A DNA stretch of 64,000 nucleotides from a virus, in the IMG/VR virus record IMGVR_UViG_3300007722_000005, positions 28,206-92,205 of that record. One strand, given 5' to 3'. The notes under the pieces were generated by a model. That model made no database searches and was not told the origin of the DNA. It saw only the letters and a list, made by a program, of their open reading frames with translations. Numbering within the stretch: position 1 is the stretch's first letter; each line of letters begins with the position of its first letter. Below, piece by piece: positions 1 through 64,000 of the stretch. Position numbers and translations under genes: made by a program.

Positions 1-321
1 GTGATCACGAGTCAACTTTTCGTCGCCGTGCTGTTTTCCACAGTATCCACAGATGTGGAGGTCGCGACGAAATAGGTTCTTGTTGCTGAGTGTTGGAGTG
101 CGATCAATGTACTTGAATTTTGACTTCAAAGCAACGATTGATCCAATTTCAACATGCGAACGTTCACCCGTCATTCTTGACGTACCACCTTGAAACATAA
201 AATCTTCGTCGCCAAATTCCCACGCGACAAGGCCTTTACATTTCAAAGTCACGGCGTCCTGCCAGTTCATCCAGCTATGTGGCTGACCACCTGCATTTAC
301 TGCTAAGATAAGGTTATGCAT
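1..321 (-). CDS. HNH endonuclease, N-terminal part (cut by window edge)
   Basis: The frame is open from an ATG at 321 to base 1 (107 codons, no stop), so the gene continues outside the window. The last 17 residues hold a C-x2-C pair (CGYCG, C91 and C94) followed by a DH pair. This is the usual start of an HNH nuclease zinc/catalytic site; the second Cys pair and the rest of the HNH fold lie beyond the edge. Phages often carry such genes as free-standing homing endonucleases beside tRNA clusters. Family-level call only. Confidence 0.75.
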   Translation of the reverse strand, partial: MHNLILAVNAGGQPHSWMNWQDAVTLKCKGLVAWEFGDEDFMFQGGTSRMTGERSHVEIGSIVALKSKFKYIDRTPTLSNKNLFRRDLHICGYCGKQHGDEKLTRDH

Positions 322-336
322 GTTACACTTCTATAA

Positions 337-597
337 TTAATCGCCGCCTGGGCGGCCGGTAAATTCTTCGTCTGACATTCCACCCCACTCATCAAACCCG
401 AGGTCGATGTCCTTATGTTTGTTATTATATACTGAATAACTATTATTGGCAACAACTTTAATTCTCTCGGGTGGCGTCAACGAAAACCCTTGTATTGCGT
501 TATTTATCAACCAATTGATGTATCCCATGTCGTTTTTGATAACGTGATCAACAGTTTTACCTTTATATTTCCCAAAACTAAGCCGGCGCTTTTTCAT
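337..597 (-). CDS. small DUF3820-like protein
   Basis: 86 residues. The N-terminus has the pattern FGKYKGKT...GYINWL, which resembles the short DUF3820 / exonuclease-X C-terminal-like module (FGKYKGKxxxxVxxxDpxYlxWl). The C-terminal half is acidic and unrecognised. It overlaps the preceding gene by 20 bases, typical of tightly packed early phage operons. Function unknown. Confidence 0.6.
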   Translation of the reverse strand: MKKRRLSFGKYKGKTVDHVIKNDMGYINWLINNAIQGFSLTPPERIKVVANNSYSVYNNKHKDIDLGFDEWGGMSDEEFTGRPGGD

Positions 598-919
598 TAA
601 TCTCTAACTCCGCTGTTGTCTCGATCCACAACCGTGCACCACAATTAAGTGGTTTGTTTGGACGGTATACAAACTCCGATGGGCCAAGAATCTTGACACC
701 ATACCCCTTAATTGGACCTGCCGACGTTTGTATAGTGACCGGCGGGTCATTCTTTCCGTGTTTCAAATTGCTCATAATAACCTTCTTATCAACGTGTATA
801 CGCTTGATCGAAACGTTATCATGTGCCTTCTCGCGTCTTCTGTTATGAACTTCGCGTATAGACGGTTCTGACACTAATTTGAACGCTTTTCTACGACTAT
901 ATACACGCTTCTCGGCCAT
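578..919 (-). CDS. hypothetical protein, basic N-terminus
   Basis: 113 residues, strongly basic in the first half (many R and K) with a beta-rich second half (SAGPIKGYGVKILGPSE). No family recognised. Its end overlaps the start of the next gene and codon use looks like its neighbours, which supports it as real. Confidence 0.55.
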   Translation of the reverse strand: MAEKRVYSRRKAFKLVSEPSIREVHNRRREKAHDNVSIKRIHVDKKVIMSNLKHGKNDPPVTIQTSAGPIKGYGVKILGPSEFVYRPNKPLNCGARLWIETTAELEINEKAPA

Positions 920-943
920 GGTTGTCGTATTGTTTCCTTATAG

Positions 944-1126
944 TTAGACTCTCGGGTGGGTGATCTTCGCGAACGTTTCGATACCACGAAGACGCTCAAT
1001 TTCATCAGCAGCTTCTTCGAGGATATCTGCAATACGATCTGATTTGCCTTCCTGCACACTTTTGCGGCCGGGAATTTGACGACGGATTTTGGCGCGTACT
1101 CTCAGTCTGGTAATAAGATCGTCCAT
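944..1126 (-). CDS. small helical protein, paralogue of the 27.4-kb gene
   Basis: 60 residues with the helical signature DRIADILEEAADEIERLR. A close relative of this segment (DRISDILEEAADRIQEL) is in the 66-residue protein at 27400-27600. Both start with a basic RAKIRR / RAEIRR segment. Such short alpha-helical proteins are common in phage early regions; function unknown. Confidence 0.55.
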   Translation of the reverse strand: MDDLITRLRVRAKIRRQIPGRKSVQEGKSDRIADILEEAADEIERLRGIETFAKITHPRV

Positions 1127-1128
1127 AA

Positions 1129-1572
1129 TTAAATGCTAGGGGCGCCACAATTTGTGCAACCTCCTGCCATACTCCTCTGTTCGTTTTCGCAGCACAGGCC
1201 TTTGTAGTAACCACTCTCGTTGCCATCGTAAATAATTACGTGAGTAGTTATCCGCGCAATTGAAACCATGTGTTTAGTTCCTTTACTTTCCTTGATGTTT
1301 GGGTGAAAGGCAACAACCAAATCTGGCTTCTCGGCCAACATCGCCTTGTTACGAATTGGACCTGCTGCATTTTTGTATTTCTTCCAATCCGCTGGAAATT
1401 TCTTGGCGGGGATTCCATTATGGTCCGCCCAGTTGCGCGACATAATGTCAACGCCGCGGCACTCCCCCTCAATCAGCAGGGTGAAGTTGTTGACTTTGTG
1501 GAGTTCGTCGAGATGCAGCTCGAGATACTCACTATCAATCCAATCTCTATCGCCACACACAAGAACTTTCAT
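1129..1572 (-). CDS. SLOG-family (DUF2493) nucleotide-binding protein
   Basis: 147 residues. The N-terminus MKVLVCGDRDW, the central GECRGVD and the segment FPADWKKY...AAGPIRN match the DUF2493/YspA branch of the SLOG superfamily, Rossmann-like proteins thought to bind nucleotide-derived ligands. The C-terminus adds CC and CTNCG cysteines, possibly a small metal site. Its Shine-Dalgarno (GAGAGG, 9 bases before the ATG) is formed by the 3' end of the RNase P RNA immediately upstream, so its translation may depend on processing of that RNA. Role in the phage unknown. Confidence 0.8.
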   Translation of the reverse strand: MKVLVCGDRDWIDSEYLELHLDELHKVNNFTLLIEGECRGVDIMSRNWADHNGIPAKKFPADWKKYKNAAGPIRNKAMLAEKPDLVVAFHPNIKESKGTKHMVSIARITTHVIIYDGNESGYYKGLCCENEQRSMAGGCTNCGAPSI

Positions 1573-1580
1573 AATTTTAA

Positions 1581-1828
1581 CCTCTCTATAGCCGGGGTTC
1601 TGTTCTATCTGCTAATTCGTCTGTGAGTTTCCTCACCCTCGTCAGGTTTCAATCTGAGTCATAGGTGCACCAACCCGATATCTCGGCGAGTCACGTCATC
1701 GATATCTGTTTGGCTTGCTGCCGCTGATGTCATCGTACAAGCGACTTTCGTCTCCGATGTAGCATTTACAGCTGCTCTTGGCAGCCCCGAACTTCCTCGA
1801 CAACAAGTTGCCGCTAGCAGTCGAGAGG
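1581..1828 (-). ncRNA. rnpB: RNase P RNA (M1-type), phage-encoded
   Basis: Read on the minus strand, the element has the universal RNase P RNA core. The 5' conserved block GAGGAAGUUCGGGGCU pairs with the 3' block ACAGAACCCCGGCU to form helix P4, including the conserved bulged U (AG-U-UCGGGG with CCCCGGCU). P1 is CCUCUC/GAGAGG and can extend to 14 bp with flanking AU pairs. P2 is CUGCUA/UAGCAG, P3 a short hairpin GGCAA-CUUG-UUGUC, P5 GCUGCC/GGCAGC; a GUGAG-GAAA-CUCAC hairpin follows. At about 250 nt it is shorter than E. coli M1 (377 nt). It lies just upstream of the tRNA array's companion genes, where it would process tRNA 5' ends. Confidence 0.85.
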
Positions 1829-1836
1829 TTAAAATT

Positions 1837-2406
1837 TTAAACTCTTTTGGCGCCGTGACCGTCGATAGGTTTGAACGTTTTCTTTTTCATGATCTGTTTA
1901 ACATGATCGTAACTGATTGGGCAATAGTTGTGATTATCGACACCCACATCAATAGATAATGAATTTGGATCGTCTGGTAGATTCCCGTGCGAATGGCCAT
2001 ATAACTGCCACGAACCGTGGTGCGATTTGTTCCACACCTTCATTGCATAGTGCATAAGAATGATAAGCTGCTGACCTTTGCTTTTTGTTTTGTCAGTAAC
2101 TTTTAATTCAAAATAATCCTTGACCCACACAAAATGTTTTGCAACACACGGGTCCATTTTGCTGTCGTGATTGCCACGAACTAAGAACTTGCGGCCGTTC
2201 AATCTTTTGATGACCGCTTCGGCTTCATGGGGGCGAAGAAATGCAAAATCACCAACAAAATAAACTTCGTCATCAAATTGAACATGATCGTTGTGGTTAG
2301 TGATCAATGTCTCGTTCATATTATCAACATTCGCGAATGGCCGATTGCAAAATTTTATTATATTTGCGTGACCGTAATGTTGATCGCTTGTGAACCATAT
2401 TGTCAT
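1837..2406 (-). CDS. calcineurin-like metallophosphoesterase
   Basis: 189 residues with the metallophosphoesterase metal-binding motifs in order: SDQHYGH (D-x-H), VGDFAF (GD), RGNHD (GNH[DE]) and YGHSHG (GHxH). This size matches the single-domain phage/bacterial family often annotated as phosphoesterase or phosphodiesterase. Substrate cannot be deduced. Start is the ATG at 2406. The stop lies 9 bases before the RNase P RNA, suggesting co-transcription. Confidence 0.85.
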   Translation of the reverse strand: MTIWFTSDQHYGHANIIKFCNRPFANVDNMNETLITNHNDHVQFDDEVYFVGDFAFLRPHEAEAVIKRLNGRKFLVRGNHDSKMDPCVAKHFVWVKDYFELKVTDKTKSKGQQLIILMHYAMKVWNKSHHGSWQLYGHSHGNLPDDPNSLSIDVGVDNHNYCPISYDHVKQIMKKKTFKPIDGHGAKRV

Positions 2407-2454
2407 TTTTTTTATTCCCTAGCACGTTTGGTTATTTTCCTTGCTTTTACAATG

Positions 2455-2549
2455 TGGTGCCCCCGCCCGGATTCGAACCGAGATCATGCGCCAATCTAGC
2501 GCCAATGCCGAGGTATAAGCTCGGAGTTTTACCGTTAAACTACAGGGGT
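2455..2549 (-). tRNA. tRNA, anticodon UAU (Ile), with a long variable arm
   Basis: Anticodon stem CCGAG/CUCGG encloses CUUAUAC (anticodon UAU). T-arm CUCGG-UUCGAAU-CCGGG, acceptor ACCCCUG/CGGGGGC and encoded CCA. The variable region is about 25 nt and contains two UUGGCGC units able to form a GCGC stem; that is unusual for Ile, so identity is less certain than structure. Confidence 0.7.
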
Positions 2550-2551
2550 TT

Positions 2552-2626
2552 TGGAGCTCCAGGACAGAGTTGAACTGTCTTTCGCACTTTACCAAAGTGC
2601 AGTAATAACCATTATACTACAGGAGC
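2552..2626 (-). tRNA. tRNA-Thr (GGU)
   Basis: Anticodon stem GCACU/AGUGC with loop UUGGUAA; acceptor GCUCCUG/CUGGAGC; CCA encoded. Separated from the preceding tRNA by only two bases, so both probably come from one precursor. Confidence 0.85.
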
Positions 2627-2703
2627 GTTAATAAGTCCAGCCTAAAACTTTCATCAATTTCGTTTTGACTCTAATGCTGGTGCGTTAATTATCCACATAA
2701 TTT

Positions 2704-2776
2704 TGGCACCCCATGAAGGAATTCAACCTCCGCAATCAAGGGTAGAAACCTCGACGCCGACATCATCGGATGGGGC
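2704..2776 (-). tRNA. tRNA-Arg (UCU)
   Basis: Acceptor GCCCCAU/AUGGGGU, D-arm CCGAUGAUGUCGG, anticodon stem CGAGG/CCUUG with loop UUUCUAC, T-arm GGAGG-UUGAAUU-CCUUC, CCA encoded. The D-arm is the same as in tRNA-Arg(UCG) at 7065, indicating common origin. Confidence 0.8.
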
Positions 2777-2810
2777 ATTGTTAAAAGTTAAAATCCTGTT
2801 ATTTGTACAG

Positions 2811-2918
2811 CTATAAAAAATATCCTATAGCAACTATAACGAACCACTCTGTCAGTGAAAATTGGTAACACCAACTCGGCAGCTTGAATGCAATATATTC
2901 AAATATTTTGTCAAACAT
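2811..2918 (-). CDS. possible 35-residue hydrophobic peptide
   Basis: Short frame starting at an ATG that overlaps the stop of the preceding gene by one base (TAATG). The C-terminal half is hydrophobic (WFVIVAIGYFL) and could form one membrane segment. No Shine-Dalgarno is visible and no family is recognised. Confidence 0.3.
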   Translation of the reverse strand: MFDKIFEYIAFKLPSWCYQFSLTEWFVIVAIGYFL

Positions 2919-2919
2919 T

Positions 2920-3138
2920 TTAGTAGTGCCTTTCGTTTGGATGAAGTCGCCAAAATAACCGGCTCGCTTTCTCTGGCGCTTTGTGGTAAACATCAAACCA
3001 ATATTCGTGCACAATGTCTAGCTTCTGGTTCTTCTGCTTGTGCCCGATCCAATAGGGGTTCGAATGGCCACGAGGGCGCCACGTTTTTTCGTGGTAATTC
3101 CTGCGTAGTTGCCTGTCGAGGAATCTATACCCCCACAT
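2920..3138 (-). CDS. hypothetical protein, aromatic and basic
   Basis: 72 residues, rich in W, Y, H and R (for example EYWFDVYHKAPEKASR), hydrophilic, no recognised family. It starts one base after the stop of the preceding small gene and so belongs to the same operon. Confidence 0.5.
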   Translation of the reverse strand: MWGYRFLDRQLRRNYHEKTWRPRGHSNPYWIGHKQKNQKLDIVHEYWFDVYHKAPEKASRLFWRLHPNERHY

Positions 3139-3139
3139 A

Positions 3140-3283
3140 TCAGACGTTCAGGTGCTTCTTGAGAGATTCGAGCTCGCGCTGTTTCCGAGCAACATACTTC
3201 TCATTATCAGGGTAAGCTATTTTGAAACGCTCAAGTGCACCTTTACGACGTTCCTGACGACGAATAAAACTATTCTTGATCAT
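3140..3283 (-). CDS. 47-residue basic helical protein
   Basis: Frame from an ATG at 3283 that overlaps the phosphatase-like gene's stop (ATGA). The product is rich in R, K and E with a likely helix (NEKYVARKQRELESLKKHL). Tight spacing on both sides supports it as a real gene despite its size. Function unknown. Confidence 0.55.
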   Translation of the reverse strand: MIKNSFIRRQERRKGALERFKIAYPDNEKYVARKQRELESLKKHLNV

Positions 3284-3606
3284 TTTAGCTGGTCCTCCAT
3301 CTCATTAAATGCTCGACTAAGTTGTACCGATGCTATCTGAACAAGTTTTGGATCCTTGAATCCAAAATTATCAGGTAGATTTAATGTTATCACGTGTTTG
3401 TCGGCAAGGTCGAATTCGCTCGAAGTTTCCTCGAAATTCTCTTTGTTGACAAACACAACAGCATCGGACCAATGAATCAGAACGTCGTCAGCGTGGATCA
3501 ACGCAAATGTTTTTGTTGACCCTGCTGCACGTGTGTTGAAGTTGAATGGATCGTTTGATAGAATCCAAGCGACGGTCGGGGAGCGTAGCAGTCCAGCTGA
3601 GCACAC
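3280..3606 (-). CDS. tyrosine-phosphatase-like protein (COG4551 type)
   Basis: The P-loop VCSAGLLRSPT fits the C-x5-R-S signature of low-molecular-weight protein tyrosine phosphatases, and the later VITLNLPDNFGFKDPKLV matches the conserved IPDxYxFMDPELV-like end of the COG4551 family. The first in-frame start seen is a GTG right at the catalytic loop, which would remove the first beta strand (KVLCV). The frame stays open upstream to near the AAGGAG at about 3680, so the true start is probably upstream at a non-standard codon. Confidence 0.6.
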   Translation of the reverse strand: MCSAGLLRSPTVAWILSNDPFNFNTRAAGSTKTFALIHADDVLIHWSDAVVFVNKENFEETSSEFDLADKHVITLNLPDNFGFKDPKLVQIASVQLSRAFNEMEDQLK

Positions 3607-3716
3607 ACAAAGAACCTTTAACGAAGTTCCTTGGTGAGAATTAGTAGAATTGTGTTTTCTGTTATTGATGATGAACTCCTTTTTGATGAAGGTTTCGTAA
3701 CTGTTTGAATATGACT

Positions 3717-3744
3717 ATTATACGTTTTTTTTACAAAAGGTCAA
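3717..3744 (-). promoter_or_regulatory. sigma70-like promoter
   Basis: Minus-strand TTGACC, 16-bp spacer, TATAAT. Both hexamers are near-consensus. It lies between tRNA-Gly and the phosphatase-like gene and would drive 3606 downward through the small genes and the first tRNAs. Confidence 0.75.
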
Positions 3745-3763
3745 CAATTTTAAATTTCAAAAG

Positions 3764-3838
3764 TGGAGCAGGTGGCGGGGATCGAACCCGCGACATTCAC
3801 GTTGGCAACGTGGCATTCTTCCGCTGAACTACACCTGC
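3764..3838 (-). tRNA. tRNA-Gly (GCC)
   Basis: Acceptor GCAGGUG/CACCUGC is fully paired; anticodon loop UUGCCAA in stem CCACG/CGUGA; T-arm GCGGG-UUCGAUC-CCCGC; CCA encoded. Confidence 0.9.
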
Positions 3839-3872
3839 GTTATTACATTTCTTCGTGTGTGCTTACGCTTGT

Positions 3873-3950
3873 TGGTACCCCCGGTCGGATTCGAACCGAC
3901 ACTGTGCAGGTTTTGAATCTGCTGCCTCCTACCAATTGCGCTACGGGGGC
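3873..3950 (-). tRNA. tRNA-Leu (CAA), short variable arm
   Basis: Acceptor GCCCCCG/CGGGGGU, anticodon loop UUCAAAA in a GCAGA/CCUGC stem, T-arm GUCGG-UUCGAAU-CCGAC, CCA encoded. The variable region is only about 6 nt, whereas bacterial tRNA-Leu normally has a long type II arm. Confidence 0.8.
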
Positions 3951-3962
3951 ATAGTTTTTGAT

Positions 3963-4033
3963 TGGTACCCTGAGTGAGATTCGAACTCACAAAAGCTGGT
4001 TTAGGAAACCTGCTCCCGTCCATTGGTCAGGAT
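3963..4033 (-). tRNA. tRNA-Arg (CCU), reduced D-arm
   Basis: Acceptor AUCCUGA/UCAGGGU, anticodon loop UUCCUAA, T-arm GUGAG-UUCGAAU-CUCAC, CCA encoded. The D region is short (CC-AAUGGAC-GG), giving a 71-nt tRNA. Confidence 0.75.
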
Positions 4034-4034
4034 G

Positions 4035-4427
4035 TTATGTATGTATTATTGCTGAGGCGATATACTTCTGTATCTTAGCAGGTACGTTATGTGCTTTATT
4101 CATTACATCGGTCATTGTGAACTCGCTCGTGATTCCTTCTCGTGCGAAACTATATAGCGTTCCACCTGGGTGCTCAGTAGCGAGTATCTTCAACATACCG
4201 GCATCAGTAGCTGGAGCGTTGACTGCTGTTTTCTTGATCTTTACCGCCTGTGCAATGCCCATTGTATCTCGGAGCATAGACATCACCTCAGAGGGATCAG
4301 CATTGCGCATTACAGACAACACTTTACCGACGAGGACGTTGATGGCCTTATCTTTTCCAGACTTTACTTGCTCAACGGTCTTTTGATTGTCTGCAATGAC
4401 TTGGGTAATTAGTTCTTCTATTTTCAT
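4035..4427 (-). CDS. GatB/YqeY-domain protein
   Basis: 130 residues from the ATG at 4427; the longer upstream frame is only the tRNA-Ser read through. The N-terminal half (NQKTVEQVKSGKDKAINVLVGKVL) matches the GatB/YqeY tRNA-amidotransferase tail domain (NPxxVxxyksGKxkAixxLVGqVMK), which binds the elbow of tRNA in GatCAB. The remainder is unrecognised. Lying between tRNA-Arg and tRNA-Ser, it may act on tRNA, but the catalytic GatB part is absent, so amidotransferase activity is not predicted. Confidence 0.65.
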   Translation of the reverse strand: MKIEELITQVIADNQKTVEQVKSGKDKAINVLVGKVLSVMRNADPSEVMSMLRDTMGIAQAVKIKKTAVNAPATDAGMLKILATEHPGGTLYSFAREGITSEFTMTDVMNKAHNVPAKIQKYIASAIIHT

Positions 4428-4435
4428 ATGAATTT

Positions 4436-4525
4436 TGGCGGAGAGTAGAGTAGTCGAAACCCATTCCATTCCTGGAACCAACTGTTTTCGAGGCAGTGTC
4501 GTCAATCCCTGACAATTTACTCTCC
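4436..4525 (-). tRNA. tRNA-Ser (CGA)
   Basis: 90-nt type II tRNA: acceptor GGAGAGU/ACUCUCC with discriminator G, anticodon loop CUCGAAA in stem ACUGC/ACAGU, long variable arm UGGUUCC-AG-GAAUGGA, CCA encoded. Its first bases overlap the stop codon of the 56-residue gene upstream. Confidence 0.85.
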
Positions 4526-4687
4526 ATTAAGTATTTTAGCGTCTTTCTCGCTGAGAGGAGTGCAACAATCTACCTTCAACTCTTCGTATGGAAGCTTTCT
4601 GAATATACGATCCCAACCTTCACGATAAGCATTGGTCGGTTGTTTCGTTTTCAGTTCGTCGCCAGTGATGTCGTTTTTTGATGTCAT
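4517..4687 (-). CDS. 56-residue conserved-looking phage protein
   Basis: ATG at 4687; the product begins MTSKNDITGDELKTK and contains YREGWDRIF, a soluble charged protein. Its TAA stop (4517-4519) lies inside the acceptor stem of tRNA-Ser, so maturation of that tRNA destroys the 3' end of this message. Function unknown. Confidence 0.6.
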   Translation of the reverse strand: MTSKNDITGDELKTKQPTNAYREGWDRIFRKLPYEELKVDCCTPLSEKDAKILNGE

Positions 4688-4702
4688 AATCTATTTGTGT
4701 AG

Positions 4703-4778
4703 TGGTAGTGACCGTGGGAGTCGAACCCACCTATTCTTCCTTATGAGGGAAGCACATAAGCCGCTCTGTCAGGTCACT
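4703..4778 (-). tRNA. tRNA-Met (CAU)
   Basis: Acceptor AGUGACC/GGUCACU, anticodon stem CUUCC/GGAAG with loop CUCAUAA, CCA encoded. CAU could also be an Ile2 tRNA if C34 were lysidinylated; sequence alone does not decide. Confidence 0.85.
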
Positions 4779-4783
4779 GCTGT

Positions 4784-4857
4784 TGGTGGTTCCAAGAGGA
4801 ATCGGACCTCTATATTCGCCATGTCAAAGCGACACTCTACCATTGAGTTATGGAACC
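4784..4857 (-). tRNA. tRNA-Val (GAC)
   Basis: Acceptor GGUUCCA/UGGAACC, anticodon loop UUGACAU in stem UCGCU/GGCGA, T-arm AGAGG-UCCGAUU-CCUCU, CCA encoded. Confidence 0.8.
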
Positions 4858-4864
4858 TAATTTA

Positions 4865-4940
4865 TGGGGTGATCGACGAGATTCGAACTCGCGCTATCTG
4901 ATTCACAATCAGAGGTGCTGACCTTTACACTACGACCACC
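4865..4940 (-). tRNA. tRNA-His (GUG)
   Basis: Anticodon loop UUGUGAA in stem UCUGA/UCAGA. An extra 5' G opposite C73 is present before acceptor GUGGUCG/CGAUCAC, the identity hallmark of tRNA-His. CCA encoded. Confidence 0.9.
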
Positions 4941-4946
4941 ATTGTT

Positions 4947-5018
4947 TGGTAGCGGCCGAGGGTAACGATCCCTCTCCCATCGCAGGTTATGAGCCTGGAG
5001 TCTACCACTAGAAGCCGC
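4947..5018 (-). tRNA. tRNA-Met (CAU), second copy
   Basis: Acceptor GCGGCUU/GGCCGCU, anticodon loop CUCAUAA, T-loop AUCGUUA, CCA encoded. It differs widely from the Met tRNA at 4703. The three G-C pairs of an initiator are not seen, so it may be an elongator or Ile2. Confidence 0.8.
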
Positions 5019-5041
5019 AATAGTCTTCTTTACTTCAATTC

Positions 5042-5118
5042 TGGTGCGCGGGCAGAGAATCGAACTCTGCAAATCCCACTTGTAAGGAGGGTGGTGTCAC
5101 CAGCTACGCTCCCCGCGC
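5042..5118 (-). tRNA. tRNA-Val (UAC)
   Basis: Acceptor GCGCGGG/CCCGCGC fully paired, anticodon loop CUUACAA, T-arm GCAGA-GUUCGAUU-CUCUGC, CCA encoded. Confidence 0.85.
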
Positions 5119-5174
5119 TTTGCGTGAAGTTATAAGGTTGTCAAGCCAACCTTCTCAAATCATGAGATGAAAAT

Positions 5175-5251
5175 TGGTCGGAGTACAAGGATTCGAACCT
5201 TGGACCCTCTGCTCCCAAAGCAGATGCGCTGCCAGACTGCGCTACACTCCG
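5175..5251 (-). tRNA. tRNA-Pro (UGG)
   Basis: Acceptor CGGAGUG/UACUCCG, anticodon loop UUUGGGA in stem UCUGC/GCAGA, T-arm CAAGG-UUCGAAU-CCUUG, CCA encoded. The C1-G72 pair is typical of bacterial Pro tRNA. Confidence 0.9.
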
Positions 5252-5256
5252 AAACT

Positions 5257-5330
5257 TGGTGCCCCTTGACGGAATCGAACCGCCGTAAGCTGCTTACAAA
5301 ACAGCCGTAATACCATTATACTAAAGGGGC
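5257..5330 (-). tRNA. tRNA-Thr (UGU)
   Basis: Acceptor GCCCCUU/AAGGGGC, anticodon loop UUUGUAA in stem GCUGU/GCAGC, T-arm GGCGG-UUCGAUU-CCGUC, CCA encoded. Confidence 0.9.
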
Positions 5331-5332
5331 AA

Positions 5333-5400
5333 ATTATATTAATTACTTTTCTAAGTCAACTACTCGACCGCTGAGCTATCGAGTAATAATTCTATTTATA
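5333..5400 (-). promoter_or_regulatory. promoter region over a truncated tRNA remnant
   Basis: Minus strand: TATAAATA late box (5393-5400), then a tRNA 5'-half look-alike (UUACUCGAUAGCUCAGCGG, with D-arm) lacking any T-arm, then TTGACT, 15 bp, TATAAT (5333-5359) directly before tRNA-Thr. The half tRNA is probably a relic of an array rearrangement. Confidence 0.45.
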
Positions 5401-5402
5401 GT

Positions 5403-5597
5403 CTACGTTTCTTCCATTCCTGACGCTCCAGAGAGGCTTACACAATTTGGATCCTCTGCAATTACCGCAACAAACCGCATGTGGATGCTTCGCAACGTTG
5501 CTGCAATCGAAAGAGCGTCGCTCAAATCGCTGGCAACGTGGCCTTGTGTTACACTATCAAGCGTTGTCCAATATACTTTATATTCAGCTTTGTTCAT
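5403..5597 (-). CDS. hypothetical protein
   Basis: 64 residues from the ATG at 5597; a GTG at 5615 would add six residues. The core KVYWTTLDSVTQGHVASDLSDALSIAATLRS looks like a globular small protein. No family recognised. It is the only coding gene between the tRNA remnant and the structured leader at 5.6-5.85 kb. Confidence 0.5.
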   Translation of the reverse strand: MNKAEYKVYWTTLDSVTQGHVASDLSDALSIAATLRSIHMRFVAVIAEDPNCVSLSGASGMEET

Positions 5598-5850
5598 ATG
5601 TTTTACTTGTGACACTATCGTTTAAGCCCGCTCAGGCCCGCACCCTCGAGGTATGTTGACCATATTTGCAAGACTCCTATGTAGCTTTCATAGGCGTAAC
5701 GCCACAAGTAAAACATTCGGCTCAGTACACCGAGAGGTATGATGAGTATCCTTTATGGTGTAGGGGACGTCCAGGCACATCACCGCGGTACACCATTTCA
5801 TCTTCTTTTGTTGCACTAAGGCGAAGAATCTTCAGAAGGTAACCTTTTCA
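5594..5850 (-). ncRNA. candidate structured RNA / leader
   Basis: A region of about 250 bases downstream of the promoter at 5860. On the minus strand it contains an outer pairing ACUUGUG...CACAAGU about 100 nt apart, inner hairpins CCUAUG-CAUAGG and GGCG-UUA-CGCC, and a further hairpin GGUGUA/UACACC around a GC-rich core. Its 3' end reaches the start of the 5403 gene. The first part could alternatively encode a short peptide (KILRLSATKEDEMVYRG...) without a standard start codon. No known RNA class was matched. Confidence 0.35.
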
Positions 5851-5914
5851 ACAATGTCTATTATACTACCATTTAAAGAATAGTCAACACTTTTCTTTTT
5901 ATTGTTAATTCGGC
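5841..5914. repeat. 74-bp direct repeat, copy A
   Basis: Identical except for one base to 7343-7416. It contains the end of the sulfotransferase-like gene and a sigma70-like promoter, so the other copy is a displaced gene end plus promoter. Confidence 0.9.
5860..5887 (-). promoter_or_regulatory. sigma70-like promoter inside repeat copy A
   Basis: TTGACT, 16 bp, TATAAT on the minus strand. The -35 lies within the last codons of the sulfotransferase-like gene. It would transcribe the structured leader and the 5403 gene. Confidence 0.75.
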
Positions 5915-6505
5915 TGTGTACTTCTCTTTAATTCTGTGAAGCTGTCCCGTTGCCCACTCCAAATTCCTGATGTATTGGTGTTGTTCAGAAGTTTGTTGAA
6001 CACCAACAACGGTGTTTAACCGTCGGTCAAAAAACTCTTCTGGCATGTTGTCGTGTGTTATTATAGTTCCTCTTGTAGGGAAGAATTGAACATATCTGCG
6101 CATGAATTCATTCCACTGTTCAATATGTTCAACAGGAGCTGTAAAATTAAATAGTTGAATTTCTGTTGATATCCTGAAACCAAACTGTTTTGCAAGAAGG
6201 AAGCTGAGTCCTGCTTGAACCATATCTTTTTCGACAACGAAAATTTCGTGCCGTGTTGTTTTCATCACCTTTTTGTACCACGCAATTGATTGTGGGAATC
6301 GGCAAAGATGATGGCCATGCAACTTTATAACAGTGTTTCCATTGTTCAAGCGATGAAGTAACCAATATTTTCGAAATACTGATGCAAAATTATCATCGTA
6401 ACGAGGTGCAAACGGCTCATAAATTTTGTTTTGTCGTTTGCACGAATGAAAAATAGCGCTACCATCTGTGCGGCGGTGGCTGTAAATTATTACTGGGTTT
6501 TTCAT
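5873..6505 (-). CDS. putative sulfotransferase-like protein
   Basis: 210 residues from the ATG at 6505; the upstream frame is antisense tRNA-Leu. The N-terminal VIIYSHRRTDGSAIF resembles the sulfotransferase 5'-PSB loop, and IFVVEKDMVQAGLSFLLA resembles the RRxdxvxQAlSlxxA 3'-phosphate loop of Stf0-like enzymes. The similarity is weak and the rest is unrecognised. A late box TATAAATA lies 24-31 bases upstream. It sits alone inside the tRNA array. Confidence 0.35.
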   Translation of the reverse strand: MKNPVIIYSHRRTDGSAIFHSCKRQNKIYEPFAPRYDDNFASVFRKYWLLHRLNNGNTVIKLHGHHLCRFPQSIAWYKKVMKTTRHEIFVVEKDMVQAGLSFLLAKQFGFRISTEIQLFNFTAPVEHIEQWNEFMRRYVQFFPTRGTIITHDNMPEEFFDRRLNTVVGVQQTSEQHQYIRNLEWATGQLHRIKEKYTAELTIKRKVLTIL

Positions 6506-6528
6506 AACACATCCTTTTTGAGATGTAT

Positions 6529-6536
6529 TATTTATA
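6529..6536 (-). promoter_or_regulatory. T4-type late promoter TATAAATA
   Basis: Exact minus-strand TATAAATA just downstream of tRNA-Leu(UAA) and upstream of the sulfotransferase-like start codon. Confidence 0.6.
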
Positions 6537-6537
6537 A

Positions 6538-6614
6538 TGGTGCGAGTCATGGGAGTCGAACCCACACTGACCAGGTTTTAAATCTGGCGCCTCTTCCAAT
6601 TGGGCTACACTCGC
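6538..6614 (-). tRNA. tRNA-Leu (UAA), short variable arm
   Basis: Acceptor GCGAGUG/UGACUCGC, anticodon loop UUUAAAA in stem CCAGA/CCUGG, T-arm GUGGG-UUCGACU-CCCAU, CCA encoded; variable region about 5 nt. Confidence 0.8.
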
Positions 6615-6620
6615 GAAACT

Positions 6621-6695
6621 TGGAGCCCTGTGACAGATTCGAGCTGTCCTCTGAACTTTACGAAAGTTCTGTGTCGCCGTCTACACTTACGGGGC
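6621..6695 (-). tRNA. tRNA-Thr (CGU)
   Basis: Acceptor GCCCCGU/ACAGGGC, anticodon stem GAACU/AGUUC with loop UUCGUAA, T-loop CUCGAAU, CCA encoded. Confidence 0.85.
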
Positions 6696-6701
6696 AAAAC
6701 T

Positions 6702-6777
6702 TGGTGCGTCCCACAGGAATCGAACCTGTTTCAATGGCTCTTCAAACCACCGCTATGACCACATCAGCTAGAGACGC
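6702..6777 (-). tRNA. tRNA-Phe (GAA)
   Basis: Acceptor GCGUCUC/GGGACGC, anticodon loop UUGAAGA in stem GUGGU/GCCAU, T-arm ACAGG-UUCGAUU-CCUGU, CCA encoded. Confidence 0.85.
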
Positions 6778-6813
6778 AAATATCTCCGTTACACTATTTG
6801 TAGCTATTAAATT

Positions 6814-6887
6814 TGGAGACTCGAGACAGAGTTGAACTGTCATCTTCGGGTTTGCAATCCGAGGCACGGCCGTTATACCACCGAGTC
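6814..6887 (-). tRNA. tRNA-Cys (GCA)
   Basis: Acceptor GACUCGG/UCGAGUC, anticodon loop UUGCAAA, T-arm GACAG-UUCAACU-CUGUC, CCA encoded with discriminator U as in bacterial tRNA-Cys. Confidence 0.85.
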
Positions 6888-6893
6888 ATTGTT

Positions 6894-6970
6894 TGGTGCG
6901 CGAGGTGGGACTCGAACCCACAGAACCTACCCTCTCAAGATAGTATGTTTACCAATTTCATCACAAGCGC
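6894..6970 (-). tRNA. tRNA-Leu (GAG), short variable arm
   Basis: Anticodon stem CUAUC/GGUAG with loop UUGAGAG, T-arm GUGGG-UUCGAGU-CCCAC, CCA encoded. The D-arm GAUGAAAUUGGUAAACAU is Leu-like. The acceptor has two mismatches and the variable region is about 5 nt. Confidence 0.75.
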
Positions 6971-6979
6971 GTTGTTAGT

Positions 6980-7059
6980 TGGTGGAGTGAAAGAGAGTCG
7001 AACTCTAAGGCTACTAGTATGAGCGACCGCAAGGTCGCCGCCGCGATCCGAACCACCCC
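6980..7059 (-). tRNA. irregular tRNA-like gene, anticodon unclear
   Basis: Acceptor GGGGUGG/UCACUCC, T-arm AGAG-UUCGACU-CUCU and CCA are good. The middle holds a strong 6-bp hairpin GCGACC-UUGC-GGUCGC and a weakly paired AUACUAG segment, so no normal anticodon arm can be assigned. It may be degenerate or unusually folded. Confidence 0.4.
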
Positions 7060-7064
7060 GTATT

Positions 7065-7137
7065 TGGTACCCCATGAAGGAATTTAACCCTCGCAACTGA
7101 GCTTCGAAGGCTCTGCGCCGACATCATCGGATGGGAT
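7065..7137 (-). tRNA. tRNA-Arg (UCG)
   Basis: Acceptor AUCCCAU/AUGGGGU, D-arm CCGAUGAUGUCGG, anticodon loop CUUCGAA, T-arm GAGGG-UUAAAUU-CCUUC, CCA encoded. Confidence 0.8.
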
Positions 7138-7140
7138 ATT

Positions 7141-7212
7141 TGGCAACGGTGCACGGAGTCAAACCGTGTTGTATTTCCTTCAGAGGGAAAACCAGCTTCA
7201 AGCTTCACCGCA
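7141..7212 (-). tRNA. tRNA-Gln (CUG), small D-arm
   Basis: Anticodon stem UUUCC/GGAAA with loop CUCUGAA, T-arm CACGG-UUUGACU-CCGUG, acceptor UGCGGUG/CACCGUU (weak first pairs, as in Gln tRNAs), CCA encoded. Confidence 0.8.
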
Positions 7213-7220
7213 ATTGTTCT

Positions 7221-7297
7221 TGGTGCCCTAGAGGGGACTCGAACCCCTAAAATCTACATTCTAAGTGTAGCACGTATGCCAATTCCGTCACCAGGGC
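7221..7297 (-). tRNA. tRNA-Leu (UAG), short variable arm
   Basis: Acceptor GCCCUGG/CUAGGGC, D-arm GACGGAAUUGGCAUACG, anticodon stem CUACA/UGUAG with loop CUUAGAA, T-arm AGGGG-UUCGAGU-CCCCU, CCA encoded; variable region 5 nt. Confidence 0.85.
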
Positions 7298-7342
7298 AAT
7301 ATTATTTAGATGTTATTAGTGTTGGTGTTTCCACGTTCACTC

Positions 7343-7416
7343 AACCTTTTCAACAATGTCTATTGTACTACCATTTAAAGAATAGTCAACACTTTTCTTT
7401 TTATTGTTAATTCGGC
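7343..7416. repeat. 74-bp direct repeat, copy B
   Basis: Matches 5841-5914 at 73 of 74 positions. No coding frame of the sulfotransferase-like gene precedes it, so it carries only the gene's end and the promoter. Confidence 0.9.
7362..7389 (-). promoter_or_regulatory. sigma70-like promoter inside repeat copy B
   Basis: TTGACT, 16 bp, TACAAT on the minus strand, upstream of the tRNA-Leu(UAG) to tRNA-Leu(UAA) group. Confidence 0.65.
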
Positions 7417-7437
7417 CTTGCGGCTCTCGCGTTGTAC

Positions 7438-7514
7438 TGGTGGGGGTAGAGGGATTCGAACCCACAATGACCCAGATTCAAAGTCTGGTACGCTTCCAGT
7501 CGCGTGTTACCCCT
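7438..7514 (-). tRNA. tRNA-Gln (UUG)
   Basis: Anticodon stem CCAGA/UCUGG with loop CUUUGAA, T-arm GUGGG-UUCGAAU-CCCUC, acceptor AGGGGUA/UACCCCC, CCA encoded. Confidence 0.85.
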
Positions 7515-7520
7515 ATTGTT

Positions 7521-7594
7521 TGGTACTCCGGGAAGGAATCAAACCTTCGTGGGCCCCTTATCAAGAGGCTATCTTATCATTAGATGACCGGAGC
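7521..7594 (-). tRNA. tRNA-Ile (GAU)
   Basis: Acceptor GCUCCGG/CCGGAGU, anticodon loop UUGAUAA in stem GCCUC/GGGGC, T-arm GAAGG-UUUGAUU-CCUUC, CCA encoded. Confidence 0.85.
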
Positions 7595-7600
7595 ATATTT

Positions 7601-7690
7601 TGGCGGAAAGCAGAGCGATCGAAGCCCAAACCCTTTCAGGTTCCAACCGATTAGCAATCGGCGCCGCACTCCATGCGCAATTTACTTTCC
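7601..7690 (-). tRNA. tRNA-Ser (GCU)
   Basis: Type II tRNA: acceptor GGAAAGU/GCUUUCC, anticodon loop UUGCUAA in stem GCCGA/UCGGU, variable arm UGGAACCUGAAAGGG, CCA encoded. Confidence 0.85.
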
Positions 7691-7695
7691 AAATA

Positions 7696-7772
7696 TGGTC
7701 TTTCAGGTGAGACTCGAACTCACGAAATCTTCGCCCCAAACGAAGTGGTATAGCCGCTAACCGACTGAAAGA
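7696..7772 (-). tRNA. tRNA-Pro (UGG), second
   Basis: Acceptor UCUUUCA/UGAAAGA fully paired, anticodon stem CUUCG/CGAAG with loop UUUGGGG, T-arm GUGAG-UUCGAGU-CUCAC, CCA encoded. The acceptor lacks the usual C1-G72, so identity by anticodon only. Confidence 0.75.
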
Positions 7773-7789
7773 TATTCATTCCGTGTTTT

Positions 7790-7911
7790 CTATAGCACGG
7801 AGTATAACTTACCGGAGCCCATATAACCGTCATCAAGTGACTCGGTCTTATGAACTCCGACGTAGATTTTATTATTCACGAGTTAGTGATTTGATAGAGG
7901 CAATATTTCAT
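7790..7911 (-). pseudogene. degraded GIY-YIG homing endonuclease fragment
   Basis: An ATG at 7911 opens MKYCLYQITNS then a TGA; one frame over, NNKIYVGVHKTESLDDG continues with YMGSGKLYSVL and a TAG. Joined, these give the GIY-YIG N-terminus (xYxITNxxNxKxYVGVHKT...DDGYMGSGK) typical of Seg-type endonucleases. The catalytic remainder is missing. The start codon lies in the loop of a 9-10 bp inverted repeat (GAUAGAGGC/GCCUCUAUC). Confidence 0.7.
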
Positions 7912-7940
7912 GCCTCTATCGATAATAGATCTACTATGTG

Positions 7941-8012
7941 CTCCATCTCCTGGGATCGAACCAGGGACCTAGCGATTAACAGTCGCTTGCACTACCGCTG
8001 TGCTAAGATGGA
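7941..8012 (-). tRNA. tRNA-Asn (GUU)
   Basis: Acceptor UCCAUCU/AGAUGGA, anticodon loop CUGUUAA in stem AGCGA/UCGCU, T-arm CCUGG-UUCGAUC-CCAGG. Unlike the other members, CCA is not encoded (the DNA reads G-CAC), so it needs nucleotidyltransferase. Confidence 0.85.
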
Positions 8013-8018
8013 ATAACT

Positions 8019-8113
8019 TGGCTCCGCAGAGAGGCTTCGAACCTCTATATTGCGCCTTTCGGCCTTTACGTCTCATTAACAGTGAGGTCTCTTACCAATT
8101 AGAGTACCGCGGA
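8019..8113 (-). tRNA. tRNA with anticodon GUU (Asn) and a long variable arm
   Basis: Acceptor UCCGCGG/CUGCGGA, anticodon loop CUGUUAA, T-arm AGAGG-UUCGAAG-CCUCU, CCA encoded. The variable region of about 25 nt holds a GCC-GAAA-GGC hairpin, abnormal for Asn. Identity is by anticodon only. Confidence 0.7.
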
Positions 8114-8164
8114 ATAAATCTTTATAATTCATATATCTCGTTGGAAATACATCAATTATAACGA

Positions 8165-8243
8165 TGGTGGGAGCGCCGGGATTCGAACCCGAATCTATCA
8201 GATTAAAAGTCTGTTGTGTTAAATCCGTTGACACCACACTCCC
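8165..8243 (-). tRNA. tRNA-Lys (UUU)
   Basis: Acceptor GGGAGUG/CGCUCCC, anticodon loop CUUUUAA, T-arm UCGGG-UUCGAAU-CCCGG, CCA encoded. Confidence 0.85.
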
Positions 8244-8313
8244 ATTTGTTTACTACGTTTACCATCTTTCGATTTTCGTTTCATATCAAGATCCTTTTTT
8301 GATAAATATTAAC

Positions 8314-8472
8314 ATGCAAAAACTACAAAATTTTAAAGCCTTCTTTCAGCGCAATAAAAAGCAGGCTGAAGCCGAACCCCACACTGGCCCCGATCGTCGG
8401 AAAGGACCACGTCGCACTGTGACGAAGATTAAAACAAACTATACCGCGTGGCATGATCGCCGTGCTGCATAA
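8314..8472 (+). CDS. 52-residue basic protein on the opposite strand
   Basis: Plus-strand frame from ATG 8314, no tRNA overlap. The product is very basic, with two RR-type motifs (GPDRRKGPRR near the middle and WHDRR at the end), suggesting nucleic-acid binding. A GATAAATA box (8301-8308), one base from the late consensus, is just before it but very close to the ATG. It is one of the few plus-strand genes in the window. Confidence 0.45.
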   Translation: MQKLQNFKAFFQRNKKQAEAEPHTGPDRRKGPRRTVTKIKTNYTAWHDRRAA

Positions 8473-8476
8473 TGCC

Positions 8477-8557
8477 AAGAGTGTCCTAGGCCACTAGACG
8501 ATCTCGCACACGCCAGTAGCGTGGGTCGAGTGGGATTTGAACCCACGTCTCTCTTGT
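8477..8557 (-). tRNA. circularly permuted tRNA-like gene 1
   Basis: Minus-strand order is 3' half then 5' half. CAAGAG (3' side of anticodon stem), AGAC, T-arm GUGGG-UUCAAAU-CCCAC, an acceptor-like hairpin (UCGACCC.../...UGUGCGA capped by ACGC-UACUG-GCGU), then the D-arm UCGUCUAGUGGCCUAGGACA and CUCUUG, which pairs with the first CAAGAG. The D-arm has the form of Glu tRNAs (GUCU/GGAC stem). There is no CCA and no anticodon loop between the halves. It starts 3 bases after the CCA of tRNA-Asp. The acceptor part is imperfect. Confidence 0.5.
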
Positions 8558-8559
8558 TC

Positions 8560-8635
8560 TGGCGCCGAGGACGGGGATTGAACCCGCCTGAGAATGATCG
8601 ACAGTCATCCTGTATCCCCAGATAGCTACCTCGGC
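8560..8635 (-). tRNA. tRNA-Asp (GUC), copy 1
   Basis: Acceptor GCCGAGG/CCUCGGC fully paired, anticodon loop CUGUCGA in stem GAUGA/UCAUU, T-arm GCGGG-UUCAAUC-CCCGU, CCA encoded. Followed directly by permuted element 1. Confidence 0.9.
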
Positions 8636-8666
8636 AAATATGGAGTTGCGTAAACGCAACATTGTT

Positions 8667-8794
8667 TGGGACGCGATGGTGAGGTTTTCACTCACGACGA
8701 TTTACAAGATCGCTATCAGCTTTACCCCTCATGGTTGTAACCCCACTACTCATAAAGCATTCCTGTGGACTCGGTCACCACAGCTTCACCGCGT
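8667..8794 (-). tRNA. irregular tRNA-like gene with large D-region insertion
   Basis: Ends pair as an 8-bp acceptor (ACGCGGUG/CAUCGCGU) followed by CCCA. An arm GCGAU-CUUGUAA-AUCGU (anticodon UGU) is present, and AGCU/AGCU could form a D stem around a roughly 60-nt insertion. The T-loop UGAAAAC is not canonical. Possibly degenerate. Confidence 0.35.
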
Positions 8795-8795
8795 T

Positions 8796-8869
8796 TGGAG
8801 CACCTGCGCGGATTCGAACCGCGTTCAATAGTTTGGAAAACTATGTCCTCTCCCAGGAGCGACAGATGC
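8796..8869 (-). tRNA. tRNA-Gly (UCC), copy 1
   Basis: Acceptor GCAUCUG/CAGGUGC, anticodon stem AUAGU/ACUAU with loop UUUCCAA, T-arm CGCGG-UUCGAAU-CCGCG, CCA encoded. Confidence 0.9.
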
Positions 8870-8886
8870 ATTAGTTGAATGTCGAC

Positions 8887-8894
8887 TATTTATA
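8887..8894 (-). promoter_or_regulatory. T4-type late promoter TATAAATA
   Basis: Exact minus-strand box between tRNA-Trp and tRNA-Gly, so part of the array can be transcribed late. Confidence 0.55.
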
Positions 8895-8903
8895 ATATTG
8901 TTT

Positions 8904-8978
8904 TGGCGGCCCTGCACGGAATCGAACCGCGTTGGCTGGTTTTGGAGACCAGTGCATCACCTTTCATGCTTCAGGGAC
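8904..8978 (-). tRNA. tRNA-Trp (CCA)
   Basis: Anticodon stem CUGGU/ACCAG with loop CUCCAAA, T-arm CGCGG-UUCGAUU-CCGUG, discriminator G, CCA encoded. Its anticodon arm closely resembles that of the CUA tRNA at 27639. Confidence 0.9.
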
Positions 8979-8992
8979 ATAATTTAATTTGA

Positions 8993-9078
8993 GCTAAGAC
9001 AAAAAGGACTCGAACCTTCGCTTTCGCCAGAACCAGTTGTGCACCTACGTCTATAAACGTTTCCACAACCTTCTCAGC
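8993..9078 (-). ncRNA. unclassified tRNA-like structured RNA
   Basis: The ends pair (GCUGAGA with UCUUAGC, 7 bp) and a T-arm-like hairpin GAAGG-UUCGAGU-CCUUU is present. In place of D and anticodon arms there is a long helix GUUGUG/CACAAC enclosing ACGU-UUAUAG-ACGU, then a GGCGAAAGC loop. No CCA. Neither a normal tRNA nor tmRNA could be fitted. Confidence 0.35.
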
Positions 9079-9094
9079 AACATGCAAACCCTAC

Positions 9095-9136
9095 ATTATA
9101 TCAAATTCACACAACAATTATAGTTGCAAGTGTGAA
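9095..9136 (-). promoter_or_regulatory. possible promoter with 31-bp inverted repeat
   Basis: A TATAAT box (9095-9100) lacks a clear -35 but has an inverted repeat just upstream (9106-9136): arms TTCACAC/GTGTGAA with inner CAAC/GTTG. This looks like a dimeric regulator site controlling the RNA at 8993-9078. Confidence 0.35.
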
Positions 9137-9146
9137 CCTCAAAACT

Positions 9147-9230
9147 TGGTGGTTGTGGTAGGATTCGAACCTACTCAGCTAGTGGGCCACTGATTTACAG
9201 TCAGCTTATCTCTCCAAGGAATGCACAACC
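9147..9230 (-). tRNA. tRNA-Tyr (GUA)
   Basis: Type II tRNA: acceptor GGUUGUG/CACAACC, anticodon loop CUGUAAA in stem CUGA/UCAG, variable arm GGCCCACUAGCUGA, T-arm GUAGG-UUCGAAU-CCUAC, CCA encoded. Confidence 0.9.
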
Positions 9231-9247
9231 ATTGTAATACGAAATCT

Positions 9248-9321
9248 TGGTGGTTCTAGAAGGTAACGATCCTTCGTCGCACGATTATCAGTCGTGTGCT
9301 CTACCTTTGAGCTACAGAACC
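9248..9321 (-). tRNA. tRNA-Ile (GAU), second
   Basis: Acceptor GGUUCUG/UAGAACC, anticodon stem CACGA/UCGUG with loop CUGAUAA, T-arm GAAGG-AUCGUUA-CCUUC, CCA encoded. Confidence 0.85.
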
Positions 9322-9327
9322 TAAAAG

Positions 9328-9402
9328 GCGGGAGTGTCCTACCACTATACGATTACCCTCACGAGGGTAAGTGGAAATCGAATCCACGTCTCTTTCTTTA
9401 CT
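9328..9402 (-). tRNA. circularly permuted tRNA-like gene 2
   Basis: Order on the minus strand: AAAGAAAGAGAC, T-arm GUGGA-UUCGAUU-UCCAC, acceptor 3' strand UUACCCU, a 4-nt linker CGUG, acceptor 5' strand AGGGUAA (7/7 pairing with the 3' strand), then D-arm UCGUAUAGUGGUAGGACA and CUCCCGCC. T-, acceptor and D-arms thus occur in permuted order, with the acceptor closed as a hairpin and no CCA. Only GAG/CUC of the expected anticodon stem pairs, so maturation to a functional tRNA is unproven. It follows tRNA-Asp copy 2 directly. Confidence 0.5.
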
Positions 9403-9477
9403 TGGCGGTCCCAAGGGGTAACGATCCCCTTCTTCGACAGTGACAGTGTCGTGTGCGTCCATGAACACTTTGGAACC
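9403..9477 (-). tRNA. tRNA-Asp (GUC), copy 2
   Basis: Acceptor GGUUCCA/UGGGACC, anticodon stem CGACA/UGUCG with loop CUGUCAC, T-arm AGGGG-AUCGUUA-CCCCU, CCA encoded. It differs widely from copy 1 but is also followed by a permuted element. Confidence 0.85.
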
Positions 9478-9489
9478 GAATGCAATAAC

Positions 9490-9581
9490 TGGCGGAGAGC
9501 AGAGGAGTCGAACCCCATCCCCTTTCGGGGAACCTAGTTTTCAAGGCTAGTCGACACACCAACGCGTCTGCATTACTCTCC
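9490..9581 (-). tRNA. tRNA-Ser (UGA)
   Basis: Type II tRNA: acceptor GGAGAGU/GCUCUCC, anticodon loop CUUGAAA, variable arm UUCCCCGAAAGGGGA, CCA encoded. Confidence 0.9.
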
Positions 9582-9589
9582 ATTAATAC

Positions 9590-9664
9590 TGGTGCACCCG
9601 AGGAGAATCGAACTCCCTTTCGCAGATTGAAAGTCTGCTGTCCTAACCGGTAGACGACGGATGC
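9590..9664 (-). tRNA. tRNA-Glu (UUC)
   Basis: Acceptor GCAUCCG/CGGGUGC, D-arm UCGUCUACCGGUUAGGACA, anticodon loop CUUUCAA, T-arm GGGAG-UUCGAUU-CUCCU, CCA encoded. This is a normally ordered Glu tRNA, so the Glu-like permuted element would be additional. Confidence 0.9.
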
Positions 9665-9674
9665 ATAATTCGCA

Positions 9675-9737
9675 GGCGTATTCCGGAGCAGCTCACGCAA
9701 GGTGAGTGCCCATTGAGTCATCAACTCAACTTACGCC
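9675..9737 (-). tRNA. tRNA-like remnant lacking a T-arm
   Basis: Ends GGCGUA/UACGCC pair; a D-like hairpin UUGAGU/ACUCAA and a hairpin CUCAC-CUUGC-GUGAG follow, but no T-arm or CCA is present. Probably a deletion product of a tRNA gene. Confidence 0.3.
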
Positions 9738-9745
9738 ATTGATCT

Positions 9746-9820
9746 TGGTGGGCCCTGTGGGATTTTAACCCACATCGTCTCGGGTAAGAGCCGAGTGTAA
9801 TAACGTTATACGAAAGACCC
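9746..9820 (-). tRNA. tRNA-Lys (CUU)
   Basis: Acceptor GGGUCUU/AGGGCCC, anticodon stem CUCGG/CCGAG with loop CUCUUAC, T-arm GUGGG-UUAAAAU-CCCAC, CCA encoded. Confidence 0.85.
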
Positions 9821-9826
9821 ATAATT

Positions 9827-9900
9827 TGGAGCGGGATAGGAGAATCGAACTCCTTTAACTAGTTTGGAAGACTAGGACACAACCAATATGCCAATCCCGC
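9827..9900 (-). tRNA. tRNA-Gly (UCC), copy 2
   Basis: Acceptor GCGGGAU/AUCCCGC fully paired, anticodon stem CUAGU/ACUAG with loop CUUCCAA, T-arm AGGAG-UUCGAUU-CUCCU, CCA encoded. Confidence 0.9.
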
Positions 9901-9906
9901 GTTGTT

Positions 9907-9981
9907 TGGTGGAGGCCGAGGAAATCGAATCCTTCTAGTCAGAATCCTTGCAAAGGATACCCGTAACCCATTACTGCCCCC
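9907..9981 (-). tRNA. tRNA-Ala (UGC)
   Basis: Anticodon loop UUUGCAA in stem AUCC/GGAU, acceptor GGGGGCA/GGCCUCC, T-loop UUCGAUU, CCA encoded. First member of the array in transcription order. The usual G3-U70 of Ala is present as a G-U pair (third acceptor pair). Confidence 0.85.
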
Positions 9982-10197
9982 AATGTTCTTAATTAACAGC
10001 AATTTTGCAACTATCCAAAAATGCTTTCAATTAAGGAGTAGGCCGTCCCCACTCAGATCTCTTTTACTCTTCCTGTTTACGCCAGGAATTTCATCCAGAC
10101 CGCCGCCAAATTGGAGATGTTTAAAGTGCCTCCGCGAATCGCGTTTCCGTACACTTTACTTCAAAAGAACGATTACTTCTTTGTTACTAGATTGACT
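9982..10197 (-). other. untranslated leader of the tRNA array
   Basis: A stretch of about 215 bases between the promoter at 10198 and tRNA-Ala. I see hairpins CGCG-AUU-CGCG and CCUG-GCGUAAA-CAGG and a 26-codon GTG frame without a clear ribosome site, but no convincing gene. It is probably the 5' leader of the array transcript. Confidence 0.4.
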
Positions 10198-10225
10198 ATT
10201 ATCAACATTTTAAAACAAAAGTCAA
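10198..10225 (-). promoter_or_regulatory. sigma70-like promoter of the tRNA array
   Basis: TTGACT, 16 bp, GATAAT on the minus strand, about 215 bases before tRNA-Ala and just after the terminator at 10261. Confidence 0.65.
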
Positions 10226-10260
10226 CAGTTATTTTAAATCCTTGATTCTACAACAAAAAA

Positions 10261-10283
10261 CCCCAAGTCTTTCGATCTTGGGG
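10261..10283 (-). terminator. rho-independent terminator (bidirectional)
   Basis: Stem CCCCAAG/CUUGGGG with a U run on both strands (A-rich 10253-10260, T-rich 10284-10291). It separates the 36-codon gene from the tRNA array promoter. Confidence 0.85.
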
Positions 10284-10311
10284 TTCTTTTTAAAAGAGAT
10301 CTGATACTACC

Positions 10312-10422
10312 TTATCTCATAAGAACCCCGATCGCTTCATCACTACGGCCAAACCATGAGCAAATCCCTGGCGCATTATATGCGGCGGGTTGGCTTAATG
10401 TTTGTGGTAGTGTTTTATTCAT
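10312..10422 (-). CDS. 36-residue peptide, apparently leaderless
   Basis: ATG 10422 to TAA 10312; the product starts MNKTLPQTLSQPA. Its ATG lies 7 bases after the TATAAT box of the promoter at 10430, so the transcript would start at or near the start codon. A strong terminator follows 29 bases after the stop. The unit could instead be a small RNA of about 160 nt. Confidence 0.45.
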   Translation of the reverse strand: MNKTLPQTLSQPAAYNAPGICSWFGRSDEAIGVLMR

Positions 10423-10429
10423 ATGAAGC

Positions 10430-10458
10430 ATTATAGTACCTTTTGAAAGAAAAGTCAA
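10430..10458 (-). promoter_or_regulatory. strong sigma70-like promoter
   Basis: TTGACT, 17 bp, TATAAT on the minus strand, directly before the 36-codon gene. Confidence 0.8.
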
Positions 10459-10514
10459 CATCTATATTATATATATGTAAAAGTTAATTTTTGACCACTT
10501 TTGAACAAAAATAT

Positions 10515-10967
10515 TTAAAAGGTTTGATATTCGTCGGAAAACCACTTCTTGAAGTCGCCGTATAAATGTGCTTCAAGGTGTTCCGCTTCTTTTTCCCAGG
10601 GGCGATCGCGGTAATGGTCATCTTCCTGCAGCGACACACTAACACGGCGAGCTTTCCACATTGTGTGACATATTGATAATTCGCGCTTCGCATATTGTTT
10701 GACGTGGACCATCTCGTGGGACAACGCCAATATGGGATCAATCGTCTTCTTGTTAATGTTAATTGTAAACTTTCGTGGCTTATCGTTAATAATCGACGAC
10801 GGGTAGCACTCTGCATAACAGCCATTTTCGATTGCTCGGAAGTTAATGGTCACCGTTAGTTTACGAGAAAGATTCACATGCATCAATTGTCCGGAATAGA
10901 ATTTGATTGCTTCACCAACTTCAAATTTCAACTTATCATCACGACAGTTGCGGATTATGAACTTCAT
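10515..10967 (-). CDS. SprT-like zinc metallopeptidase-fold protein
   Basis: 150 residues. ALSHEMVHVKQY (about residues 83-94) gives the HExxH zinc site with nearby basic residues; WEKEAEHLEAH near the C-terminus could supply the third ligand (E). The size and motif arrangement resemble small SprT/WSS1-like phage proteins, but the family assignment is tentative. Good Shine-Dalgarno (AGGAGGAACG). Confidence 0.55.
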   Translation of the reverse strand: MKFIIRNCRDDKLKFEVGEAIKFYSGQLMHVNLSRKLTVTINFRAIENGCYAECYPSSIINDKPRKFTININKKTIDPILALSHEMVHVKQYAKRELSICHTMWKARRVSVSLQEDDHYRDRPWEKEAEHLEAHLYGDFKKWFSDEYQTF

Positions 10968-10975
10968 CGTTCCTC

Positions 10976-11161
10976 CTAGTTTGGTTCGTCGTCTTGTTTG
11001 TCAGGTGCACCAGTCAACAAGACGTCCAACTGATGAGGAATGCTAATGACATCTAGCATCCAAATAAAAATATGGGATGTAGTCGTCATAACAAAAGCGA
11101 CGGGTGCCAGTAGTATAATACACAGTAACCAATAAGCAAATGCTATGATTGTAGACATCAT
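10976..11161 (-). CDS. small membrane protein
   Basis: 61 residues with one or two hydrophobic segments in residues 3-45 and an acidic tail (DKQDDEPN). It starts at the base where gp41 ends (ATGATG overlap with TAA) and ends in TAG. Function unknown. Confidence 0.55.
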   Translation of the reverse strand: MMSTIIAFAYWLLCIILLAPVAFVMTTTSHIFIWMLDVISIPHQLDVLLTGAPDKQDDEPN

Positions 11162-12543
11162 TAATTGAAGCTTTCGAATTTCGACGGATCAGATTTACCT
11201 AACCTTTTTCCGGTCGGGGATTTATCGAATGCCGGGCTGTCGTCCACAATATCCTCTTGGGCAGACTGCTCGACGTTGTACAATCTCATCTTCGACTTAT
11301 CAACACCAAGCACAAAACGCCTGTTCCTTGAAATGTCGTTGTAGCGGTTCTTCAATTGCTTGCAAAGAATTTGATTCATTTCAGCTAATTCTTCTGTAGT
11401 AATCAGAGCGAGCATCAAATCTGCTGTTGCAGGAAGGCCAAAACTTTCGCTTGTATCTTCTAAACCAACGTCAGTGTTTGAAAAACCTGATCGTGTTGTT
11501 TGTGTTGCAGAGATGAGTGGTACATCAAGTTCAATCGCGAGTCCACGCAATTCTTCCGCAATAGCTTTCACGTAAAGATATGAGTTAACGTTGGCACCAA
11601 ATTTCAATCTTGCTGATTTACATATATTTAGGTAATCGACAATAACGACGCGCGGTTTAAACTTCCTTTTTAGCTTTAACTCGCTGATTAAGTACCGGAA
11701 ATTATTTGCGTCCGCCGCGCCCGTAGGATACTCCTTAATAATCAAGCGGCCAGTCGTTTTCTCCCGCACACGTGCCATTTTCTTTGTGTACACGGCGTGT
11801 GGGAGCATTATTAATTCATCAAGTGACACGTTTAATAGATTCGCGTCAATCCGCTCGGCAATTTTCTCCTCAGACATTTCAAGTGTAATATACAGAACAT
11901 CCATTCCTATCGAGAGATAATGGGATGCAAAGTGGCACATCGCTAACGATTTACCAACACCTGTACCAGCTAAAATTATATTGAGAGTTTTGTTTGACAG
12001 ACCACCTTTTGTTATTTTATTTAAGAACTCTAGATCAAAAGGAATTTTATCTTCAACACGGTGGTAGAATTCATAACGCTCTTCACTATCACCAATAAAA
12101 TCGTGACCAATGTGGTTATCGAATGACACTGCCAACGCGGTCGATAGCAAATCCGGAATAGACCCCTTGTCGAGTTGTTTATCAGAACCATCCAAAATTT
12201 TAATCGAGGACATGACAGCATTATAGATTGCTTTATCTTGACAGAATTTTTCTGTCTCCGCCACAAGCCAATCAACGTTGTCGTCAACATTTTCTGTCAG
12301 ACTTTTAACGAGCTCAACAATATCTGAATGTTGGTCATCCGAGATGCCTTTGATTTTGTCCGCTTCAAGAAGCAGCACGTCCGGCGTTACTATACGGTTG
12401 TATTTTGTAAAGTGCTCATACACAATCTTATAAAGATGGCGTTCCGTGTCTCCAGAGAAATATGACTCCTTGAGAAACGGAAGAACCTTCCTCGCATATT
12501 CATCGTTATATGCGATATTTTTTATGATCAGCTGATCAAGCAT
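11161..12543 (-). CDS. 41: replicative DNA helicase gp41 (DnaB-like)
   Basis: 460 residues, the length of T4 gp41. Walker A GTGVGKS at 193-199 and Walker B RVVIVDY near 300 define the RecA/DnaB hexameric helicase core; the N-terminal ~150 residues match the DnaB-type N domain. It would unwind DNA 5'-3' at the fork with the gp43 polymerase. Overlaps the uvsX stop by 8 bases. The partner primase gp61 is not in the window. Confidence 0.93.
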   Translation of the reverse strand: MLDQLIIKNIAYNDEYARKVLPFLKESYFSGDTERHLYKIVYEHFTKYNRIVTPDVLLLEADKIKGISDDQHSDIVELVKSLTENVDDNVDWLVAETEKFCQDKAIYNAVMSSIKILDGSDKQLDKGSIPDLLSTALAVSFDNHIGHDFIGDSEERYEFYHRVEDKIPFDLEFLNKITKGGLSNKTLNIILAGTGVGKSLAMCHFASHYLSIGMDVLYITLEMSEEKIAERIDANLLNVSLDELIMLPHAVYTKKMARVREKTTGRLIIKEYPTGAADANNFRYLISELKLKRKFKPRVVIVDYLNICKSARLKFGANVNSYLYVKAIAEELRGLAIELDVPLISATQTTRSGFSNTDVGLEDTSESFGLPATADLMLALITTEELAEMNQILCKQLKNRYNDISRNRRFVLGVDKSKMRLYNVEQSAQEDIVDDSPAFDKSPTGKRLGKSDPSKFESFN

Positions 12544-13591
12544 TCACTTCTCCCATTAGGTTACCGCTTGATATCTTGTAGTGCTCGTTAATGGCTTTTT
12601 CAAAGTCTGCGTTTGCTAAAAGATCAACCCAAAAAGATTTATTGCTCGTTTGCTTTTCTGAAAACGTTTCTTCTGAAACTGTACCCGTCTCTTTATCAAC
12701 GAGAGCGTATGTTCCTTTTGATATCTTTGTGATGAATTTCGTTTCAACAGCAATATCAAACAATCCTGACCACTCAGCAATACCACCTTCGAACATAACC
12801 TGCACTGGAATCTTTGACTTCTCACGAACGTATCGTGATTTTTCTACATTGATTATGAAGTTATACCCCGCCAATTCGTCTTTCTCTTTCTCCTGTTGTC
12901 GACCAATAATAAAGATATTGTCCGCGGAGTAGTAGCTTCCTGTTCCTCCACCAACAACGTCCTTTGAAAACATCTCCAAAGTTTTGTATGTGTGATTGAC
13001 GGCTACCATTGGAATATTCTTCAAGTTGAGGTGGGGAGTTACCATTCGAAACAAGCTCTTGATTTGTTTTGCTCTCGTCATATCAGCAACAGATTTTTGT
13101 TCCAACGAATCCTCAATCTCTTTTTTCGAAGCGAGATTCCCAATTGAATCGATTGCGATGAATACCTTGTCGCCACGTTCGATGTGCTCAAGTTGCGTCA
13201 TAACATCGAACTTCAATTTCTCTACGTCAGTAATAGGTGTGTGTACTACACGAGATTTATCAATACCGAGTGCATCAAAGTAGCTGATTGGAGTACCAAA
13301 TTCTGAATCATAAAACAACAGAGCAGCATCTTTGTACTGATCCATATATGCTTTTGCCAAAATCAACGTGAACATGGTTTTAAAGTGTTTCGACGGACCA
13401 GCAAACATTGTTAGCCCTGGAGTGAGCCCGCCTTTCAAGCTTCCCGAAAGGGCAATGTTGAGAACGGGGATGCGTGTCGAAATCATATCCTTTTCGGAAA
13501 AAAGTTTCGATTCCATCAACGTGTCTGTCAATCCAATAGTTGTATGCTCACGTAGTTTATCAACAAGACTGTTTCCTTTTGCTTTTGCCAT
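12536..13591 (-). CDS. uvsX: recombinase UvsX (RecA-like)
   Basis: 351 residues. The unusual Walker A AGPSKHFKT (65-72 region) is the UvsX form of the loop (T4 has GPSKSFKS), and LLFYDSEFG and FIAIDSIGN match the RecA beta strands. It forms filaments on single-stranded DNA for recombination-dependent replication, loaded by UvsY. Located between gp41 and gp43 as in many T4-like phages. Confidence 0.93.
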   Translation of the reverse strand: MAKAKGNSLVDKLREHTTIGLTDTLMESKLFSEKDMISTRIPVLNIALSGSLKGGLTPGLTMFAGPSKHFKTMFTLILAKAYMDQYKDAALLFYDSEFGTPISYFDALGIDKSRVVHTPITDVEKLKFDVMTQLEHIERGDKVFIAIDSIGNLASKKEIEDSLEQKSVADMTRAKQIKSLFRMVTPHLNLKNIPMVAVNHTYKTLEMFSKDVVGGGTGSYYSADNIFIIGRQQEKEKDELAGYNFIINVEKSRYVREKSKIPVQVMFEGGIAEWSGLFDIAVETKFITKISKGTYALVDKETGTVSEETFSEKQTSNKSFWVDLLANADFEKAINEHYKISSGNLMGEVNA

Positions 13592-13611
13592 AAACGGTTC
13601 CCTTTTTTATA

Positions 13612-16203
13612 CTAATCAAATAACGATATTGTTCTCTCAGCTTTCCAACCAACCGCATTAAGTATTGTTTTGATTGGACCTAAGAACGTTTTTTCAAACT
13701 GCATGTCGATGTCAACATATTGATCGAGGCCTAACTCTTTCGGTAATCTACCAAGAGTTGCAATGACGTGTTGATGTGTTGGATTTGGTAACGTTAAGTA
13801 GCTGAATTTGGTCTTGTCACCGTTTCTTATCTTCAAGTACTTCGACTCAAGATTTTTACTTTCAATTAGAGTGTTGTACACAATCGCACCACGAACGTGA
13901 ATTGGACACCCTTTTTCTACATCACTGTATTCATCATTATCATCGAAAAGAGTAATTTTATCAACCGGTGTTCCTCGCCACTTTTCGATATTCATAATTC
14001 CTCGAGGAAAAGCGACTTGTTCGAATGGTAGATTATAAAATTTTTCCTTAAAGGCTGCAATGTAGTCAATCACGGTTTCTTCATTGCTTGCCATAATCAA
14101 TTCGAGTGTTGCTTTGATACTTTCCTTGCACGCTATAGGTGTAGACGACTTAACCGCCTCAATACCCTGCATTTTCAGTCTTGGCTTCGCGTAGCGGACA
14201 CCCTCGTTGTCATACACATTAAGAATATAGTGTTTCTTCCCTGTCCAAATACCCTTATTCGCGATTGCTTCACGTTTCATTTTCATCTTTTGCTGAAACG
14301 CGTTGACGTTCACTGCTAATTGGTCAAAACACTGATCGATGTAAGGTTCTAGGACTTGTTGGCATAATACATCAAGACTATCCACTATTTGCTCGTCTGT
14401 TTGTTTTGGATAGTTCTTTGTGACGAATGTATCGAGGTTAAGATACATTGAATCGGTGTCACACGCGATAACATAATCAACGTCGACAGTGTTCATCTTA
14501 TCGTTGAGTAATATGTTAATATGTTTCTCAATCCATCTGATAGCGAGTTGGCCCGATAGTGTAATGGACTCAGCATACTTCCGCTCAAACCACCTAAAGT
14601 GTTTGTTAGCAAGGGCGCCGTAAGCACTGTTCAATTGAATCTTTTTTGCTTGCTGCATATTATTACATCGTGCAATCTCGTTAACCAATTCAGCACGACG
14701 TGTTTTGCTTGTTGCTTTTTCAAGTTCTTGTTTGGCCACGAGCATTCGGTTTTTCCACACAACACGGTCGTTGTACATCTTCTCCATCAAGAAGGGAAGG
14801 AATCCTTGACGGTCGCGGTCGAACATACAACCAGATCCACAAATAGTTTTGTTGTTATCTACCGTTTCTTTTTTAATCTTCTCGTCAAGCAATCCACCAT
14901 TAATTAGGTTCTCGATTTCAAGCCCGTGAATTTGATCAACAAACGTTTCCGGTGAGATATTATACTGCATAATAATATGAGGGTACAAACTATTCAAGTC
15001 AAAGGATACCACCCATTCATACATTCCAACCTTAGGTGTTTTGACGAAGGCTCCTTGAATTTTTTCGTCGGTAGCAACATCAAATCCTGTGTGGTACGGT
15101 ACAATTATATTCTTCGTGCGAAGGTGGTTGTGGATCATGACGTCCCATATACGCACTGTCGTCAAACACTCGACTAGGTTAACTTTTGCTGCGTACGAAA
15201 TAGAAACAGCTTGTTCAATTAGCTTTAGCTTATTCTCCATTTCATAAACCAACTCAACGTCAATAATGTTATAGTTAACGAAATTGAAGAAGTCTTTTTC
15301 GTAGAATTCTGCTAGCGTATCAAAACCAAGACTATTGTAGTCTAGTTTTTTGCGACCAAGCTCCATGAACGACACGTGGTCCAGTGTGTAGTTTTCCTGT
15401 GGGGTATAAGAGAATTTCTTATACAACACGAGGTAGTCGAGGATTGTAATTCCTGCTGGGTGATTCATTTCTTTTGGTGGCCCGTCGGGATTGAAGCGAT
15501 TGGGAACAAACCTTTTGACGAAAAAACCAAATGGCGACAAGCGACTTACATGTTTGTTACCGAGGACAACCTCAATCCGCTTCATTAAGTAGGGCATATC
15601 AAATTCTTCCACGTTCCACCCTGTCACAATATCAGGTGCAAACTGTTTCGAATTCCATATGATAAGGAATTTGTTAAGTAAATCCTTTTCGCTTTGGCAC
15701 TTGAGGTAAGTTACATTTGGATTGTCGGTTTTATATGGTCGCGTGCCAAGAACAATGTACTTACCGTTCTTGGCTAGTGATATTGTGATGACTGCTTTGT
15801 CGCCGGTTTCCATGTTTTGGAAACCACCTTTCGAGTCCGTCTCAATGTCAATTACTACTAAAGAAAGTTTCGAATGTTCAAATTCAATATCAGTGCTGTA
15901 GCGGTCGTTAATATAATTGTGTACTATTTCAAATTCGCGGTGGCCAAACCCGTACATTATTTGTTGGTCATCGAGATTGCCGTACAATGCAGCTGCATTA
16001 CGAAAATGCTTTCGTGACGTGAAAGTCTTTTTGACGAGAGGAATGCCTTTGAGTGAATGGAATGTTGTCGGCAGACCTTGAGCAGGAACGAAGCAATATG
16101 GTTCACACTCTACTTCTTCACTAAAACGTTTACCGTCGCGATACCCGACAACACATAGTTTGTTGTCTTTGTTGCGGTAGCTTACGTTTGAATAAAATTC
16201 CAT
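13612..16203 (-). CDS. 43: family B DNA polymerase gp43
   Basis: 863 residues from the ATG at 16203, which gives MEFYSNVSY like T4 gp43 starts; a longer frame to 16251 adds an unlikely basic leader. Exonuclease motif VVIDIETDS (D119, E121), polymerase motif A SFDLNSLYP and motif C CDTDSMY are intact. The C-terminal ISLFD probably binds the gp45 clamp. Stop is TAG, where readthrough would run into an unrelated frame. A TTGTCT-17-TATAAT promoter lies just upstream. Confidence 0.95.
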   Translation of the reverse strand: MEFYSNVSYRNKDNKLCVVGYRDGKRFSEEVECEPYCFVPAQGLPTTFHSLKGIPLVKKTFTSRKHFRNAAALYGNLDDQQIMYGFGHREFEIVHNYINDRYSTDIEFEHSKLSLVVIDIETDSKGGFQNMETGDKAVITISLAKNGKYIVLGTRPYKTDNPNVTYLKCQSEKDLLNKFLIIWNSKQFAPDIVTGWNVEEFDMPYLMKRIEVVLGNKHVSRLSPFGFFVKRFVPNRFNPDGPPKEMNHPAGITILDYLVLYKKFSYTPQENYTLDHVSFMELGRKKLDYNSLGFDTLAEFYEKDFFNFVNYNIIDVELVYEMENKLKLIEQAVSISYAAKVNLVECLTTVRIWDVMIHNHLRTKNIIVPYHTGFDVATDEKIQGAFVKTPKVGMYEWVVSFDLNSLYPHIIMQYNISPETFVDQIHGLEIENLINGGLLDEKIKKETVDNNKTICGSGCMFDRDRQGFLPFLMEKMYNDRVVWKNRMLVAKQELEKATSKTRRAELVNEIARCNNMQQAKKIQLNSAYGALANKHFRWFERKYAESITLSGQLAIRWIEKHINILLNDKMNTVDVDYVIACDTDSMYLNLDTFVTKNYPKQTDEQIVDSLDVLCQQVLEPYIDQCFDQLAVNVNAFQQKMKMKREAIANKGIWTGKKHYILNVYDNEGVRYAKPRLKMQGIEAVKSSTPIACKESIKATLELIMASNEETVIDYIAAFKEKFYNLPFEQVAFPRGIMNIEKWRGTPVDKITLFDDNDEYSDVEKGCPIHVRGAIVYNTLIESKNLESKYLKIRNGDKTKFSYLTLPNPTHQHVIATLGRLPKELGLDQYVDIDMQFEKTFLGPIKTILNAVGWKAERTISLFD

Positions 16204-16237
16204 ATTATTGCCAGTATGTTTGATTTTACGATTCACC

Positions 16238-16266
16238 ATTATACCACACAATCAAGTTGAAGACAA
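16238..16266 (-). promoter_or_regulatory. sigma70-like promoter of gene 43
   Basis: TTGTCT, 17 bp, TATAAT on the minus strand, immediately after a terminator and 35 bases before the gp43 start codon. Confidence 0.65.
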
Positions 16267-16271
16267 CAAAA

Positions 16272-16289
16272 AAGGCGCCGAAGCGCCTT
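16272..16289 (-). terminator. rho-independent terminator (bidirectional)
   Basis: Stem AAGGCGC-UUCG-GCGCCUU followed by U's on the minus strand; isolates gp43 from the Hsp20 unit. Confidence 0.85.
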
Positions 16290-16292
16290 TTC

Positions 16293-16397
16293 TTACACGA
16301 AGTTGCGATGCTTTAATTTGCTTTGTGCTTCAAGTTCGCGTGCTTCGTGTAGTACTTCTAAAACAGTCATCAACGATGACCAAATTTTCTTAAACAT
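16293..16397 (-). CDS. 34-residue helical peptide (DUF3563-like)
   Basis: Starts at ATG 16397 with a good ribosome site overlapping the Hsp20 stop (GGAG before ATG). The product begins MFKKIWSSLM, is one amphipathic helix, and ends just before the terminator. Size and composition resemble DUF3563-type small proteins. Function unknown. Confidence 0.5.
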   Translation of the reverse strand: MFKKIWSSLMTVLEVLHEARELEAQSKLKHRNFV

Positions 16398-16399
16398 TA

Positions 16400-16885
16400 T
16401 TACTCCATTAATAGTTGTTTGCTGCCCTTTGTTTCGACGCCCGCATTGATCTCAACCTTTTTAGGCTTCTTTGAGTCGGGTATAATTTTCTCAAGAAAGA
16501 TCCTGAGCATTCCATCGATCAACTCTGCGTTCTGTACTTCCATGTAGGTAGGGATTCCCCATCCTCTTGTGAACGCTCTCGATCCAATTCCTTTCCAGAC
16601 GATGCCTTTGCTATCTTCTTTCGAAGACCCCTTTACCACAATGGTGTCGTCATCAATTGTGATCTCGAGTTCTTGTTTATCAAACCCAGCAACGGCAATT
16701 TCAATTTCGTACTTTGTGTCGCTAATCTTTTTGATGTTGTATGGTGGGTAGTTTGGAACATTTTTTGTTAGTTGTTCATAAAGCTTGTTCATTTTCTCGA
16801 ACTCTGCTTCAAACCCAACAAAATAAGGGGCAACCGCGCTTGCCCAGTACTGTCCAAATACCAATGATAGTGGTAAGTTTTTCAT
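16400..16885 (-). CDS. small heat-shock protein Hsp20/IbpA-like
   Basis: 161 residues with an alpha-crystallin domain in roughly residues 45-145 (YEIEIAVAGFDKQELEI, and the A-F-T-R-G segment). Such genes are common in T4-like phages of aquatic bacteria and are thought to prevent aggregation, perhaps during capsid assembly. No membrane or signal segment. Confidence 0.9.
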   Translation of the reverse strand: MKNLPLSLVFGQYWASAVAPYFVGFEAEFEKMNKLYEQLTKNVPNYPPYNIKKISDTKYEIEIAVAGFDKQELEITIDDDTIVVKGSSKEDSKGIVWKGIGSRAFTRGWGIPTYMEVQNAELIDGMLRIFLEKIIPDSKKPKKVEINAGVETKGSKQLLME

Positions 16886-16919
16886 GTGTTCTCCTTTAAA
16901 TTAAGCAAGATTAAAAAAT

Positions 16920-16942
16920 ACAGGCTCCTTTCGGCAACCTGT
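16920..16942 (-). terminator. rho-independent terminator
   Basis: Stem ACAGGUU(G)CC-GAAA-GGAGCCUGU with a single bulge, followed by AUUUUUUAA on the minus strand, before the Hsp20 gene. Confidence 0.7.
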
Positions 16943-17018
16943 ATTAATATATATCAAACATATGTTGTGGGGCAACATAGTTCTGACCTCGAATATCTGC
17001 GAGGTCAGATTAGAAAAA

Positions 17019-17648
17019 CTAAGCCGTCTTTATGTAACTAGCTTTTCTTGCAGTCTTTTCGACAAGTTTAAATCCTAAGGTATCGATTAGTTTTTCTATA
17101 TCGTCGTGTGGATACAACAATATATCATCAAAAACCCAGGCTCCACCTACTGCAGTGCGTTGCGCGAAAAAAGAAATCTCGTCTCTCAGGGCTTTTGCGG
17201 TGTGTGGTCCGTCAAAGAAAACTAATGCGTACTTGTTTTCAATTACCTTGAAGTTGTTGTAGAAAGGGACGCCATCTGCAAATCGCGTAAAAAATTCTGT
17301 GTCCTCGAGACACATAAACGTCACATTAATTGGTTTACCTTGGAGATACTCATATATTGCTGGGAGCGCCTCGTTCCGCATATCGTTTGTGTAGTCAAGT
17401 TTGACTGAACGCTGTCCTTCGAGTTCACCAGGAAGGTAATCAATATTACCATAAGGATCAATACACACAACATTTCTGTTGATGTCACTATTCTCAAGAA
17501 CAGCGTCGACGATCACTTTTAAGCTACCGCCACGCCGCGTTCCAACCTCACACAGCATCCCATTGACAGGTTTAATTAGTTTTGCTGCGTTCGCGAGGAC
17601 GTGGTAGTCGGTTGAATCTGTTTCAAGTCCTATTACAATTTTTAACAT
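17019..17648 (-). CDS. class I SAM-dependent methyltransferase-like protein
   Basis: 209 residues. MLCEVGTRRGGSLKVI (about 31-46) is the SAM-binding motif I, VVCIDPYG the acidic end of beta 2, and ALVFFDGPHTAKALRDE and GGAWVFDDIL match the Methyltransf_24 (TylF/cephalosporin hydroxylase-like) pattern. Substrate unknown; sugar or small-molecule O-methylation is typical of the family. Ends in TAG, with an in-frame TAA two codons on. Confidence 0.7.
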   Translation of the reverse strand: MLKIVIGLETDSTDYHVLANAAKLIKPVNGMLCEVGTRRGGSLKVIVDAVLENSDINRNVVCIDPYGNIDYLPGELEGQRSVKLDYTNDMRNEALPAIYEYLQGKPINVTFMCLEDTEFFTRFADGVPFYNNFKVIENKYALVFFDGPHTAKALRDEISFFAQRTAVGGAWVFDDILLYPHDDIEKLIDTLGFKLVEKTARKASYIKTA

Positions 17649-17752
17649 AAAAAAGTTCTCCTCAATTCAGTTATCATGCTAAGATCGGTTCGTCGTTTTC
17701 GGGTGGTGTTGTTAGGAAAGTGGTCGTGCCACTTGCTCGCAGTGTTTCACTT

Positions 17753-18139
17753 TTATCGTTTTCCTATGTTATACTTTGTGACGAGCTCCCACTCACCTTT
17801 TTCCCTGTGGGTAATAACTTTAATCTGGCTGAGTGGAGCTTTTGGTTCAGCGGTCCTTGTTTTCTCTACTATTGAAACAAGCCCCCACTCACTTAGCAGA
17901 TTTGTTATAGTGTTCCGGCGGCCGCGATCTTCTTCGGAAAAATTAGACGGCTTGCCGTCCAGAGCAAACAACTCTTTGAAATGGACGATGTAGTACTTGC
18001 CCCGCTTGTGAAGAATGTGACAGCTCTGGAAAAGTTTTTTGTCTTTACGTGATGCCACCCCAATCCTCGTAAGTGTTTCCCGTATTTTAAGGAAAGCGTC
18101 GGGATCAGCAAGAATTACTTCCACCAGACTTTCAATCAT
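17753..18139 (-). CDS. regA: translational repressor RegA
   Basis: 128 residues from the ATG at 18139 (Shine-Dalgarno AGGTGGGA). KIRETLTRIGVASRKDKKL and QSCHILHKRGKYYIVHFKE align directly with T4 RegA. RegA binds start-codon regions of early mRNAs and represses their translation. It follows gp62 with an ATGA overlap, the T4 order. Confidence 0.95.
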   Translation of the reverse strand: MIESLVEVILADPDAFLKIRETLTRIGVASRKDKKLFQSCHILHKRGKYYIVHFKELFALDGKPSNFSEEDRGRRNTITNLLSEWGLVSIVEKTRTAEPKAPLSQIKVITHREKGEWELVTKYNIGKR

Positions 18140-18522
18140 GATTCCCACCTTTTTATTATTTTTTTTATAATGGTGAGCTGATCTGGCGTTAGTATTTTAA
18201 GTGCTTGCAAAGTCTTATCGTTGCTATATCGATAATATGCTTGCACCGCCTTAAAATCCTCACTATCCAACCTTTTCACCCACTTTGCAAACCTTTTTGC
18301 GGGTCTGATACTATTTAGAAAAAAGTGATATTGTAACTTGTTGGGTAGTGTGGTAAATTGGTTCATTTCATTGCTGTGCAATATTGTATCGGGAAAGTAA
18401 GATAACCCCTTGTTTACAATGAATGGTACGTATAATTTTTCTACTCGGGTGTCGTTCTCGCTCCCTGTCATTAAGTCTTTTTTAGACCCATTTATTGAGT
18501 TGATGAAGTCAAATGGGCTCAT
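18136..18522 (-). CDS. 62: clamp-loader small subunit gp62
   Basis: 128 residues starting MSPFDFINSIN (an ATG at 18537 would add five). GLSYFPDTILHSNEMN and SIRPAKRFAKWVKR match the gp62 family of T4-like aquatic phages. It works with gp44 to load gp45. Its position between gp44 and RegA confirms the call. Confidence 0.88.
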   Translation of the reverse strand: MSPFDFINSINGSKKDLMTGSENDTRVEKLYVPFIVNKGLSYFPDTILHSNEMNQFTTLPNKLQYHFFLNSIRPAKRFAKWVKRLDSEDFKAVQAYYRYSNDKTLQALKILTPDQLTIIKKIIKRWES

Positions 18523-18700
18523 TGTTATTAAGCTCATTAGGTACTTCATCAACAAACGTTTGTTGACGATCATCAACAAACCATTCTGCAACCTCTCTCG
18601 TATTAAACGTGGTGTAGATGACCCATACGTCCGAATGGTCTTCGGCACGCATCACTGCAAACTTTGGTGCATTTGGCTGAAGAACTATTTTGTATTTCAT
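18509..18700 (-). CDS. small protein between gp44 and gp62
   Basis: 63 residues, starting by ATGA overlap with the gp44 stop and ending inside the gp62 start region. Beta-rich first half (KYKIVLQPNAPKFAV, DVWVIYTTF) and an acidic tail. Real by spacing and codon use, but unrecognised. Confidence 0.6.
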   Translation of the reverse strand: MKYKIVLQPNAPKFAVMRAEDHSDVWVIYTTFNTREVAEWFVDDRQQTFVDEVPNELNNNEPI

Positions 18701-19638
18701 ACGAACTCACAGTCTGCCATAATCTGTGTGAAGCACGCTGCAAGATTAATTTCCTGGTCGGCAACAAACGCTGCTTTATACTGATATTCAGCGAGGATAA
18801 GAACTAGTGAAGGAATGCACGGCTGCTTGACATATTGAATTGCTTCATCATACAACCGCCGAAACAACGTCGTTTGATCGATATCACTATTCTCCCCTAC
18901 CCATTTGCGCATCTCGGTGAAACTTTTTGCTTTGAGATGTTTTACGAGGTTTTTCAATGATTCGTCTGATAGTGATGTAAGAATCCCCACATCAATTGCA
19001 CCCGTCGAACTATAGCGTTGCAGCTCGTTTAGTGCTCTCCGCCAATCAGGAAAGAACTTCGTAATGAGAGCGGCAACAACCTTCTTATCATGCTTGACAC
19101 CTTCTTTTGTGAGAATGTCAATTGTTAGGTCGAAGAACTTTTTCGCGAGAGTAGGTTTTTCTCTGTTCTCAATTTTGAATTCAATTACGCTGCACCGCGA
19201 GTGTAGCGGTTCAATGATTCTGTTCTTGAAATTGCACGTGAGAATAAAACCACAATTGGTGGCAAACTCTTCCATAAAATTACGAAGAGCTGGCTGTGTG
19301 GAGTTTGCGTTAAGGTAGTCTGCTTCATCAAGAATAACATACTTCCGGCCTCCCGTAAAAGACACAGAGGACGCAAACGCAGTGATATCATGTCTTAATG
19401 TATCAATATTGCCGTTCAGTGATCCGTTGATCACAACACTGTCGCAGCCAAGCTCGTTCAACATTGCCTTGGCGACAGTAGTTTTACCAACACCAGATCG
19501 ACCAGTCAGCATCAAATTTGGAACATTCTTATCATCAACAAATTGTTGAAAGGTCTTTTTTAGCTGTTCAGGCAGCACACAGTCAGCGACAGTTTTAGGT
19601 CGGTATTTCTCAGTCCACAAAAAATCACCATGTATCAT
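18697..19638 (-). CDS. 44: clamp-loader ATPase gp44
   Basis: 313 residues. WTEKYRPKTVADCVLP start, Walker A GRSGVGKTT (about 46-54), Walker B YVILDEADY and sensor/arginine-finger HSRCSVIEF are the standard RFC/gp44 AAA+ motifs. Four gp44 with one gp62 open and load the gp45 clamp at primer-template junctions. Confidence 0.95.
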   Translation of the reverse strand: MIHGDFLWTEKYRPKTVADCVLPEQLKKTFQQFVDDKNVPNLMLTGRSGVGKTTVAKAMLNELGCDSVVINGSLNGNIDTLRHDITAFASSVSFTGGRKYVILDEADYLNANSTQPALRNFMEEFATNCGFILTCNFKNRIIEPLHSRCSVIEFKIENREKPTLAKKFFDLTIDILTKEGVKHDKKVVAALITKFFPDWRRALNELQRYSSTGAIDVGILTSLSDESLKNLVKHLKAKSFTEMRKWVGENSDIDQTTLFRRLYDEAIQYVKQPCIPSLVLILAEYQYKAAFVADQEINLAACFTQIMADCEFV

Positions 19639-19645
19639 AATATAG

Positions 19646-20311
19646 TTACTTTCTAAAAGTTGATTGGCTTCCGTTTGCAGCTATCCAATACTGCACATCT
19701 CCTCCCTTAAAATGCGATATCCCTTTTGATGTGATTTCTACTTCGTAATCTTCTGGAAGCAGTTTGAAATGCTCTCCGTTGAATACGATTTTAAATTCAT
19801 ATGGTGTATTACCGACCGGCGTTTCATACCTATTGTTTGTCGTCTTTGTTCCCGCATCCAAAGCAGTTAATTTGATAACATCACGATCCCCTATAACACC
19901 AATTGAAGGCAACTGAAGAACATTAAGGGCCTTTATTAGTGAGCTGTATGTTTGCTGTGGGAGAACGAAAGCTATCTCGGGGTTTTTTAGGATAACCTCT
20001 TTGTCAGGTGGCGTTGGGATCAATTCCTTCACGGTGTAGAATATTGATACCGACTCTTTTGAATTAGCGATTCTTAGGTGATTAGTTTCAAACTCAATAT
20101 CTGGGTCTTCGAACAACGAAAGAACACCCAGCAAACTACCGAGATCAAGAATTGCAAACGGCTGCGTAAACTTCTCGACCACAGTTGCGCTTGCGAGAAT
20201 CTCTTTGTTTGCTGATACAGTAGAGATTGTGGAGCCAGGTTCAATCGCGATCGATTTGTTGATCAACGTAAAGTTTTTTAAAATTTGCAACGTGCGTGCA
20301 CTAAGTTTCAT
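19646..20311 (-). CDS. 45: sliding clamp gp45
   Basis: 221 residues, T4 gp45 length. Starts MKLSARTLQILKNFTLIN, the conserved clamp N-terminus. It forms a trimeric ring that tethers gp43 and, with gp55 and gp33, activates late transcription. gp33 was not recognised in the window. Confidence 0.92.
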   Translation of the reverse strand: MKLSARTLQILKNFTLINKSIAIEPGSTISTVSANKEILASATVVEKFTQPFAILDLGSLLGVLSLFEDPDIEFETNHLRIANSKESVSIFYTVKELIPTPPDKEVILKNPEIAFVLPQQTYSSLIKALNVLQLPSIGVIGDRDVIKLTALDAGTKTTNNRYETPVGNTPYEFKIVFNGEHFKLLPEDYEVEITSKGISHFKGGDVQYWIAANGSQSTFRK

Positions 20312-20326
20312 AATATAAAGGTCCTT

Positions 20327-20575
20327 TTAGTGTAACGTGTCCCATCTAGATCCCTCTGAAGGCTTTTCAGCAAGACTCTCAATAGTTTTCGTAAGCATTT
20401 TAATCAGCATCTCGTTTGAAACAACTAATTTGAAAGATTGGATTGCCATTGAATAAAGTGCAGAAGCAGAGAGCATCATTGTTTCTTTATCCTGCACTTC
20501 GCTCTCTACAACATTCCCGACACGAGTAATCATATTATCAATGAATTCTTTGTGTTGTTTTTCTAACACAATCAA
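20327..20575 (-). CDS. hypothetical helical protein
   Basis: 82 residues, all-helical appearance (EKQHKEFIDNMITRVGNVVE), beginning at the stop of the glycosyltransferase-like gene (ATGA-type overlap). No family recognised. Confidence 0.55.
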   Translation of the reverse strand: MIVLEKQHKEFIDNMITRVGNVVESEVQDKETMMLSASALYSMAIQSFKLVVSNEMLIKMLTKTIESLAEKPSEGSRWDTLH

Positions 20576-21519
20576 GCCCTTTTTCCAAGTTGCGCCGCAT
20601 CAGCTGTTGCCGATGCACCGATTGAAGCGAGATCTGCGAGGCTGCCTCCAAACACGTAAGACCCAACATGTTGCAGTTTCATCCATGGACACAGCCATAC
20701 CTTCAGATTGGCTTTGTCGCAATTGTAGCAAAACATATAATCTTCTGATAGGTATCGCTTTGATGCACCGGCTTCAGTATCCAACAACTTTTGTGCAAGT
20801 TCTTGCAGACCTTCTTTTCCCTGTGCTACATCTTTAAGCAGTGTGTGGAGGTCTTCGTTTGTGTATCCCCGATCGATAATGCAATCAAAATACGCCATAA
20901 TCTCCCTAGAACCGTCAAATGCGGCCGTTCGAATGTGATCTGGCTTGTACAACTGCTTTGGATAATGTTTCTGGTACGTTTCAAATGTTTTGCGACGGAT
21001 CATCATAAATCCAGTCCCAAGCTCACGAACCTCTGTTGGCTTGTCAATTGCAATTTGGAGCTGACCACCTTTAGGATTGAAAACATAATCACCAACATAC
21101 TTCTCAAGCTCGTTGGGGTTCTTATCAGCTACACCCTTATCAACAGCCGATTTAATTTTCTCCCACGAGATGCACTTCTTTGGATATGGACCACCCATTA
21201 CATCATATGGAGAGTCGTCTGACATTATGGCGGCCAATGCAAGAACGTCGTTTGGGTCAAAACCAATATCCGCATCGATGAACATTAGATGTGTAGCCTC
21301 TGAGCGCAAAAATTCATCAACACAATAGTTGCGAGCTCGTGTAATCAAACTCTCGTTGAACAAGAAGTACAATTGTAGCTGTACTTGATACCTCGCACAA
21401 ATAGCTGCAAGATCTGCAATTGATCGGGTATACATTCCAGCACACATGCCGCCATACATCGGTGTCGCGACAAACAGCTTCTTTTTCCTAAGCTCGTCTA
21501 CCTCTATCTTAATTTCCAT
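20572..21519 (-). CDS. GT-A-fold glycosyltransferase-like protein
   Basis: 315 residues. LFVATPMYGG at the N-terminus, THLMFIDADIGF (D-x-D, about residues 86-97), then GGPYPKK and a C-terminal YLSEDYMFC fit the Anp1/Mnn9-like GT-A pattern seen in phage proteins. It could modify DNA bases, virion or host glycans; no acceptor can be named. Between clamp and nucleotide-metabolism genes. Confidence 0.65.
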   Translation of the reverse strand: MEIKIEVDELRKKKLFVATPMYGGMCAGMYTRSIADLAAICARYQVQLQLYFLFNESLITRARNYCVDEFLRSEATHLMFIDADIGFDPNDVLALAAIMSDDSPYDVMGGPYPKKCISWEKIKSAVDKGVADKNPNELEKYVGDYVFNPKGGQLQIAIDKPTEVRELGTGFMMIRRKTFETYQKHYPKQLYKPDHIRTAAFDGSREIMAYFDCIIDRGYTNEDLHTLLKDVAQGKEGLQELAQKLLDTEAGASKRYLSEDYMFCYNCDKANLKVWLCPWMKLQHVGSYVFGGSLADLASIGASATADAAQLGKRA

Positions 21520-21528
21520 AAAGTTTCC

Positions 21529-22023
21529 TTATTTGTTGTATTTTTTGTCGTGCTCTTTGCCAATTCCATATGACCCATCGTATAGAGTCAGTGCTTCTGC
21601 ATCGAACGATATGTATTGCCCAATTCGTGTTCCTTGTTTAATTCTCATTGGTGCAACAGAGACATGCATTACAGCTGCCATGACACCGTGGTATCCTGAG
21701 TCATACAACCCTGACGTCAGGAACACACCATTACGGTTGAGTGTTGATCGTGTAATAACCCAACCAGCTTCACCGGCGCCAACACGTATAACATTTTCCA
21801 TCACTACTTCATAATCACCTGGCATCAACTGGTACCAACCGTTTACGTCAGGAGTGCACTCTACTGTGCCACGGTGTGTTTTGTTTTCGTTGTCTATCGT
21901 GAACACGTTAGGTTTGATAAGAAATATTTTACCCAGCCTCAGGTCGACCGCGTTTGGCTGTGAATCTCCCTCGGCGACATTGGTAAGTTCTGATTTTGAA
22001 TTTGGGCCGCAAATATGTTTCAT
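21529..22023 (-). CDS. dCTP deaminase / dUTPase-family protein
   Basis: 164 residues. PNAVDLRLG at the start, GWVITRSTLNRNG in the centre and GLYDSGYHG match the trimeric dCTP deaminase/dUTPase fold (RSTLARxG and DPGYxG-type motifs). It would adjust dCTP/dUTP pools. Whether it deaminates or only hydrolyses is not decidable here. Starts by ATGA overlap with the upstream gene. Confidence 0.75.
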   Translation of the reverse strand: MKHICGPNSKSELTNVAEGDSQPNAVDLRLGKIFLIKPNVFTIDNENKTHRGTVECTPDVNGWYQLMPGDYEVVMENVIRVGAGEAGWVITRSTLNRNGVFLTSGLYDSGYHGVMAAVMHVSVAPMRIKQGTRIGQYISFDAEALTLYDGSYGIGKEHDKKYNK

Positions 22024-22427
22024 TTATCATATTCCTTTAACTTATGGTTGATAAATTTGACATTTTTTGTCGCCAAATCTAGAAGCTCATAAGTTGAGTA
22101 TAAATCTACGCCCGACTTGCCAGCTGGACCATCGGAGCCGCGCGGTGGATCATCTGATTTTTCCGCAACCTCACTTTTATCTCTCACATACATCATCAAG
22201 ATGATATAATGCATTGCTTTCAAAAGATCCTTTTCGTTTCGGCCGTCTTTCTTGCCATACCGTGCAAGATATTTGATTGCGGTGTCACGTGCAGTTGTTT
22301 CAAGAGAACCGTTTGCCTCCCACAAATCGATTACTTGCACATCTTGTTTTCCAACATAATGTTGTTTGTATGTTGATTGAATAAAAGCTAACAGCTTTTT
22401 AATATTTTGTTCTTCATTAAATCTCAT
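22020..22427 (-). CDS. DUF3310-family protein
   Basis: 135 residues from the ATG at 22427 (overlaps the DpdA-like stop). VIDLWEANG...AIKYLARYGKKDG...DLLKAMHYI matches DUF3310 (SaV-like), small phage proteins often called nucleotide kinase-like but without proven activity. The C-terminus ELLDLATKNVKFINHKLK is nearly identical to part of the end of the neighbouring DpdA-like protein. Confidence 0.75.
   Translation of the reverse strand: MRFNEEQNIKKLLAFIQSTYKQHYVGKQDVQVIDLWEANGSLETTARDTAIKYLARYGKKDGRNEKDLLKAMHYIILMMYVRDKSEVAEKSDDPPRGSDGPAGKSGVDLYSTYELLDLATKNVKFINHKLKEYDK
22038..22090. repeat. 53-bp direct repeat, copy A (3' end of DUF3310 gene)
   Basis: 51 of 53 positions match 22478-22530. 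Encodes ELLDLATKNVKFINHKL. Confidence 0.9.
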
Positions 22428-23329
22428 TGTGGTGGCCTTTCCCAGCTCGCGCTGTGTTCTGGATCTTCCCACAATTTTAACTTATTGTTGATAAATTTGA
22501 TATTTTTTGTCGCCAAATCTAGAAGCTCATGATCGTGGCATTTGTGATTAAAGTCAACATGATGGAGAATTTTGCCCCTCTTCAATCCTGTTGGAGAGCA
22601 ATCAAAACCTACACCCATAAGACCTGCCCATATTGCGGCGCTCGAATCCCACGAATTAATGTATGGAACAAAATCTTCGAGTAGATCAATTTCGTTTGGA
22701 CCGTCGGTCATACCAAGACAATGAAACCGCTTGTATGCTTTGTCATTAACCAGAGCTCCGGCATCTCTCAGAGCTTTAAACACAGTCCAACGAGATAAAT
22801 ATCGTTGAAGTTTATGCGCATCAGAGGTGACGGCTAGTGGGCCCTCGTCAATACCAAGGGCGTGAGGGCAAGCTAGTATAGACACACCAATTAAATCAAT
22901 AAGAGGATTATCGATTGCCCATCGGAAGCTCGTAATTAGCCCGTGTAGATCGCCGATTTCGCTTTGAGGGACAAAGAATGTTTTGAATCCTGCTTGTCGA
23001 ATAACAAGTGCTTGAAGTTGCGCGGTGTTGATCGTATCGGTGAACGGGCAACCTGGATGATCAGTCATAACAATAACGTCGGCTTTACAAGCTCTACCCA
23101 TTGCAATCAGTTTATTCGCGGGATACATCGGCCGGCCTTGTTTGAACATTTCAAACGCGGAGTTATCCATAATCTTTTCTTTGCCGTCATCAAGGTTTGT
23201 GTAGAAGTCGCGGTATACTTCGTCTGATTCAACAAGATGAGCAAGGATTAAATGGGACTGGTTGTAGTGGGAAAAGAGGCCGAGGTATGGGGTCGGCGCT
23301 ATATGGCAAAATTTAATATTTGTGGTCAC
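22424..23329 (-). CDS. DpdA-like tRNA-guanine-transglycosylase homologue
   Basis: 301 residues from a GTG at 23329 (AAGGA seven bases before). IMDNSAFEM near residue 55 resembles the DSGAF segment of TGT/DpdA barrels, ADVIVMTDHPG the following acidic strand, and FHCLGMTDGPNEIDLL plus INSWDSSAAIWAG the later GIG and SVDS-type segments. DpdA enzymes insert a 7-deazaguanine base into phage DNA. FolE, QueD and QueE nearby support this. Active-site Asp assignments are inferred, not aligned. Confidence 0.65.
   Translation of the reverse strand: MTTNIKFCHIAPTPYLGLFSHYNQSHLILAHLVESDEVYRDFYTNLDDGKEKIMDNSAFEMFKQGRPMYPANKLIAMGRACKADVIVMTDHPGCPFTDTINTAQLQALVIRQAGFKTFFVPQSEIGDLHGLITSFRWAIDNPLIDLIGVSILACPHALGIDEGPLAVTSDAHKLQRYLSRWTVFKALRDAGALVNDKAYKRFHCLGMTDGPNEIDLLEDFVPYINSWDSSAAIWAGLMGVGFDCSPTGLKRGKILHHVDFNHKCHDHELLDLATKNIKFINNKLKLWEDPEHSASWERPPQ
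22478..22530. repeat. 53-bp direct repeat, copy B (near 3' end of DpdA-like gene)
   Basis: Second copy of the segment at 22038-22090; encodes ELLDLATKNIKFINNKL, followed by 14 unrelated residues. Confidence 0.9.
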
Positions 23330-23331
23330 TA

Positions 23332-23700
23332 TTAATCCTTCCAATAGTAGTTGCGGCAACCGTTTTCACCATCTTCAGACACCTCGATGAAAACGTTTCT
23401 GTTGGGGTATTTCTTCTGAATGTACTTTGCAAGATCGTTTGCGAGCATTTCGCACGATTTGCTTTCCATAGCACCGTGTGTTTTATCAATCACTTTTTCA
23501 AGTTCGCGCTTGAATAAGATAAATTCTACATCGCGGTTATCATGAAAAACTTCCATCTCAACTCTAAAATGGAATATGTGTCTGTGAGGATGTCCGAGAA
23601 ATGCTACATCCTTTAATTTTGGGTCTGTTAGAGCCTCAGGGTAAAGATGAATACCTTCTCTTTGAAACGTAACAAATATAAAGCTATCAGTTTTATTCAT
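23332..23700 (-). CDS. 6-pyruvoyl-tetrahydropterin-synthase-fold-like protein
   Basis: 122 residues. LGHPHRHIFHFRVE resembles the HGHxYxxxv metal strand of PTPS/QueD, VEFILFKRELEKVID the following helix, and SCEMLANDLAKYI and IEVSEDGENG the C-terminal PTSENLA and vxET segments. It is shorter and divergent from the canonical QueD at 29282, so it may have another role in pterin or deazaguanine chemistry. Confidence 0.5.
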   Translation of the reverse strand: MNKTDSFIFVTFQREGIHLYPEALTDPKLKDVAFLGHPHRHIFHFRVEMEVFHDNRDVEFILFKRELEKVIDKTHGAMESKSCEMLANDLAKYIQKKYPNRNVFIEVSEDGENGCRNYYWKD

Positions 23701-23723
23701 CTTATATTACCTATCAAAAAAAA

Positions 23724-23744
23724 ACTGCCGCCGGAGGCGGCAGT
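23724..23744 (-). terminator. rho-independent terminator (bidirectional)
   Basis: Stem ACUGCCGCC/GGCGGCAGU with a U8 run on the minus strand; separates the HTH gene from the DpdA operon. Confidence 0.9.
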
Positions 23745-23777
23745 TTTTGGCTCAATCAAAATACTAGGTATTAAATG

Positions 23778-24020
23778 TTATCGGCCACCAAAGACCGTTT
23801 GACCACCGAATGCATAAGCGAGGCGCACCATTTCTTTTGATGGGCGGCCAATCTTGTATGACGATCCGGTTTTGGTGCGGTTCGTATAGATTGGATACCC
23901 TTCTGCACGAAGTTCGGAAATACGTGCTGACGGGTTAGTGATACCTAGCGAATACGCCTTACGTGATGTAAGTTTGCGACCAGTGTTGAGGACATTAAGA
24001 ATTTTTGTATATTGGTTCAT
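23778..24020 (-). CDS. winged-helix-like DNA-binding protein
   Basis: 80 residues. LTSRKAYSLGITNPSARISELRAEGYPIYTN has the form of a winged helix: a helix-turn-helix with the recognition helix SARISELRAEG, then a beta wing. Very similar small proteins occur in many phages. Bounded by its own promoter and terminator, it may be a monocistronic regulator. Confidence 0.65.
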   Translation of the reverse strand: MNQYTKILNVLNTGRKLTSRKAYSLGITNPSARISELRAEGYPIYTNRTKTGSSYKIGRPSKEMVRLAYAFGGQTVFGGR

Positions 24021-24085
24021 TTAGATCTCCTTTAAAAACTACTCATTTCAGAATAATAGAGTCACAATAACTCCATCAACGTACC

Positions 24086-24114
24086 ACTTTACTACATTTA
24101 AAAATAAAAGTCAA
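24086..24114 (-). promoter_or_regulatory. sigma70-like promoter
   Basis: TTGACT, 17 bp, TAAAGT on the minus strand, about 65 bases upstream of the winged-helix gene. Confidence 0.65.
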
Positions 24115-24117
24115 CAG

Positions 24118-24312
24118 CTACTGTGCTATCTTGGTCTTTCTTAGAGCACCGACAGCCATTTTGACAACACGAGGATGGGTTTTCATCCGAAGTATGTAGA
24201 AAGGTTTCCCTTCAATATCTTCGGTCCCCATATAAAAGGCTTCAAAATACTCACCGGACATGATGTTCGTGTATGCTGCTAGTGGGTATTTTTTTGTTCT
24301 GCTTTGTTTCAT
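24118..24312 (-). CDS. hypothetical protein
   Basis: 64 residues, basic (calculated from many K/R), with GEYFEAFYMG and PFYILRM segments; starts by ATGA overlap with the FolE stop. No family recognised. Confidence 0.5.
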   Translation of the reverse strand: MKQSRTKKYPLAAYTNIMSGEYFEAFYMGTEDIEGKPFYILRMKTHPRVVKMAVGALRKTKIAQ

Positions 24313-25034
24313 TTTTCTGCGGACTGCATCCTAATATTGTTATAAAATTCTGCCTTAACAGAATCGTTGTGGAATAGACCGTGGACAACTGACGTTTGAG
24401 TGAGACTCGAGTGGGCTTCAACTCCTCTGTTCTCCATACAACCATGATGGGCTTGTATATAAACAGCAACATTTTCTGTGTCAGTTGCGTTCTTGATTTC
24501 GTTTGCTATTTGATTGACGAGGTCCTCTTGCAGCTGGCCGCGTCTCGCACACCACTGCGCAATTCGAGCGTATTTCGAAAGCCCAATAACTTCACCCGTC
24601 GGGATAATCCCAATATATGCTACACCATTGACTGGTTGGTGGTGATGTGAACACATTGATGTTATTTCTGCACGAACAACTAACATTCCCTCAAACCTGT
24701 TAGGTCCTTCATTGGGGAATGCGGTAATATCTGGTTTTGCTGTGTATCTGCCGACCATCAGCTCGTTGATATACATCTTGGCGAGACGCCTCGCCGTTCC
24801 TTTAGAATTTGGGTCATTATTGACATCAATGACAAGTGAGTGCAGCACTCCTTCAAACTTTGAAGCTACCTCGTCAATCAACTGATTAATCTCACCATCT
24901 TGTATTGCATCGGAGATGTTGTCGCCAGCCCAAAATCGTTTGTTGTTTGCAATTAGCCGTTCGCGAATATAGGTTGATGTCGGTTTGCGCGACACTGCTA
25001 TACCTTTATCTTCGTCGTCATACAAAATATTCAT
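24309..25034 (-). CDS. folE: GTP cyclohydrolase I
   Basis: 241 residues. MCSHHHQPV and QAHHGCMENRG provide the Cys-His-Cys zinc ligands of the type I enzyme; VIGLSKYARIAQWCARRGQLQEDL is the conserved central segment. It converts GTP to dihydroneopterin triphosphate, the first step toward 7-deazaguanine (with QueD and QueE) or folate. Here the presence of QueD, QueE and DpdA-like genes favours DNA modification. Confidence 0.93.
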   Translation of the reverse strand: MNILYDDEDKGIAVSRKPTSTYIRERLIANNKRFWAGDNISDAIQDGEINQLIDEVASKFEGVLHSLVIDVNNDPNSKGTARRLAKMYINELMVGRYTAKPDITAFPNEGPNRFEGMLVVRAEITSMCSHHHQPVNGVAYIGIIPTGEVIGLSKYARIAQWCARRGQLQEDLVNQIANEIKNATDTENVAVYIQAHHGCMENRGVEAHSSLTQTSVVHGLFHNDSVKAEFYNNIRMQSAEK

Positions 25035-25043
25035 GGGCGTCCT

Positions 25044-25247
25044 TTAGTAATTATCGTGTGAATGTGCCGTGCGGGTCATATCATTGTGGAAATTAATTAG
25101 ATCGTTCTCTGCTTGGTCAACGACTTGTTCGACCCGAACAGCTCCAAAATCGATTCGAAGCTGTGTTATAACGTCCCTTTTCGGCGTCCCTTTAAGGAGA
25201 AGGTCTATTGCCTCATTAATTATTGGAAACGATGAATTCGTTTTCAT
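25044..25247 (-). CDS. hypothetical helical protein
   Basis: 67 residues from the ATG at 25247, inside the last part of the SWIM gene (32-base overlap). INEAIDLLLKGTPKRDVITQL suggests a helical, possibly HTH-like region. Unrecognised. Confidence 0.45.
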   Translation of the reverse strand: MKTNSSFPIINEAIDLLLKGTPKRDVITQLRIDFGAVRVEQVVDQAENDLINFHNDMTRTAHSHDNY

Positions 25248-25638
25248 TGGTGAATCCCTCTTTAACGAGTTTAATGTGCTTACATTTGTTGTGGTATTTG
25301 AATCCTGTACAATCACAAGCAAAGTGGTCTCCACTTCGGCTAACATTGTACATTTTTCCTTTTGATCCTGCAACAGGAAATTCTTGATACTGCACGCTTT
25401 TGCCTGAGGACTTCATATCAACAACATTATTGATGCTAATTATTGATATGGGGAACCGACTATTGCCTGTTTCAACTGTAAAACTATCAGCGGGAACCCA
25501 CGGCGCATTTCGAAGCACTATACCTTGATAACGAAAAGTCTCGAAAGGCAAATCTTTGGATGTGAAATAGTTGATGTTGCGGTGTGAGGTTACCACCGCA
25601 ACATCAGACCCAACTGCTGGAATTTGAATATTATTCAT
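25216..25638 (-). CDS. SWIM-type zinc-finger protein
   Basis: 140 residues. FACDCTGFKYHNKCKH (about residues 108-123) fits the SWIM CxCxnCxH finger, a small zinc module that binds DNA or proteins. The first 90 residues are unrecognised. Transcribed from the duplicated promoter cassette at 25645. Confidence 0.65.
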   Translation of the reverse strand: MNNIQIPAVGSDVAVVTSHRNINYFTSKDLPFETFRYQGIVLRNAPWVPADSFTVETGNSRFPISIISINNVVDMKSSGKSVQYQEFPVAGSKGKMYNVSRSGDHFACDCTGFKYHNKCKHIKLVKEGFTNENEFIVSNN

Positions 25639-25684
25639 AATGCCAGCTTACACTAGATTACTGGTGAGGTCAACCCCTCATTAA
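25631..25684. repeat. 54-bp promoter cassette, copy A
   Basis: Matches 26462-26515 at 53 of 54 positions. Contains the end of one gene (LMRG stop), a promoter and the start of the next gene (MNN). Confidence 0.9.
25645..25673 (-). promoter_or_regulatory. sigma70-like promoter in repeat cassette A
   Basis: TTGACC, 17 bp, TAAGCT on the minus strand; the downstream gene (SWIM) starts 7 bases after the -10. Confidence 0.55.
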
Positions 25685-25930
25685 AAGATCTTTTTGAACT
25701 GGAACTACAGAATCTTCATACTTAAGCTTAGTGAGCGCCATATAATCAAGGTGCCGCCTAAAGCCATTATTAGAGATTTTCCAGCCGTGGAACTTTGACC
25801 ATTTGCTCGGATTGTTTCGCTTGAGCTTCTTGAGCGTCCCACCCTTGATTGAGTAGAGCCACTGTTCATTAACGTTCCAGAAGTAACCTGGATACTTGGT
25901 TGCGGTGAAACCGCTTGGTAATGTTACCAT
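25670..25930 (-). CDS. hypothetical protein with aromatic repeats
   Basis: 86 residues, many W, Y and F (YPGYFWNVNEQWLYSIKGG). The pattern resembles the short NUMOD4-like or phage 'YSIK' domains that often precede HNH nucleases, but no nuclease domain is present. Ends in LMRG like the PTH2-like protein. Confidence 0.45.
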   Translation of the reverse strand: MVTLPSGFTATKYPGYFWNVNEQWLYSIKGGTLKKLKRNNPSKWSKFHGWKISNNGFRRHLDYMALTKLKYEDSVVPVQKDLLMRG

Positions 25931-25996
25931 AATTAAGCTCCAAAGAAAGCGTACACGTCTTGCATTTTACCGCTAACCAGCGGTGGATTGTGCTTC

Positions 25997-26239
25997 TCAC
26001 ATTTCTTGTAGAAGAAGATCATGATCATGATCGAGTTTCTTGCTACTGAGCACTTGAAGAAGCATCCGAGCTTGAAACTCTTCTACCTCATTAAGTGCAT
26101 TGAGGCCGAGGAATGCTAATGCAACGGTACTCCATGCACTATGTTTCTCCTCCTCGGTGAAATTAGAGTCATGGAGTACGTCGAGATACTGCTTACCGAT
26201 TTTTTTGAGCTCATCAAGATTACATGGTAGAGTAGACAT
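25997..26239 (-). CDS. hypothetical helical protein
   Basis: 80 residues, helical, with EEEKHSAWSTVALAFLGL and an acidic/His-rich end (KKLDHDHDLLLQEM). Starts at the base where the membrane protein ends. Unrecognised. Confidence 0.5.
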   Translation of the reverse strand: MSTLPCNLDELKKIGKQYLDVLHDSNFTEEEKHSAWSTVALAFLGLNALNEVEEFQARMLLQVLSSKKLDHDHDLLLQEM

Positions 26240-26469
26240 TACTTCTCCTTGAATCCTTCGATCACACCAGATACCCCAGCGTGATAAATATCACGATAAC
26301 CATCTGGTGTTGCAACGTAAAGCAGCATTGAGATAATGAGGGCGATACCGACGATGACCGCGAATATCGCTCCAATCCACTTAACAAAAAACAGCAGAAC
26401 CTTCGCCCCTAAGTAGACGCAAAAGCCTGCTGCGAGTAACAGTAAAATTTCCATAACATTATTATTCAT
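26239..26469 (-). CDS. small membrane protein
   Basis: 76 residues with two predicted hydrophobic segments (about 6-30 and 34-52) and a soluble tail. Transcribed from cassette B promoter, starting MNNN. Function unknown. Confidence 0.55.
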   Translation of the reverse strand: MNNNVMEILLLLAAGFCVYLGAKVLLFFVKWIGAIFAVIVGIALIISMLLYVATPDGYRDIYHAGVSGVIEGFKEK

Positions 26470-26515
26470 AATGCCAGCTTACACTAGATTACTGGTGAGG
26501 TCAACCTCTCATTAA
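26462..26515. repeat. 54-bp promoter cassette, copy B
   Basis: Second copy of 25631-25684, again joining an LMRG-ending gene to an MNN-starting gene. Confidence 0.9.
26476..26504 (-). promoter_or_regulatory. sigma70-like promoter in repeat cassette B
   Basis: Same hexamers and spacing as cassette A (TTGACC, 17 bp, TAAGCT). Confidence 0.55.
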
Positions 26516-26815
26516 TTGAAATTTCTTGAGTGGCTTACGCTGATCACCTACAAGAGGAAACGTACAGATAGCTGTATGACCAGCAATCTCTGGCATCGTC
26601 TCCTTGAAGATCTTGTACTTGATCCCATGCATCTCAAGGTGCATTGCAATCTCTTCGAGCTCTACTTCACATTTTGCAGGAGAGAGTACAAAATTAACTG
26701 CGCCCTCTTGAGGACCAATTTCTGATCCAACCCACATACAGACGTGGCCTGCTTGCACAATCTGCTGAGGCACAGTGAGATCGGTTCTCACGAACACATA
26801 TGAGTATTTGTTCAT
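26501..26815 (-). CDS. PTH2-like (peptidyl-tRNA hydrolase 2 fold) protein
   Basis: 104 residues. YSYVFVRTDLTVPQQIVQAGHVCM follows the PTH2 pattern of an N-terminal strand, R-x-DL, Q and H, and GHTAICTFPLVGDQR resembles the TxxAIGP end. Phage homologues of this fold are common. Hydrolase activity is not certain because the usual K-x-AxQ-x-x-H is modified here to QQIVQAGH. Confidence 0.5.
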   Translation of the reverse strand: MNKYSYVFVRTDLTVPQQIVQAGHVCMWVGSEIGPQEGAVNFVLSPAKCEVELEEIAMHLEMHGIKYKIFKETMPEIAGHTAICTFPLVGDQRKPLKKFQLMRG

Positions 26816-27144
26816 TACGTCGTCTCAATTGTGGCATAATTAATTATGCGTGAGATCTCTTTGCAGTGATCTTCTGTCAGGGTTGGACCGAATATCTTTT
26901 GCAGTGCGTCAGGCCGGCACAGCCAGTACAATGCAGCGCGCTTCGCTGATATCAACGCGTGGTTGGCAGTAAGTCCGTTGTCAAGTTTGTTTTGGCTCGT
27001 CACCGGTGTGAATCCCTTACTCATATCTGCGCCACGGATGACGTTATAGATCAGGTAATGGAATGCCCTGCAGTGTTCAGCTTTTTTGAAGCAGTCTTTG
27101 ATCACAAGAAACTCATTTTTTTTATCTTTGAATACATAGTTCAT
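26815..27144 (-). CDS. hypothetical protein
   Basis: 109 residues from the ATG at 27144 (AGGAG ribosome site). Mostly helical, HCRAFHYLIYNVIRGADMS and ISAKRAALYWLCRPDALQK. No family recognised. Confidence 0.5.
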   Translation of the reverse strand: MNYVFKDKKNEFLVIKDCFKKAEHCRAFHYLIYNVIRGADMSKGFTPVTSQNKLDNGLTANHALISAKRAALYWLCRPDALQKIFGPTLTEDHCKEISRIINYATIETT

Positions 27145-27232
27145 GGTATATCTCCTAGTAGTTGTCAAATTCGGGAAGGGATCTACTAGTGAGTCTTTAT
27201 GGTGGGTGTATCTAGAGTTTCATCTCCATCTC

Positions 27233-27403
27233 CTATCGAAAGCTTTTAAGAATTGAAATAGTAACTACAATGATTGAGGACATAATTGCACCTACTCTGA
27301 TTGGATCAGTGCTCATGTAGATTAAACCTATAAGCAATCCACATGTTAGTGGAGTGACAGCGGCCAAATAGCAGAATATATCAGACCCAGTCAATTTTCT
27401 CAT
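27233..27403 (-). CDS. 56-residue membrane protein
   Basis: ATG at 27403 overlaps the stop of the preceding gene (ATGA). Two hydrophobic segments (about 9-29 and 37-52). Ends in TAG, with a further in-frame TAG seven codons later. Function unknown. Confidence 0.55.
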   Translation of the reverse strand: MRKLTGSDIFCYLAAVTPLTCGLLIGLIYMSTDPIRVGAIMSSIIVVTISILKSFR

Positions 27404-27600
27404 GTGTTAAGTAATAGCAGAGATGTGGTGATGATAGTACCTGCTCCAATAACCATAAAAAGGCGTGCCCTGAATTCAAGTTCCTGAATTCGATCTGCAG
27501 CTTCTTCGAGTATATCGGAAATACGATCCGGCTCCGCTCGAGGTATGCCTCGGCGAATCTCAGCGCGCTTTCTTAACCTGTATTTTATATCCCATGCCAT
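27400..27600 (-). CDS. small helical protein with C-terminal membrane segment
   Basis: 66 residues, paralogue of the 60-residue protein at 944 (shared DRI.DILEEAAD core) with an added hydrophobic end FMVIGAGTIITTSLLLL, so it may anchor at the membrane. Confidence 0.55.
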   Translation of the reverse strand: MAWDIKYRLRKRAEIRRGIPRAEPDRISDILEEAADRIQELEFRARLFMVIGAGTIITTSLLLLNT

Positions 27601-27638
27601 ATATTCTCTACCGTACTTATATTAAGTTAAACATATCT

Positions 27639-27713
27639 TGGCGCTCCCGGTGGGAATCGAACCCACTGTCTCGGTTTTAGAGACCGCTGCCGCAACCAAT
27701 TGGCTTCAGGAGC
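27639..27713 (-). tRNA. suppressor tRNA, anticodon CUA (reads UAG)
   Basis: Acceptor GCUCCUG/CGGGAGC, anticodon stem GCGGU/ACCGA with loop CUCUAAA (anticodon CUA), T-arm GUGGG-UUCGAUU-CCCAC, discriminator G, CCA encoded. The anticodon arm is one loop base away from that of tRNA-Trp(CCA) at 8904, so the amber suppressor may have arisen from Trp and may insert Trp or Gln. It stands alone, 18 kb from the array. Confidence 0.8.
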
Positions 27714-27719
27714 AAATAT

Positions 27720-28409
27720 TTATATCAACTTCCAGTTTGAAATTGGCATTAAACCATAACTTTTAGCTTCAACAGTTTTATATGTAAACACGATGTCCCC
27801 AGCGAGGCAAATTCTCATGTTTTCTGGCCCTATCTTTGAGGGAATGCTGTTCTCACGAAGTGTATATTCATTTTCCTCACCAGACCCCGTAAAATGATCA
27901 ACAGACGCGGGAAACACAAGCAACATTCCTTCGGTTGGTAGTATGCTAAAGTTGTGGGCGTTGAACTCATTCCACTCGGTTGCGTTCTGTGAATATATGT
28001 TTTTGTAGAATTGATTGGGACGAGGAGAAATAAAACAGATTCTATCCGGTGTAAATGATGTTGGAATGTTGACGTAATAAACAAACGACAACTGAGCGTC
28101 AGCGTGGTTGTGCACAGGGACACTCCAATCCTTCGTTATCATCAGCCACGACTTAACTATGTATAGGTTTTGAAATTCAGGATCGAGGCCGCACTCTTTT
28201 ATATGGTCCTTAACCGCACGACCTATGAAAGCATACAGATCAGCAAAAGCAACACCGTGTTGAAGATCGTTGTGACCCGTGTTTTCGTTAGATTGGAGAT
28301 TGTCGTTGCTGTGTTGAGGTAACACGTTAAAGAATGCTGGCTTAAATTCAGCAAATCGTGGATATACACTCTCCGTTATAAGAGTGGGAAACAGTCTGTG
28401 CTTTTTCAT
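27720..28409 (-). CDS. 2OG-Fe(II) oxygenase (TIGR02466-like)
   Basis: 229 residues. VHNHADAQLSFVYYVNIP contains the H-x-H/D metal region, EGMLLVFPASVDHFTG the distal His, and MRICLAGDIVFT the 2OG-binding Arg strand. The arrangement is that of phage TIGR02466-like oxygenases, whose substrates are mostly unknown. The stop overlaps a TATAAATA box just before the suppressor tRNA. Confidence 0.75.
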   Translation of the reverse strand: MKKHRLFPTLITESVYPRFAEFKPAFFNVLPQHSNDNLQSNENTGHNDLQHGVAFADLYAFIGRAVKDHIKECGLDPEFQNLYIVKSWLMITKDWSVPVHNHADAQLSFVYYVNIPTSFTPDRICFISPRPNQFYKNIYSQNATEWNEFNAHNFSILPTEGMLLVFPASVDHFTGSGEENEYTLRENSIPSKIGPENMRICLAGDIVFTYKTVEAKSYGLMPISNWKLI

Positions 28410-28424
28410 ACTACCACCAAGAAC

Positions 28425-28646
28425 TTAATTTTCGTCATCAAATTCATAACCAAAATCTTCCTTGAGAATGTCGCGGATTGTGGCGTTGTCGTAAAACATC
28501 GATTCGTCGACAGTATCGTAGTCTGCATTAAACATCTCGTCAATAAAATGGACGAGTTTTTTTCTTTTGGTTGGAGCCTTGTCGGTTGATGTTAGTATTG
28601 CTCCAACACCCGCGTCAAATATTGCTGTTCCTCCAGCCCATCCCAC
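28425..28646 (-). CDS. hypothetical acidic protein
   Basis: 73 residues; N-terminal MGWAGGTAIFDAGVGAI is hydrophobic and glycine-rich, the rest strongly acidic (DEMFNADYDTVDESM). A common small phage protein pattern. Function unknown. Confidence 0.5.
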   Translation of the reverse strand: MGWAGGTAIFDAGVGAILTSTDKAPTKRKKLVHFIDEMFNADYDTVDESMFYDNATIRDILKEDFGYEFDDEN

Positions 28647-28659
28647 AATATTTACTCCC

Positions 28660-29250
28660 TTATTTCACGTAGTTTGCGACGATTGTCTTGCTGAGTTTCG
28701 AGAAGATTGTCTCAAAGATCTCTGCAACCCACTTACCGATGTTGAGTATCAGGTCCTCAAAGACAGTAGCAACAGCAACGAGAGGCCACTGAATTATCCA
28801 GAAGGTAATACGATCCGCTTCGCTCGTAGCGCGTGGAGTCCAGGCATCGATGAAGGATTCACGATCGTGTACTTTTATGCTGCTGTTAAATGGGTTCCGG
28901 GGTAAGTCCATGTTGAGCTTTAAGTAGTTGGTGATATTACCATCCGCATCGAATATTGCTGTGCTGTTGGTTTTACTCTTCAGGGCATGAAGCTTCAGGT
29001 CTGCAATGCTCTCTTGCAGCTTCTTACCTTTCTTCCTGACGTAGAAGAGCCACTTAACGAAAGCAACACCGATACCAGCACCGAGGTATGTTGGCAACCA
29101 CTTAACGAGAAGCTCTTTCCAGGTGAAGGAATCAAATAATCCCGGATATTCTCCTGCTGCAACCCAGATGAAGAACGCAACTGAACCGATGAAGAGCAGT
29201 GCTGAGACGATGTAACGGTCATCAGCAAACGCATACAGTTCAGCAATCAC
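28660..29250 (-). CDS. membrane-associated phage protein
   Basis: 196 residues. Two hydrophobic segments near the N-terminus (about 12-32 and 48-68), then RKKGKKLQ and a soluble domain, ending in an amphipathic region with W residues. No signal peptide or known domain. Similar architectures occur in T4-like phages of aquatic bacteria. Confidence 0.5.
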   Translation of the reverse strand: MIAELYAFADDRYIVSALLFIGSVAFFIWVAAGEYPGLFDSFTWKELLVKWLPTYLGAGIGVAFVKWLFYVRKKGKKLQESIADLKLHALKSKTNSTAIFDADGNITNYLKLNMDLPRNPFNSSIKVHDRESFIDAWTPRATSEADRITFWIIQWPLVAVATVFEDLILNIGKWVAEIFETIFSKLSKTIVANYVK

Positions 29251-29281
29251 AACGATAACGAATAAAGCAATTCACCACATA

Positions 29282-29740
29282 TTAATCTCCTCTTATCCAC
29301 ATCGCAGAATTGGCTGGAGTTTCAGATACCTTTACCATCCTCAGTTTCACACGACCGTCGCTGTAACCGTTATCACCTAACCAGATCTCGTTGATATAAT
29401 CAGCGAGCCACTTGGCAATACCTTCACAGCCAGTTCTTTCAACAACTACCATCTTACAGAGTCCCTTTTTATGGAGCTCTTCAAACGTATTGAACTCTGG
29501 ATCATCTTGAGCGACAAGTAGAGTGTGATCAAACCAGTCATCCAGATTTTCTTTTAGTGTTTTGAATCCACCGAAATCTGCTACCCAGTTACGCTGATCA
29601 AGAACCTCTGCTTCAAATTCAAAGTGAAACGCAAGTGCGTATCCGTGAATCAGATTGCAGTGAGTGTCTGCTCTCCACTGACGATATGCGACAGCGTAAC
29701 CTTTCTCATGCCCGTATGTCTTAGTACTTACAAATTTCAT
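29282..29740 (-). CDS. queD: 6-carboxy-tetrahydropterin synthase QueD-like
   Basis: 152 residues from the ATG at 29740 (GGAG site). THCNLIHGYALAFHFEFE is the QueD region with the catalytic Cys (C28) and His pair (one His replaced by Tyr34, as in the HGYAL subgroup), VADFGGFKTLK the following helix, and MVKVSETPANSA the ET segment. It converts dihydroneopterin triphosphate to 6-carboxy-tetrahydropterin. Confidence 0.8.
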   Translation of the reverse strand: MKFVSTKTYGHEKGYAVAYRQWRADTHCNLIHGYALAFHFEFEAEVLDQRNWVADFGGFKTLKENLDDWFDHTLLVAQDDPEFNTFEELHKKGLCKMVVVERTGCEGIAKWLADYINEIWLGDNGYSDGRVKLRMVKVSETPANSAMWIRGD

Positions 29741-29813
29741 AGAATCTCCATTACGTGAACCGGGAAGTTGATTGTGCGCCACCCGAGTGCCTCAATAACT
29801 TTTTTCTTTACGA

Positions 29814-30101
29814 TCATTTTTTCTCCAGTGCATGATACACCCGATACATAGCAGAGCCAGCAGCGATGTGGCCACCGTTTGTTGCTGTTCCGATATAATC
29901 GTAACTTCCATCTGCTGGTATTACTTCTCCAGTATAGATGAGACGCACTTCTCTTGATAGTTTGGTGGCTGAATCTTGGTCAATAAGTGCATACACGACC
30001 ACCTGAAATGGCTCACATTCTATATGTAAGAATACTGCACCTATGTCCAAGAGCAGGGAGTTTGACCCCATGTTCAGCGGAAATTTATGTATAACTTTCA
30101 T
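29814..30101 (-). CDS. hypothetical protein
   Basis: 95 residues from the ATG at 30101 (GGAGG site), beta-rich, hydrophilic. Overlaps the phosphoribosyltransferase stop. Conserved-looking but unrecognised. Confidence 0.5.
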   Translation of the reverse strand: MKVIHKFPLNMGSNSLLLDIGAVFLHIECEPFQVVVYALIDQDSATKLSREVRLIYTGEVIPADGSYDYIGTATNGGHIAAGSAMYRVYHALEKK

Positions 30102-30553
30102 TTTGCCTCCCAGAAGAATTCTACCCACCTCTTATCGGTTTGTCTATCGATAAGGTAACCCGTAAGCACGGCGTCTGCCGCTGGTTTACCATCAACTACA
30201 ACCTCTGTATTAACAACTAGAGCAGCAAACTTTGCTTTTGGTAGTTGTTTTTGAACTTCCTTTAGAGTTTTTCCACTATCCACTATGTCATCAACAACTA
30301 ATATGTTACTTGTGTGTTTTTCATACAACTCGCGGATCTTGTCGCTTACAATTTGGTCAAACCCATCACGAGTTTGCCAATCCAGTACCTCACATGGTAC
30401 ACCAAGTTTGTGAGAAAGGGCAACAGCTGGAACTAATCCACCCCTCTTGATTCCTACGACAATTTTAGGATAGTAGTTTTCGAGCGCCATTTGTTCCATT
30501 ATTACCACAAGCGAGGCTTTGAACTTTTCGTGTGTGAAGTGAATTTTGCTCAT
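30098..30553 (-). CDS. purine-type phosphoribosyltransferase
   Basis: 151 residues from the ATG at 30553. VVGIKRGGLVPAVALSHKLG is the first PRPP loop and ILVVDDIVDSGKTLKEV the PRPP-binding motif (DDIxDSGxT). This is the hypoxanthine/xanthine-type fold common in T4-like phages. Located between QueD and QueE, it may take part in base salvage for the modification pathway. Confidence 0.85.
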   Translation of the reverse strand: MSKIHFTHEKFKASLVVIMEQMALENYYPKIVVGIKRGGLVPAVALSHKLGVPCEVLDWQTRDGFDQIVSDKIRELYEKHTSNILVVDDIVDSGKTLKEVQKQLPKAKFAALVVNTEVVVDGKPAADAVLTGYLIDRQTDKRWVEFFWEAK

Positions 30554-30563
30554 TGTGGAAATA

Positions 30564-31019
30564 TCATGCTGGTCGTAGCTTGTATATTGGTTTTGGAGGA
30601 TAGCATGGGAAATCGATCCACACGCGGCTGTTGGGTTGTGTAGTGTAGCAGCTCTGGTATTCTTTTCCTTCATCATCGTTTACCATGTCGTAAAACACAA
30701 TTCCGTTGATGTCGTATGCGCGCCCACCTTTACTATCCTTGAAAATATGGCTACAACGGTTGTTCTGGAACAGATCTGCCCCCACTTCGTTCCATTCATG
30801 CTCGTCGCCGGTTAGTGGTGAAAGTGGTTCGAACGCAAGCAACTTTTCCAGCAACCCGAGAGCATACGACGCCGATGATCCCGAGTGGCCTTCATCCGCA
30901 AATTCGTCGACCATGTGAAGTATATGATTGCGCATGGCAACGTTCATCTCATCGCCGTCTTTTGCCATCCCAATCAAATCAAGTTCACGCTCTGCGTGGT
31001 GTCTTAAGCTCACGTTCAA
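30564..31019 (-). CDS. conserved phage hypothetical protein
   Basis: 151 residues. MNVSLRHHAERELDLIGM...IHMVDEFADEGHSGSSASY is a widespread small-phage-protein N-terminus (often labelled hypothetical), followed by HEWNEVG and CSHIFKD...GRAYDINGIVFYDM. No biochemical role known. Confidence 0.6.
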   Translation of the reverse strand: MNVSLRHHAERELDLIGMAKDGDEMNVAMRNHILHMVDEFADEGHSGSSASYALGLLEKLLAFEPLSPLTGDEHEWNEVGADLFQNNRCSHIFKDSKGGRAYDINGIVFYDMVNDDEGKEYQSCYTTQPNSRVWIDFPCYPPKPIYKLRPA

Positions 31020-31052
31020 TGCCTTTCTTTGAATTGTGTAGATTTCTTCATA

Positions 31053-31910
31053 TTATGTTCCCCATTCGTTCTTGAACAACGGCACCTGCAACCGGTCACT
31101 ATATCTCACCCCATGTTTCATTGCAAGGAGCGCAACAGCTTTATTGTTGAGGTTGTATACCGACTCTGTTCCACCAACCGGCATAAAATATGTTGACCCA
31201 AAGAATCCATGCTGTTGGTAGCTTTTTGTTGCGCGCAGAGCTTCTTCTGCATCTTCCTCAGTCGCAATTACATACTTCAGGTATGTTGGGCCAATCTTCT
31301 GATATTCCTCAACAATAACTGGTCTAATAGCATCTTCTTGGTTTTCTCCAGAAACAGAGAGTTTTGGAGAAACAGAAAACGTGATCTCACGTTGCCCATA
31401 TTGTGTTGATTGTGACAACCACTCTTTGAGATATTTGCTGAAAGCCACCGTTATTCTCTGTGTCCCGTTCGTTTCGAACGTAATGTGTTGGAGGTGTCTC
31501 ATTGCGGGGTTATTGAGGAGATCGGGGTAAGCACGCTGCCACCCCAGAAGCGGTTCACCTCCTGTGATGACGAGGTGTTCTTCTTCCCAGTGTTTGAATG
31601 GGAGAATTTTTGATATTTCGTACGCAATTTCATCCGTCTCAAGACTCGGAGAAAGATGTTTGAATCGAGGATCCCAAGAAGCATAAGAATCGCAGCCGGT
31701 AGCAACCAATGGTAGGTTACCGTAATTCTTATATAGTCCAATATTTGCTGCAGCAAGATCTCGCTCATTGCTCACCATACCTTTCGGCATATTAAAGCCA
31801 CCACATGTGAAATTACATCCAAACGTGCGCAAGAACACACTAGGAACGCCCATATAGCGCCCTTCACCCTGAATGCTATAGAATAACTCAGCTACTTTGA
31901 TTTTTGCCAT
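31053..31910 (-). CDS. queE: 7-carboxy-7-deazaguanine synthase-like radical SAM enzyme QueE
   Basis: 285 residues. YSIQGEGRYMGVPSVFLRTFGCNFTC is the QueE start. The cluster region is C32-x3-C36 but the third Cys of CxxxCxxC is Phe39; the best candidate is C73 in TGCDSYASWDP. VITGGEPLL (GGEP) and FETNGT follow. It ring-contracts 6-carboxy-tetrahydropterin to 7-carboxy-7-deazaguanine. Longer than host enzymes. Confidence 0.85.
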   Translation of the reverse strand: MAKIKVAELFYSIQGEGRYMGVPSVFLRTFGCNFTCGGFNMPKGMVSNERDLAAANIGLYKNYGNLPLVATGCDSYASWDPRFKHLSPSLETDEIAYEISKILPFKHWEEEHLVITGGEPLLGWQRAYPDLLNNPAMRHLQHITFETNGTQRITVAFSKYLKEWLSQSTQYGQREITFSVSPKLSVSGENQEDAIRPVIVEEYQKIGPTYLKYVIATEEDAEEALRATKSYQQHGFFGSTYFMPVGGTESVYNLNNKAVALLAMKHGVRYSDRLQVPLFKNEWGT

Positions 31911-32407
31911 TATGGCCTTCTATTTAATTTTTTCTGAAGCCGACGACCTTGCTCGACATGAAATGAACTTGCCCGACTAGTATACAACATTCCGTTCAAA
32001 TGGTCAAGCTCGTGTTGAAAGCAGCGAGCAGTTATTCCTGTGAACTTTTGTGTTATTGTTTCTTTGTTTGGAAGTTCAAAGCGAACTTTGATTGATTTTG
32101 GTCTCTTGATCTTAATGAATAGGTTTGGAAACGTTAGGCATCCCTCTTCAAGGAGAACAATGCCCTTTGCTGTTTGATCAACAATTCGTGGATTGAAGCA
32201 GACAAGTACAGGGTTCGACTTTATTGCAAACACCCGATATGGAAGACCAACCTGTGGAGCCGCAATTCCTAGCGCGTTTTTCGCAATCATCGTATCTGCA
32301 AGGTTTTTTGCAAGCTCGATTGGATCGCCTGGGAGAGCATTCCAGTCCCAATCAGGTTGAACTAATCTCAGTATTGCAGCGTCATCGGACACCAGGTCAA
32401 GAATCAT
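31910..32407 (-). CDS. def: peptide deformylase
   Basis: 165 residues from the ATG at 32407 (AAAGAG site; longer starts lie within the upstream gene). The three PDF motifs are intact: GIAAPQVG, EEGCLTF and QHELDHLNG (HExDH). It removes the formyl group from nascent proteins. Phage PDFs are known from aquatic T4-like phages and may speed maturation of new phage proteins. Confidence 0.92.
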   Translation of the reverse strand: MILDLVSDDAAILRLVQPDWDWNALPGDPIELAKNLADTMIAKNALGIAAPQVGLPYRVFAIKSNPVLVCFNPRIVDQTAKGIVLLEEGCLTFPNLFIKIKRPKSIKVRFELPNKETITQKFTGITARCFQHELDHLNGMLYTSRASSFHVEQGRRLQKKLNRRP

Positions 32408-32601
32408 ATCAACTCTTTCCATGTGTGGCCACATGTTGCACACAACATTAGCCTCGTTGTTCTGCTTGGGTCAGTATCGTGTATTTTGTTGCCATATTTG
32501 TCGGTGACTGTAGGAACCACGTACTGAGACGAGATCACACAATCTTCCCTACTACACAGCGGCGTTGGTGTTTCTACCTCTGAAAGAAACTGTTTTGTCA
32601 T
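32404..32601 (-). CDS. small zinc-ribbon-like protein
   Basis: 65 residues with CSREDC near residue 17 and CATCGHTW near the end: two Cys pairs as in TFIIS-type zinc ribbons. Starts inside the gp46 stop (ATGACA). Possibly a transcription- or nuclease-associated adaptor; no family assigned. Confidence 0.5.
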   Translation of the reverse strand: MTKQFLSEVETPTPLCSREDCVISSQYVVPTVTDKYGNKIHDTDPSRTTRLMLCATCGHTWKELI

Positions 32602-34313
32602 GCTGCAATCCTCGAAAAGTTTTTGTGTTTCTCAAACTTAATAATGTTAGTGAACCTATCAAACAATTGATCCCCTTTGTGGCTTATTATAAACATGTTA
32701 TTATCTTTTGTCAACGTATTTAAAATCTTCATAAATTCTTCCGTCCCTGAGCTGTCGAGCGAACTATCGAAAACCTCATCCATAATCAATAGGTTTGTCG
32801 ATGCACTGTTCCTCATTTTGGCAATAGATCTCCACGTGAACAAAAGTGCGAGATCGATTCGCATCTTCTCGCCTTCAGAGAAGCTTTGATACGTAAAGTC
32901 ATCACGGAACCTTGACCTAATTGTTTCTTCAAACTTCTCGTTGAGTTCAAATTGAACAAAAAAGTCCATTGATGCAAGGTATTTGTTTACGAGTTTGTTC
33001 ATGATCGGAATATACTGCTTGATTATCTTTGTCTTGATACCCGTGTCCTTGAGAAGAAATCCGGCGACTTCAATGATCTGCTTATCTTTTTGTAGTTCCT
33101 CTAGCTTTTGTGTAGATTGTTTCTGAATAGCTTTGATTGTTGCAATTTCATTCTCGTTTGTACTTATATGGACATTGTTTGATTGTGCCGCAACGATATC
33201 TTTTTCGTGGTTAGCTGTTGTCCTATCGTTCAACGCAATCTCATTCAGCGCTGTTTTTCTTGCAATCTCATATTGGCCAACCTTTTTGGATATCTCCTCG
33301 ATTAATGTAGCAATAGCGGTACCTCGAGAAATTTTAGCAGCAATTCTAACGAGCCCATCTTCAACATCAACAAGCTTGTTCTGCTTTTGTTCAACGTTTG
33401 AGCTCCTAAAATGATCATCAATAGATTGCAAGCATGTCGGGCAGTCGTCAGTTGTTTGTAGGAACTTAATTTCCTTAACCAACTTCTGCTTACGGTCTTC
33501 AAGTGTGCACTCTATTTCTATCAACGTGTTATGAATAGTCCTCTTCTTTTCAAGTTGAGGAAGGGCTGCACTTGTAGCAACAATACTACTATCTATTTGT
33601 GCAATATCGTCCTGAATACCTTTGTTCGTTTGCTTAATCTCTTTGATTGTAGCTTGCTTCTGAAGAACAACTTCGTCATTAGCTTTCGCCATGATTTCGA
33701 TGTGTTGTAGATGTATTTTGATCTTCTCTGTAGCAAGCTTAATGTCAGATTCCGCTCCCATTATCTGCTCTCTGTTGTCAACTACCTTCTGCTTTAACAG
33801 AACATTCATTTTGGAGAATATGTTGATGTCCAAAAGGTCTTCGATGATCTCTCTGCGATTTGTGGCAGACAGTTGCATGAATGGTGTGAACGATGCAGAT
33901 CCAAGAATAACAATTTGGTTAAATGCTTTTTGATTAAACTTGAGGATGTGCTTTTCGAGATATTCTTGATACTGTTTGACGTCAGCATGCTGATCTATTA
34001 GTTGGTCGTCAACATATATTTCAAAGACATTGGGTTTGAGTCCACGACGAATTGTATATTGCTTGCCGCCGATCGTAAGATCAACCTCAACAACAGCATC
34101 CTTTTTGTTTATCGAGTTAACAAGCTGTGCTTTTTGTATGTTGCGGAACGGCCGTCCATAGAGGACGAACGACAGTGCATCGAGTATCGTCGACTTTCCT
34201 GCACCGTTTTCACCAACGACGAGCGTTGATCCTCGTTTCGAGAGATCAACCTCAGTGATTGTGTTGCCTGTTGATAGAAAATTTTTCCACCGAATTTTCT
34301 GAAATAACATCAT
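32598..34313 (-). CDS. 46: recombination endonuclease subunit gp46 (Rad50-like)
   Basis: 571 residues. Walker A GENGAGKS (35-41), coiled coils either side of a CPTC zinc hook (C291, C294), signature SEGEKMRIDL and Walker B LLIMDEVFD. With gp47 it forms the Rad50/Mre11-type complex for end resection in recombination-dependent replication. Confidence 0.95.
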   Translation of the reverse strand: MMLFQKIRWKNFLSTGNTITEVDLSKRGSTLVVGENGAGKSTILDALSFVLYGRPFRNIQKAQLVNSINKKDAVVEVDLTIGGKQYTIRRGLKPNVFEIYVDDQLIDQHADVKQYQEYLEKHILKFNQKAFNQIVILGSASFTPFMQLSATNRREIIEDLLDINIFSKMNVLLKQKVVDNREQIMGAESDIKLATEKIKIHLQHIEIMAKANDEVVLQKQATIKEIKQTNKGIQDDIAQIDSSIVATSAALPQLEKKRTIHNTLIEIECTLEDRKQKLVKEIKFLQTTDDCPTCLQSIDDHFRSSNVEQKQNKLVDVEDGLVRIAAKISRGTAIATLIEEISKKVGQYEIARKTALNEIALNDRTTANHEKDIVAAQSNNVHISTNENEIATIKAIQKQSTQKLEELQKDKQIIEVAGFLLKDTGIKTKIIKQYIPIMNKLVNKYLASMDFFVQFELNEKFEETIRSRFRDDFTYQSFSEGEKMRIDLALLFTWRSIAKMRNSASTNLLIMDEVFDSSLDSSGTEEFMKILNTLTKDNNMFIISHKGDQLFDRFTNIIKFEKHKNFSRIAA

Positions 34314-35368
34314 TCTAGTGATATTGCATCATGATAAAGGTTTCTCAATACACCCTCGAGCCTTGGTTTATCAACAGCTACCTGGAGCTGCTGTATATAC
34401 TTACTTACTAGCGAAAGCGTGTCCTCTGCTTCGTTGATGATATCAGAATCTTCTTCCATATTGAGGTTCATGTGATCATCAACAACCTGCAATGACGCCA
34501 CATTCTTCTTCTCAATTATATCTACCATCAAGTCGAAGTTGTGTGGGTTTGTTTTGTTTGATACGACAATCTTAACGAACTTGCCCGTTAGGTTTTGTGG
34601 ATTAAATGTTTTGATATCAATTGGGTTCTTAACGTCGTCATAGTATATTTTGTGGAACATTAATAGTGGGTTCTCAATGAACTCGAGGCTGCGTGTGTTC
34701 GTGTCAAAGATGTGAAACCCTCGAGGGTCATCGTAATCGGACCAAGTCATCTCATAAGGTGCACCGAGATAGTTGATGTTGTCGCGGGTTGATTTGTGGT
34801 GGTAGTGACCTGAGCAGACAATATCGAACTTCTTGAACATTGAAGCGCTGTATCCTATGTTGATCATTGATCCCTTATACATCTCAAATCCCTGAAGCTC
34901 AAGGTGTCCAAAACATACCTGGGCTTTTGTGTCATTTATGAATCTAACGGTTTCGTCGACGTTGTCTTCACATATCCACGGAATTAAAGCAATCTCTACC
35001 CCATCAACTATTATGCTGCGAGGGCCTGCATGCACTATAATATTGTTGTATTCCTTAAGCAGCAGATCCGGTGAGTTAATCTTGTTGGTGTTTTTGTAGT
35101 ATGTGCAGTGATTTCCAACAATAACATCGTGACGTATTTCCCGAGCAGCTACCTCATTAAACCAATACCCCCTACAACGATCCAATGAAAAATAGTTCAC
35201 ATATTTTCGACGGTCGAATGTGTCACCAAGATCAATAATATGCTTAATATTGTGTTTATCAATATAAGGGAAAAACACGCTACCATAAAATTGTTCAAAA
35301 TGTTTGTGAAAAACTTCTGAGTCGTTACGAGCTCCAAAATGCTGATCAGTAATCAGAGCTATCTTCAT
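34310..35368 (-). CDS. 47: recombination endonuclease subunit gp47 (Mre11-like)
   Basis: 352 residues. Metallophosphoesterase motifs in order: TDQHFG (8-13), LGDTFDRR, VGNH, and SGHYHHK. Shares an ATGA overlap with gp46, as usual for the pair. Confidence 0.95.
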   Translation of the reverse strand: MKIALITDQHFGARNDSEVFHKHFEQFYGSVFFPYIDKHNIKHIIDLGDTFDRRKYVNYFSLDRCRGYWFNEVAAREIRHDVIVGNHCTYYKNTNKINSPDLLLKEYNNIIVHAGPRSIIVDGVEIALIPWICEDNVDETVRFINDTKAQVCFGHLELQGFEMYKGSMINIGYSASMFKKFDIVCSGHYHHKSTRDNINYLGAPYEMTWSDYDDPRGFHIFDTNTRSLEFIENPLLMFHKIYYDDVKNPIDIKTFNPQNLTGKFVKIVVSNKTNPHNFDLMVDIIEKKNVASLQVVDDHMNLNMEEDSDIINEAEDTLSLVSKYIQQLQVAVDKPRLEGVLRNLYHDAISLE

Positions 35369-35938
35369 TTAATCATCCGTAAATTTCTCCACGCCTTTTT
35401 TGGCTTTTGCCCTCTTATTTTTTAACTTCTTCTCTCTAAGAGTATCCTCGAAAGCCTTGATAAAGTCAACAGTGTGTTGGTCGGAAACTAAATGTTGTGT
35501 CGTGTTATGAGGATCCTCATTATTACTTTGTTCGACAAGCTCATCAAATATCATTGACGACTCTGTCACCTTATGTTTAATATATGTCTGCTTGCGTTCC
35601 TTCAGTATTCGACGAAGAAAGGCGTAGTATATTATTTGTGTGAAGTATGCAAAAGGATTTTCCGACTTTGCTGGGTCGAAGTTGTCAAAATAGCTGACAC
35701 AATTCTCAATACCATCGCTAATCATTTCATCACGAAACGTATAGTTGATAAATTGGTGTTTGTGTGACAGTCCTTCTGCGATAGCCATTAAGCAAACGGC
35801 TATTGGTCCAGGGATCTGCGGCTTTTCCTTCTTCTTCTTTTTTGCGATGATACAATCGCTCTTGTACTTGATGATCATCTCGTACAGTTGCTTATTGTTT
35901 ACATAATGATTAGGTTTTGCTTTTGGTTGTGTAGCCAT
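35369..35938 (-). CDS. 55: late transcription sigma factor gp55
   Basis: 189 residues from ATG 35938 (start MATQPKAKPNHYVNNKQLYE, as in aquatic T4-like gp55). SHKHQFINYTFRDEMISDGIENC and PFAYFTQIIYYAFLRRI correspond to the minimal sigma region 2. It directs host RNA polymerase to TATAAATA boxes. Its own promoter (35969) is a consensus sigma70 site. Confidence 0.9.
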   Translation of the reverse strand: MATQPKAKPNHYVNNKQLYEMIIKYKSDCIIAKKKKKEKPQIPGPIAVCLMAIAEGLSHKHQFINYTFRDEMISDGIENCVSYFDNFDPAKSENPFAYFTQIIYYAFLRRILKERKQTYIKHKVTESSMIFDELVEQSNNEDPHNTTQHLVSDQHTVDFIKAFEDTLREKKLKNKRAKAKKGVEKFTDD

Positions 35939-35968
35939 ATAGTATAATATCTTTCCCCCGATACTGGG

Positions 35969-35997
35969 ATTATAATGATTCAAATAATGAAAGTCAA
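35969..35997 (-). promoter_or_regulatory. strong sigma70-like promoter of gene 55
   Basis: TTGACT, 17 bp, TATAAT on the minus strand, 31 bases upstream of the gp55 start codon. Confidence 0.8.
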
Positions 35998-36009
35998 CAG
36001 TTCTTTTAA

Positions 36010-36399
36010 TTAATTTAAAGGGCCATTAAAACCTTCAAGGATAGCTTTGTACATAGTTTCTGTTGGCGAATCTGATGTATTTGAAGCTCGGTCGAGCTCC
36101 TCACTTATGATACCATCAATCTCTTTGACCATTTGATCAACAGCTATCTCGTAGTATCCTCCCATACCCTCTATAACACCTGCCTCGGATACAATCAACG
36201 ATCGCTCAAAAGAGATATCGCGGGTATTCGCAAACTGCATATATCTTGTCAATGAAACATGTGGAAGGCTTGAGAATTCGTTCTTATAGTTGATTTGAAC
36301 AGGGTTTGTTAAAACCAATTGTGTTGGCGTTCTCTTTTTAATATTACCAATAACCTCGATACCACTTATCAGCTTAATTAGCGTTGGTTTCTTTTTCAT
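36010..36399 (-). CDS. conserved phage protein, possible Sm-like fold
   Basis: 129 residues. IKLISGIEVIGNIKKRTPTQLVLTNPVQI has the strand pattern of an Sm-like barrel (G-x-x-V-x-G ... L-x-x-P). This gene always neighbours UvsW/gp55 in related phages as far as I recall, but its function is unknown. Overlaps UvsW by four bases. Confidence 0.55.
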   Translation of the reverse strand: MKKKPTLIKLISGIEVIGNIKKRTPTQLVLTNPVQINYKNEFSSLPHVSLTRYMQFANTRDISFERSLIVSEAGVIEGMGGYYEIAVDQMVKEIDGIISEELDRASNTSDSPTETMYKAILEGFNGPLN

Positions 36400-37856
36400 A
36401 GATCTACGTTGTATATCTTATAATTAAAACCGCTTTCGTCATACACACCCACTCTTTCGTGGAAATGCCTCAAAGTAATATTGGGTTTGGGATTTAGTTT
36501 ATTTTTTGGGTTATGTGTCAAGTCGTCGGCAATATCAAAAAGAGTGGCCATATCTTTTCCGTCACTCTTTCGTAAAGACCTTCCAATCGACTGAAGAACA
36601 GTAATACTTGATTTAAATGAGCTTGCGAAGATGACGTTATGTAGTTTTGGCACGTTAACGCCCTTGCTAAAGCTACCAACAGAAGCGACAGTAATACTGT
36701 TATCTTCGTTGTTAATTTGTAACCTTATTTTATTTCTCTCCTCACCAGGAACACCACCGTGAATAAAGTATATCTTGCGATCAACTTTATTATGCTCAAC
36801 GATATCATCATACAGAACCTTTCCGTGCCTCTCTACAAAGCGGAAAAGAACAAGCGTGTTTCCTTTGAGTGAAAGCGCGAGGTTGCGAACGAACTTGTTT
36901 CGTTGGTTGTGGGTGACAATAAAATCGATTTCTTCTGCAAAATCCATTTTCTTTACTAGGGCAGCAGATTCCTCTGAGTGTTTGAGCACGATAGCCTTAA
37001 TTCGGAAAGGAGATAGGTATCCCTTGTCGATTAACTCTGATGTTGTAGCTACCCTCAAAACGGGACCAAAGAGCCCCTCAAGAACAAGCTCGTTCGTTTC
37101 CGAACCATCTAAAGTTCCTGTAAACCCCACCCTAAAGCTGGCCTCAGACACACTTTCCATAACCTTCTTTAGACTCGCGGCTGCAAACAAGTGCACTTCG
37201 TCACCAAACACCGCTTTAAAACGCTTAAACCACGCCTTCTTAAGCTTAACAATTGATTGCCACGTCGTGATAGTGATGGCGCGATTGACTTCCGTGTCTT
37301 GCCCCTGATAGATGAGGTGTATGTCGTATGGATCACAACCGTAATCGATAAAATCTGTTTTGATCTGGTGAACAAGGCTAACGGAATCAACAACAATAAG
37401 AACGTTGGCTCCTATCATCCGCGAAAGCACGTAAAGAATGAGGGATTTTCCAGAGGCTGTCGGGGAAAGTATTACCCCCCGTCTATTTCTTGTGCAATGA
37501 ACTATAGCGTCTTTTTGAAAGTAGTGAAGGTCGAACGGAAGGTTGAGTGACTTTATAAAATCATCTAGCTCAACAAGAGATACGTTCGTGGCGCCTGGTG
37601 TGTTGTCGCAGATACTGTAATCTCGTGCTGCAGCGAATTGTTTTATTTTACCAACAAGCCCTGTGTAGATTGTTTGGTTCATCATATTGAACAATCTGAT
37701 CTTGCCGTCCCAAATCTTATCCTTAAACTTCTGCATGTACCTAGCATTAGGAACCATAAAAGTAAAGTTATCACTAATCTCCATTGCAATACTACGCTCA
37801 CAGATTATCTGAACGTGTGATGCATCTACAGGATTAATTGTGATATCAAAATTCAT
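36396..37856 (-). CDS. uvsW: DNA helicase UvsW
   Basis: 486 residues from the ATG at 37856 (MNFDITINPVDASHV aligns with T4 UvsW). Superfamily 2 motifs: SPTASGKSLI (I), GDEVHLF (II, DEVH), FTGTLDG (III), and QSIGRSLRK (VI). Remodels recombination forks and drives the switch to recombination-dependent replication. Confidence 0.92.
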   Translation of the reverse strand: MNFDITINPVDASHVQIICERSIAMEISDNFTFMVPNARYMQKFKDKIWDGKIRLFNMMNQTIYTGLVGKIKQFAAARDYSICDNTPGATNVSLVELDDFIKSLNLPFDLHYFQKDAIVHCTRNRRGVILSPTASGKSLILYVLSRMIGANVLIVVDSVSLVHQIKTDFIDYGCDPYDIHLIYQGQDTEVNRAITITTWQSIVKLKKAWFKRFKAVFGDEVHLFAAASLKKVMESVSEASFRVGFTGTLDGSETNELVLEGLFGPVLRVATTSELIDKGYLSPFRIKAIVLKHSEESAALVKKMDFAEEIDFIVTHNQRNKFVRNLALSLKGNTLVLFRFVERHGKVLYDDIVEHNKVDRKIYFIHGGVPGEERNKIRLQINNEDNSITVASVGSFSKGVNVPKLHNVIFASSFKSSITVLQSIGRSLRKSDGKDMATLFDIADDLTHNPKNKLNPKPNITLRHFHERVGVYDESGFNYKIYNVDL

Positions 37857-38290
37857 TACGATCCTTGTGTAAACTTCATCCAATCAATAGCAGACTTGAT
37901 GTTAAATCCTCGCGTCGAGAGTGACTTTATAATTGATTCGAGAAAGTCGACTCGCTCTTGAATAATATCAATATGTAGCTGTTGATTAATTAGGTCATCA
38001 TCAGCTTCAAGATACATTGATAACTCGTTTTTCATAATACGAAGAGACATTGGTTCCCAATTACGAAACTTCAACTCCTCCTCACTCATTGTCCCAGTGT
38101 AGTATTCGTACTTTGCTTTATACAATTTCTTGAGGTCGGTGAAGAGCTTCTTTAACCTCAGGCGCTCTTCACTATAAATCTTAAAATACTTTACGTGGAG
38201 CTTTGCAATGTCGAGAGATGATTGGCCAAGGTCTAATCGGTCAATGATGCTGTCTTTCTCCCACAATTCTTGTATGTCATTCAACTTCAT
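37856..38290 (-). CDS. uvsY: recombination mediator UvsY
   Basis: 144 residues from ATG 38290. LNDIQELWEKDSIIDRLDLGQ, then KLHVKYFKIYSEERLRLKK and YEYYTGTMSEEEL match UvsY, which loads UvsX on gp32-coated DNA. The stop overlaps the uvsW start. Confidence 0.92.
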   Translation of the reverse strand: MKLNDIQELWEKDSIIDRLDLGQSSLDIAKLHVKYFKIYSEERLRLKKLFTDLKKLYKAKYEYYTGTMSEEELKFRNWEPMSLRIMKNELSMYLEADDDLINQQLHIDIIQERVDFLESIIKSLSTRGFNIKSAIDWMKFTQGS

Positions 38291-38318
38291 TTCACTACTC
38301 CAAAATAATAATATCGAT

Positions 38319-38347
38319 ATTATAACATATTGCAGGGGAAAGGTCAA
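38319..38347 (-). promoter_or_regulatory. strong sigma70-like promoter of uvsY
   Basis: TTGACC, 17 bp, TATAAT on the minus strand, 29 bases before the UvsY start codon. Confidence 0.8.
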
Positions 38348-38350
38348 CGA

Positions 38351-38899
38351 TTACAGGCGGGCAATTTTAAACCTTCTAAAAGCAAAAGTTACTGTCGCGC
38401 TTGCGTGGACAACGTCACTTTCGGTTGAGGAAAAAGGAATCTCAGAAAGACTTGTAGGAAAAGCTTCGATGAAAGTAATCTGGTGTAGAGGGTTCATTGC
38501 ACTCGAAAGAATTGTTAAAGTAGCATCAGAGTATATACCGTGTCCCGTCATTCGATCTGTGAGACCGGTGATCACTCCACCGCGTCGCTCATCAATTGCT
38601 TTGAATTCATCAAACTCATCCGGAAAACCCATTGCAATCATCCAATCAAAGATCTCGAGGTAATTATCTAGATTCTCGTCGACCTTGAATGTGACGGAAA
38701 GGTCACCAAACTCGAGGTGATCACCAGCCAAAGGAATTCGTATAAACGGGCTAGGAACATTACTTTGCCCTAACGTCAGGTTTGGTAGCGTGACGTTTTG
38801 AACGAAGTAGTTGATCGACGGCGTTTTGTTGATCGTGAACTTAAATCCAAGAGGTGAAAGAAAGTTCTGATTCGCTGGTTGATTTGAAATTGTGGACAC
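38351..38899 (-). CDS. tail-tube-like (gp19-related) protein
   Basis: 182 residues. FLSPLGFKFTINKTPSINYFVQNVTLPNLT and the later SVTFKVDENLDNYLEIFDWM follow the gp19/gp54-type beta-barrel pattern. It lies directly after gp23 and is distinct from gp19 at 46404, so the phage has at least two proteins of this fold. Confidence 0.65.
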   Translation of the reverse strand: MSTISNQPANQNFLSPLGFKFTINKTPSINYFVQNVTLPNLTLGQSNVPSPFIRIPLAGDHLEFGDLSVTFKVDENLDNYLEIFDWMIAMGFPDEFDEFKAIDERRGGVITGLTDRMTGHGIYSDATLTILSSAMNPLHQITFIEAFPTSLSEIPFSSTESDVVHASATVTFAFRRFKIARL

Positions 38900-38915
38900 G
38901 TAATCTCCTTTATCC

Positions 38916-38923
38916 TATTTATC
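38916..38923 (-). promoter_or_regulatory. late-promoter-like box GATAAATA
   Basis: One mismatch from TATAAATA on the minus strand, 17 bases upstream of the tail-tube-like gene. Confidence 0.45.
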
Positions 38924-38935
38924 AACGAAAAAAAA

Positions 38936-38953
38936 GGGGATCCGAAGATCCCC
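38936..38953 (-). terminator. rho-independent terminator after gp23
   Basis: Stem GGGGAUC-UUCG-GAUCCCC followed by U8 on the minus strand; would end most gp23 transcripts. Confidence 0.9.
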
Positions 38954-38988
38954 TGTTTAATGTAACTACTCGTTTATTATAGTTATTA

Positions 38989-40335
38989 TTATAGAATATT
39001 ATCCACAAGAACGCGACGGTAGTACACGTTGCTATCCTTGGTGATAGCACCAAGACCAGCTGTTGAACCTTCGGCGTATGGATTTGCGACAATTCCGTAA
39101 CGTGTCTTAAATCCAATTTTTGGTTGGAAGCTGTCTTGATCAACAGCACGAACCATTTGGAGCGGTACGTATGGGCAGTAGAAAAGCCCGGCGTCAAATG
39201 CACTTGATCCCTTGTAACCAACAACCATGTAGTTGCCGGTTGAGTATGGATCGATATAAACGCGGATGCGACCGTTTAGAACACCGGCGAATGTGTTGCC
39301 AGTATCATCAACGTTCAATGCGTTAGAGTTAAGTGCAGGTGCGTAGTCAAGAACACCAGCCATTTGAAGAGCAGAAGCTACATCGCTCGAGCAGATGATG
39401 ATGTTACCTTTACCACGTCGTGTCGCCTTTGCGATCGCGTTACTTTCACGTTCAACTTGGAACATCAAGCCCTTGAACTTTTCAACTGACCAACGACCGT
39501 TTGCATCTGTATCAAGGTCGAAGCGGCCGACTGTCGTTGTGCCTGAAGCAGCACCACGCGTTGCTGTTACTAGAACAGTACGAACGATTTCACGGTTGAT
39601 TTCAGCAAGAATTTCCGAAGAAAGAATGTTGCTGAGTTCTGTTTCTGCGTCAAGACCATGAATTGCTTTCAAGTCTTGTGCAAGTTCCATTGTGTATTCT
39701 GCTTTCAAGGCACGCGATTGTGCTGTAACAGATACTTTTTCAATGCTGAATGCCATTTGTGGAATAGCTGTATTACCAGTTGTTCCAAGAGCTTCAGACT
39801 GCGACGTTGGCATTGCATCACCAAAGTTGTAGATGCCGGTTTCTGCTAGGTTAGCAGTGCCGCTTGTTGTGTTACCTGGGTATCCACCAACGTGCTTGTC
39901 ACCAAGCGTATTAGCATTACCAACAACAGAAGCGTGTGAAGTGTTAACTTCGTTGTAGAAGGTTTCAGTACCGACCTGGTTAGCGTAACGAGCGCGCATT
40001 GCGAAAATCAAGCCTGTTGGGCCTGTCATTGGCTGAACGCCGCAGATATCGTATGCGATCAAATTAGGCATTGCACGACGGACGAGGCTGATCAACACAG
40101 GATCGAATGTGTCGATTGAAGCACCACCATCCCCAGCTTGCGCGGTGTTAACAGGCAAACCACCTTCACTCAATAGCGATGAGCGAGTGTACTGCTGACC
40201 TTCGCGGAGTGCGCGTTCTGTATTTTCCAACAGAACTGATGTGACGCCACGCCGGTGAGCATCGGCGATCTTTGGTAGATCTTCGTGCTCAAGAATTGGC
40301 TTCCATTTTTGTTGTAGATCTTCGGATAGGTACAT
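38989..40335 (-). CDS. 23: major capsid protein gp23
   Basis: 448 residues. The order gp20-gp21-gp22-gp23 and segments AMPNLIAYDICGVQPMTGP and GPTGLIFAMRARY identify the T4-type HK97-fold capsid protein. The first ~60 residues should be the propeptide removed by gp21. Expressed from an exact TATAAATA late promoter and followed by a strong terminator. Confidence 0.95.
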   Translation of the reverse strand: MYLSEDLQQKWKPILEHEDLPKIADAHRRGVTSVLLENTERALREGQQYTRSSLLSEGGLPVNTAQAGDGGASIDTFDPVLISLVRRAMPNLIAYDICGVQPMTGPTGLIFAMRARYANQVGTETFYNEVNTSHASVVGNANTLGDKHVGGYPGNTTSGTANLAETGIYNFGDAMPTSQSEALGTTGNTAIPQMAFSIEKVSVTAQSRALKAEYTMELAQDLKAIHGLDAETELSNILSSEILAEINREIVRTVLVTATRGAASGTTTVGRFDLDTDANGRWSVEKFKGLMFQVERESNAIAKATRRGKGNIIICSSDVASALQMAGVLDYAPALNSNALNVDDTGNTFAGVLNGRIRVYIDPYSTGNYMVVGYKGSSAFDAGLFYCPYVPLQMVRAVDQDSFQPKIGFKTRYGIVANPYAEGSTAGLGAITKDSNVYYRRVLVDNIL

Positions 40336-40362
40336 ATAATTCTCCTTACGAGTTGTTTTTAT

Positions 40363-40370
40363 TATTTATA
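40363..40370 (-). promoter_or_regulatory. T4-type late promoter of gene 23
   Basis: Exact minus-strand TATAAATA 28 bases before the gp23 start codon. Confidence 0.85.
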
Positions 40371-40372
40371 AA

Positions 40373-41338
40373 TTAACGATTTTTAACGGTGCGGGAAATT
40401 GCAGCAGCGTAGTTTGCCATCGGGCCTTTTGTGACCACTTTTGGTTCTTCCACTTCTTCAATTTGTTCAGTTAGGTCTTGAGCTGACGACTTTTTTGAAG
40501 GAAAGTAGTTCTCTTTCAAAATCCCAAGCTTCTTCTGGTACGACTCTGCTGATGTAAACTCTACACCCTCAACGATCGTAGCAAATTTTTCTGCTTCTGT
40601 TGCTGCAAGTCCTTCAGACACTTCGTCAAAAATACTTTGCTGTTCTACAACATCACTTACTTTGCGAAGTTCGATATTTTCTGAAATCTGGCCGTTGAGC
40701 TGCTCTTCGAGTTCTGCAACACGATTTGCAAGTTCTTCAACAACGTCAATTTTCTCTTCTGGAATGTCAATGTTGTTTTCTTCAAACAACTGCTTGAGAC
40801 CAGCGATGAATTCTTCAGAAATTTCTGTTTTGATAGAAGACTCAATAGCAACTTGATTTTCTTCCATCCACTGCTCAACAACATAGTTGAGGTACTGATC
40901 AACGTGGGCTGCGAGCTCTTGTTGGTTTTCTTCTTGAATGCTTGCGAACGCTTCTTCGTACTGCGCTGCCAGCTGTTCTTCAATTGTTTTTACTTTTGCT
41001 GCAACAGCCGACTCAAACACGACAACGGCACGCTCTTTGAACTCTTCTGTGAGGTCAGCATCAACAAACATCGCTTCAATTTCTTCCTTCATTGCAACCG
41101 ACGCTTTGTTTGATGCTGCATTGTCAGCTGTTGGTTTTGTGTTGTTGGCTGGGTCAGTTTCTTGAACTTCGCCTTCAAGCTTCTTTGGTTCTAGGTCGCC
41201 TTGGACTTTGCTGTTGCCAGGTCCTTTAGCACGAGTGACCCCACTCGAAGCTGGGTCACCAATAGAAACGCCTGTTGCGCCTCCGCCGGTAACAATCTTC
41301 TCGTCGAGCTTTTCTTTGAATGTTTGTTTTTGTGGCAT
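40373..41338 (-). CDS. 22: prohead scaffold gp22
   Basis: 321 residues, highly acidic and helical (many E, K, A; EELANRVAELEEQLNGQI coiled-coil). Position before gp23 and composition match gp22, the core scaffold cleaved by gp21. A CTAAATAA late-like box lies upstream near 41362. Confidence 0.88.
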   Translation of the reverse strand: MPQKQTFKEKLDEKIVTGGGATGVSIGDPASSGVTRAKGPGNSKVQGDLEPKKLEGEVQETDPANNTKPTADNAASNKASVAMKEEIEAMFVDADLTEEFKERAVVVFESAVAAKVKTIEEQLAAQYEEAFASIQEENQQELAAHVDQYLNYVVEQWMEENQVAIESSIKTEISEEFIAGLKQLFEENNIDIPEEKIDVVEELANRVAELEEQLNGQISENIELRKVSDVVEQQSIFDEVSEGLAATEAEKFATIVEGVEFTSAESYQKKLGILKENYFPSKKSSAQDLTEQIEEVEEPKVVTKGPMANYAAAISRTVKNR

Positions 41339-41373
41339 AAAAATCTCCTTGTATGTGGTATTATTTAGTTATT

Positions 41374-42033
41374 TTACTTTTTAGAGAGCGAGTTAAGGAA
41401 AGATTCGAATATAGCAAATTTATCCTTGGCAAGCGTTTTTTTGCGGGCTGCTTCGTTAATAGTTTCTTTAATTGCGTCCATTTGCTGAGCCTTCAGGATC
41501 CCATTGTCCCAAACCCACTCAACTCCCTCCATTATTCCCTGCACAAACGCATTCGGAGCAGAAGGATCCGCAACAATATCGCCAGCTGTTGCAAGGTGAA
41601 AGTCGTTTTGGACTTCCATAATACCATTTTTCTCAACAAGAGATCCCATTCCTCGTGACGAAACCCCGAGACTTGCACCCTCAAGAATCAAATTCTTGAC
41701 GATGTTGCCCATTGGTGTTTCCATAATCTTTGCGCGCCCAATAACCTGGTTACCAACAATCTTTAACTCTTTAATCATGTGCGATACACGATCAAGGTTA
41801 ATTGAAGGTCCCTGTGGATGCCCGAGCTCACCATAAGCGCGGTTTGCTTGCACACTTTCCTTGATGTATCTCTCAATAACAGGAATTGTTGTTTCAGAGC
41901 GGTAGATTCGGTTGTTCCGATTCTTTATTTCCATCTCCATGAAAACACCCTCGATGAAGCAGTTTTTCTTACCGTCTTTTTCTTCAACGAGGAGTTTAAC
42001 GTCCTCTGAAATTTCGCAGAATAGCTTCATCAC
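41374..42033 (-). CDS. 21: prohead protease gp21
   Basis: 219 residues. GELGHPQGPSINLDRVSHMI (His) and GASLGVSSRGMG (Ser) carry the catalytic residues of the T4 gp21 protease family. It digests the scaffold and the capsid propeptide during head maturation. Confidence 0.92.
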   Translation of the reverse strand: MMKLFCEISEDVKLLVEEKDGKKNCFIEGVFMEMEIKNRNNRIYRSETTIPVIERYIKESVQANRAYGELGHPQGPSINLDRVSHMIKELKIVGNQVIGRAKIMETPMGNIVKNLILEGASLGVSSRGMGSLVEKNGIMEVQNDFHLATAGDIVADPSAPNAFVQGIMEGVEWVWDNGILKAQQMDAIKETINEAARKKTLAKDKFAIFESFLNSLSKK

Positions 42034-42042
42034 ATTATCCTT

Positions 42043-42324
42043 TTAGTAAAATCCAATTGGAGCACCCTTGGCTATGTCAGCCGTGTTTGCTTCGATTGTG
42101 TCGGAAGGGTTTTTCATTAAACATTCACCGCTAAAATCTGTTGCCGACGACCCGATTGTAAACGATCCAAGGACTGTATTGGACGTGTCACGAAGAGTGA
42201 TCAGAACGTGGTTTGATGCGTCAGTGTTTACTATTCGCACAATAGTTGAATTTGCAAACGTGCTGCGGTTGGCATTAATACCAACGTTCGCCTCTACACC
42301 CTTAATTTTAATATTATCGGCCAT
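42043..42324 (-). CDS. hypothetical structural protein
   Basis: 93 residues, small, rich in N, T, S and V (STFANSTIVRIVNTDASNHVLITLRD), beta-sandwich appearance, in the head gene cluster. Likely a virion component but not identified. Confidence 0.55.
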   Translation of the reverse strand: MADNIKIKGVEANVGINANRSTFANSTIVRIVNTDASNHVLITLRDTSNTVLGSFTIGSSATDFSGECLMKNPSDTIEANTADIAKGAPIGFY

Positions 42325-43717
42325 ATTTATTCCTTAATGTGGGGTTTTGAAACCCCACGTGTGTTACTTTAAGGTAACCATCGTCTTGCCCTTGTTCGAG
42401 CTCAGTAGCAGATATCTTCTCGCCCTGTTTGAATCTTTTTGGGTCGGAAGATTTCACAACAACGTGGTGACCTTTTTCGGTGTGTGGCTTGACGTGCAAC
42501 GCAACTTTTAGAGCAACTTCCGCCAATTGTGTTTCCTCATCCCATGTTGCTGGGACGTTTGCGTGACGCCCCTGTACTTTGAGGTAAACATTTCCTAAAC
42601 CCTTGTTGCGGCGATCAATCAACCGCTTAGCAATACCTTTGTACTCACCCTTCTTTGCGTGGGGTGTAAGGTCCTTGATCTGCTTGGTTGCCTTTTGTGC
42701 ATAGTTTGTCAACATGTTGACGGAAACTTCATCAACCCGCTCCACTTCTTCTTTCTGCAGCTTGTTAACGTGGTGCATGATCTCGTCGTGGTCCAATGGC
42801 GCGCGCGAGTCTTGAGAACCGATTAGGTCATCCTCAAACTCACGGACATGCTTTTTTGTGACTTTTTCTCCTTTGTGGCGATCAACGAGAAACTTTGCAA
42901 TATCGCTGTGATTGTCAAAACCTTCCTTCACCGGTTCCGATGGGGAATGCTCACGCGTGGCATATTCACCCTGTTGGTGAATGTTGTCGTGAAGATCTTG
43001 AAGTTGATTAGCGAAATGATTCAAACTACCAACATGTCCAAAATGTGGCTTACCACCTAGTGCAGCTTTGTGGTTATCAATACCAGCTGATATTCCCTTG
43101 ATGAGGCCTTTAATCCGACCGTGATGTTGCTTGTACAAGTCCTGTGCCACAGAACTGCGTGCACCTTCATCGAGGTTATCATACTCGTCTTTTTGCTTGC
43201 TGCCACCATACGACTTGCCAGCAATTTTGCGAAGTGCAGACTTTTTCTTTTCTGGTTCGTTGAGGGTGCGCCCTTTTGCAGCCGCGCGCTGGCGAGCAGC
43301 TTCTATCCTGTCTTCGATTCCTTCCTTGACGCCGGCAGGCTCCTTGAGAGTTTCTCCGTGAAGCGAAACAGTCCCACTAGGCAGAGATTTTGCTTTGGCG
43401 AAAGCGTTCTTAACACTACCGGTCATGTGAACTAGCTTGTCGCCAGATTTAACTTGATAGACGCGTTGCTCGTACACTTTTTCGTCGTCGTCAATTCCAC
43501 GATCACTATAACCGTGGTGAGGAGGACGGGCAGCAGTCTTTATGTTCGCCGCTTGAAAGAGATCGTCGTCTTCTGAAGGACCTTTTCCTTTAACAGAAGG
43601 AGATTTATCTAATGTTTTGCTTTTGACGACAACGTGCTTGTTCTTAAACTTCTCTTCGTCGCCAGGCTTGGGGCCGTAAACCTCAAGCATCTGTTTCAGT
43701 GTCTTATTCATCGGCAT
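42314..43717 (-). CDS. head/core-associated protein
   Basis: 467 residues, hydrophilic, K-, E- and H-rich, with repeated GVKEG, PVKEGF and VDEVSV segments typical of prohead-core proteins cut by gp21. No enzymatic motif seen. An ATG two codons in (MNKTLKQML) may be the true start. Confidence 0.55.
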   Translation of the reverse strand: MPMNKTLKQMLEVYGPKPGDEEKFKNKHVVVKSKTLDKSPSVKGKGPSEDDDLFQAANIKTAARPPHHGYSDRGIDDDEKVYEQRVYQVKSGDKLVHMTGSVKNAFAKAKSLPSGTVSLHGETLKEPAGVKEGIEDRIEAARQRAAAKGRTLNEPEKKKSALRKIAGKSYGGSKQKDEYDNLDEGARSSVAQDLYKQHHGRIKGLIKGISAGIDNHKAALGGKPHFGHVGSLNHFANQLQDLHDNIHQQGEYATREHSPSEPVKEGFDNHSDIAKFLVDRHKGEKVTKKHVREFEDDLIGSQDSRAPLDHDEIMHHVNKLQKEEVERVDEVSVNMLTNYAQKATKQIKDLTPHAKKGEYKGIAKRLIDRRNKGLGNVYLKVQGRHANVPATWDEETQLAEVALKVALHVKPHTEKGHHVVVKSSDPKRFKQGEKISATELEQGQDDGYLKVTHVGFQNPTLRNKYGR

Positions 43718-43949
43718 CCTCTGTGTCTAGTTGGTCCATTTCTTCATCTGAAATATCGGCGTCAGACACTTCAAGCTCTTCTGTGTCGTCATCTACAGGA
43801 TCAGAAAACATACTTTGCTGCAACTCTTCTTTTCGTGCTGCAACAGCATCAACAATCTTTGACAACATAATATCGTTAACTAACCCACTCATTTGACTAG
43901 GGTTATCGTCAACAGCTGCGGTCACAATATCATTCACGGTTGGTTCCAT
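43704..43949 (-). CDS. prohead core protein (gp67/68-like)
   Basis: 81 residues with an acidic C-terminal half (DPVDDDTEELEVSDADISDEE). Its position upstream of gp21 and its acidity resemble T4 gp67/gp68 core proteins. The exact counterpart cannot be fixed. Confidence 0.5.
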   Translation of the reverse strand: MEPTVNDIVTAAVDDNPSQMSGLVNDIMLSKIVDAVAARKEELQQSMFSDPVDDDTEELEVSDADISDEEMDQLDTEDADE

Positions 43950-43973
43950 TTAGATCTCCTTTATAATCACAAG

Positions 43974-43981
43974 TATTTATA
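43974..43981 (-). promoter_or_regulatory. T4-type late promoter
   Basis: Exact minus-strand TATAAATA upstream of the prohead core gene. Confidence 0.75.
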
Positions 43982-44069
43982 AACAATTAACATTACACTC
44001 AATCCTTTAATGCGATAAACTGATTTTTCGTCAATAGCTGTTGGCAACGTGGTCGCCATTTATTAATTA

Positions 44070-44270
44070 TCAATCTTTCAGACTGAGGAACTTACCAACA
44101 GTTAGTAGACCGGCAGGATCGGCTATTTCCTCTAGTTGCGCTGCAAGCGCAGCTGTATAGCCCTGTGACGTCATTCCTGTTTGCACTTGTGCTGGCACAT
44201 CAGCTAGTTGCGCTGCGAGCGCGGCTGTATAGCCCTGTGACGTCATTCCTGTCTGCACTTGCGACGGCAC
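44070..44270 (-). CDS. C-terminal part of collagen-like fibre (other frame)
   Basis: 66 codons from a GTG at 44270 with two copies of QVQTGMTSQGYTAALAAQL. Upstream in this frame (GDIADVPSQV) it continues directly from the collagen-like frame after one extra base, so it is probably the end of the same protein (+1 frameshift or sequencing error). Confidence 0.5.
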   Translation of the reverse strand: MPSQVQTGMTSQGYTAALAAQLADVPAQVQTGMTSQGYTAALAAQLEEIADPAGLLTVGKFLSLKD

Positions 44271-44271
44271 A

Positions 44272-44715
44272 TCAGCAATGTCTCCCGTCCTTACCGTTCT
44301 TGCCGTCTTTGCCGATCAGCCCATCTTTACCGTGTTTACCAGCAAGGCCATCCTTACCATCGAGTCCGTTCTTTCCATCCTTACCGTCTTTCCCGTTCTT
44401 TCCATCGGTACCATTCCTACCATCCAATCCATCCTTACCGTCGACACCATCTCTTCCGTGCTCCCCGTTATCGCCGGCAACACCACTATCCCCCTTATCC
44501 CCTTTTAACCCACGAGGTCCAATATCACCAACAATACTAAACCCCGAAACACCTTGGTCACCTTTAGGACCTTGTGCTCCTCTTTCGCCTTTATCTCCTT
44601 TGTCCCCCTTCTCCCCGGGGCGGATTACTACTTTCTGTGCAAGCTGCTCTTGAATTTTAAAATCAGTTATTTTCGCCGCGGCTTGAAGAATTTCAACCTT
44701 CTCGAGTTCTTTCAT
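44272..44715 (-). CDS. collagen-like protein
   Basis: 147 residues. After a helical start (ELEKVEILQAAAKITDFK), residues about 33-145 are G-X-Y repeats (GEKGDKGDKGERG), a trimeric collagen-like stalk typical of phage fibres. In this frame it ends prematurely at GRHC; the next frame continues with a likely C-terminal domain. Confidence 0.75.
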   Translation of the reverse strand: MKELEKVEILQAAAKITDFKIQEQLAQKVVIRPGEKGDKGDKGERGAQGPKGDQGVSGFSIVGDIGPRGLKGDKGDSGVAGDNGEHGRDGVDGKDGLDGRNGTDGKNGKDGKDGKNGLDGKDGLAGKHGKDGLIGKDGKNGKDGRHC

Positions 44716-44815
44716 GTTTGGCGACCTGTTCTAATAATGAGTTAAAATTTGTCAGCATTGAACGATCTTGATCGGATACTTGATCTTGTGGTTCAGGTTC
44801 AGGCTCAACTTCAAT

Positions 44816-46363
44816 CTACTCAAGCTGCTCAGCAACAGGAGGAGCCGCCCCTTGCGCTCCTTGGAACGCCGTGAGCTCCGAACCCTCTTCCAACATCTCG
44901 TCACTCATCTCCTGAATTTCTTCGTCGGTCTGCATCAACACAGAGCGTTTGATATATGATTTCGAGTAGTACGTTCCAACATAATTATTCATTATCTCGA
45001 GAACAGCTAGCCGCTCTTTTTCCACCTCGAGATCTTTAAGTTCAGAGAAAAAGTTGTCGCGGGCGTAGTTGTACTTCAATCTGTTTTGGATTCGGGTCCA
45101 ATCGTCCGCGGTGATAATCGATTTAAGAATTAGCTGCTTCTCTAATGCTTTTGTAAACAATTGGCTAAAACGAACACGGAGACGATCGATGAATTTTGCG
45201 AACTTGATTTCATCACGAGAAATCTCTGATGATCTGCCGAGATTGAACGCTTGGTCAGGTTGCAACCTCGAAATAGGAACACTCAAAGCACGGAACAATT
45301 TATTTTGGAAATATTTGATATCTTCAATTTCGCCGAGGTTTTGGCCACCTGGTAGTGTTTGAATTTCCGTTGCTTTCCCATCTCCACGACGAGGTAACCA
45401 GAAGTCTTCAAGCATCGTCATAAACTTACGATCGTCGCGGACTTCACCGGTGCCGACATCATATTGTAACTTATTCTTGTGACGCGTCATCATATCACGA
45501 AGATATTGCTCTGCCTTCATCTTCGGTAAATTACCAACGTCGATGTAAAATATACGACGTTCTGGCGCGCGCGAAATACGATATATTACTGATGCGTCTT
45601 CAATTGTTTTTAATTGATTAAGCGGCTTAATTGCTTTGTGGAGGTAAGACAACACCAACGACGACTTGCTATCAAGAAGTCCGGATGTAACGTGTATAAT
45701 GCTGTCCTTTGCAATCCTGATCCCTTGCGTCGATGTGCTTGACGCAGGCGAAGGACCGGCTGTTGAGAATCCACGTTCTGTGTAAATGAAGTATTCGTTG
45801 ACTACTTCTTGCGTTGATGCTGTTGGATTGTCTTTTGAAGAAAGGCCCTTATTTCGAACTTCTTTGACCTTGCGTATTTTGCGTGGATCAATATAACGGA
45901 GCTCTTGAATACCGTCGGCAGGTTTTGTCTTATCAATTACTGCCTGATAGTACATCCTTCCGTCGATATACCAACGACGGAATATGTCATATCCTTTTTG
46001 ATTGAATCCAAGAAGATCGAAAATATATTCGAACTCTCCTTCGATTTTCTTTTTGATGTTTGGCGAAAGGTCGGTGTTATCGAGGACGAGCTCAACGATA
46101 CGGTCGATCTCTGAATTGATAGATTCGTTGACAATATCGTCGATAGCCGCTTCAACTTCAGGGTGGAGAGACATTTCACGATATCTTGTGACAAGCTCAG
46201 ACTCTGTTTTTGCTGCACCCTCAAGGTCAACATACAACCCATACGAACCGCCAGACGCAACTGTAAGAGCGCCATCGTCCTGAGATTCAGGACCAATAGC
46301 GTCTAAGTTTTTTTTGTTTTCGTCTTCATTCTTGCGGCGGATCTCAAATCCGAAAAAATCCAT
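44816..46363 (-). CDS. 20: portal protein gp20
   Basis: 515 residues. ELRYIDPRKIRKVKEVRN, AIKPLNQLKTIEDASVIYRISRAPERRIFYIDVG and LEDFWLPRRGDG are T4 portal segments. It forms the dodecameric DNA entry ring and nucleates head assembly. The stop is TAG (44816-44818); beyond it the same frame is open for 40 more codons to a TGA at 44693, with coding-like composition (IEVEPEPEPQDQV...MLTNFNSLLEQ). Confidence 0.93.
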   Translation of the reverse strand: MDFFGFEIRRKNEDENKKNLDAIGPESQDDGALTVASGGSYGLYVDLEGAAKTESELVTRYREMSLHPEVEAAIDDIVNESINSEIDRIVELVLDNTDLSPNIKKKIEGEFEYIFDLLGFNQKGYDIFRRWYIDGRMYYQAVIDKTKPADGIQELRYIDPRKIRKVKEVRNKGLSSKDNPTASTQEVVNEYFIYTERGFSTAGPSPASSTSTQGIRIAKDSIIHVTSGLLDSKSSLVLSYLHKAIKPLNQLKTIEDASVIYRISRAPERRIFYIDVGNLPKMKAEQYLRDMMTRHKNKLQYDVGTGEVRDDRKFMTMLEDFWLPRRGDGKATEIQTLPGGQNLGEIEDIKYFQNKLFRALSVPISRLQPDQAFNLGRSSEISRDEIKFAKFIDRLRVRFSQLFTKALEKQLILKSIITADDWTRIQNRLKYNYARDNFFSELKDLEVEKERLAVLEIMNNYVGTYYSKSYIKRSVLMQTDEEIQEMSDEMLEEGSELTAFQGAQGAAPPVAEQLE

Positions 46364-46391
46364 AATATCTCCTAAAGTGTTTCTTCACGTG

Positions 46392-46399
46392 TATTTATA
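46392..46399 (-). promoter_or_regulatory. T4-type late promoter of gene 20
   Basis: Exact minus-strand TATAAATA, 29 bases before the gp20 start codon. Confidence 0.8.
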
Positions 46400-46403
46400 G
46401 AGT

Positions 46404-46955
46404 TTAAACCCCGCCGGCTTGACCTGTCACTCCACCTGAAATGTTCCACCAGTCGTATTGGAATGTGACTGTGAATTCTTCGATCTGATCTGTCGCGTTC
46501 CAATCAAGTTCGATTGGTGATACTGAAGAAGGGAAAATTCCATTGAACTGGTAAGTGCGAATTGGAACACCAGTTTTTGAAAACTGTGTAACCTGGGCGT
46601 TAGCTTTATAAAGCAAAGGACTTGCAGCACCAAAGTTACGAAGGTTTCCCTGGAGAGAATTGATCTTGTTTGACCACTCTTCCATTGCGTTTCGAATTAG
46701 AAAGTCTTCATCGTTGATTATTGTTACTGTCCAATCACCAAACACACGATCGCCGGCCAGCTTGATACGACGACCGAAGTATGGTACTTCGATGATTCCA
46801 AGATCCGATGAAGGGATTTGTGCAGTTCGCACCATAAAAGGTACTTTAATGTCAGCAATTGAGTTACCTGGATTCTGAATGGTAACTTGAAAGAGCGACT
46901 GGCGCGCTCCTCCAAATGTTAGCTGACTTCTGATCTCATTAATATTAAATGCCAT
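46404..46955 (-). CDS. 19: tail tube protein gp19
   Basis: 183 residues. SLFQVTIQNPG and IPYFGRR-like IEVPYFGRRIKLAGDR match the T4 gp19 family that polymerises into the inner tail tube. Its place between gp18 and gp20 agrees. Confidence 0.92.
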   Translation of the reverse strand: MAFNINEIRSQLTFGGARQSLFQVTIQNPGNSIADIKVPFMVRTAQIPSSDLGIIEVPYFGRRIKLAGDRVFGDWTVTIINDEDFLIRNAMEEWSNKINSLQGNLRNFGAASPLLYKANAQVTQFSKTGVPIRTYQFNGIFPSSVSPIELDWNATDQIEEFTVTFQYDWWNISGGVTGQAGGV

Positions 46956-46995
46956 TTTGTTTCTCCTGAGGAAAAATTAAAACCTTTAGTAATAT

Positions 46996-47003
46996 TATTT
47001 ATA
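46996..47003 (-). promoter_or_regulatory. T4-type late promoter of gene 19
   Basis: Exact minus-strand TATAAATA upstream of gp19, back to back with the plus-strand box at 47015. Confidence 0.75.
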
Positions 47004-47014
47004 TATAAAATGGT

Positions 47015-47022
47015 TATAAATA
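47015..47022 (+). promoter_or_regulatory. late promoter for the homing endonuclease (plus strand)
   Basis: Exact plus-strand TATAAATA 27 bases before the endonuclease ATG. Confidence 0.7.
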
Positions 47023-47049
47023 CCCCACAACCTCACGCAAGGATCAACA

Positions 47050-47835
47050 ATGTCAACACCTTACACCTATTTAATTGGATGGCCACAACATGATGTGTTC
47101 TATTACGGAGTTAGATACAAAGCTGGGTGCGACCCAAACGATCTGTTTGTAACTTACTTCACATCATCAAAACTTGTTCATGCTTGTATAATGAAATTTG
47201 GGATGCCATCTATTAAATCGATTCGTCGAACCTTTAAGACACCGAAACAAGCTATGATTTGGGAACAGAAAGTCCTTCGTCGTGTTAAAGTTTTATACAG
47301 CAAAAGATGGTTGAATCAGAATATATCAGGAGCTATCGAATTTAACATCGATGTTCGGCGCGCCATGAGTGATGCTAAGAAAAATAAAATCTGGGTTAAT
47401 AAACACGGGAAAAAGACTTTGATTAGGCGGGAATTACTCAATACTTTTATAGAAAATGGCTACGCCAAAGGTCACGGCCAATTAAATTTAGGTGACCGCA
47501 ACGGCATGTGGGGTAAAAAGCATTCGAAGGAAACGCGACAAAAAATATCTAATGTTAGATCCAAACAAGGATGTATTCTAACTGAACAAGGCCGCGCAAC
47601 AAAATCCATCTATATGCAAAAAAACAATCCGATGCATAATCCTGAACACAAAAAACAATACGACAATATTATGTCAACTATTAAACGGGGTAAAGGTGTT
47701 ACAGGGCCAGGCAATCAAGTTTTCAGCTCTGTTCGCGAAGCACAAAAAAACCACCCAGAAATAAAATACACAACACTTGCTTATTATTGCGCAAAAAAGA
47801 AAAACGGCTGGAGCTACACCGTTTTTCCTTTATAA
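47050..47835 (+). CDS. GIY-YIG homing endonuclease (Seg-type)
   Basis: 261 residues. An N-terminal YLIGWPQHDVFYYGVRY corresponds to the GIY-YIG fold, and GDRNGMWGKKHSKETRQKIS is a NUMOD3 repeat; later FSSVREAQKNH...TLAYYCAKKK is a C-terminal DNA-binding module. It is inserted on the opposite strand between gp19 and gp18, a typical site-specific free-standing homing gene. Confidence 0.8.
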   Translation: MSTPYTYLIGWPQHDVFYYGVRYKAGCDPNDLFVTYFTSSKLVHACIMKFGMPSIKSIRRTFKTPKQAMIWEQKVLRRVKVLYSKRWLNQNISGAIEFNIDVRRAMSDAKKNKIWVNKHGKKTLIRRELLNTFIENGYAKGHGQLNLGDRNGMWGKKHSKETRQKISNVRSKQGCILTEQGRATKSIYMQKNNPMHNPEHKKQYDNIMSTIKRGKGVTGPGNQVFSSVREAQKNHPEIKYTTLAYYCAKKKNGWSYTVFPL

Positions 47836-47847
47836 TCAACCTGTTAA

Positions 47848-50163
47848 CTAAAAGGACCCGACGACCTCACTAAACTCAACACCAGTGCGAACCGCTACAA
47901 AGTTCAACTGAATAAAGTTAATCGATTTAGCTGGTTTGATATAAATGTCACCAATGAATTCGTTACGATCAATTACTTCGCCAGTGTTGTTTGTTGAATC
48001 GCAAACAACCTTAAAGTCGTAAACGCCGCGACGACCTTGCACATCACGTAGGAAAGGCTCAACAAGGTTTTTGAACTGTGCCCGTGTGAAATCGTCGTTG
48101 AATTCAAACAATGTAAACTTGGCTGCTGTGGCAATTGCTTTTTCAAGAACGATAAACAGACGGCGGACGTTGATACGATCAAATGCGCTTGGTTTTGCAA
48201 GAAGCGTTTTGTCACCGTAAAGGATTGTTCCTTGTCCAGGGAAGGTAACCACAGGGTTGACTCCCGCCTTATAAAGAATATCGCGTTGTGCTTTGTTTGG
48301 ATTGAAAGCAAGCTTAACGATGTTCTTGATCTGACCGCGGTTGAAACCAGCAATCGAGAACCAAGGATCACGCTGCTCGTCTGTGCGAACTGCAAGACCT
48401 GCCATGTCACCATTCAAAGGAATGTAACGGTAGACGTCGTTGTATTTGTCGTATTGGTATTTGTAACCACAATCCAAGAAACCATATGACGTCGAGCGAA
48501 CAGAGTTACGGAAAGTTACAACGTGATCTGCTTCCTGGCCAAGGTTCGAAACAACATCAGCGCGATCAGGCGAGATGAACGCTACACAATCTTTACGTGA
48601 TTCACAGATATTGTCGATAATGTAATTACCGAGCTGTTCTCCGTTTGTTCCTCCGCGTGCTTTGCCTTGTAGAACAAGCGAAACATCAACGTTTTCTGCA
48701 GAAGCAAACAGATCGTAGGCCTCTGTTAGAATGTTAATTGCGCATGTGACTTCGTTAGCACCATCTGTACCACCAACAAACGAACCAGTGAAAGGCTTCG
48801 TGTTAGTTGAGTTGATAACAAGCAGCGCTGTATTTGAAGCAGCACCACTACGAGGATTTACAGACCAAACATATGCTGAGTTCTGGTTAATAACGTCTTT
48901 GAAGTATACCGTTGCACCGTCAGCTGACTTCGCATTAGTAGCGCGCGATAGACCTTCGTACACTTCAAGAATAGTTCCTGGAACACCAGTGAATGCACCA
49001 TCCTGATCAGAAACAACAACGTGAACTTCGTCTTTTGCGCTCGTGTTACCTTGTCCAGAAACGAAATCTGATGTCCCGATCGTCTTATCAACGGTATTGA
49101 AGAACTCCCAGTTGCGAGTAAACGTGTTAGCGACAAACGTTGTTGAAAGAATGTATACATCTTCAAAACCAACGGTTGTGTAGCTGTGCGTTGTGTTAAC
49201 AGCAAGGGTACCAATGGATGAAACTTGGTTGTATTGCTTCCCAATTGATGTGTTTCCGAGGACAACAACGTCTCCAACAGTCAATTTGCTGATGATCGCT
49301 GTGATCTGTGTGTTTGTTGTCGTGAGATCTACACCTGTGTTTGATCCAACACGAATCAAAGCTGTATTGGATCCAACAGCAATTGTCAAGTCTGAAATTG
49401 ATGTGTTAACGTCGCCTGATCCAACAGTAACTGTTGATTCAAAAGCGTTCGACGAATCGCACACCGAAACCTTCAATGAATTGCCGAGCAACCCAGGGTA
49501 CTTTGCAACAAAGACTGTGTCAGAATCTGCGGCAAAATATTCACCGTTTGAATCTTTTGAAGTGAAATCGTCTTCGTTCTTTGTGATCATGTTGTTAATG
49601 TCAGCAACAAGACCTGTAGAAACAGCAGCGTTGCGTGTTACTGTTGGGTCTTCAGTTACGGCTGTAACTGCGGAAGTGTTCGCTCCGTTAGTTATTTGTA
49701 GGGCAGTGTTAGATCCTGTGTAGACGCTAAAAAAACCTTCCATTGTCGCCACGTTAACTGTTAGAGTTGATGTGTTTGCAAGAACAATTGTTCCAATAGC
49801 AGTGTTGTTTACACCATCGATACCGCGCTGGTAAACTGTTGATCCATTAGCAAATTTCGTGTCAGCGTTTTCAACCGTAAGAACTGTGTTAACGCCACTG
49901 ATTGTATTAGCGGCACGGGAAACAATCAACTTGTTACCGTATGAAAGGAAGTTTGCACCAGTGAAGAACGTTTCTGCATTGAATGATGTTGGTTTTCCGA
50001 ACCGTGCGGCCAACTCTGCTTCAGAGCTGATCAAAACTCTTTCGCCGACAGGACCCCATCTGAACACACCACCAAGCGCGCCTTCTGTTGTCGAAACGGC
50101 AGGCACGACCGTTGTAAGGTCGATCTCGGTTACATTTACGCCTGCGCTTACTTGAAATGGCAT
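47848..50163 (-). CDS. 18: contractile tail sheath gp18
   Basis: 771 residues from the ATG at 50163 (MPFQVSAGVNVTEIDLT). GGVFRWGPVGE near the start and the C-terminal NLVEPFLRDVQGRRGVYDFKVVCDS are the conserved sheath core; the middle, rich in T, V and N, is a variable surface domain. Ends in TAG; three codons later a TGA follows. Confidence 0.93.
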   Translation of the reverse strand: MPFQVSAGVNVTEIDLTTVVPAVSTTEGALGGVFRWGPVGERVLISSEAELAARFGKPTSFNAETFFTGANFLSYGNKLIVSRAANTISGVNTVLTVENADTKFANGSTVYQRGIDGVNNTAIGTIVLANTSTLTVNVATMEGFFSVYTGSNTALQITNGANTSAVTAVTEDPTVTRNAAVSTGLVADINNMITKNEDDFTSKDSNGEYFAADSDTVFVAKYPGLLGNSLKVSVCDSSNAFESTVTVGSGDVNTSISDLTIAVGSNTALIRVGSNTGVDLTTTNTQITAIISKLTVGDVVVLGNTSIGKQYNQVSSIGTLAVNTTHSYTTVGFEDVYILSTTFVANTFTRNWEFFNTVDKTIGTSDFVSGQGNTSAKDEVHVVVSDQDGAFTGVPGTILEVYEGLSRATNAKSADGATVYFKDVINQNSAYVWSVNPRSGAASNTALLVINSTNTKPFTGSFVGGTDGANEVTCAINILTEAYDLFASAENVDVSLVLQGKARGGTNGEQLGNYIIDNICESRKDCVAFISPDRADVVSNLGQEADHVVTFRNSVRSTSYGFLDCGYKYQYDKYNDVYRYIPLNGDMAGLAVRTDEQRDPWFSIAGFNRGQIKNIVKLAFNPNKAQRDILYKAGVNPVVTFPGQGTILYGDKTLLAKPSAFDRINVRRLFIVLEKAIATAAKFTLFEFNDDFTRAQFKNLVEPFLRDVQGRRGVYDFKVVCDSTNNTGEVIDRNEFIGDIYIKPAKSINFIQLNFVAVRTGVEFSEVVGSF

Positions 50164-50214
50164 ATCATTTCTCCTCAAAAATTGTTATTTTGTTAATGTT
50201 TACTCAGATGTAGG

Positions 50215-50222
50215 TATTTATA
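50215..50222 (-). promoter_or_regulatory. T4-type late promoter of gene 18
   Basis: Exact minus-strand TATAAATA upstream of gp18. Confidence 0.8.
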
Positions 50223-50230
50223 AATTCACA

Positions 50231-51853
50231 TTATTCTGTAAACATCAACCATTTATCGTTGTTTACTGCTAAAACCACATCCTTTTCAATTAGATCAAAA
50301 TCGTTTGAGCTAAGGAAAGGAACGACCTCCTCATCAATTGCTGGTTGTTTTTCAGCAAGCAGAGCTTTTCGTGCATCTGTGTCGGTAAGGTCTTTGAAAT
50401 ATGTTTGTGATGTGGCCCACGCAAAAATTACGCAACACATCACCATGTCGTCGTTCCCGTCTTCAGCTTCATAAGAATTTTTGACAGATACGAATCGCAT
50501 CAATTCAAACATGATAGTCTCATCACGCAAAAGCATTTTTTGGTTTTCGACCAGCGACTTCAGATTTGAACATCCAAACTTCTTTGATTGCTTTGTTGTT
50601 CTCATACCTAATTTTGTCGCTCCACCAAAACCACCAGAAAGAACCTGAATACCTGATTTCTGGTCGCTCGATGTTGTAAGCACGTTCTCATACTCCAGAT
50701 CATAATGGAGGATGTCACATACCTGTTGCCCAATATCATTCGTTTCAACAAGCACGGCACAATCCCGGTACTTTTCTGCTGCCGATTTAATTACAGTTGG
50801 GAAAAGTAAAGGTGACAGCAAATTGTTGCGGTATGTCGCAACAACTCTATAGGGCACCTCTGTGATATCAAAAATAACAAATGCAGAATAATCAGCTCCC
50901 TGACCTCTTGCAGTATCAACTGTCATCAGATAACTTCGATCTTTCTTCGGTTCCTCATAAATCGAAACCTCTGCGTGTTTGATTATAGGAACGTCGGCAA
51001 CGAGATGTCTAAGAATATCAGGATGAATAAGGGTGTTTGATGACCCGACAAATTCTGTCTCAAATTCGACGCGGAACTGGTCAGCGCTTGTGTTACGGAT
51101 TGTTTCCTTCTTCCACTTCTCGTCGCGACCTGGTGTTTCCGACCAGTGGATACTGACGCGGTTATAATCGTTACGCCCGAGCTCGCTATCTCTCCACATT
51201 TTGTAGAAGAGGTTAAGACCATTCGGTGTTGATGTAATTAATACCTTTGTTGTCTTACCCGACGAAATAACGGGGTACGTTGAAGCAAAAAATCTTTCTT
51301 GGAGGTTGTTCGGGACGAAAGCGAACTCGTCGAGATATACAAGGTTATATGAACCGCCTCGACCACCAGCTGAGGTTGTTGAAGATGCAATTATCTTCGA
51401 GTGATTCTCGAGCTCAATTGTTCCTTTGTTCCACTCAACGACACCTTGCTGCATCCACGACGGAAGGTTTTCATAAGCAAGTTGAATCCTCGAAAGAATT
51501 TCTCGAGCTTGTGCTAACTTGTGAGCAAAAATAGCAATTGAATACTCTTCGTTGAACAACATATACCAAATCATCAACCCGACAATTGCAGTTGTCTTAC
51601 CACACTGGCGTGGCATCTTGCAGATAACAAAACGCTCTGCCACCGACGTTGTGATAATATTTGTTTGGTATTGATATGGAACAAAATTAACGAGACCCTC
51701 GTCAACGTTAATAATCTTTACATAATTTGAAATAAAGTAGATAGGATCACGAGAGCACTTGACGAATTCTTTGACCTGGTCTGCTGTAAAATTATGTGGT
51801 ACATCACTCTTTTTTAGGTGACGGTTTCCTTGGTAGATTTCACTTCTTGCCAT
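50231..51853 (-). CDS. 17: terminase large subunit gp17
   Basis: 540 residues. Walker A PRQCGKTT (81-88), Walker B YNLVYLDEFAF, coupling motif ITSTPNG and nuclease residue in MTVDTARGQGADYS are intact. It packages DNA into the prohead using ATP and cuts concatemers. Start overlaps the gp16 stop. Confidence 0.95.
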   Translation of the reverse strand: MARSEIYQGNRHLKKSDVPHNFTADQVKEFVKCSRDPIYFISNYVKIINVDEGLVNFVPYQYQTNIITTSVAERFVICKMPRQCGKTTAIVGLMIWYMLFNEEYSIAIFAHKLAQAREILSRIQLAYENLPSWMQQGVVEWNKGTIELENHSKIIASSTTSAGGRGGSYNLVYLDEFAFVPNNLQERFFASTYPVISSGKTTKVLITSTPNGLNLFYKMWRDSELGRNDYNRVSIHWSETPGRDEKWKKETIRNTSADQFRVEFETEFVGSSNTLIHPDILRHLVADVPIIKHAEVSIYEEPKKDRSYLMTVDTARGQGADYSAFVIFDITEVPYRVVATYRNNLLSPLLFPTVIKSAAEKYRDCAVLVETNDIGQQVCDILHYDLEYENVLTTSSDQKSGIQVLSGGFGGATKLGMRTTKQSKKFGCSNLKSLVENQKMLLRDETIMFELMRFVSVKNSYEAEDGNDDMVMCCVIFAWATSQTYFKDLTDTDARKALLAEKQPAIDEEVVPFLSSNDFDLIEKDVVLAVNNDKWLMFTE

Positions 51854-52274
51854 CTTTACTCTTTATAAGAGCAAGCAACTCAGCTGAACTTCCCACAAAC
51901 AAGTTATTGTGGTTTGTAACCGTCTTGCCTACTTCACCTTTAAGTTCGGCGGCCTGTCTCGATAGATCGATTAGGTCTTTGTTGGTTTGTGTAAGTGTTT
52001 TGATTAAGTCAGCCACGACTTCATATTGCCGTGACTCTTGCCCTCGTTTTGCTATCTCAAGCATACTATCGAGCGCAGTACTGCCTTTTTTAAGAACGTC
52101 TTTAATGTTTGTTCGGGCGAGATTAAAATCTTCGTCGACAACTCCTTTGTCTTCAGGTTCGAGTATTGGAAGCAACTCCCCCTGCTCAACAACTACAACT
52201 TCCTCTCCTTTAGAAATTGAAAACCGCTCAACAACGTTCTCGTCAATCCCAAGCGACTTATCTATTTCACTCAT
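51840..52274 (-). CDS. 16: terminase small subunit gp16
   Basis: 144 residues from ATG 52274. A helical, coiled-coil-rich protein (RTNIKDVLKKGSTALDSMLEIAKRG is the conserved gp16 helix), which forms rings that stimulate gp17. Adjacent to gp17 as in T4. Confidence 0.9.
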   Translation of the reverse strand: MSEIDKSLGIDENVVERFSISKGEEVVVVEQGELLPILEPEDKGVVDEDFNLARTNIKDVLKKGSTALDSMLEIAKRGQESRQYEVVADLIKTLTQTNKDLIDLSRQAAELKGEVGKTVTNHNNLFVGSSAELLALIKSKDGKK

Positions 52275-52275
52275 A

Positions 52276-53103
52276 TTAATAATCAACCTTCGTAGTTATA
52301 TACTTGTAATCACTATTCGCAGCAATTGAATTTCTACCCACAGTCAACAAACTATTAGTTGTCCCAACACCGTTTGCGTCTAGTCCGGGAGTAATGTTTA
52401 TATCAGCAATAACTGGGGCAACGCCGACAGCATTGTCTATATCATCATACGGCGAAGCGTCGAAAAAGTTCACGTCAGTCAATGTTATGACACCTGTCTT
52501 AGAAACGGGGCCAAACAAGTACCCCTTAACAATCATATTCATAGTCCAAACCAGGGCGCGCCGCTCTTCAAAATTCCCTTCATAGATATCTTGGGCAACG
52601 ACATCCAACATTACCACAGGAATGTCACGGATTATATTCATCTCGGGGACTAAATTTACAGTCGGCGTCCATTCGGGTGTGAAGAAAGGAAGTACCTGTT
52701 CAATAATCTGTGTAGCATCTTCGGTATTTTTGCACATGACACTCACCGTAAACATGAAGTCGTATGGCACCGGATTATACTGCGATACCACGCTTCGTGA
52801 TGTTGTGTTTGAGACATTCACGTTTCTATTGATTGTGAGTAGCTTTCGCTCTGGTGCGTAGTTAATATTAACAAGCTCAAACGATATCCGCGGGAGACTA
52901 ATTGCAAACTTGCGGTCAAGGTTCGGATCTTGTGTCAATCGCGCAAGCGTTTTTTCTTTCGGCCCAAACGAGATAGGAACCTTAATAGATTGTGTGACGT
53001 TGTTCGACGAATCGCGTCTATCGATTTCAATATCATTAAACAATGTTCCCACAAGGGTAACATATTTTCTAATTGAACCGTGGTAGAATTTTTTACCAAA
53101 CAT
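52276..53103 (-). CDS. 15: tail sheath stabiliser gp15
   Basis: 275 residues. GKKFYHGSIRKYVTLVGTLFNDI is the family N-terminus; KVPISFGPKEK and PFFTPEWTPTVNL follow. It caps the tail and joins it to the neck. Confidence 0.92.
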   Translation of the reverse strand: MFGKKFYHGSIRKYVTLVGTLFNDIEIDRRDSSNNVTQSIKVPISFGPKEKTLARLTQDPNLDRKFAISLPRISFELVNINYAPERKLLTINRNVNVSNTTSRSVVSQYNPVPYDFMFTVSVMCKNTEDATQIIEQVLPFFTPEWTPTVNLVPEMNIIRDIPVVMLDVVAQDIYEGNFEERRALVWTMNMIVKGYLFGPVSKTGVITLTDVNFFDASPYDDIDNAVGVAPVIADINITPGLDANGVGTTNSLLTVGRNSIAANSDYKYITTKVDY

Positions 53104-53840
53104 TAGAAGCGTCCTGATTCAGAGAAAGGGTTAGATTCAGAAAAATTGACGAATGTGTCTGTTTCTGTTTGAATTGTTTCGTTTTCAGCTGCCGCGTCAA
53201 TTACCTCGAGCTCGTCGCCCTCTGTCAAGAACTGCTCACCACTTTCCATCAAGAAAGGACTCTCTAGACGATCATCAACCAATAAGTTGAATATACTTGC
53301 CTTGCCAAGAAAATTACTAACGTATAGGTCATCAATTTCCGAGAACCCTGTATTGAAATACTCGCTGTTGTACTCAAACAACTCACATTTTAAATCGTAC
53401 ATCTGCAGAGCACCCATCTGGTAAAAAACTGGTTCATGCTCTACAAACTTTATCTCAAACATCTTTCGGTTGAGAGGGAAATAAATTAGATCTCCTTCAC
53501 GAGGCCTTGTAATGTAAAGAAGCGTACCAAGTTCTTGTTCAAACGACCGCCGCGCTACCGTAAACGTCATTTGATCGCGGATCTGAAGATTGAATTTTGA
53601 AAGGAAGTCCCCTTCTCCTCCAAAGCCTTCAACGTTTTTAATATACATCTCAACATCACCAGTTTCCGTGTAGCGGGACGTCTGACGATCTTCACCGTAG
53701 ACCTTATCTTCGTTTTGAAGAGTACGCTTGATATACTTAATATCAACACCGTAGATCTTAATAGTCTCAATCACAAGATCTTCAATAAGATTTTGCTCTT
53801 GGCTATTTGTGAAATTATTAAAGTAGAAATTGGTGGCCAT
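53103..53840 (-). CDS. 14: neck protein gp14
   Basis: 245 residues. LIEDLVIETIKIYGVDIKYIKRTL and EPVFYQMGALQMYDLKCELFEYNSE match the gp14 head-completion family. Order 16-15-14-13 is the T4 order. Confidence 0.9.
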   Translation of the reverse strand: MATNFYFNNFTNSQEQNLIEDLVIETIKIYGVDIKYIKRTLQNEDKVYGEDRQTSRYTETGDVEMYIKNVEGFGGEGDFLSKFNLQIRDQMTFTVARRSFEQELGTLLYITRPREGDLIYFPLNRKMFEIKFVEHEPVFYQMGALQMYDLKCELFEYNSEYFNTGFSEIDDLYVSNFLGKASIFNLLVDDRLESPFLMESGEQFLTEGDELEVIDAAAENETIQTETDTFVNFSESNPFSESGRF

Positions 53841-53846
53841 GAATCT

Positions 53847-54590
53847 TTAGCCGATCATATCGATGTTTGGAAGGGAGTACGAATTTAACATCTCATCTTC
53901 CATCTTAACAATTTCTGCCGCTGCGTCGTCGTATATCTTCTGCCCATTAAACTGGACGCCACCTGGCAATACCAACCCTTCAAATTTTGTTAAGTTTGAC
54001 CCCCACTGTTTTTTAATTAGCTGTGTGCAATAGTTCCCTAACCAACGATCACCCCACACATCAGTAAACTCGTCGGGATCAACAACTTGGTATGCTTGAA
54101 TAACAAGATACTGCCCAACATTAACCTTCTCCCAATCCATATCAATATGGAGACGGTTTCTGTGTCTGTTGTAACGGATTGGTTGTTTACCTACTAGCAA
54201 CTCTTGAATGAAGGCAATATGTTCCATTGCCATGTAATATGGAATCATCGACACGCTCGAAAACGTGTACAAATCATTCAGAGCGATTTGGTAACGAATG
54301 TTGAACAAATCGTTACTACTAACAGCAGGATCGCCTACAGGAAAAACATACACGGCACCGATAATATTTTCTGGTGTTGTAATGTATCTGTCGGTAATTG
54401 TCTGTGCGGTAATAAGATGTTTATAGTACACCATTTCAGTGCCATCAAAATGGTAGTCCCAATAATATTTAATTGCTTCATCAATACGATCTTCAACCTG
54501 ATCGTCGTCGACGTTTATTTCGATGACAGGCTTTCCTAGCTTTCGCAAGCAATACTCTTTAAACTGCGACCTACTTGATGGAATAGCCAT
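53847..54590 (-). CDS. 13: neck protein gp13
   Basis: 247 residues. EYCLRKLGKPVIEINVDDDQVEDRIDEAIKYYWDYHFDG is the gp13 N-terminus of T4-like phages. With gp14 it forms the neck that receives the tail. Confidence 0.92.
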   Translation of the reverse strand: MAIPSSRSQFKEYCLRKLGKPVIEINVDDDQVEDRIDEAIKYYWDYHFDGTEMVYYKHLITAQTITDRYITTPENIIGAVYVFPVGDPAVSSNDLFNIRYQIALNDLYTFSSVSMIPYYMAMEHIAFIQELLVGKQPIRYNRHRNRLHIDMDWEKVNVGQYLVIQAYQVVDPDEFTDVWGDRWLGNYCTQLIKKQWGSNLTKFEGLVLPGGVQFNGQKIYDDAAAEIVKMEDEMLNSYSLPNIDMIG

Positions 54591-54592
54591 AT

Positions 54593-54919
54593 TTACCTCG
54601 TTACGTTAGGTGTTACGGTCACAATACCTTCAACCGTTCGGATTACAGTGTTACCGTCAGTCGCCTCAACATCATAGACATATCGGCCGCCTACAATATT
54701 TGCATTGGTTTCGGCATTCATTGATAGTGTTTGGGCACCGTCGATCGTGCCTAACACGACCGTAAATGTATAAGCAGTATTCGACGTGAAATGCTTGCGC
54801 ATCTGACCGTTTGCGGTGAACCCTGTAAGATCAACCACCTCTCCTGTATTTGATAATGCAATAATAGTGTTGGAGAACGAAGCCCCTTGTTCCATAACCA
54901 AATTTACTTTGCGTGCCAT
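54593..54919 (-). CDS. conserved virion-associated beta protein
   Basis: 108 residues. SNTIIALSNTGEVVDLTGFTANGQMRKHF resembles the N-terminal Ig-like/BppU-type module found in phage baseplate or neck-attached proteins. Function unknown. Confidence 0.55.
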   Translation of the reverse strand: MARKVNLVMEQGASFSNTIIALSNTGEVVDLTGFTANGQMRKHFTSNTAYTFTVVLGTIDGAQTLSMNAETNANIVGGRYVYDVEATDGNTVIRTVEGIVTVTPNVTR

Positions 54920-54947
54920 GTTTGTCTCTTTGCGATGTTATACAAAT

Positions 54948-54955
54948 ATTTATAC
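54948..54955 (-). promoter_or_regulatory. T4-type late promoter
   Basis: Exact minus-strand TATAAATA upstream of the beta protein and the gp13-gp17 group. Confidence 0.75.
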
Positions 54956-54962
54956 AAAAACA

Positions 54963-55880
54963 CTATTGGGTTACACCAGCGTCCTTACGAGATTTTGCAA
55001 TATAATCAGTAAACTTCTTTGATCCGAAGATGCTTGGACTCCAATACAGGTTGTTGTTTTTGTAGTATTCAACTACGTCCTTATCTTGCAACACATCCAT
55101 CATCAGAGCAGAGTAGAAATTAATTACCTGTTTTGATACTCCTTTTGGAAGTATAATTCCATATCCACCACTGAACGCGAAACCGGGGAGAACTTCACTC
55201 AGCGCAGCTACGTTTGGTAGGTCAGGTAAGCGGTTTTCACTTGTAACAGCCGCAATTCCTACCTTACCATCGCGGTATATCTCTGCGACTGAACCGACAG
55301 GAAGTATTGCATAATTAATATGCCCACCTTGAATGTCGGGGATTATTTGCCCACTCGATTTATACGGAACAAGTGTTGCTGTTCCTTTCACCACTTTTAA
55401 CAGGTCGTTTGCTCGTGCGATTTGACCTTTACTTGACACACCAATTGTTGTTTCAACCTTGTTGAGGTTAGATATGAAATTGGGTAGAGTTCCTACTCCA
55501 ACAACCGCGAAATAAATTTTTGATGCTATAGTAATATATTCAAAATCGGCCGCGGTATACTCCTGCACGCCTTTATAGAAGATATCATTGTATACGAAAT
55601 GCGATCCGATACCACTAAACGCGAAATAAGACCCATCCTTTGGTTGCCGGTGGAAATAATTAATACCAACAACACCGCTGCCACCAGGTCGGTAATCACG
55701 AAGCACTTTGATACCCCTCTTTTCGATAGCTTTGTAAATTGGCGCCAACGCCGCGTCGGTTGATGACCCAGCTGGATACGATACCACGACTACTAGGTTC
55801 GTTGGTTTAAATTCTGCATGTGTTTTGATAGTGAACCCGAACAGGACCAAACATAAAACAACTATTGATAATATTTTCAT
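54963..55880 (-). CDS. TctC/Bug-type periplasmic binding protein 1
   Basis: 305 residues. Signal peptide about 1-22 (hydrophobic core SIVVLCLVLFGF, cut after THA). LVVVVSYPAGSSTDAALAP and VLRDYRPGGSGVVGINYF follow the Bug fold pattern; VTSENRLPDLPNVAALSEVLPGF and GIILPKGVSKQVINFYSALM are the canonical TctC end segments. Such proteins bind small acids for TTT transporters. No transporter (TctA/TctB) is present. Ends in TAG. Confidence 0.88.
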   Translation of the reverse strand: MKILSIVVLCLVLFGFTIKTHAEFKPTNLVVVVSYPAGSSTDAALAPIYKAIEKRGIKVLRDYRPGGSGVVGINYFHRQPKDGSYFAFSGIGSHFVYNDIFYKGVQEYTAADFEYITIASKIYFAVVGVGTLPNFISNLNKVETTIGVSSKGQIARANDLLKVVKGTATLVPYKSSGQIIPDIQGGHINYAILPVGSVAEIYRDGKVGIAAVTSENRLPDLPNVAALSEVLPGFAFSGGYGIILPKGVSKQVINFYSALMMDVLQDKDVVEYYKNNNLYWSPSIFGSKKFTDYIAKSRKDAGVTQ

Positions 55881-55886
55881 ATTTCC

Positions 55887-57095
55887 TCATATAATGTATA
55901 GTTTTGATTTAACTCTTGTAATCCTGTTAGGAAGGGTTTTGTCGTGGAATTGCATCGTTTGCTTGATCCACGGTGCCTTAATACTACTTATGTAGTGTTG
56001 CAAACCGCCAACGAGAAGATCAACAGAGCCGTCCGAGCGGCTCTGTTGATAAAACCAAATGTCGCGCTCGTTGAGAAAGTGCCCAGATGGCTTCGAGTTA
56101 AACTTATTGAAAGAGACCAAATCAGCCGACGTGAGGGAGGGGTAGAGAAGAATTTTCAACATATCGCCACCCAACGCACATATTAATTTGCCATCAGCAG
56201 AAAAGTAATTTGACACAAGTTGGTGTTTATATGGATCTTTCCCTGCGTATAACTTTCCAAGAGTGCTGATTGTTTTATTTGCTACGTGCCGTTGAAAAAA
56301 GTTCTTTATAATATGTGATTGCTTAATTATTATCTGTGCGCCTTCATATGTCGGCGACCAGTAAAACAACTCGTCGACCCCTCCACTCAAACTACTCTCT
56401 AATATGTTTTTTGTTGGCGACATTAGTGTTATACAGTCAGCAAAATGAAATGAAAAGTTTTCGCCGAACCCCTCAACGCGCGGCTTTTCGGCCCCCCACA
56501 CAAAACAAACTTTTTTTCCTGCTGTTAACAATTCCTTCCATTCACGGGTTCCGTTTTCGTAAATACTTCCGGCCCTCACCCTGGCTTGAGTGAAAGGTGT
56601 CCCGATATCGTTTATCCAGTGGATAAAATCAGAGTTCTTTTTTGTGTAGAAGTTGTTGAGGTTGTCAGTGATATCAAACAGCGTTTGTTTTGTTTGTATT
56701 CCTAATTTTTGCACTTTCGGTATTGCAACATTAAACACTTCATTGTTGACAAAGCTTGCGGGATTTTGGGATCCCTTCAAATCAACCATAAAACATACTT
56801 CGTCGAGCGGAATGTTATTGCGCGCAAACGTTTCGAGAATGTTTGTCGAATCGGACCCGCCGCTATACATAAGAACAATATGGTCGTATTGTTCTCGTAG
56901 TTTTTCTGCTCTTTTCGTATACAGCTCGTCCAACGAGAAGGGTGGTTCAGTTGTCCAGTCAAACGATGAAAAGAACTCGTCATTATAGTTCCACTTCACA
57001 TCTTGTGGGTTGTCGGCTAACTGCATTATTTCATATTTGCTGGTCGTTATTAGTTGTTTGTACTGATAAAAACCATATGTGTGAGGATGATTCAT
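55887..57095 (-). CDS. PP-loop ATPase-like protein 1
   Basis: 402 residues from ATG 57095. IVLMYSGGSDSTNIL (78-83 SGGSDS) is the PP-loop that binds ATP in adenylating enzymes of the N-type/PAPS/asparagine-synthase group. WNYNDEFFSSFDWTTEPP and FYWSPTYEG are shared with PP-loop protein 3. It is neither QueC nor TilS by its other motifs. Seven bases upstream of the Bug 1 gene, so co-transcribed. Substrate unknown. Confidence 0.8.
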   Translation of the reverse strand: MNHPHTYGFYQYKQLITTSKYEIMQLADNPQDVKWNYNDEFFSSFDWTTEPPFSLDELYTKRAEKLREQYDHIVLMYSGGSDSTNILETFARNNIPLDEVCFMVDLKGSQNPASFVNNEVFNVAIPKVQKLGIQTKQTLFDITDNLNNFYTKKNSDFIHWINDIGTPFTQARVRAGSIYENGTREWKELLTAGKKVCFVWGAEKPRVEGFGENFSFHFADCITLMSPTKNILESSLSGGVDELFYWSPTYEGAQIIIKQSHIIKNFFQRHVANKTISTLGKLYAGKDPYKHQLVSNYFSADGKLICALGGDMLKILLYPSLTSADLVSFNKFNSKPSGHFLNERDIWFYQQSRSDGSVDLLVGGLQHYISSIKAPWIKQTMQFHDKTLPNRITRVKSKLYII

Positions 57096-57111
57096 ATACT
57101 TCACTAACCTA

Positions 57112-57117
57112 TATAAT
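57112..57117 (+). promoter_or_regulatory. possible plus-strand promoter (-10 only)
   Basis: TATAAT in the short divergent gap between the two arms of the island. The -35 region is poor, so this is weak. Confidence 0.3.
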
Positions 57118-57145
57118 ATCTGTACAGCTATTTAGGAGGTTGGTT

Positions 57146-58048
57146 ATGAATTGGTTATTAGTGTGTTTGATTGTTTTGATGCCGTCGACGCCGCGGGCAC
57201 AGGATGTTTCACAAATATACGTTGCGTATCCACCAGGAGGGTTAGGAGATATTTTAGCGCGGCACGTGTCAAAATATATAGGGCCACTTCAGGTAGTCAA
57301 TATCCCAGGACCACTCAATCAACAAGCAGCCAAGACAGCTTTTCGTAACAACCAGTTGATGTCTGTTGAAACATCGAGTCTCGCAATTACTCCTGAGATT
57401 TACGGCCGAGAAAAATCGTACGACATGTACGATAACTTTCAAAGAGCAATAATATTAGGATCGTCGCCGATGGTTCTTGTTGTTAATGCTGACCTCCCTA
57501 TAAACAACGTTGCCGAATTCAAACGATATATCGTTGATAATAATGTCGACGTCACATACGCAACAGCCGGCTCTATTACGATTGTAGCGGCGTTAGAATT
57601 TCTCGAGCTTGCAAAGATTAAAGCTCGCCCAATTCCATACAAGGGTGGCGCTGATGCTATCCAGGCAGTTATGGGTGGGCACGTAACGTTTCACTTCGGA
57701 AATCTCACAGGAGCAATAACACAAACACGCGTTAAAATTATTGCGGTCGGCACACAAAACCGAGTTGACCAGCTTCCTGAAGTAATGACAGTGAAAGAGC
57801 AACTCGGCAAAACGCTCACAACAAAAGGTTATTTTGGTGTTGGTTTGCCAAACGGTATTAACAGTGATATGGCTAATGTGTGGGCAAACCGGTTTAAGTT
57901 GTTGTGCGGCAGCAATCAGTTTGCTGCAGATATGAGTAAATACGGGTTTACAGTCGAGTGTTTAAACGGTGCAGCCTATCACACAACAATCACAAACCAA
58001 CAGAAATTTTATCGTGATATGATTACAAAATATGGGCTGCAAAGATGA
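57146..58048 (+). CDS. TctC/Bug-type periplasmic binding protein 2
   Basis: 300 residues from ATG 57146 (AGGAGG site). Signal peptide about 1-18 (WLLVCLIVLM, cut after PRA). IYVAYPPGGLGDILARHV, IPYKGGADAIQAVMGGHV and VGTQNRVDQLPEVMTVKEQ match the TctC family clearly, more so than Bug 1 in the middle. Plus strand, so transcribed away from Bug 1. Overlaps PP-loop 2 by ATGA. Confidence 0.9.
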   Translation: MNWLLVCLIVLMPSTPRAQDVSQIYVAYPPGGLGDILARHVSKYIGPLQVVNIPGPLNQQAAKTAFRNNQLMSVETSSLAITPEIYGREKSYDMYDNFQRAIILGSSPMVLVVNADLPINNVAEFKRYIVDNNVDVTYATAGSITIVAALEFLELAKIKARPIPYKGGADAIQAVMGGHVTFHFGNLTGAITQTRVKIIAVGTQNRVDQLPEVMTVKEQLGKTLTTKGYFGVGLPNGINSDMANVWANRFKLLCGSNQFAADMSKYGFTVECLNGAAYHTTITNQQKFYRDMITKYGLQR

Positions 58049-58860
58049 AAACACACAAAAACTGGCTTTTAACAAATATTGCCGAAAAACAGTTTAATCA
58101 TCACCTCAACTATACGGTTTATACCCGTTTATACCCGTTTTACGACGTTTCCTTTCAACGATCGATAGAATGTACGATCAATGAAATTCGAAACCTTAAA
58201 AACGACTTATATGTTGGATTGAGTGGTGGAGCTGATTCTGAGTTTGTGTTGAAGTCGTTCGTCGAACGACATGTTCCTATCACACCCGTAATTGTAAAAT
58301 GTGAAGGAAACGAAGCAGAAACATTCTATGCTTATAAAGCGTGTCGGCGCTTTAATGTTGATCCGGTAATTATTATGGCTGATAACAACAAACTAATTAG
58401 CACGTTTGAAGAGATGAATGGAAAACTTCCAATGCACGGAATAATGGCTATCCCACAACTAATTGCAGCAGAGTTTGTTGCGCGCCGTGAAGGGTTTATA
58501 ATAAACCCAAACCACTTAAACGGCGACGGCGACGGAAAAGTTATTGAAGGAATTTTTGAGCGGAATGAATGGGACGATTATGTCGATGTACTGTATCCAG
58601 GAATGGCAATCGAATTTTTCTCCTACCACATTGAAACGATCTACGCAATGACACTGCTAGCAACAAAAGGAACGTGGCAACAGTATAAAAGCAAACTATA
58701 CCAAACACCATATCGACCGAAGATGCGCGCGAAATACCACCCAACAGTAGTCGATTTTTTTGACAAAACGATTGCAGATTTTCCACAATCGAACCCCCAC
58801 TTTTGTTTTGGCAACAGGAATCAAGTCCTTGAAAGATTGAGCCCCTATGTTATCAAGTAA
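58045..58860 (+). CDS. PP-loop ATPase-like protein 2
   Basis: 271 residues. YVGLSGGADSEF (60-65) is the PP-loop; VIVKCEGNEAETFYAYKACRRFNV and FIINPNHLNGDGDG follow. Shorter than proteins 1 and 3 and more distant from them. Four-base overlap with Bug 2 indicates translational coupling. Confidence 0.75.
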   Translation: MKTHKNWLLTNIAEKQFNHHLNYTVYTRLYPFYDVSFQRSIECTINEIRNLKNDLYVGLSGGADSEFVLKSFVERHVPITPVIVKCEGNEAETFYAYKACRRFNVDPVIIMADNNKLISTFEEMNGKLPMHGIMAIPQLIAAEFVARREGFIINPNHLNGDGDGKVIEGIFERNEWDDYVDVLYPGMAIEFFSYHIETIYAMTLLATKGTWQQYKSKLYQTPYRPKMRAKYHPTVVDFFDKTIADFPQSNPHFCFGNRNQVLERLSPYVIK

Positions 58861-59899
58861 GTTAGGTTTTTATCAGAGTGGGAAAAATGTTAGTGTTTCG
58901 CGTCGAGAAGTAACAGAAAGAACACTATCAATACCACATTGGAATTTCAACGACGATGTGTTTAGTGTTGTTAATTGGAATAAAGAACCTCCAGAAACAT
59001 TATCGGATTTATATATTGCGCGTTGCCGGCAACTAAGAGAAAAATACGATTACGTAGTTCTAATGTTTAGTGGTGGCAGTGACAGCGACAATATGTTGGA
59101 GCACTGGTTGCTTTCAGGATGTAAGTTGGACGAGGTTGTTATATTGAACAGGCAATCAGGTGCCAACGACAAAACGAGTTTTTCAGAAATTGAGCAGAAC
59201 GTTGTTGCGATCCCAAAAGCGATGATGCTCCAACAACTTCACAAGTTCAAACTAACAATATTTGACCAATCGACAGCGATGATCGATTTTATAAAACAAA
59301 CAGACGACATACCATACGTAAGCAACATCATAATCACGCCAAATGTAGGCTCGAGAAGGTTTTTGTTTGAGCAGCCACATATTAAGCGTGTGCTTAGTCA
59401 GGGCAAGAAAGTGGTTTTAGTTTGGGGGGCAGATAAAATTATACACAGCTTTCGCAAACAAAAGCTTTCTGTGTCATTTGATCAACATAACGTCGAATGT
59501 TGTGTTGGTCCGCTACTAATTGCTAACAGTGGTGAGAAAGAAGGGAAGTGTCACGAGCTTTTTTATTGGACCGCTGACTTTCCAGATGTTGTTATTAAGC
59601 AAGCGCACGTTATCAAACAGTATCTGTCGTGCCCAATAAACCACGTAACTAATCCACAATTTGTATCGTATGGGCAGCAATCAATCAAGCTAACGGACGA
59701 CGGGTACCGAAGAGTCGTGTACCCTTTTTGGGATTTAAAAACATTTACGGCAGGAAAAAGCAGTAGCACAACAATCTCTAATAGAGATCAATGGCTTTGG
59801 AGAGGTAATCTACCTGAAGCGAGAAGGTTTGAAGATATCGTAAAACAATACCACACAAACGTCACAACAACGAAAAATACTTACACAGTCGGGTCGTAG
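58847..59899 (+). CDS. PP-loop ATPase-like protein 3
   Basis: 350 residues. VVLMFSGGSDSDNML (75-80). WNFNDDVFSVVNWNKEPPETL and ELFYWTADFPDVVIKQAHVIKQ align with protein 1 (HIIKNFF), so these two are paralogues on opposite strands. Overlaps protein 2; its stop TAG overlaps the end of the convergent minus-strand gene. Confidence 0.78.
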   Translation: MLSSKLGFYQSGKNVSVSRREVTERTLSIPHWNFNDDVFSVVNWNKEPPETLSDLYIARCRQLREKYDYVVLMFSGGSDSDNMLEHWLLSGCKLDEVVILNRQSGANDKTSFSEIEQNVVAIPKAMMLQQLHKFKLTIFDQSTAMIDFIKQTDDIPYVSNIIITPNVGSRRFLFEQPHIKRVLSQGKKVVLVWGADKIIHSFRKQKLSVSFDQHNVECCVGPLLIANSGEKEGKCHELFYWTADFPDVVIKQAHVIKQYLSCPINHVTNPQFVSYGQQSIKLTDDGYRRVVYPFWDLKTFTAGKSSSTTISNRDQWLWRGNLPEARRFEDIVKQYHTNVTTTKNTYTVGS

Positions 59900-60384
59900 G
59901 AGTCGAACTGTACATTGACGGCCAATAGAGCATCAATCGACGTTGCCGCGTTCAAATCCTTCGCGGCGGCGTCGGCAAGTTTTTTAATCGATTGCTTGTA
60001 TTTGATTAATTCTTCGAGAACGCCGCCCTGTTCGATGAGGTCGATTGCCCGCATTTTTGCGTAGTCATTAAGATAGTTATATTTTGATTTCAAATTTTGT
60101 TGGATTCTATTGCGTACCAATTTCAATTCAACATCGGAAACTTTCAGTGCAATTGATGAATCCTCTTCGTTCATTACGTATTCCCCATCAAAATTATGTT
60201 TTTCAAGATCGGGGCAACGGTCAACAATTTCGGCAATCTGATTCTCGACGACAAAAAGCATGCGGCTTAAATTGTAGCCAGCAACGTTATTAGCGAATTC
60301 GTCTGGCGACAGTCGTCGAGCAACAGCGGACCGGTCAGCAGTGAGGTAGACGAATTGTGTATCTTTTACGTTAGCGTATATCAT
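59881..60384 (-). CDS. hypothetical protein
   Basis: 167 residues, mostly helical, with basic and acidic alternation (ELKLVRNRIQQNLKSKYNYLNDYAK). Overlaps the convergent PP-loop 3 stop. Neighbours (hydroxylase, fibre genes) suggest a tail-associated or assembly role; unrecognised. Confidence 0.5.
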   Translation of the reverse strand: MIYANVKDTQFVYLTADRSAVARRLSPDEFANNVAGYNLSRMLFVVENQIAEIVDRCPDLEKHNFDGEYVMNEEDSSIALKVSDVELKLVRNRIQQNLKSKYNYLNDYAKMRAIDLIEQGGVLEELIKYKQSIKKLADAAAKDLNAATSIDALLAVNVQFDSYDPTV

Positions 60385-60929
60385 ACAAATTTAGGCCCCG
60401 TAAACCAGTTAACAAGCGAGTATCGCGTTCCAAATGTTACGGGAGCAACACGATGTCTCAACGCTGAAGGAAACACCATAACAGATCCTCGTGGTTTGAT
60501 TAGCGGTTGTTCTTCTCGTTTATATCCTTCAAACTGAAAATCGCCGCCACCATAATCATCGTTTAATGTGATCACGAGGCTGAGCTTTCTCATTCCGTCT
60601 TTGTGTCGTGAAGAGTCTTGATGATAGTCGTAAAAATCATCAACATCATACACAGTGAACTGAGGAACTTCTTGCCCGGTGATTGCAAAGTTCCACGCCT
60701 GCTTATTAGCTTGTGACATATAATGCCACGCGATAGCGGAAAGCCACGCGTGTTTTGAAGGCTCGAGGAAAGCAGTGCGCGATAAACGAATATCTTCGTT
60801 GACTTTTGGGTTATCGGTATCAACAACCGCCGCAGCTATTCCCCCTCTCAAACCTTCAGAAATTATTACGTTGCACACCGAAGGTGGAATTTCACTTTCC
60901 CAAAACCAGTGAGTTGGCTCAATAATCAT
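60381..60929 (-). CDS. PKHD-type 2OG-Fe(II) hydroxylase
   Basis: 182 residues from the ATG at 60929. YDYHQDSSRH (HxD), GSVMVFPSALRHRVAPV (distal His and Arg) are the iron and 2-oxoglutarate ligands of the PKHD/P4Hc fold. Phages carry such genes near fibre modules; the protein substrate could be a virion Gly/Pro-rich fibre, but that is only inference. Confidence 0.8.
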   Translation of the reverse strand: MIIEPTHWFWESEIPPSVCNVIISEGLRGGIAAAVVDTDNPKVNEDIRLSRTAFLEPSKHAWLSAIAWHYMSQANKQAWNFAITGQEVPQFTVYDVDDFYDYHQDSSRHKDGMRKLSLVITLNDDYGGGDFQFEGYKREEQPLIKPRGSVMVFPSALRHRVAPVTFGTRYSLVNWFTGPKFV

Positions 60930-61627
60930 ACCTTCTTTTCCCATAAATTATCGCGGTAATAACTTCTTTCCGACGATCGGCGATCTCTTGTCTTGTTGAG
61001 TTTTTGCAAATCTTTTCCTGTCAACGAATCAATTAGTGGAGCCTTTTTGTAATCTCTTTTAAACGGAATTGCCTGCATAAGAGGATACCCCCTCTCAAGT
61101 TTCATCGGTCCATCTGTTACTTTGAGGAAACCAGGGAAGTTAACGAACTCGAAGTATTTATCTGTCTCGACAATACCAGTCATCAGATCGAGTTTTCCGT
61201 CTGGGCGGTTGAACGGCATTGTGAATATTGTCGACCAGCCAGGAGGAGTTTGGATCAACCAATGGTTGAGAAATTTGAGGGGAACAGAGGGAACTTTTGG
61301 ATGACCAGCTATTTGCTTCAGATTATGTGACTCGCACATATTCATGACAAAATCACTCTCCCAACAAACGCGTTCTCCGTTGTTAGAAACAAGAAAATGT
61401 ATATCGGCAGCGAGAGGAATAATCCACCCAACCGACATGGCGTCGAGGAATGGCGGGCAGCGTTTAATTGTTGACGCCGGCGTTATTTTTCCTTCTTCTT
61501 GAAAAGTAGGATCGAGCCGTTTAAACCAATCAGGGATCAACCGTTTCGCTGGATACGGCTCTGGTATAACATCCTTACAACGCGGGTCACAAAGAAATTT
61601 AATTTCATCACTTCCATTCCAAAACAT
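60926..61627 (-). CDS. DUF6065-family protein
   Basis: 233 residues. IPEPYPAKRLIPDWFKRLDP and KRCPPFLDAMSVGWIIPLAADIHF are the DUF6065 pattern (cysteine-containing, P-rich start). Widespread in phages and bacteria, function unknown. Overlaps the hydroxylase start. Confidence 0.65.
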   Translation of the reverse strand: MFWNGSDEIKFLCDPRCKDVIPEPYPAKRLIPDWFKRLDPTFQEEGKITPASTIKRCPPFLDAMSVGWIIPLAADIHFLVSNNGERVCWESDFVMNMCESHNLKQIAGHPKVPSVPLKFLNHWLIQTPPGWSTIFTMPFNRPDGKLDLMTGIVETDKYFEFVNFPGFLKVTDGPMKLERGYPLMQAIPFKRDYKKAPLIDSLTGKDLQKLNKTRDRRSSERSYYRDNLWEKKV

Positions 61628-61637
61628 AATGTTCTCC

Positions 61638-62717
<1,080 letters not shown>

Positions 62718-62721
62718 TACC

Positions 62722-63045
62722 TTACCCTATTTTAGGGGTTTTGGCAAGAAAATCTTTTGGTAGCTCATTAATTGCTGTAGCCCAACTTCTCTTAGCATAT
62801 ATCTCTTCACCGTCTGGTGAAATCCAATACACCTTATCAAAAATGATTATAGGAAACCCGGCGAAAGTTTTTTCGGGGAACCACGTGTTAAGTGCATCAA
62901 GACAAGATTGTTCGTCATCCAACGTTGGGTATGACATGTTAGCATATTTGATTCTAAATTGGTCAAGAAAAATACGCAAGTCAGCAGACTCTAAATTATA
63001 TGTCGTGTACAGCTGAATGTTGTTATATTTGATTGGGGTTGCCAT
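62722..63045 (-). CDS. hypothetical tail-associated protein
   Basis: 107 residues from ATG 63045. KYNNIQLYTTYNLESADLRIFL and PEKTFAGFPIIIFDKVYW. Position between fibre genes suggests a tail role. No family recognised. Confidence 0.5.
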   Translation of the reverse strand: MATPIKYNNIQLYTTYNLESADLRIFLDQFRIKYANMSYPTLDDEQSCLDALNTWFPEKTFAGFPIIIFDKVYWISPDGEEIYAKRSWATAINELPKDFLAKTPKIG

Positions 63046-63055
63046 ATTCTCTCCG

Positions 63056-64000
63056 TTATGCTTCAATGAACGACATTGAAACGAACCAGTTCGCGACACC
63101 ATCGTATTTAGTAGCAACAAAAATTGTTGTTTTATTAGCCCCAGTAGCAGCTACTGGCTGCGTTGCGCTGTTATTAAACTTCAACGTTTCTCCACCAGGA
63201 GCAGCGAGAGTTACTGTGTATCCACCAGTGCCATTCTGTGTAAAAATCATCACAATCGTCTTAACAGAATCTGTTTGGCCGGGCATACTTGCTGGTAAGG
63301 TTATTGTGCAATTATTATCGACCGTGTACCGGGTTACGTTACGTGATGATGAAACAGTAAGGCCTGTGTCTGTAGCTGTAAATGCTGCAGCGTCTTCAAC
63401 GAAGTTTTGAATTTTTGTTGCGTTGAACGTGACGGCCGTAGAATTTGCTGCGAGTCCGTTACCGACGGATAGAGTTGAGCTCGTGACAACACTGTTAACC
63501 GTACTGTTGCCGACTTTAACTTGTGACGTTGAAAGATTGACGTTAGCGCCGACATTTATTGCAACAGACGCATTCGCGGTACCGGTTATTGTTGCGCCGG
63601 CAGTAGGTGACAACAATCCAGCAACACTTAACGTGTTTGAAAGTGTTGCTGCTCCCGTAACAAACAGCGTGTTCGAAAGTGTTGTTGCTCCAAGAACTGC
63701 TAGTGTTCCATCAGTATCAATCAATCCCGAAGTGATTGCAGTATTGACTGTTGAGTTGCCAACGGTAATTCTTGATGTTGAAAGATTGACGTTTGCGCCG
63801 ACATTGATAGCAACCGAAGCGTTTGATGTTCCTGTTACCGTCACACCAGCTGTAGGCGATAACAATCCGGCGACGCTCATTGTATTCGAGAATGTGGCTG
63901 CACCGATCCCTGTGGTTGTTGTCTCAGCTCGAATTGATCCATTAACAACGAGGGAAGATTGGGTGAGAACGGCATTTACGGTGCTGTTACCAACTCTAAC
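63056..64000 (-). CDS. tail fibre protein, C-terminal part (runs off window)
   Basis: At least 314 codons without a start inside the window; the gene begins beyond 64000. Contains repeated units VAINVGANVNLSTS...VGNSTVN..., typical of trimeric fibre shafts, and ends with a beta-rich domain (NFVEDAAAFTATDTGLTV, then ISLPASMPGQTDSVKT-like segment). Likely part of the long or short tail fibre. Confidence 0.75.
   Translation of the reverse strand, partial: VRVGNSTVNAVLTQSSLVVNGSIRAETTTTGIGAATFSNTMSVAGLLSPTAGVTVTGTSNASVAINVGANVNLSTSRITVGNSTVNTAITSGLIDTDGTLAVLGATTLSNTLFVTGAATLSNTLSVAGLLSPTAGATITGTANASVAINVGANVNLSTSQVKVGNSTVNSVVTSSTLSVGNGLAANSTAVTFNATKIQNFVEDAAAFTATDTGLTVSSSRNVTRYTVDNNCTITLPASMPGQTDSVKTIVMIFTQNGTGGYTVTLAAPGGETLKFNNSATQPVAATGANKTTIFVATKYDGVANWFVSMSFIEA

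Follow-up and report, generated by a model that had tools for sequence, protein, structure and literature searches.

RNase P trims tRNAs, and few ribozymes other than its RNA are common to nearly all cells; viruses are generally taken to borrow the enzyme from the host. For example, the polycistronic pre-tRNAs of phage T4 are cut by an RNase P whose RNA and protein are entirely the host's (PMC11143913). In gut phages that carry theta ribozymes, the 5' ends of tRNAs are left to RNase P as usual (PMC10879173). A megaphage study in which every Rfam model was run reported nothing beyond tRNAs and one tmRNA (PMC8172020), a survey of huge phages leaves RNase P unmentioned (PMC7162821), and in the accessible part of a review on RNase P, phage tRNAs figure as substrates only. 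Loss of helix P12 from the RNA is known only in Mycoplasma fermentans, Thermoproteaceae and some CPR (PMC8172020).

Here we analysed a 64,000-nucleotide stretch of an uncultured viral record (the window). Window 1573-1836 on the minus strand is a phage-encoded, structurally conserved RNase P RNA, which likely acts as RNase P. To our knowledge no earlier natural viral RNase P RNA is known, and the phage copies would be the first. Our search of the openly accessible literature, with subscription papers and preprints outside it, found no report of a phage RNase P RNA, in line with the sequence-only reading, which had called such RNAs rarely described; priority is uncertain.

The RNase P RNA gene of the window

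Searching with the Rfam model of bacterial class A RNase P RNA (RF00010) revealed a highly significant match at window 1573-1832 on the minus strand, covering model positions 1-367 with 63.5 bits and E=5e-19 (computed for 601 bases and 4227 Rfam families). The proposal of a phage-encoded RNase P RNA at 1581-1828 is thus confirmed, its coordinates falling within the match. The score lies below the RF00010 gathering cut-off of 100 bits, largely because the specificity domain is mostly absent. As a result, the RNA is overlooked by default annotation: at curated cut-offs Rfam lists only tRNAs in the window and no RNase P RNA. The match is the single one to RF00010 in the 92,205-base record, and the predicted fold is more stable than that of shuffled sequence (z = -3.2). 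The locus is composed as follows.

1129-1572, minus: YspA/SLOG-family gene, directly downstream of the RNA (PF10686, 2.3e-16)
1573-1836, minus: RNase P RNA gene, 264 nt from P1 to P1, placed by the RF00010 match and the flanking TAA and ATG
1837-2406, minus: phosphoesterase gene, directly upstream of the RNA (phrog_547, 3.4e-50)
2455-9900, minus: array of 29 tRNA genes upstream of the RNA, 28 of them ending in an encoded CCA
50231-51853, minus: T4-type large terminase (PF03237, PF17289), which marks the contig as phage

Pairing puts the ends of the RNA at 1836 and 1573, where a perfect 14-bp P1 sets its boundaries. It coincides exactly with the intergenic gap, bordered by a TAA stop (1839-1837) on one side and an ATG (1572-1570) on the other. 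The following elements were recognized.

1823-1836, minus: P1 5' strand, AAUUUUAACCUCUC, forming 14 Watson-Crick pairs with 1573-1586; P1 covaries in relatives
1573-1586, minus: P1 3' strand, GAGAGGUUAAAAUU, from sequence; includes GAGG
1814-1820, minus: P2 5' strand, CUGCUAG, forming seven pairs with UUAGCAG at 1609-1615 (sequence and fold)
1798-1813, minus: P3 hairpin with a CUUG loop (sequence and fold)
1785-1798, minus: CR-I (GAGGAA) and P4 5' strand, AGUUCGGGG, with the equivalent of bulged U69
1590-1603, minus: CR-V (ACAGAA) and P4 3' strand, CCCCGGCU (RF00010 alignment and covariation)
1781-1784, minus: P5 5' strand, CUGC, pairing with GCAG at 1718-1721; covaries in two related contigs (G120 and G097)
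1727-1768, minus: specificity-domain remnant, 42 nt between the P7 strands
1672-1714, minus: P15, P16 and possibly P17 with a GGGUU loop; P15 and P16 covary in 13 relatives, motif by sequence
1623-1636, minus: P18 hairpin, GUGAG-GAAA-CUCAC, followed by J18/2, AGACGAAU, at 1615-1622

P1, P2, P3, P5 and P4 with its bulged U, all of which the sequence-only reading had claimed, are present. In P4, AGU(U)CGGGG pairs with CCCCGGCU, the bracketed U being the bulge. Compared with the common bacterial form, one A-U pair has become G-C, one C-G pair has become G-C, and one further pair has become a wobble; therefore this helix was kept through change rather than by copying. P5, P15, P16, the GGGUU loop, P18 with its GAAA loop and J18/2 follow one another along the RNA. 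P17 is weak, and P6 (J5/7 with L17) amounts to three candidate pairs, GAG/CUC, found by eye only.

The L15 GGU loop of bacterial RNase P pairs with the 3' CCA of tRNA. This loop, the bulged-U P4, CR-I, CR-V, the closed P1-P2-P3 core and P15-P16 are all recognizable, so by its core the RNA is a member of the bacterial RNase P RNA family. The remnant between the P7 strands cannot accommodate P11-P14, CR-II and CR-III are absent, and in the RF00010 alignment 18 nt stand in for 110 model positions of the specificity domain. Since P10-P12 with CR-II/CR-III, the T-loop-binding feature of class A, is lacking, we classed the RNA as a reduced phage variant and not as ordinary class A.

The GAGG in the P1 3' strand, 8 nt ahead of the ATG of the YspA/SLOG gene, is a likely ribosome-binding site; folding of the RNase P RNA and translation of the downstream gene are therefore possibly mutually exclusive.

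Viral relatives and covariation

Three conserved-motif scans of IMG/VR followed by RF00010 scoring turned up 16, 41 and about 25 viral contigs with an RNase P RNA. Scanning once more, for the CR-I form found in the window, added 13, all confirmed, some weakly. Altogether about 90 other viral contigs carry related genes, and about 85 of the viral RNAs are distinct, 84 besides the window once identical RNAs are removed; every carrier found is an uncultured contig.

For covariation we aligned 13 sequences sharing the P4 form of the window, with the specificity domain excised. Across P1, P4, P5, P15 and P16, 92.7% of the cells are paired versus 76.9% after shuffling, and 19 of the 31 pairs show changes on both sides. 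The covariation score is 0.407 versus 0.138 for shuffled alignments, none of the 500 shuffles reaches any of the five measures, and sliding the partner columns by 1-3 positions lowers pairing to 28-48%. The invariance of the P4 5' strand in this set is no evidence, because the search pattern partly fixed that strand. Across 89 viral RNAs there are 23 distinct P4 forms, in which 177 of the 184 cells are paired; positions 67, 68, 71 and 72 show swapped pairs, and the bulge is U in 22 forms and A in one. The bulged-U P4 is thus retained with compensatory changes, both in the 13 relatives and in the larger viral set. Neither outcome named as refuting the sequence-only reading, a missing covariance-model match or loss of the P4/bulged-U pairing in related phages, was observed, and that reading is supported. 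The RNA of contig G013 (locus L113, 1501-1658, minus) is only 158 nt long and nearly confined to the catalytic domain (RF00010 E=3.7e-26); its P4 bulge is A, not U, and a T4-like clamp loader is encoded on the same contig.

The window contig bears T4-like hallmarks, namely terminase, portal, major head protein, tail sheath, DNA polymerase B, UvsX and a DnaB-type helicase, together with 11 T4-type late promoter octamers versus 2.4 expected. A T4-type terminase above the Pfam cut-off occurs in 18 carrier records including that of the window, or 16 without G112, which may be a prophage flank, and one of G004 and G015, which look like one phage. Some of the bacterial-like matches on short IMG/VR contigs probably come from cells, and where a short contig has a bacterial-like RNA and no tRNAs (G018, G067, G112 and G144 are examples), it was not used as proof. 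Using the phosphoesterase neighbour to pick phages independently of the RNA yielded 11 large contigs, of which two (G097 and G103) have a clear RNase P RNA and one (G100) a weak match of 21 bits. The closest terminase relatives of the window phage are short fragments without the RNase P RNA region, and at the DNA level the window matched no INPHARED phage.

Searching 84,980 species genomes for exact copies of the window's CR-V form, a single 18-mer, gave three places, one of them an RNase P RNA; since just this one 18-mer was scanned, near variants may occur in bacteria. The RNase P RNA lies on a 12.7-kb contig (JANWKP010000389.1, L331) of a Nitrososphaerales (archaeal) MAG. Given that its genes, TctC-like and reductase-like, are judged by eye to be of similar kind to those of the window phage, this contig probably comes from a misbinned phage that is related to the window phage and has the same type of RNase P RNA. 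With Infernal under its stricter filters, no RNase P RNA was detectable in 13 named phages, most of them large or tRNA-rich. Phages thus do not need an RNase P RNA of their own, and the negative result fits with the RNA having escaped notice. A record deposited as Microcystis phage MaAM05 (MW495066.1, L312), matched by queries with bacterial-like viral RNAs, does contain an RNase P RNA; it was rejected because it carries the bacterial genes fliM, fabI, engB and glyS, and is probably a bacterial contig.

Placement relative to tRNA genes

According to ARAGORN, the window has 29 tRNAs in the array and one more with a CUA anticodon, 30 in all rather than the roughly 40 estimated from sequence alone; the remainder of the contig has none. 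An encoded CCA is present in 29 of the 30, which fits the retained GGU loop. The window RNA itself lies outside the array, separated from the closest tRNA by about 620 nt that include the phosphoesterase gene. For the 84 distinct RNAs besides the window, we counted tRNAs in loci extending 1.5 kb either side. At least one tRNA lies within this distance of 59 RNAs and five or more accompany 44. A same-strand tRNA lies 10 nt or less from an end of the RNA in 34 cases, 13 of them at both ends, and none of the 567 neighbouring tRNAs is on the strand opposite to the RNase P RNA. In contigs G008 and G001, tRNA-Phe, RNase P RNA and tRNA-Leu succeed one another almost without gaps. In G097, which was found via the phosphoesterase neighbour, the RNA starts 3 nt after tRNA-Thr and ends 2 nt before tRNA-Arg, and RIIB adjoins the tRNA array; this 210-kb phage contig has 43 tRNA genes in the 9.4 kb around the RNase P RNA (L325, 4548-13891).

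The tRNA with the CUA anticodon (27639-27713) resembles an amber suppressor, ends in CCA and has a late promoter octamer just upstream; on its account we examined the window for in-frame TAG recoding and saw no clear sign. Within the tRNA array, an open reading frame at 4035-4505 encodes a GatB/YqeY tRNA-binding-type domain. Another carrier phage (contig G116) has a tmRNA gene near its RNase P RNA (L328, 7759-8215) and likewise an amber-suppressor-like tRNA.

Proposed mechanism and comparison with known systems

RnpA (PF00825) was found on none of the 80 carrier contigs, which are fragments, versus 10 of 14 control genomes in the same search; given this uniform absence, host RnpA is the likely partner. 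We consider it highly probable that the trimmed, bacterial-type phage RNA, together with host RnpA, would mature phage pre-tRNAs, and that flush copies would release themselves; we infer transcription, protein partner, catalysis and self-release. Initially, the RNA would be transcribed together with the phage tRNA genes and would fold via P1-P5 and P15-P18 around the metal-binding P4 core. It would then bind host RnpA, yielding a phage-host hybrid enzyme. Afterwards, the 5' leaders of phage pre-tRNAs would be removed, with their encoded CCA ends gripped by the GGU loop. In related phages whose RNA lies flush in the array, one and the same cut would give the following tRNA its 5' end and the ribozyme its 3' end, so that the array would release its own processing enzyme. 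The sub-threshold RF00010 score, the position of the window RNA outside the array, the 13 negative named phages and the restriction of carriers to uncultured contigs speak against this explanation, and loss of the TPsiC-loop-binding part could weaken pre-tRNA binding. The suggestion that the phage becomes independent of host limits on tRNA maturation would hold only in part, since the enzyme would continue to depend on a host protein subunit.

The main rival is that the phage RNA acts as a decoy that soaks up host RnpA and stops host tRNA maturation while cutting no tRNAs. Carrier contigs without RnpA imply competition for the host protein, and loss of much of the specificity domain would be in keeping with a binder that does not process. 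However, a decoy would have no need of the catalytic core (bulged-U P4, CR-I and CR-V) or of the CCA-binding loop, yet both have been maintained through compensatory change, and location within tRNA arrays points to supply of tRNA maturation rather than its blockage. Since both substrate-binding and catalytic parts are preserved, we regard a decoy as improbable. We give quite a low probability also to a cis-acting leader, in which P1 masks the ribosome-binding site of the YspA/SLOG gene and the fold chiefly controls that gene; the GAGG so close to its ATG would suit this, but related RNAs precede tRNAs or unrelated genes without such overlap, and control of this kind needs no 264-nt ribozyme core.

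It is very improbable that the RNA is a chance-acquired host rnpB copy, decaying and functionless. The missing specificity domain and the score below the Rfam cut-off are what such a remnant might show, but P1 is a perfect 14-bp helix, compensatory changes occur in all helices tested, the lineage is common to many phages, and the sole RNase P RNA found to share this CR-V form among the 84,980 species genomes sits on a phage-like contig; covariation in particular strongly disfavours decay. Finally, cellular contamination or chimeric assembly, which would make the RNA bacterial, is scarcely credible: some IMG/VR carrier contigs are in all likelihood cellular and the Microcystis phage record has its RNase P RNA amid bacterial genes, but the window RNA exactly fills the gap between two phage-type genes, its contig bears T4-like hallmarks, 17 other records combine a terminase with an RNase P RNA, and for the window this origin is already refuted, provided that the contig is not chimeric.

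Beyond maturation of phage pre-tRNAs by the window RNA with host RnpA, it appears somewhat probable that many large tailed phages carry one or more separate viral RNase P RNA lineages, some reduced to about the catalytic domain (as in the 158-nt RNA) and self-freeing within tRNA operons, whose phage-host enzyme would divert tRNA maturation to the phage. Such RNAs would mark tRNA maturation as a step taken over by phages, and the naturally minimised ones provide material for asking how little ribozyme suffices. RNase P RNA in metagenomes would also be an unsafe marker of a cellular genome.

The window RNA shares P1-P5, P15-P16, P18, CR-I, CR-V, the bulged-U P4 and the GGU loop with bacterial class A RNA, and differs in being phage-encoded, 264 nt long and mostly without the specificity domain. 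Its reduction is reminiscent of the P12-less RNAs of type T in Thermoproteaceae (Pyrobaculum), of Mycoplasma fermentans and of some CPR, which lost P12 and neighbouring specificity-domain helices and kept the catalytic domain (PMC8172020); those are the only RNase P RNA of their cell, whereas this is an extra viral copy. Many CPR RNAs lack the GGU loop, whereas the window RNA keeps the bacterial one. Theta ribozymes of gut phages are likewise phage ribozymes linked to phage tRNA genes, but they are HDV-like and act in cis at tRNA 3' trailers (PMC10879173). With T4 the shared feature is polycistronic phage pre-tRNAs cut by RNase P, an enzyme that T4 takes wholly from its host (PMC11143913) and for which the window phage supplies its own RNA.
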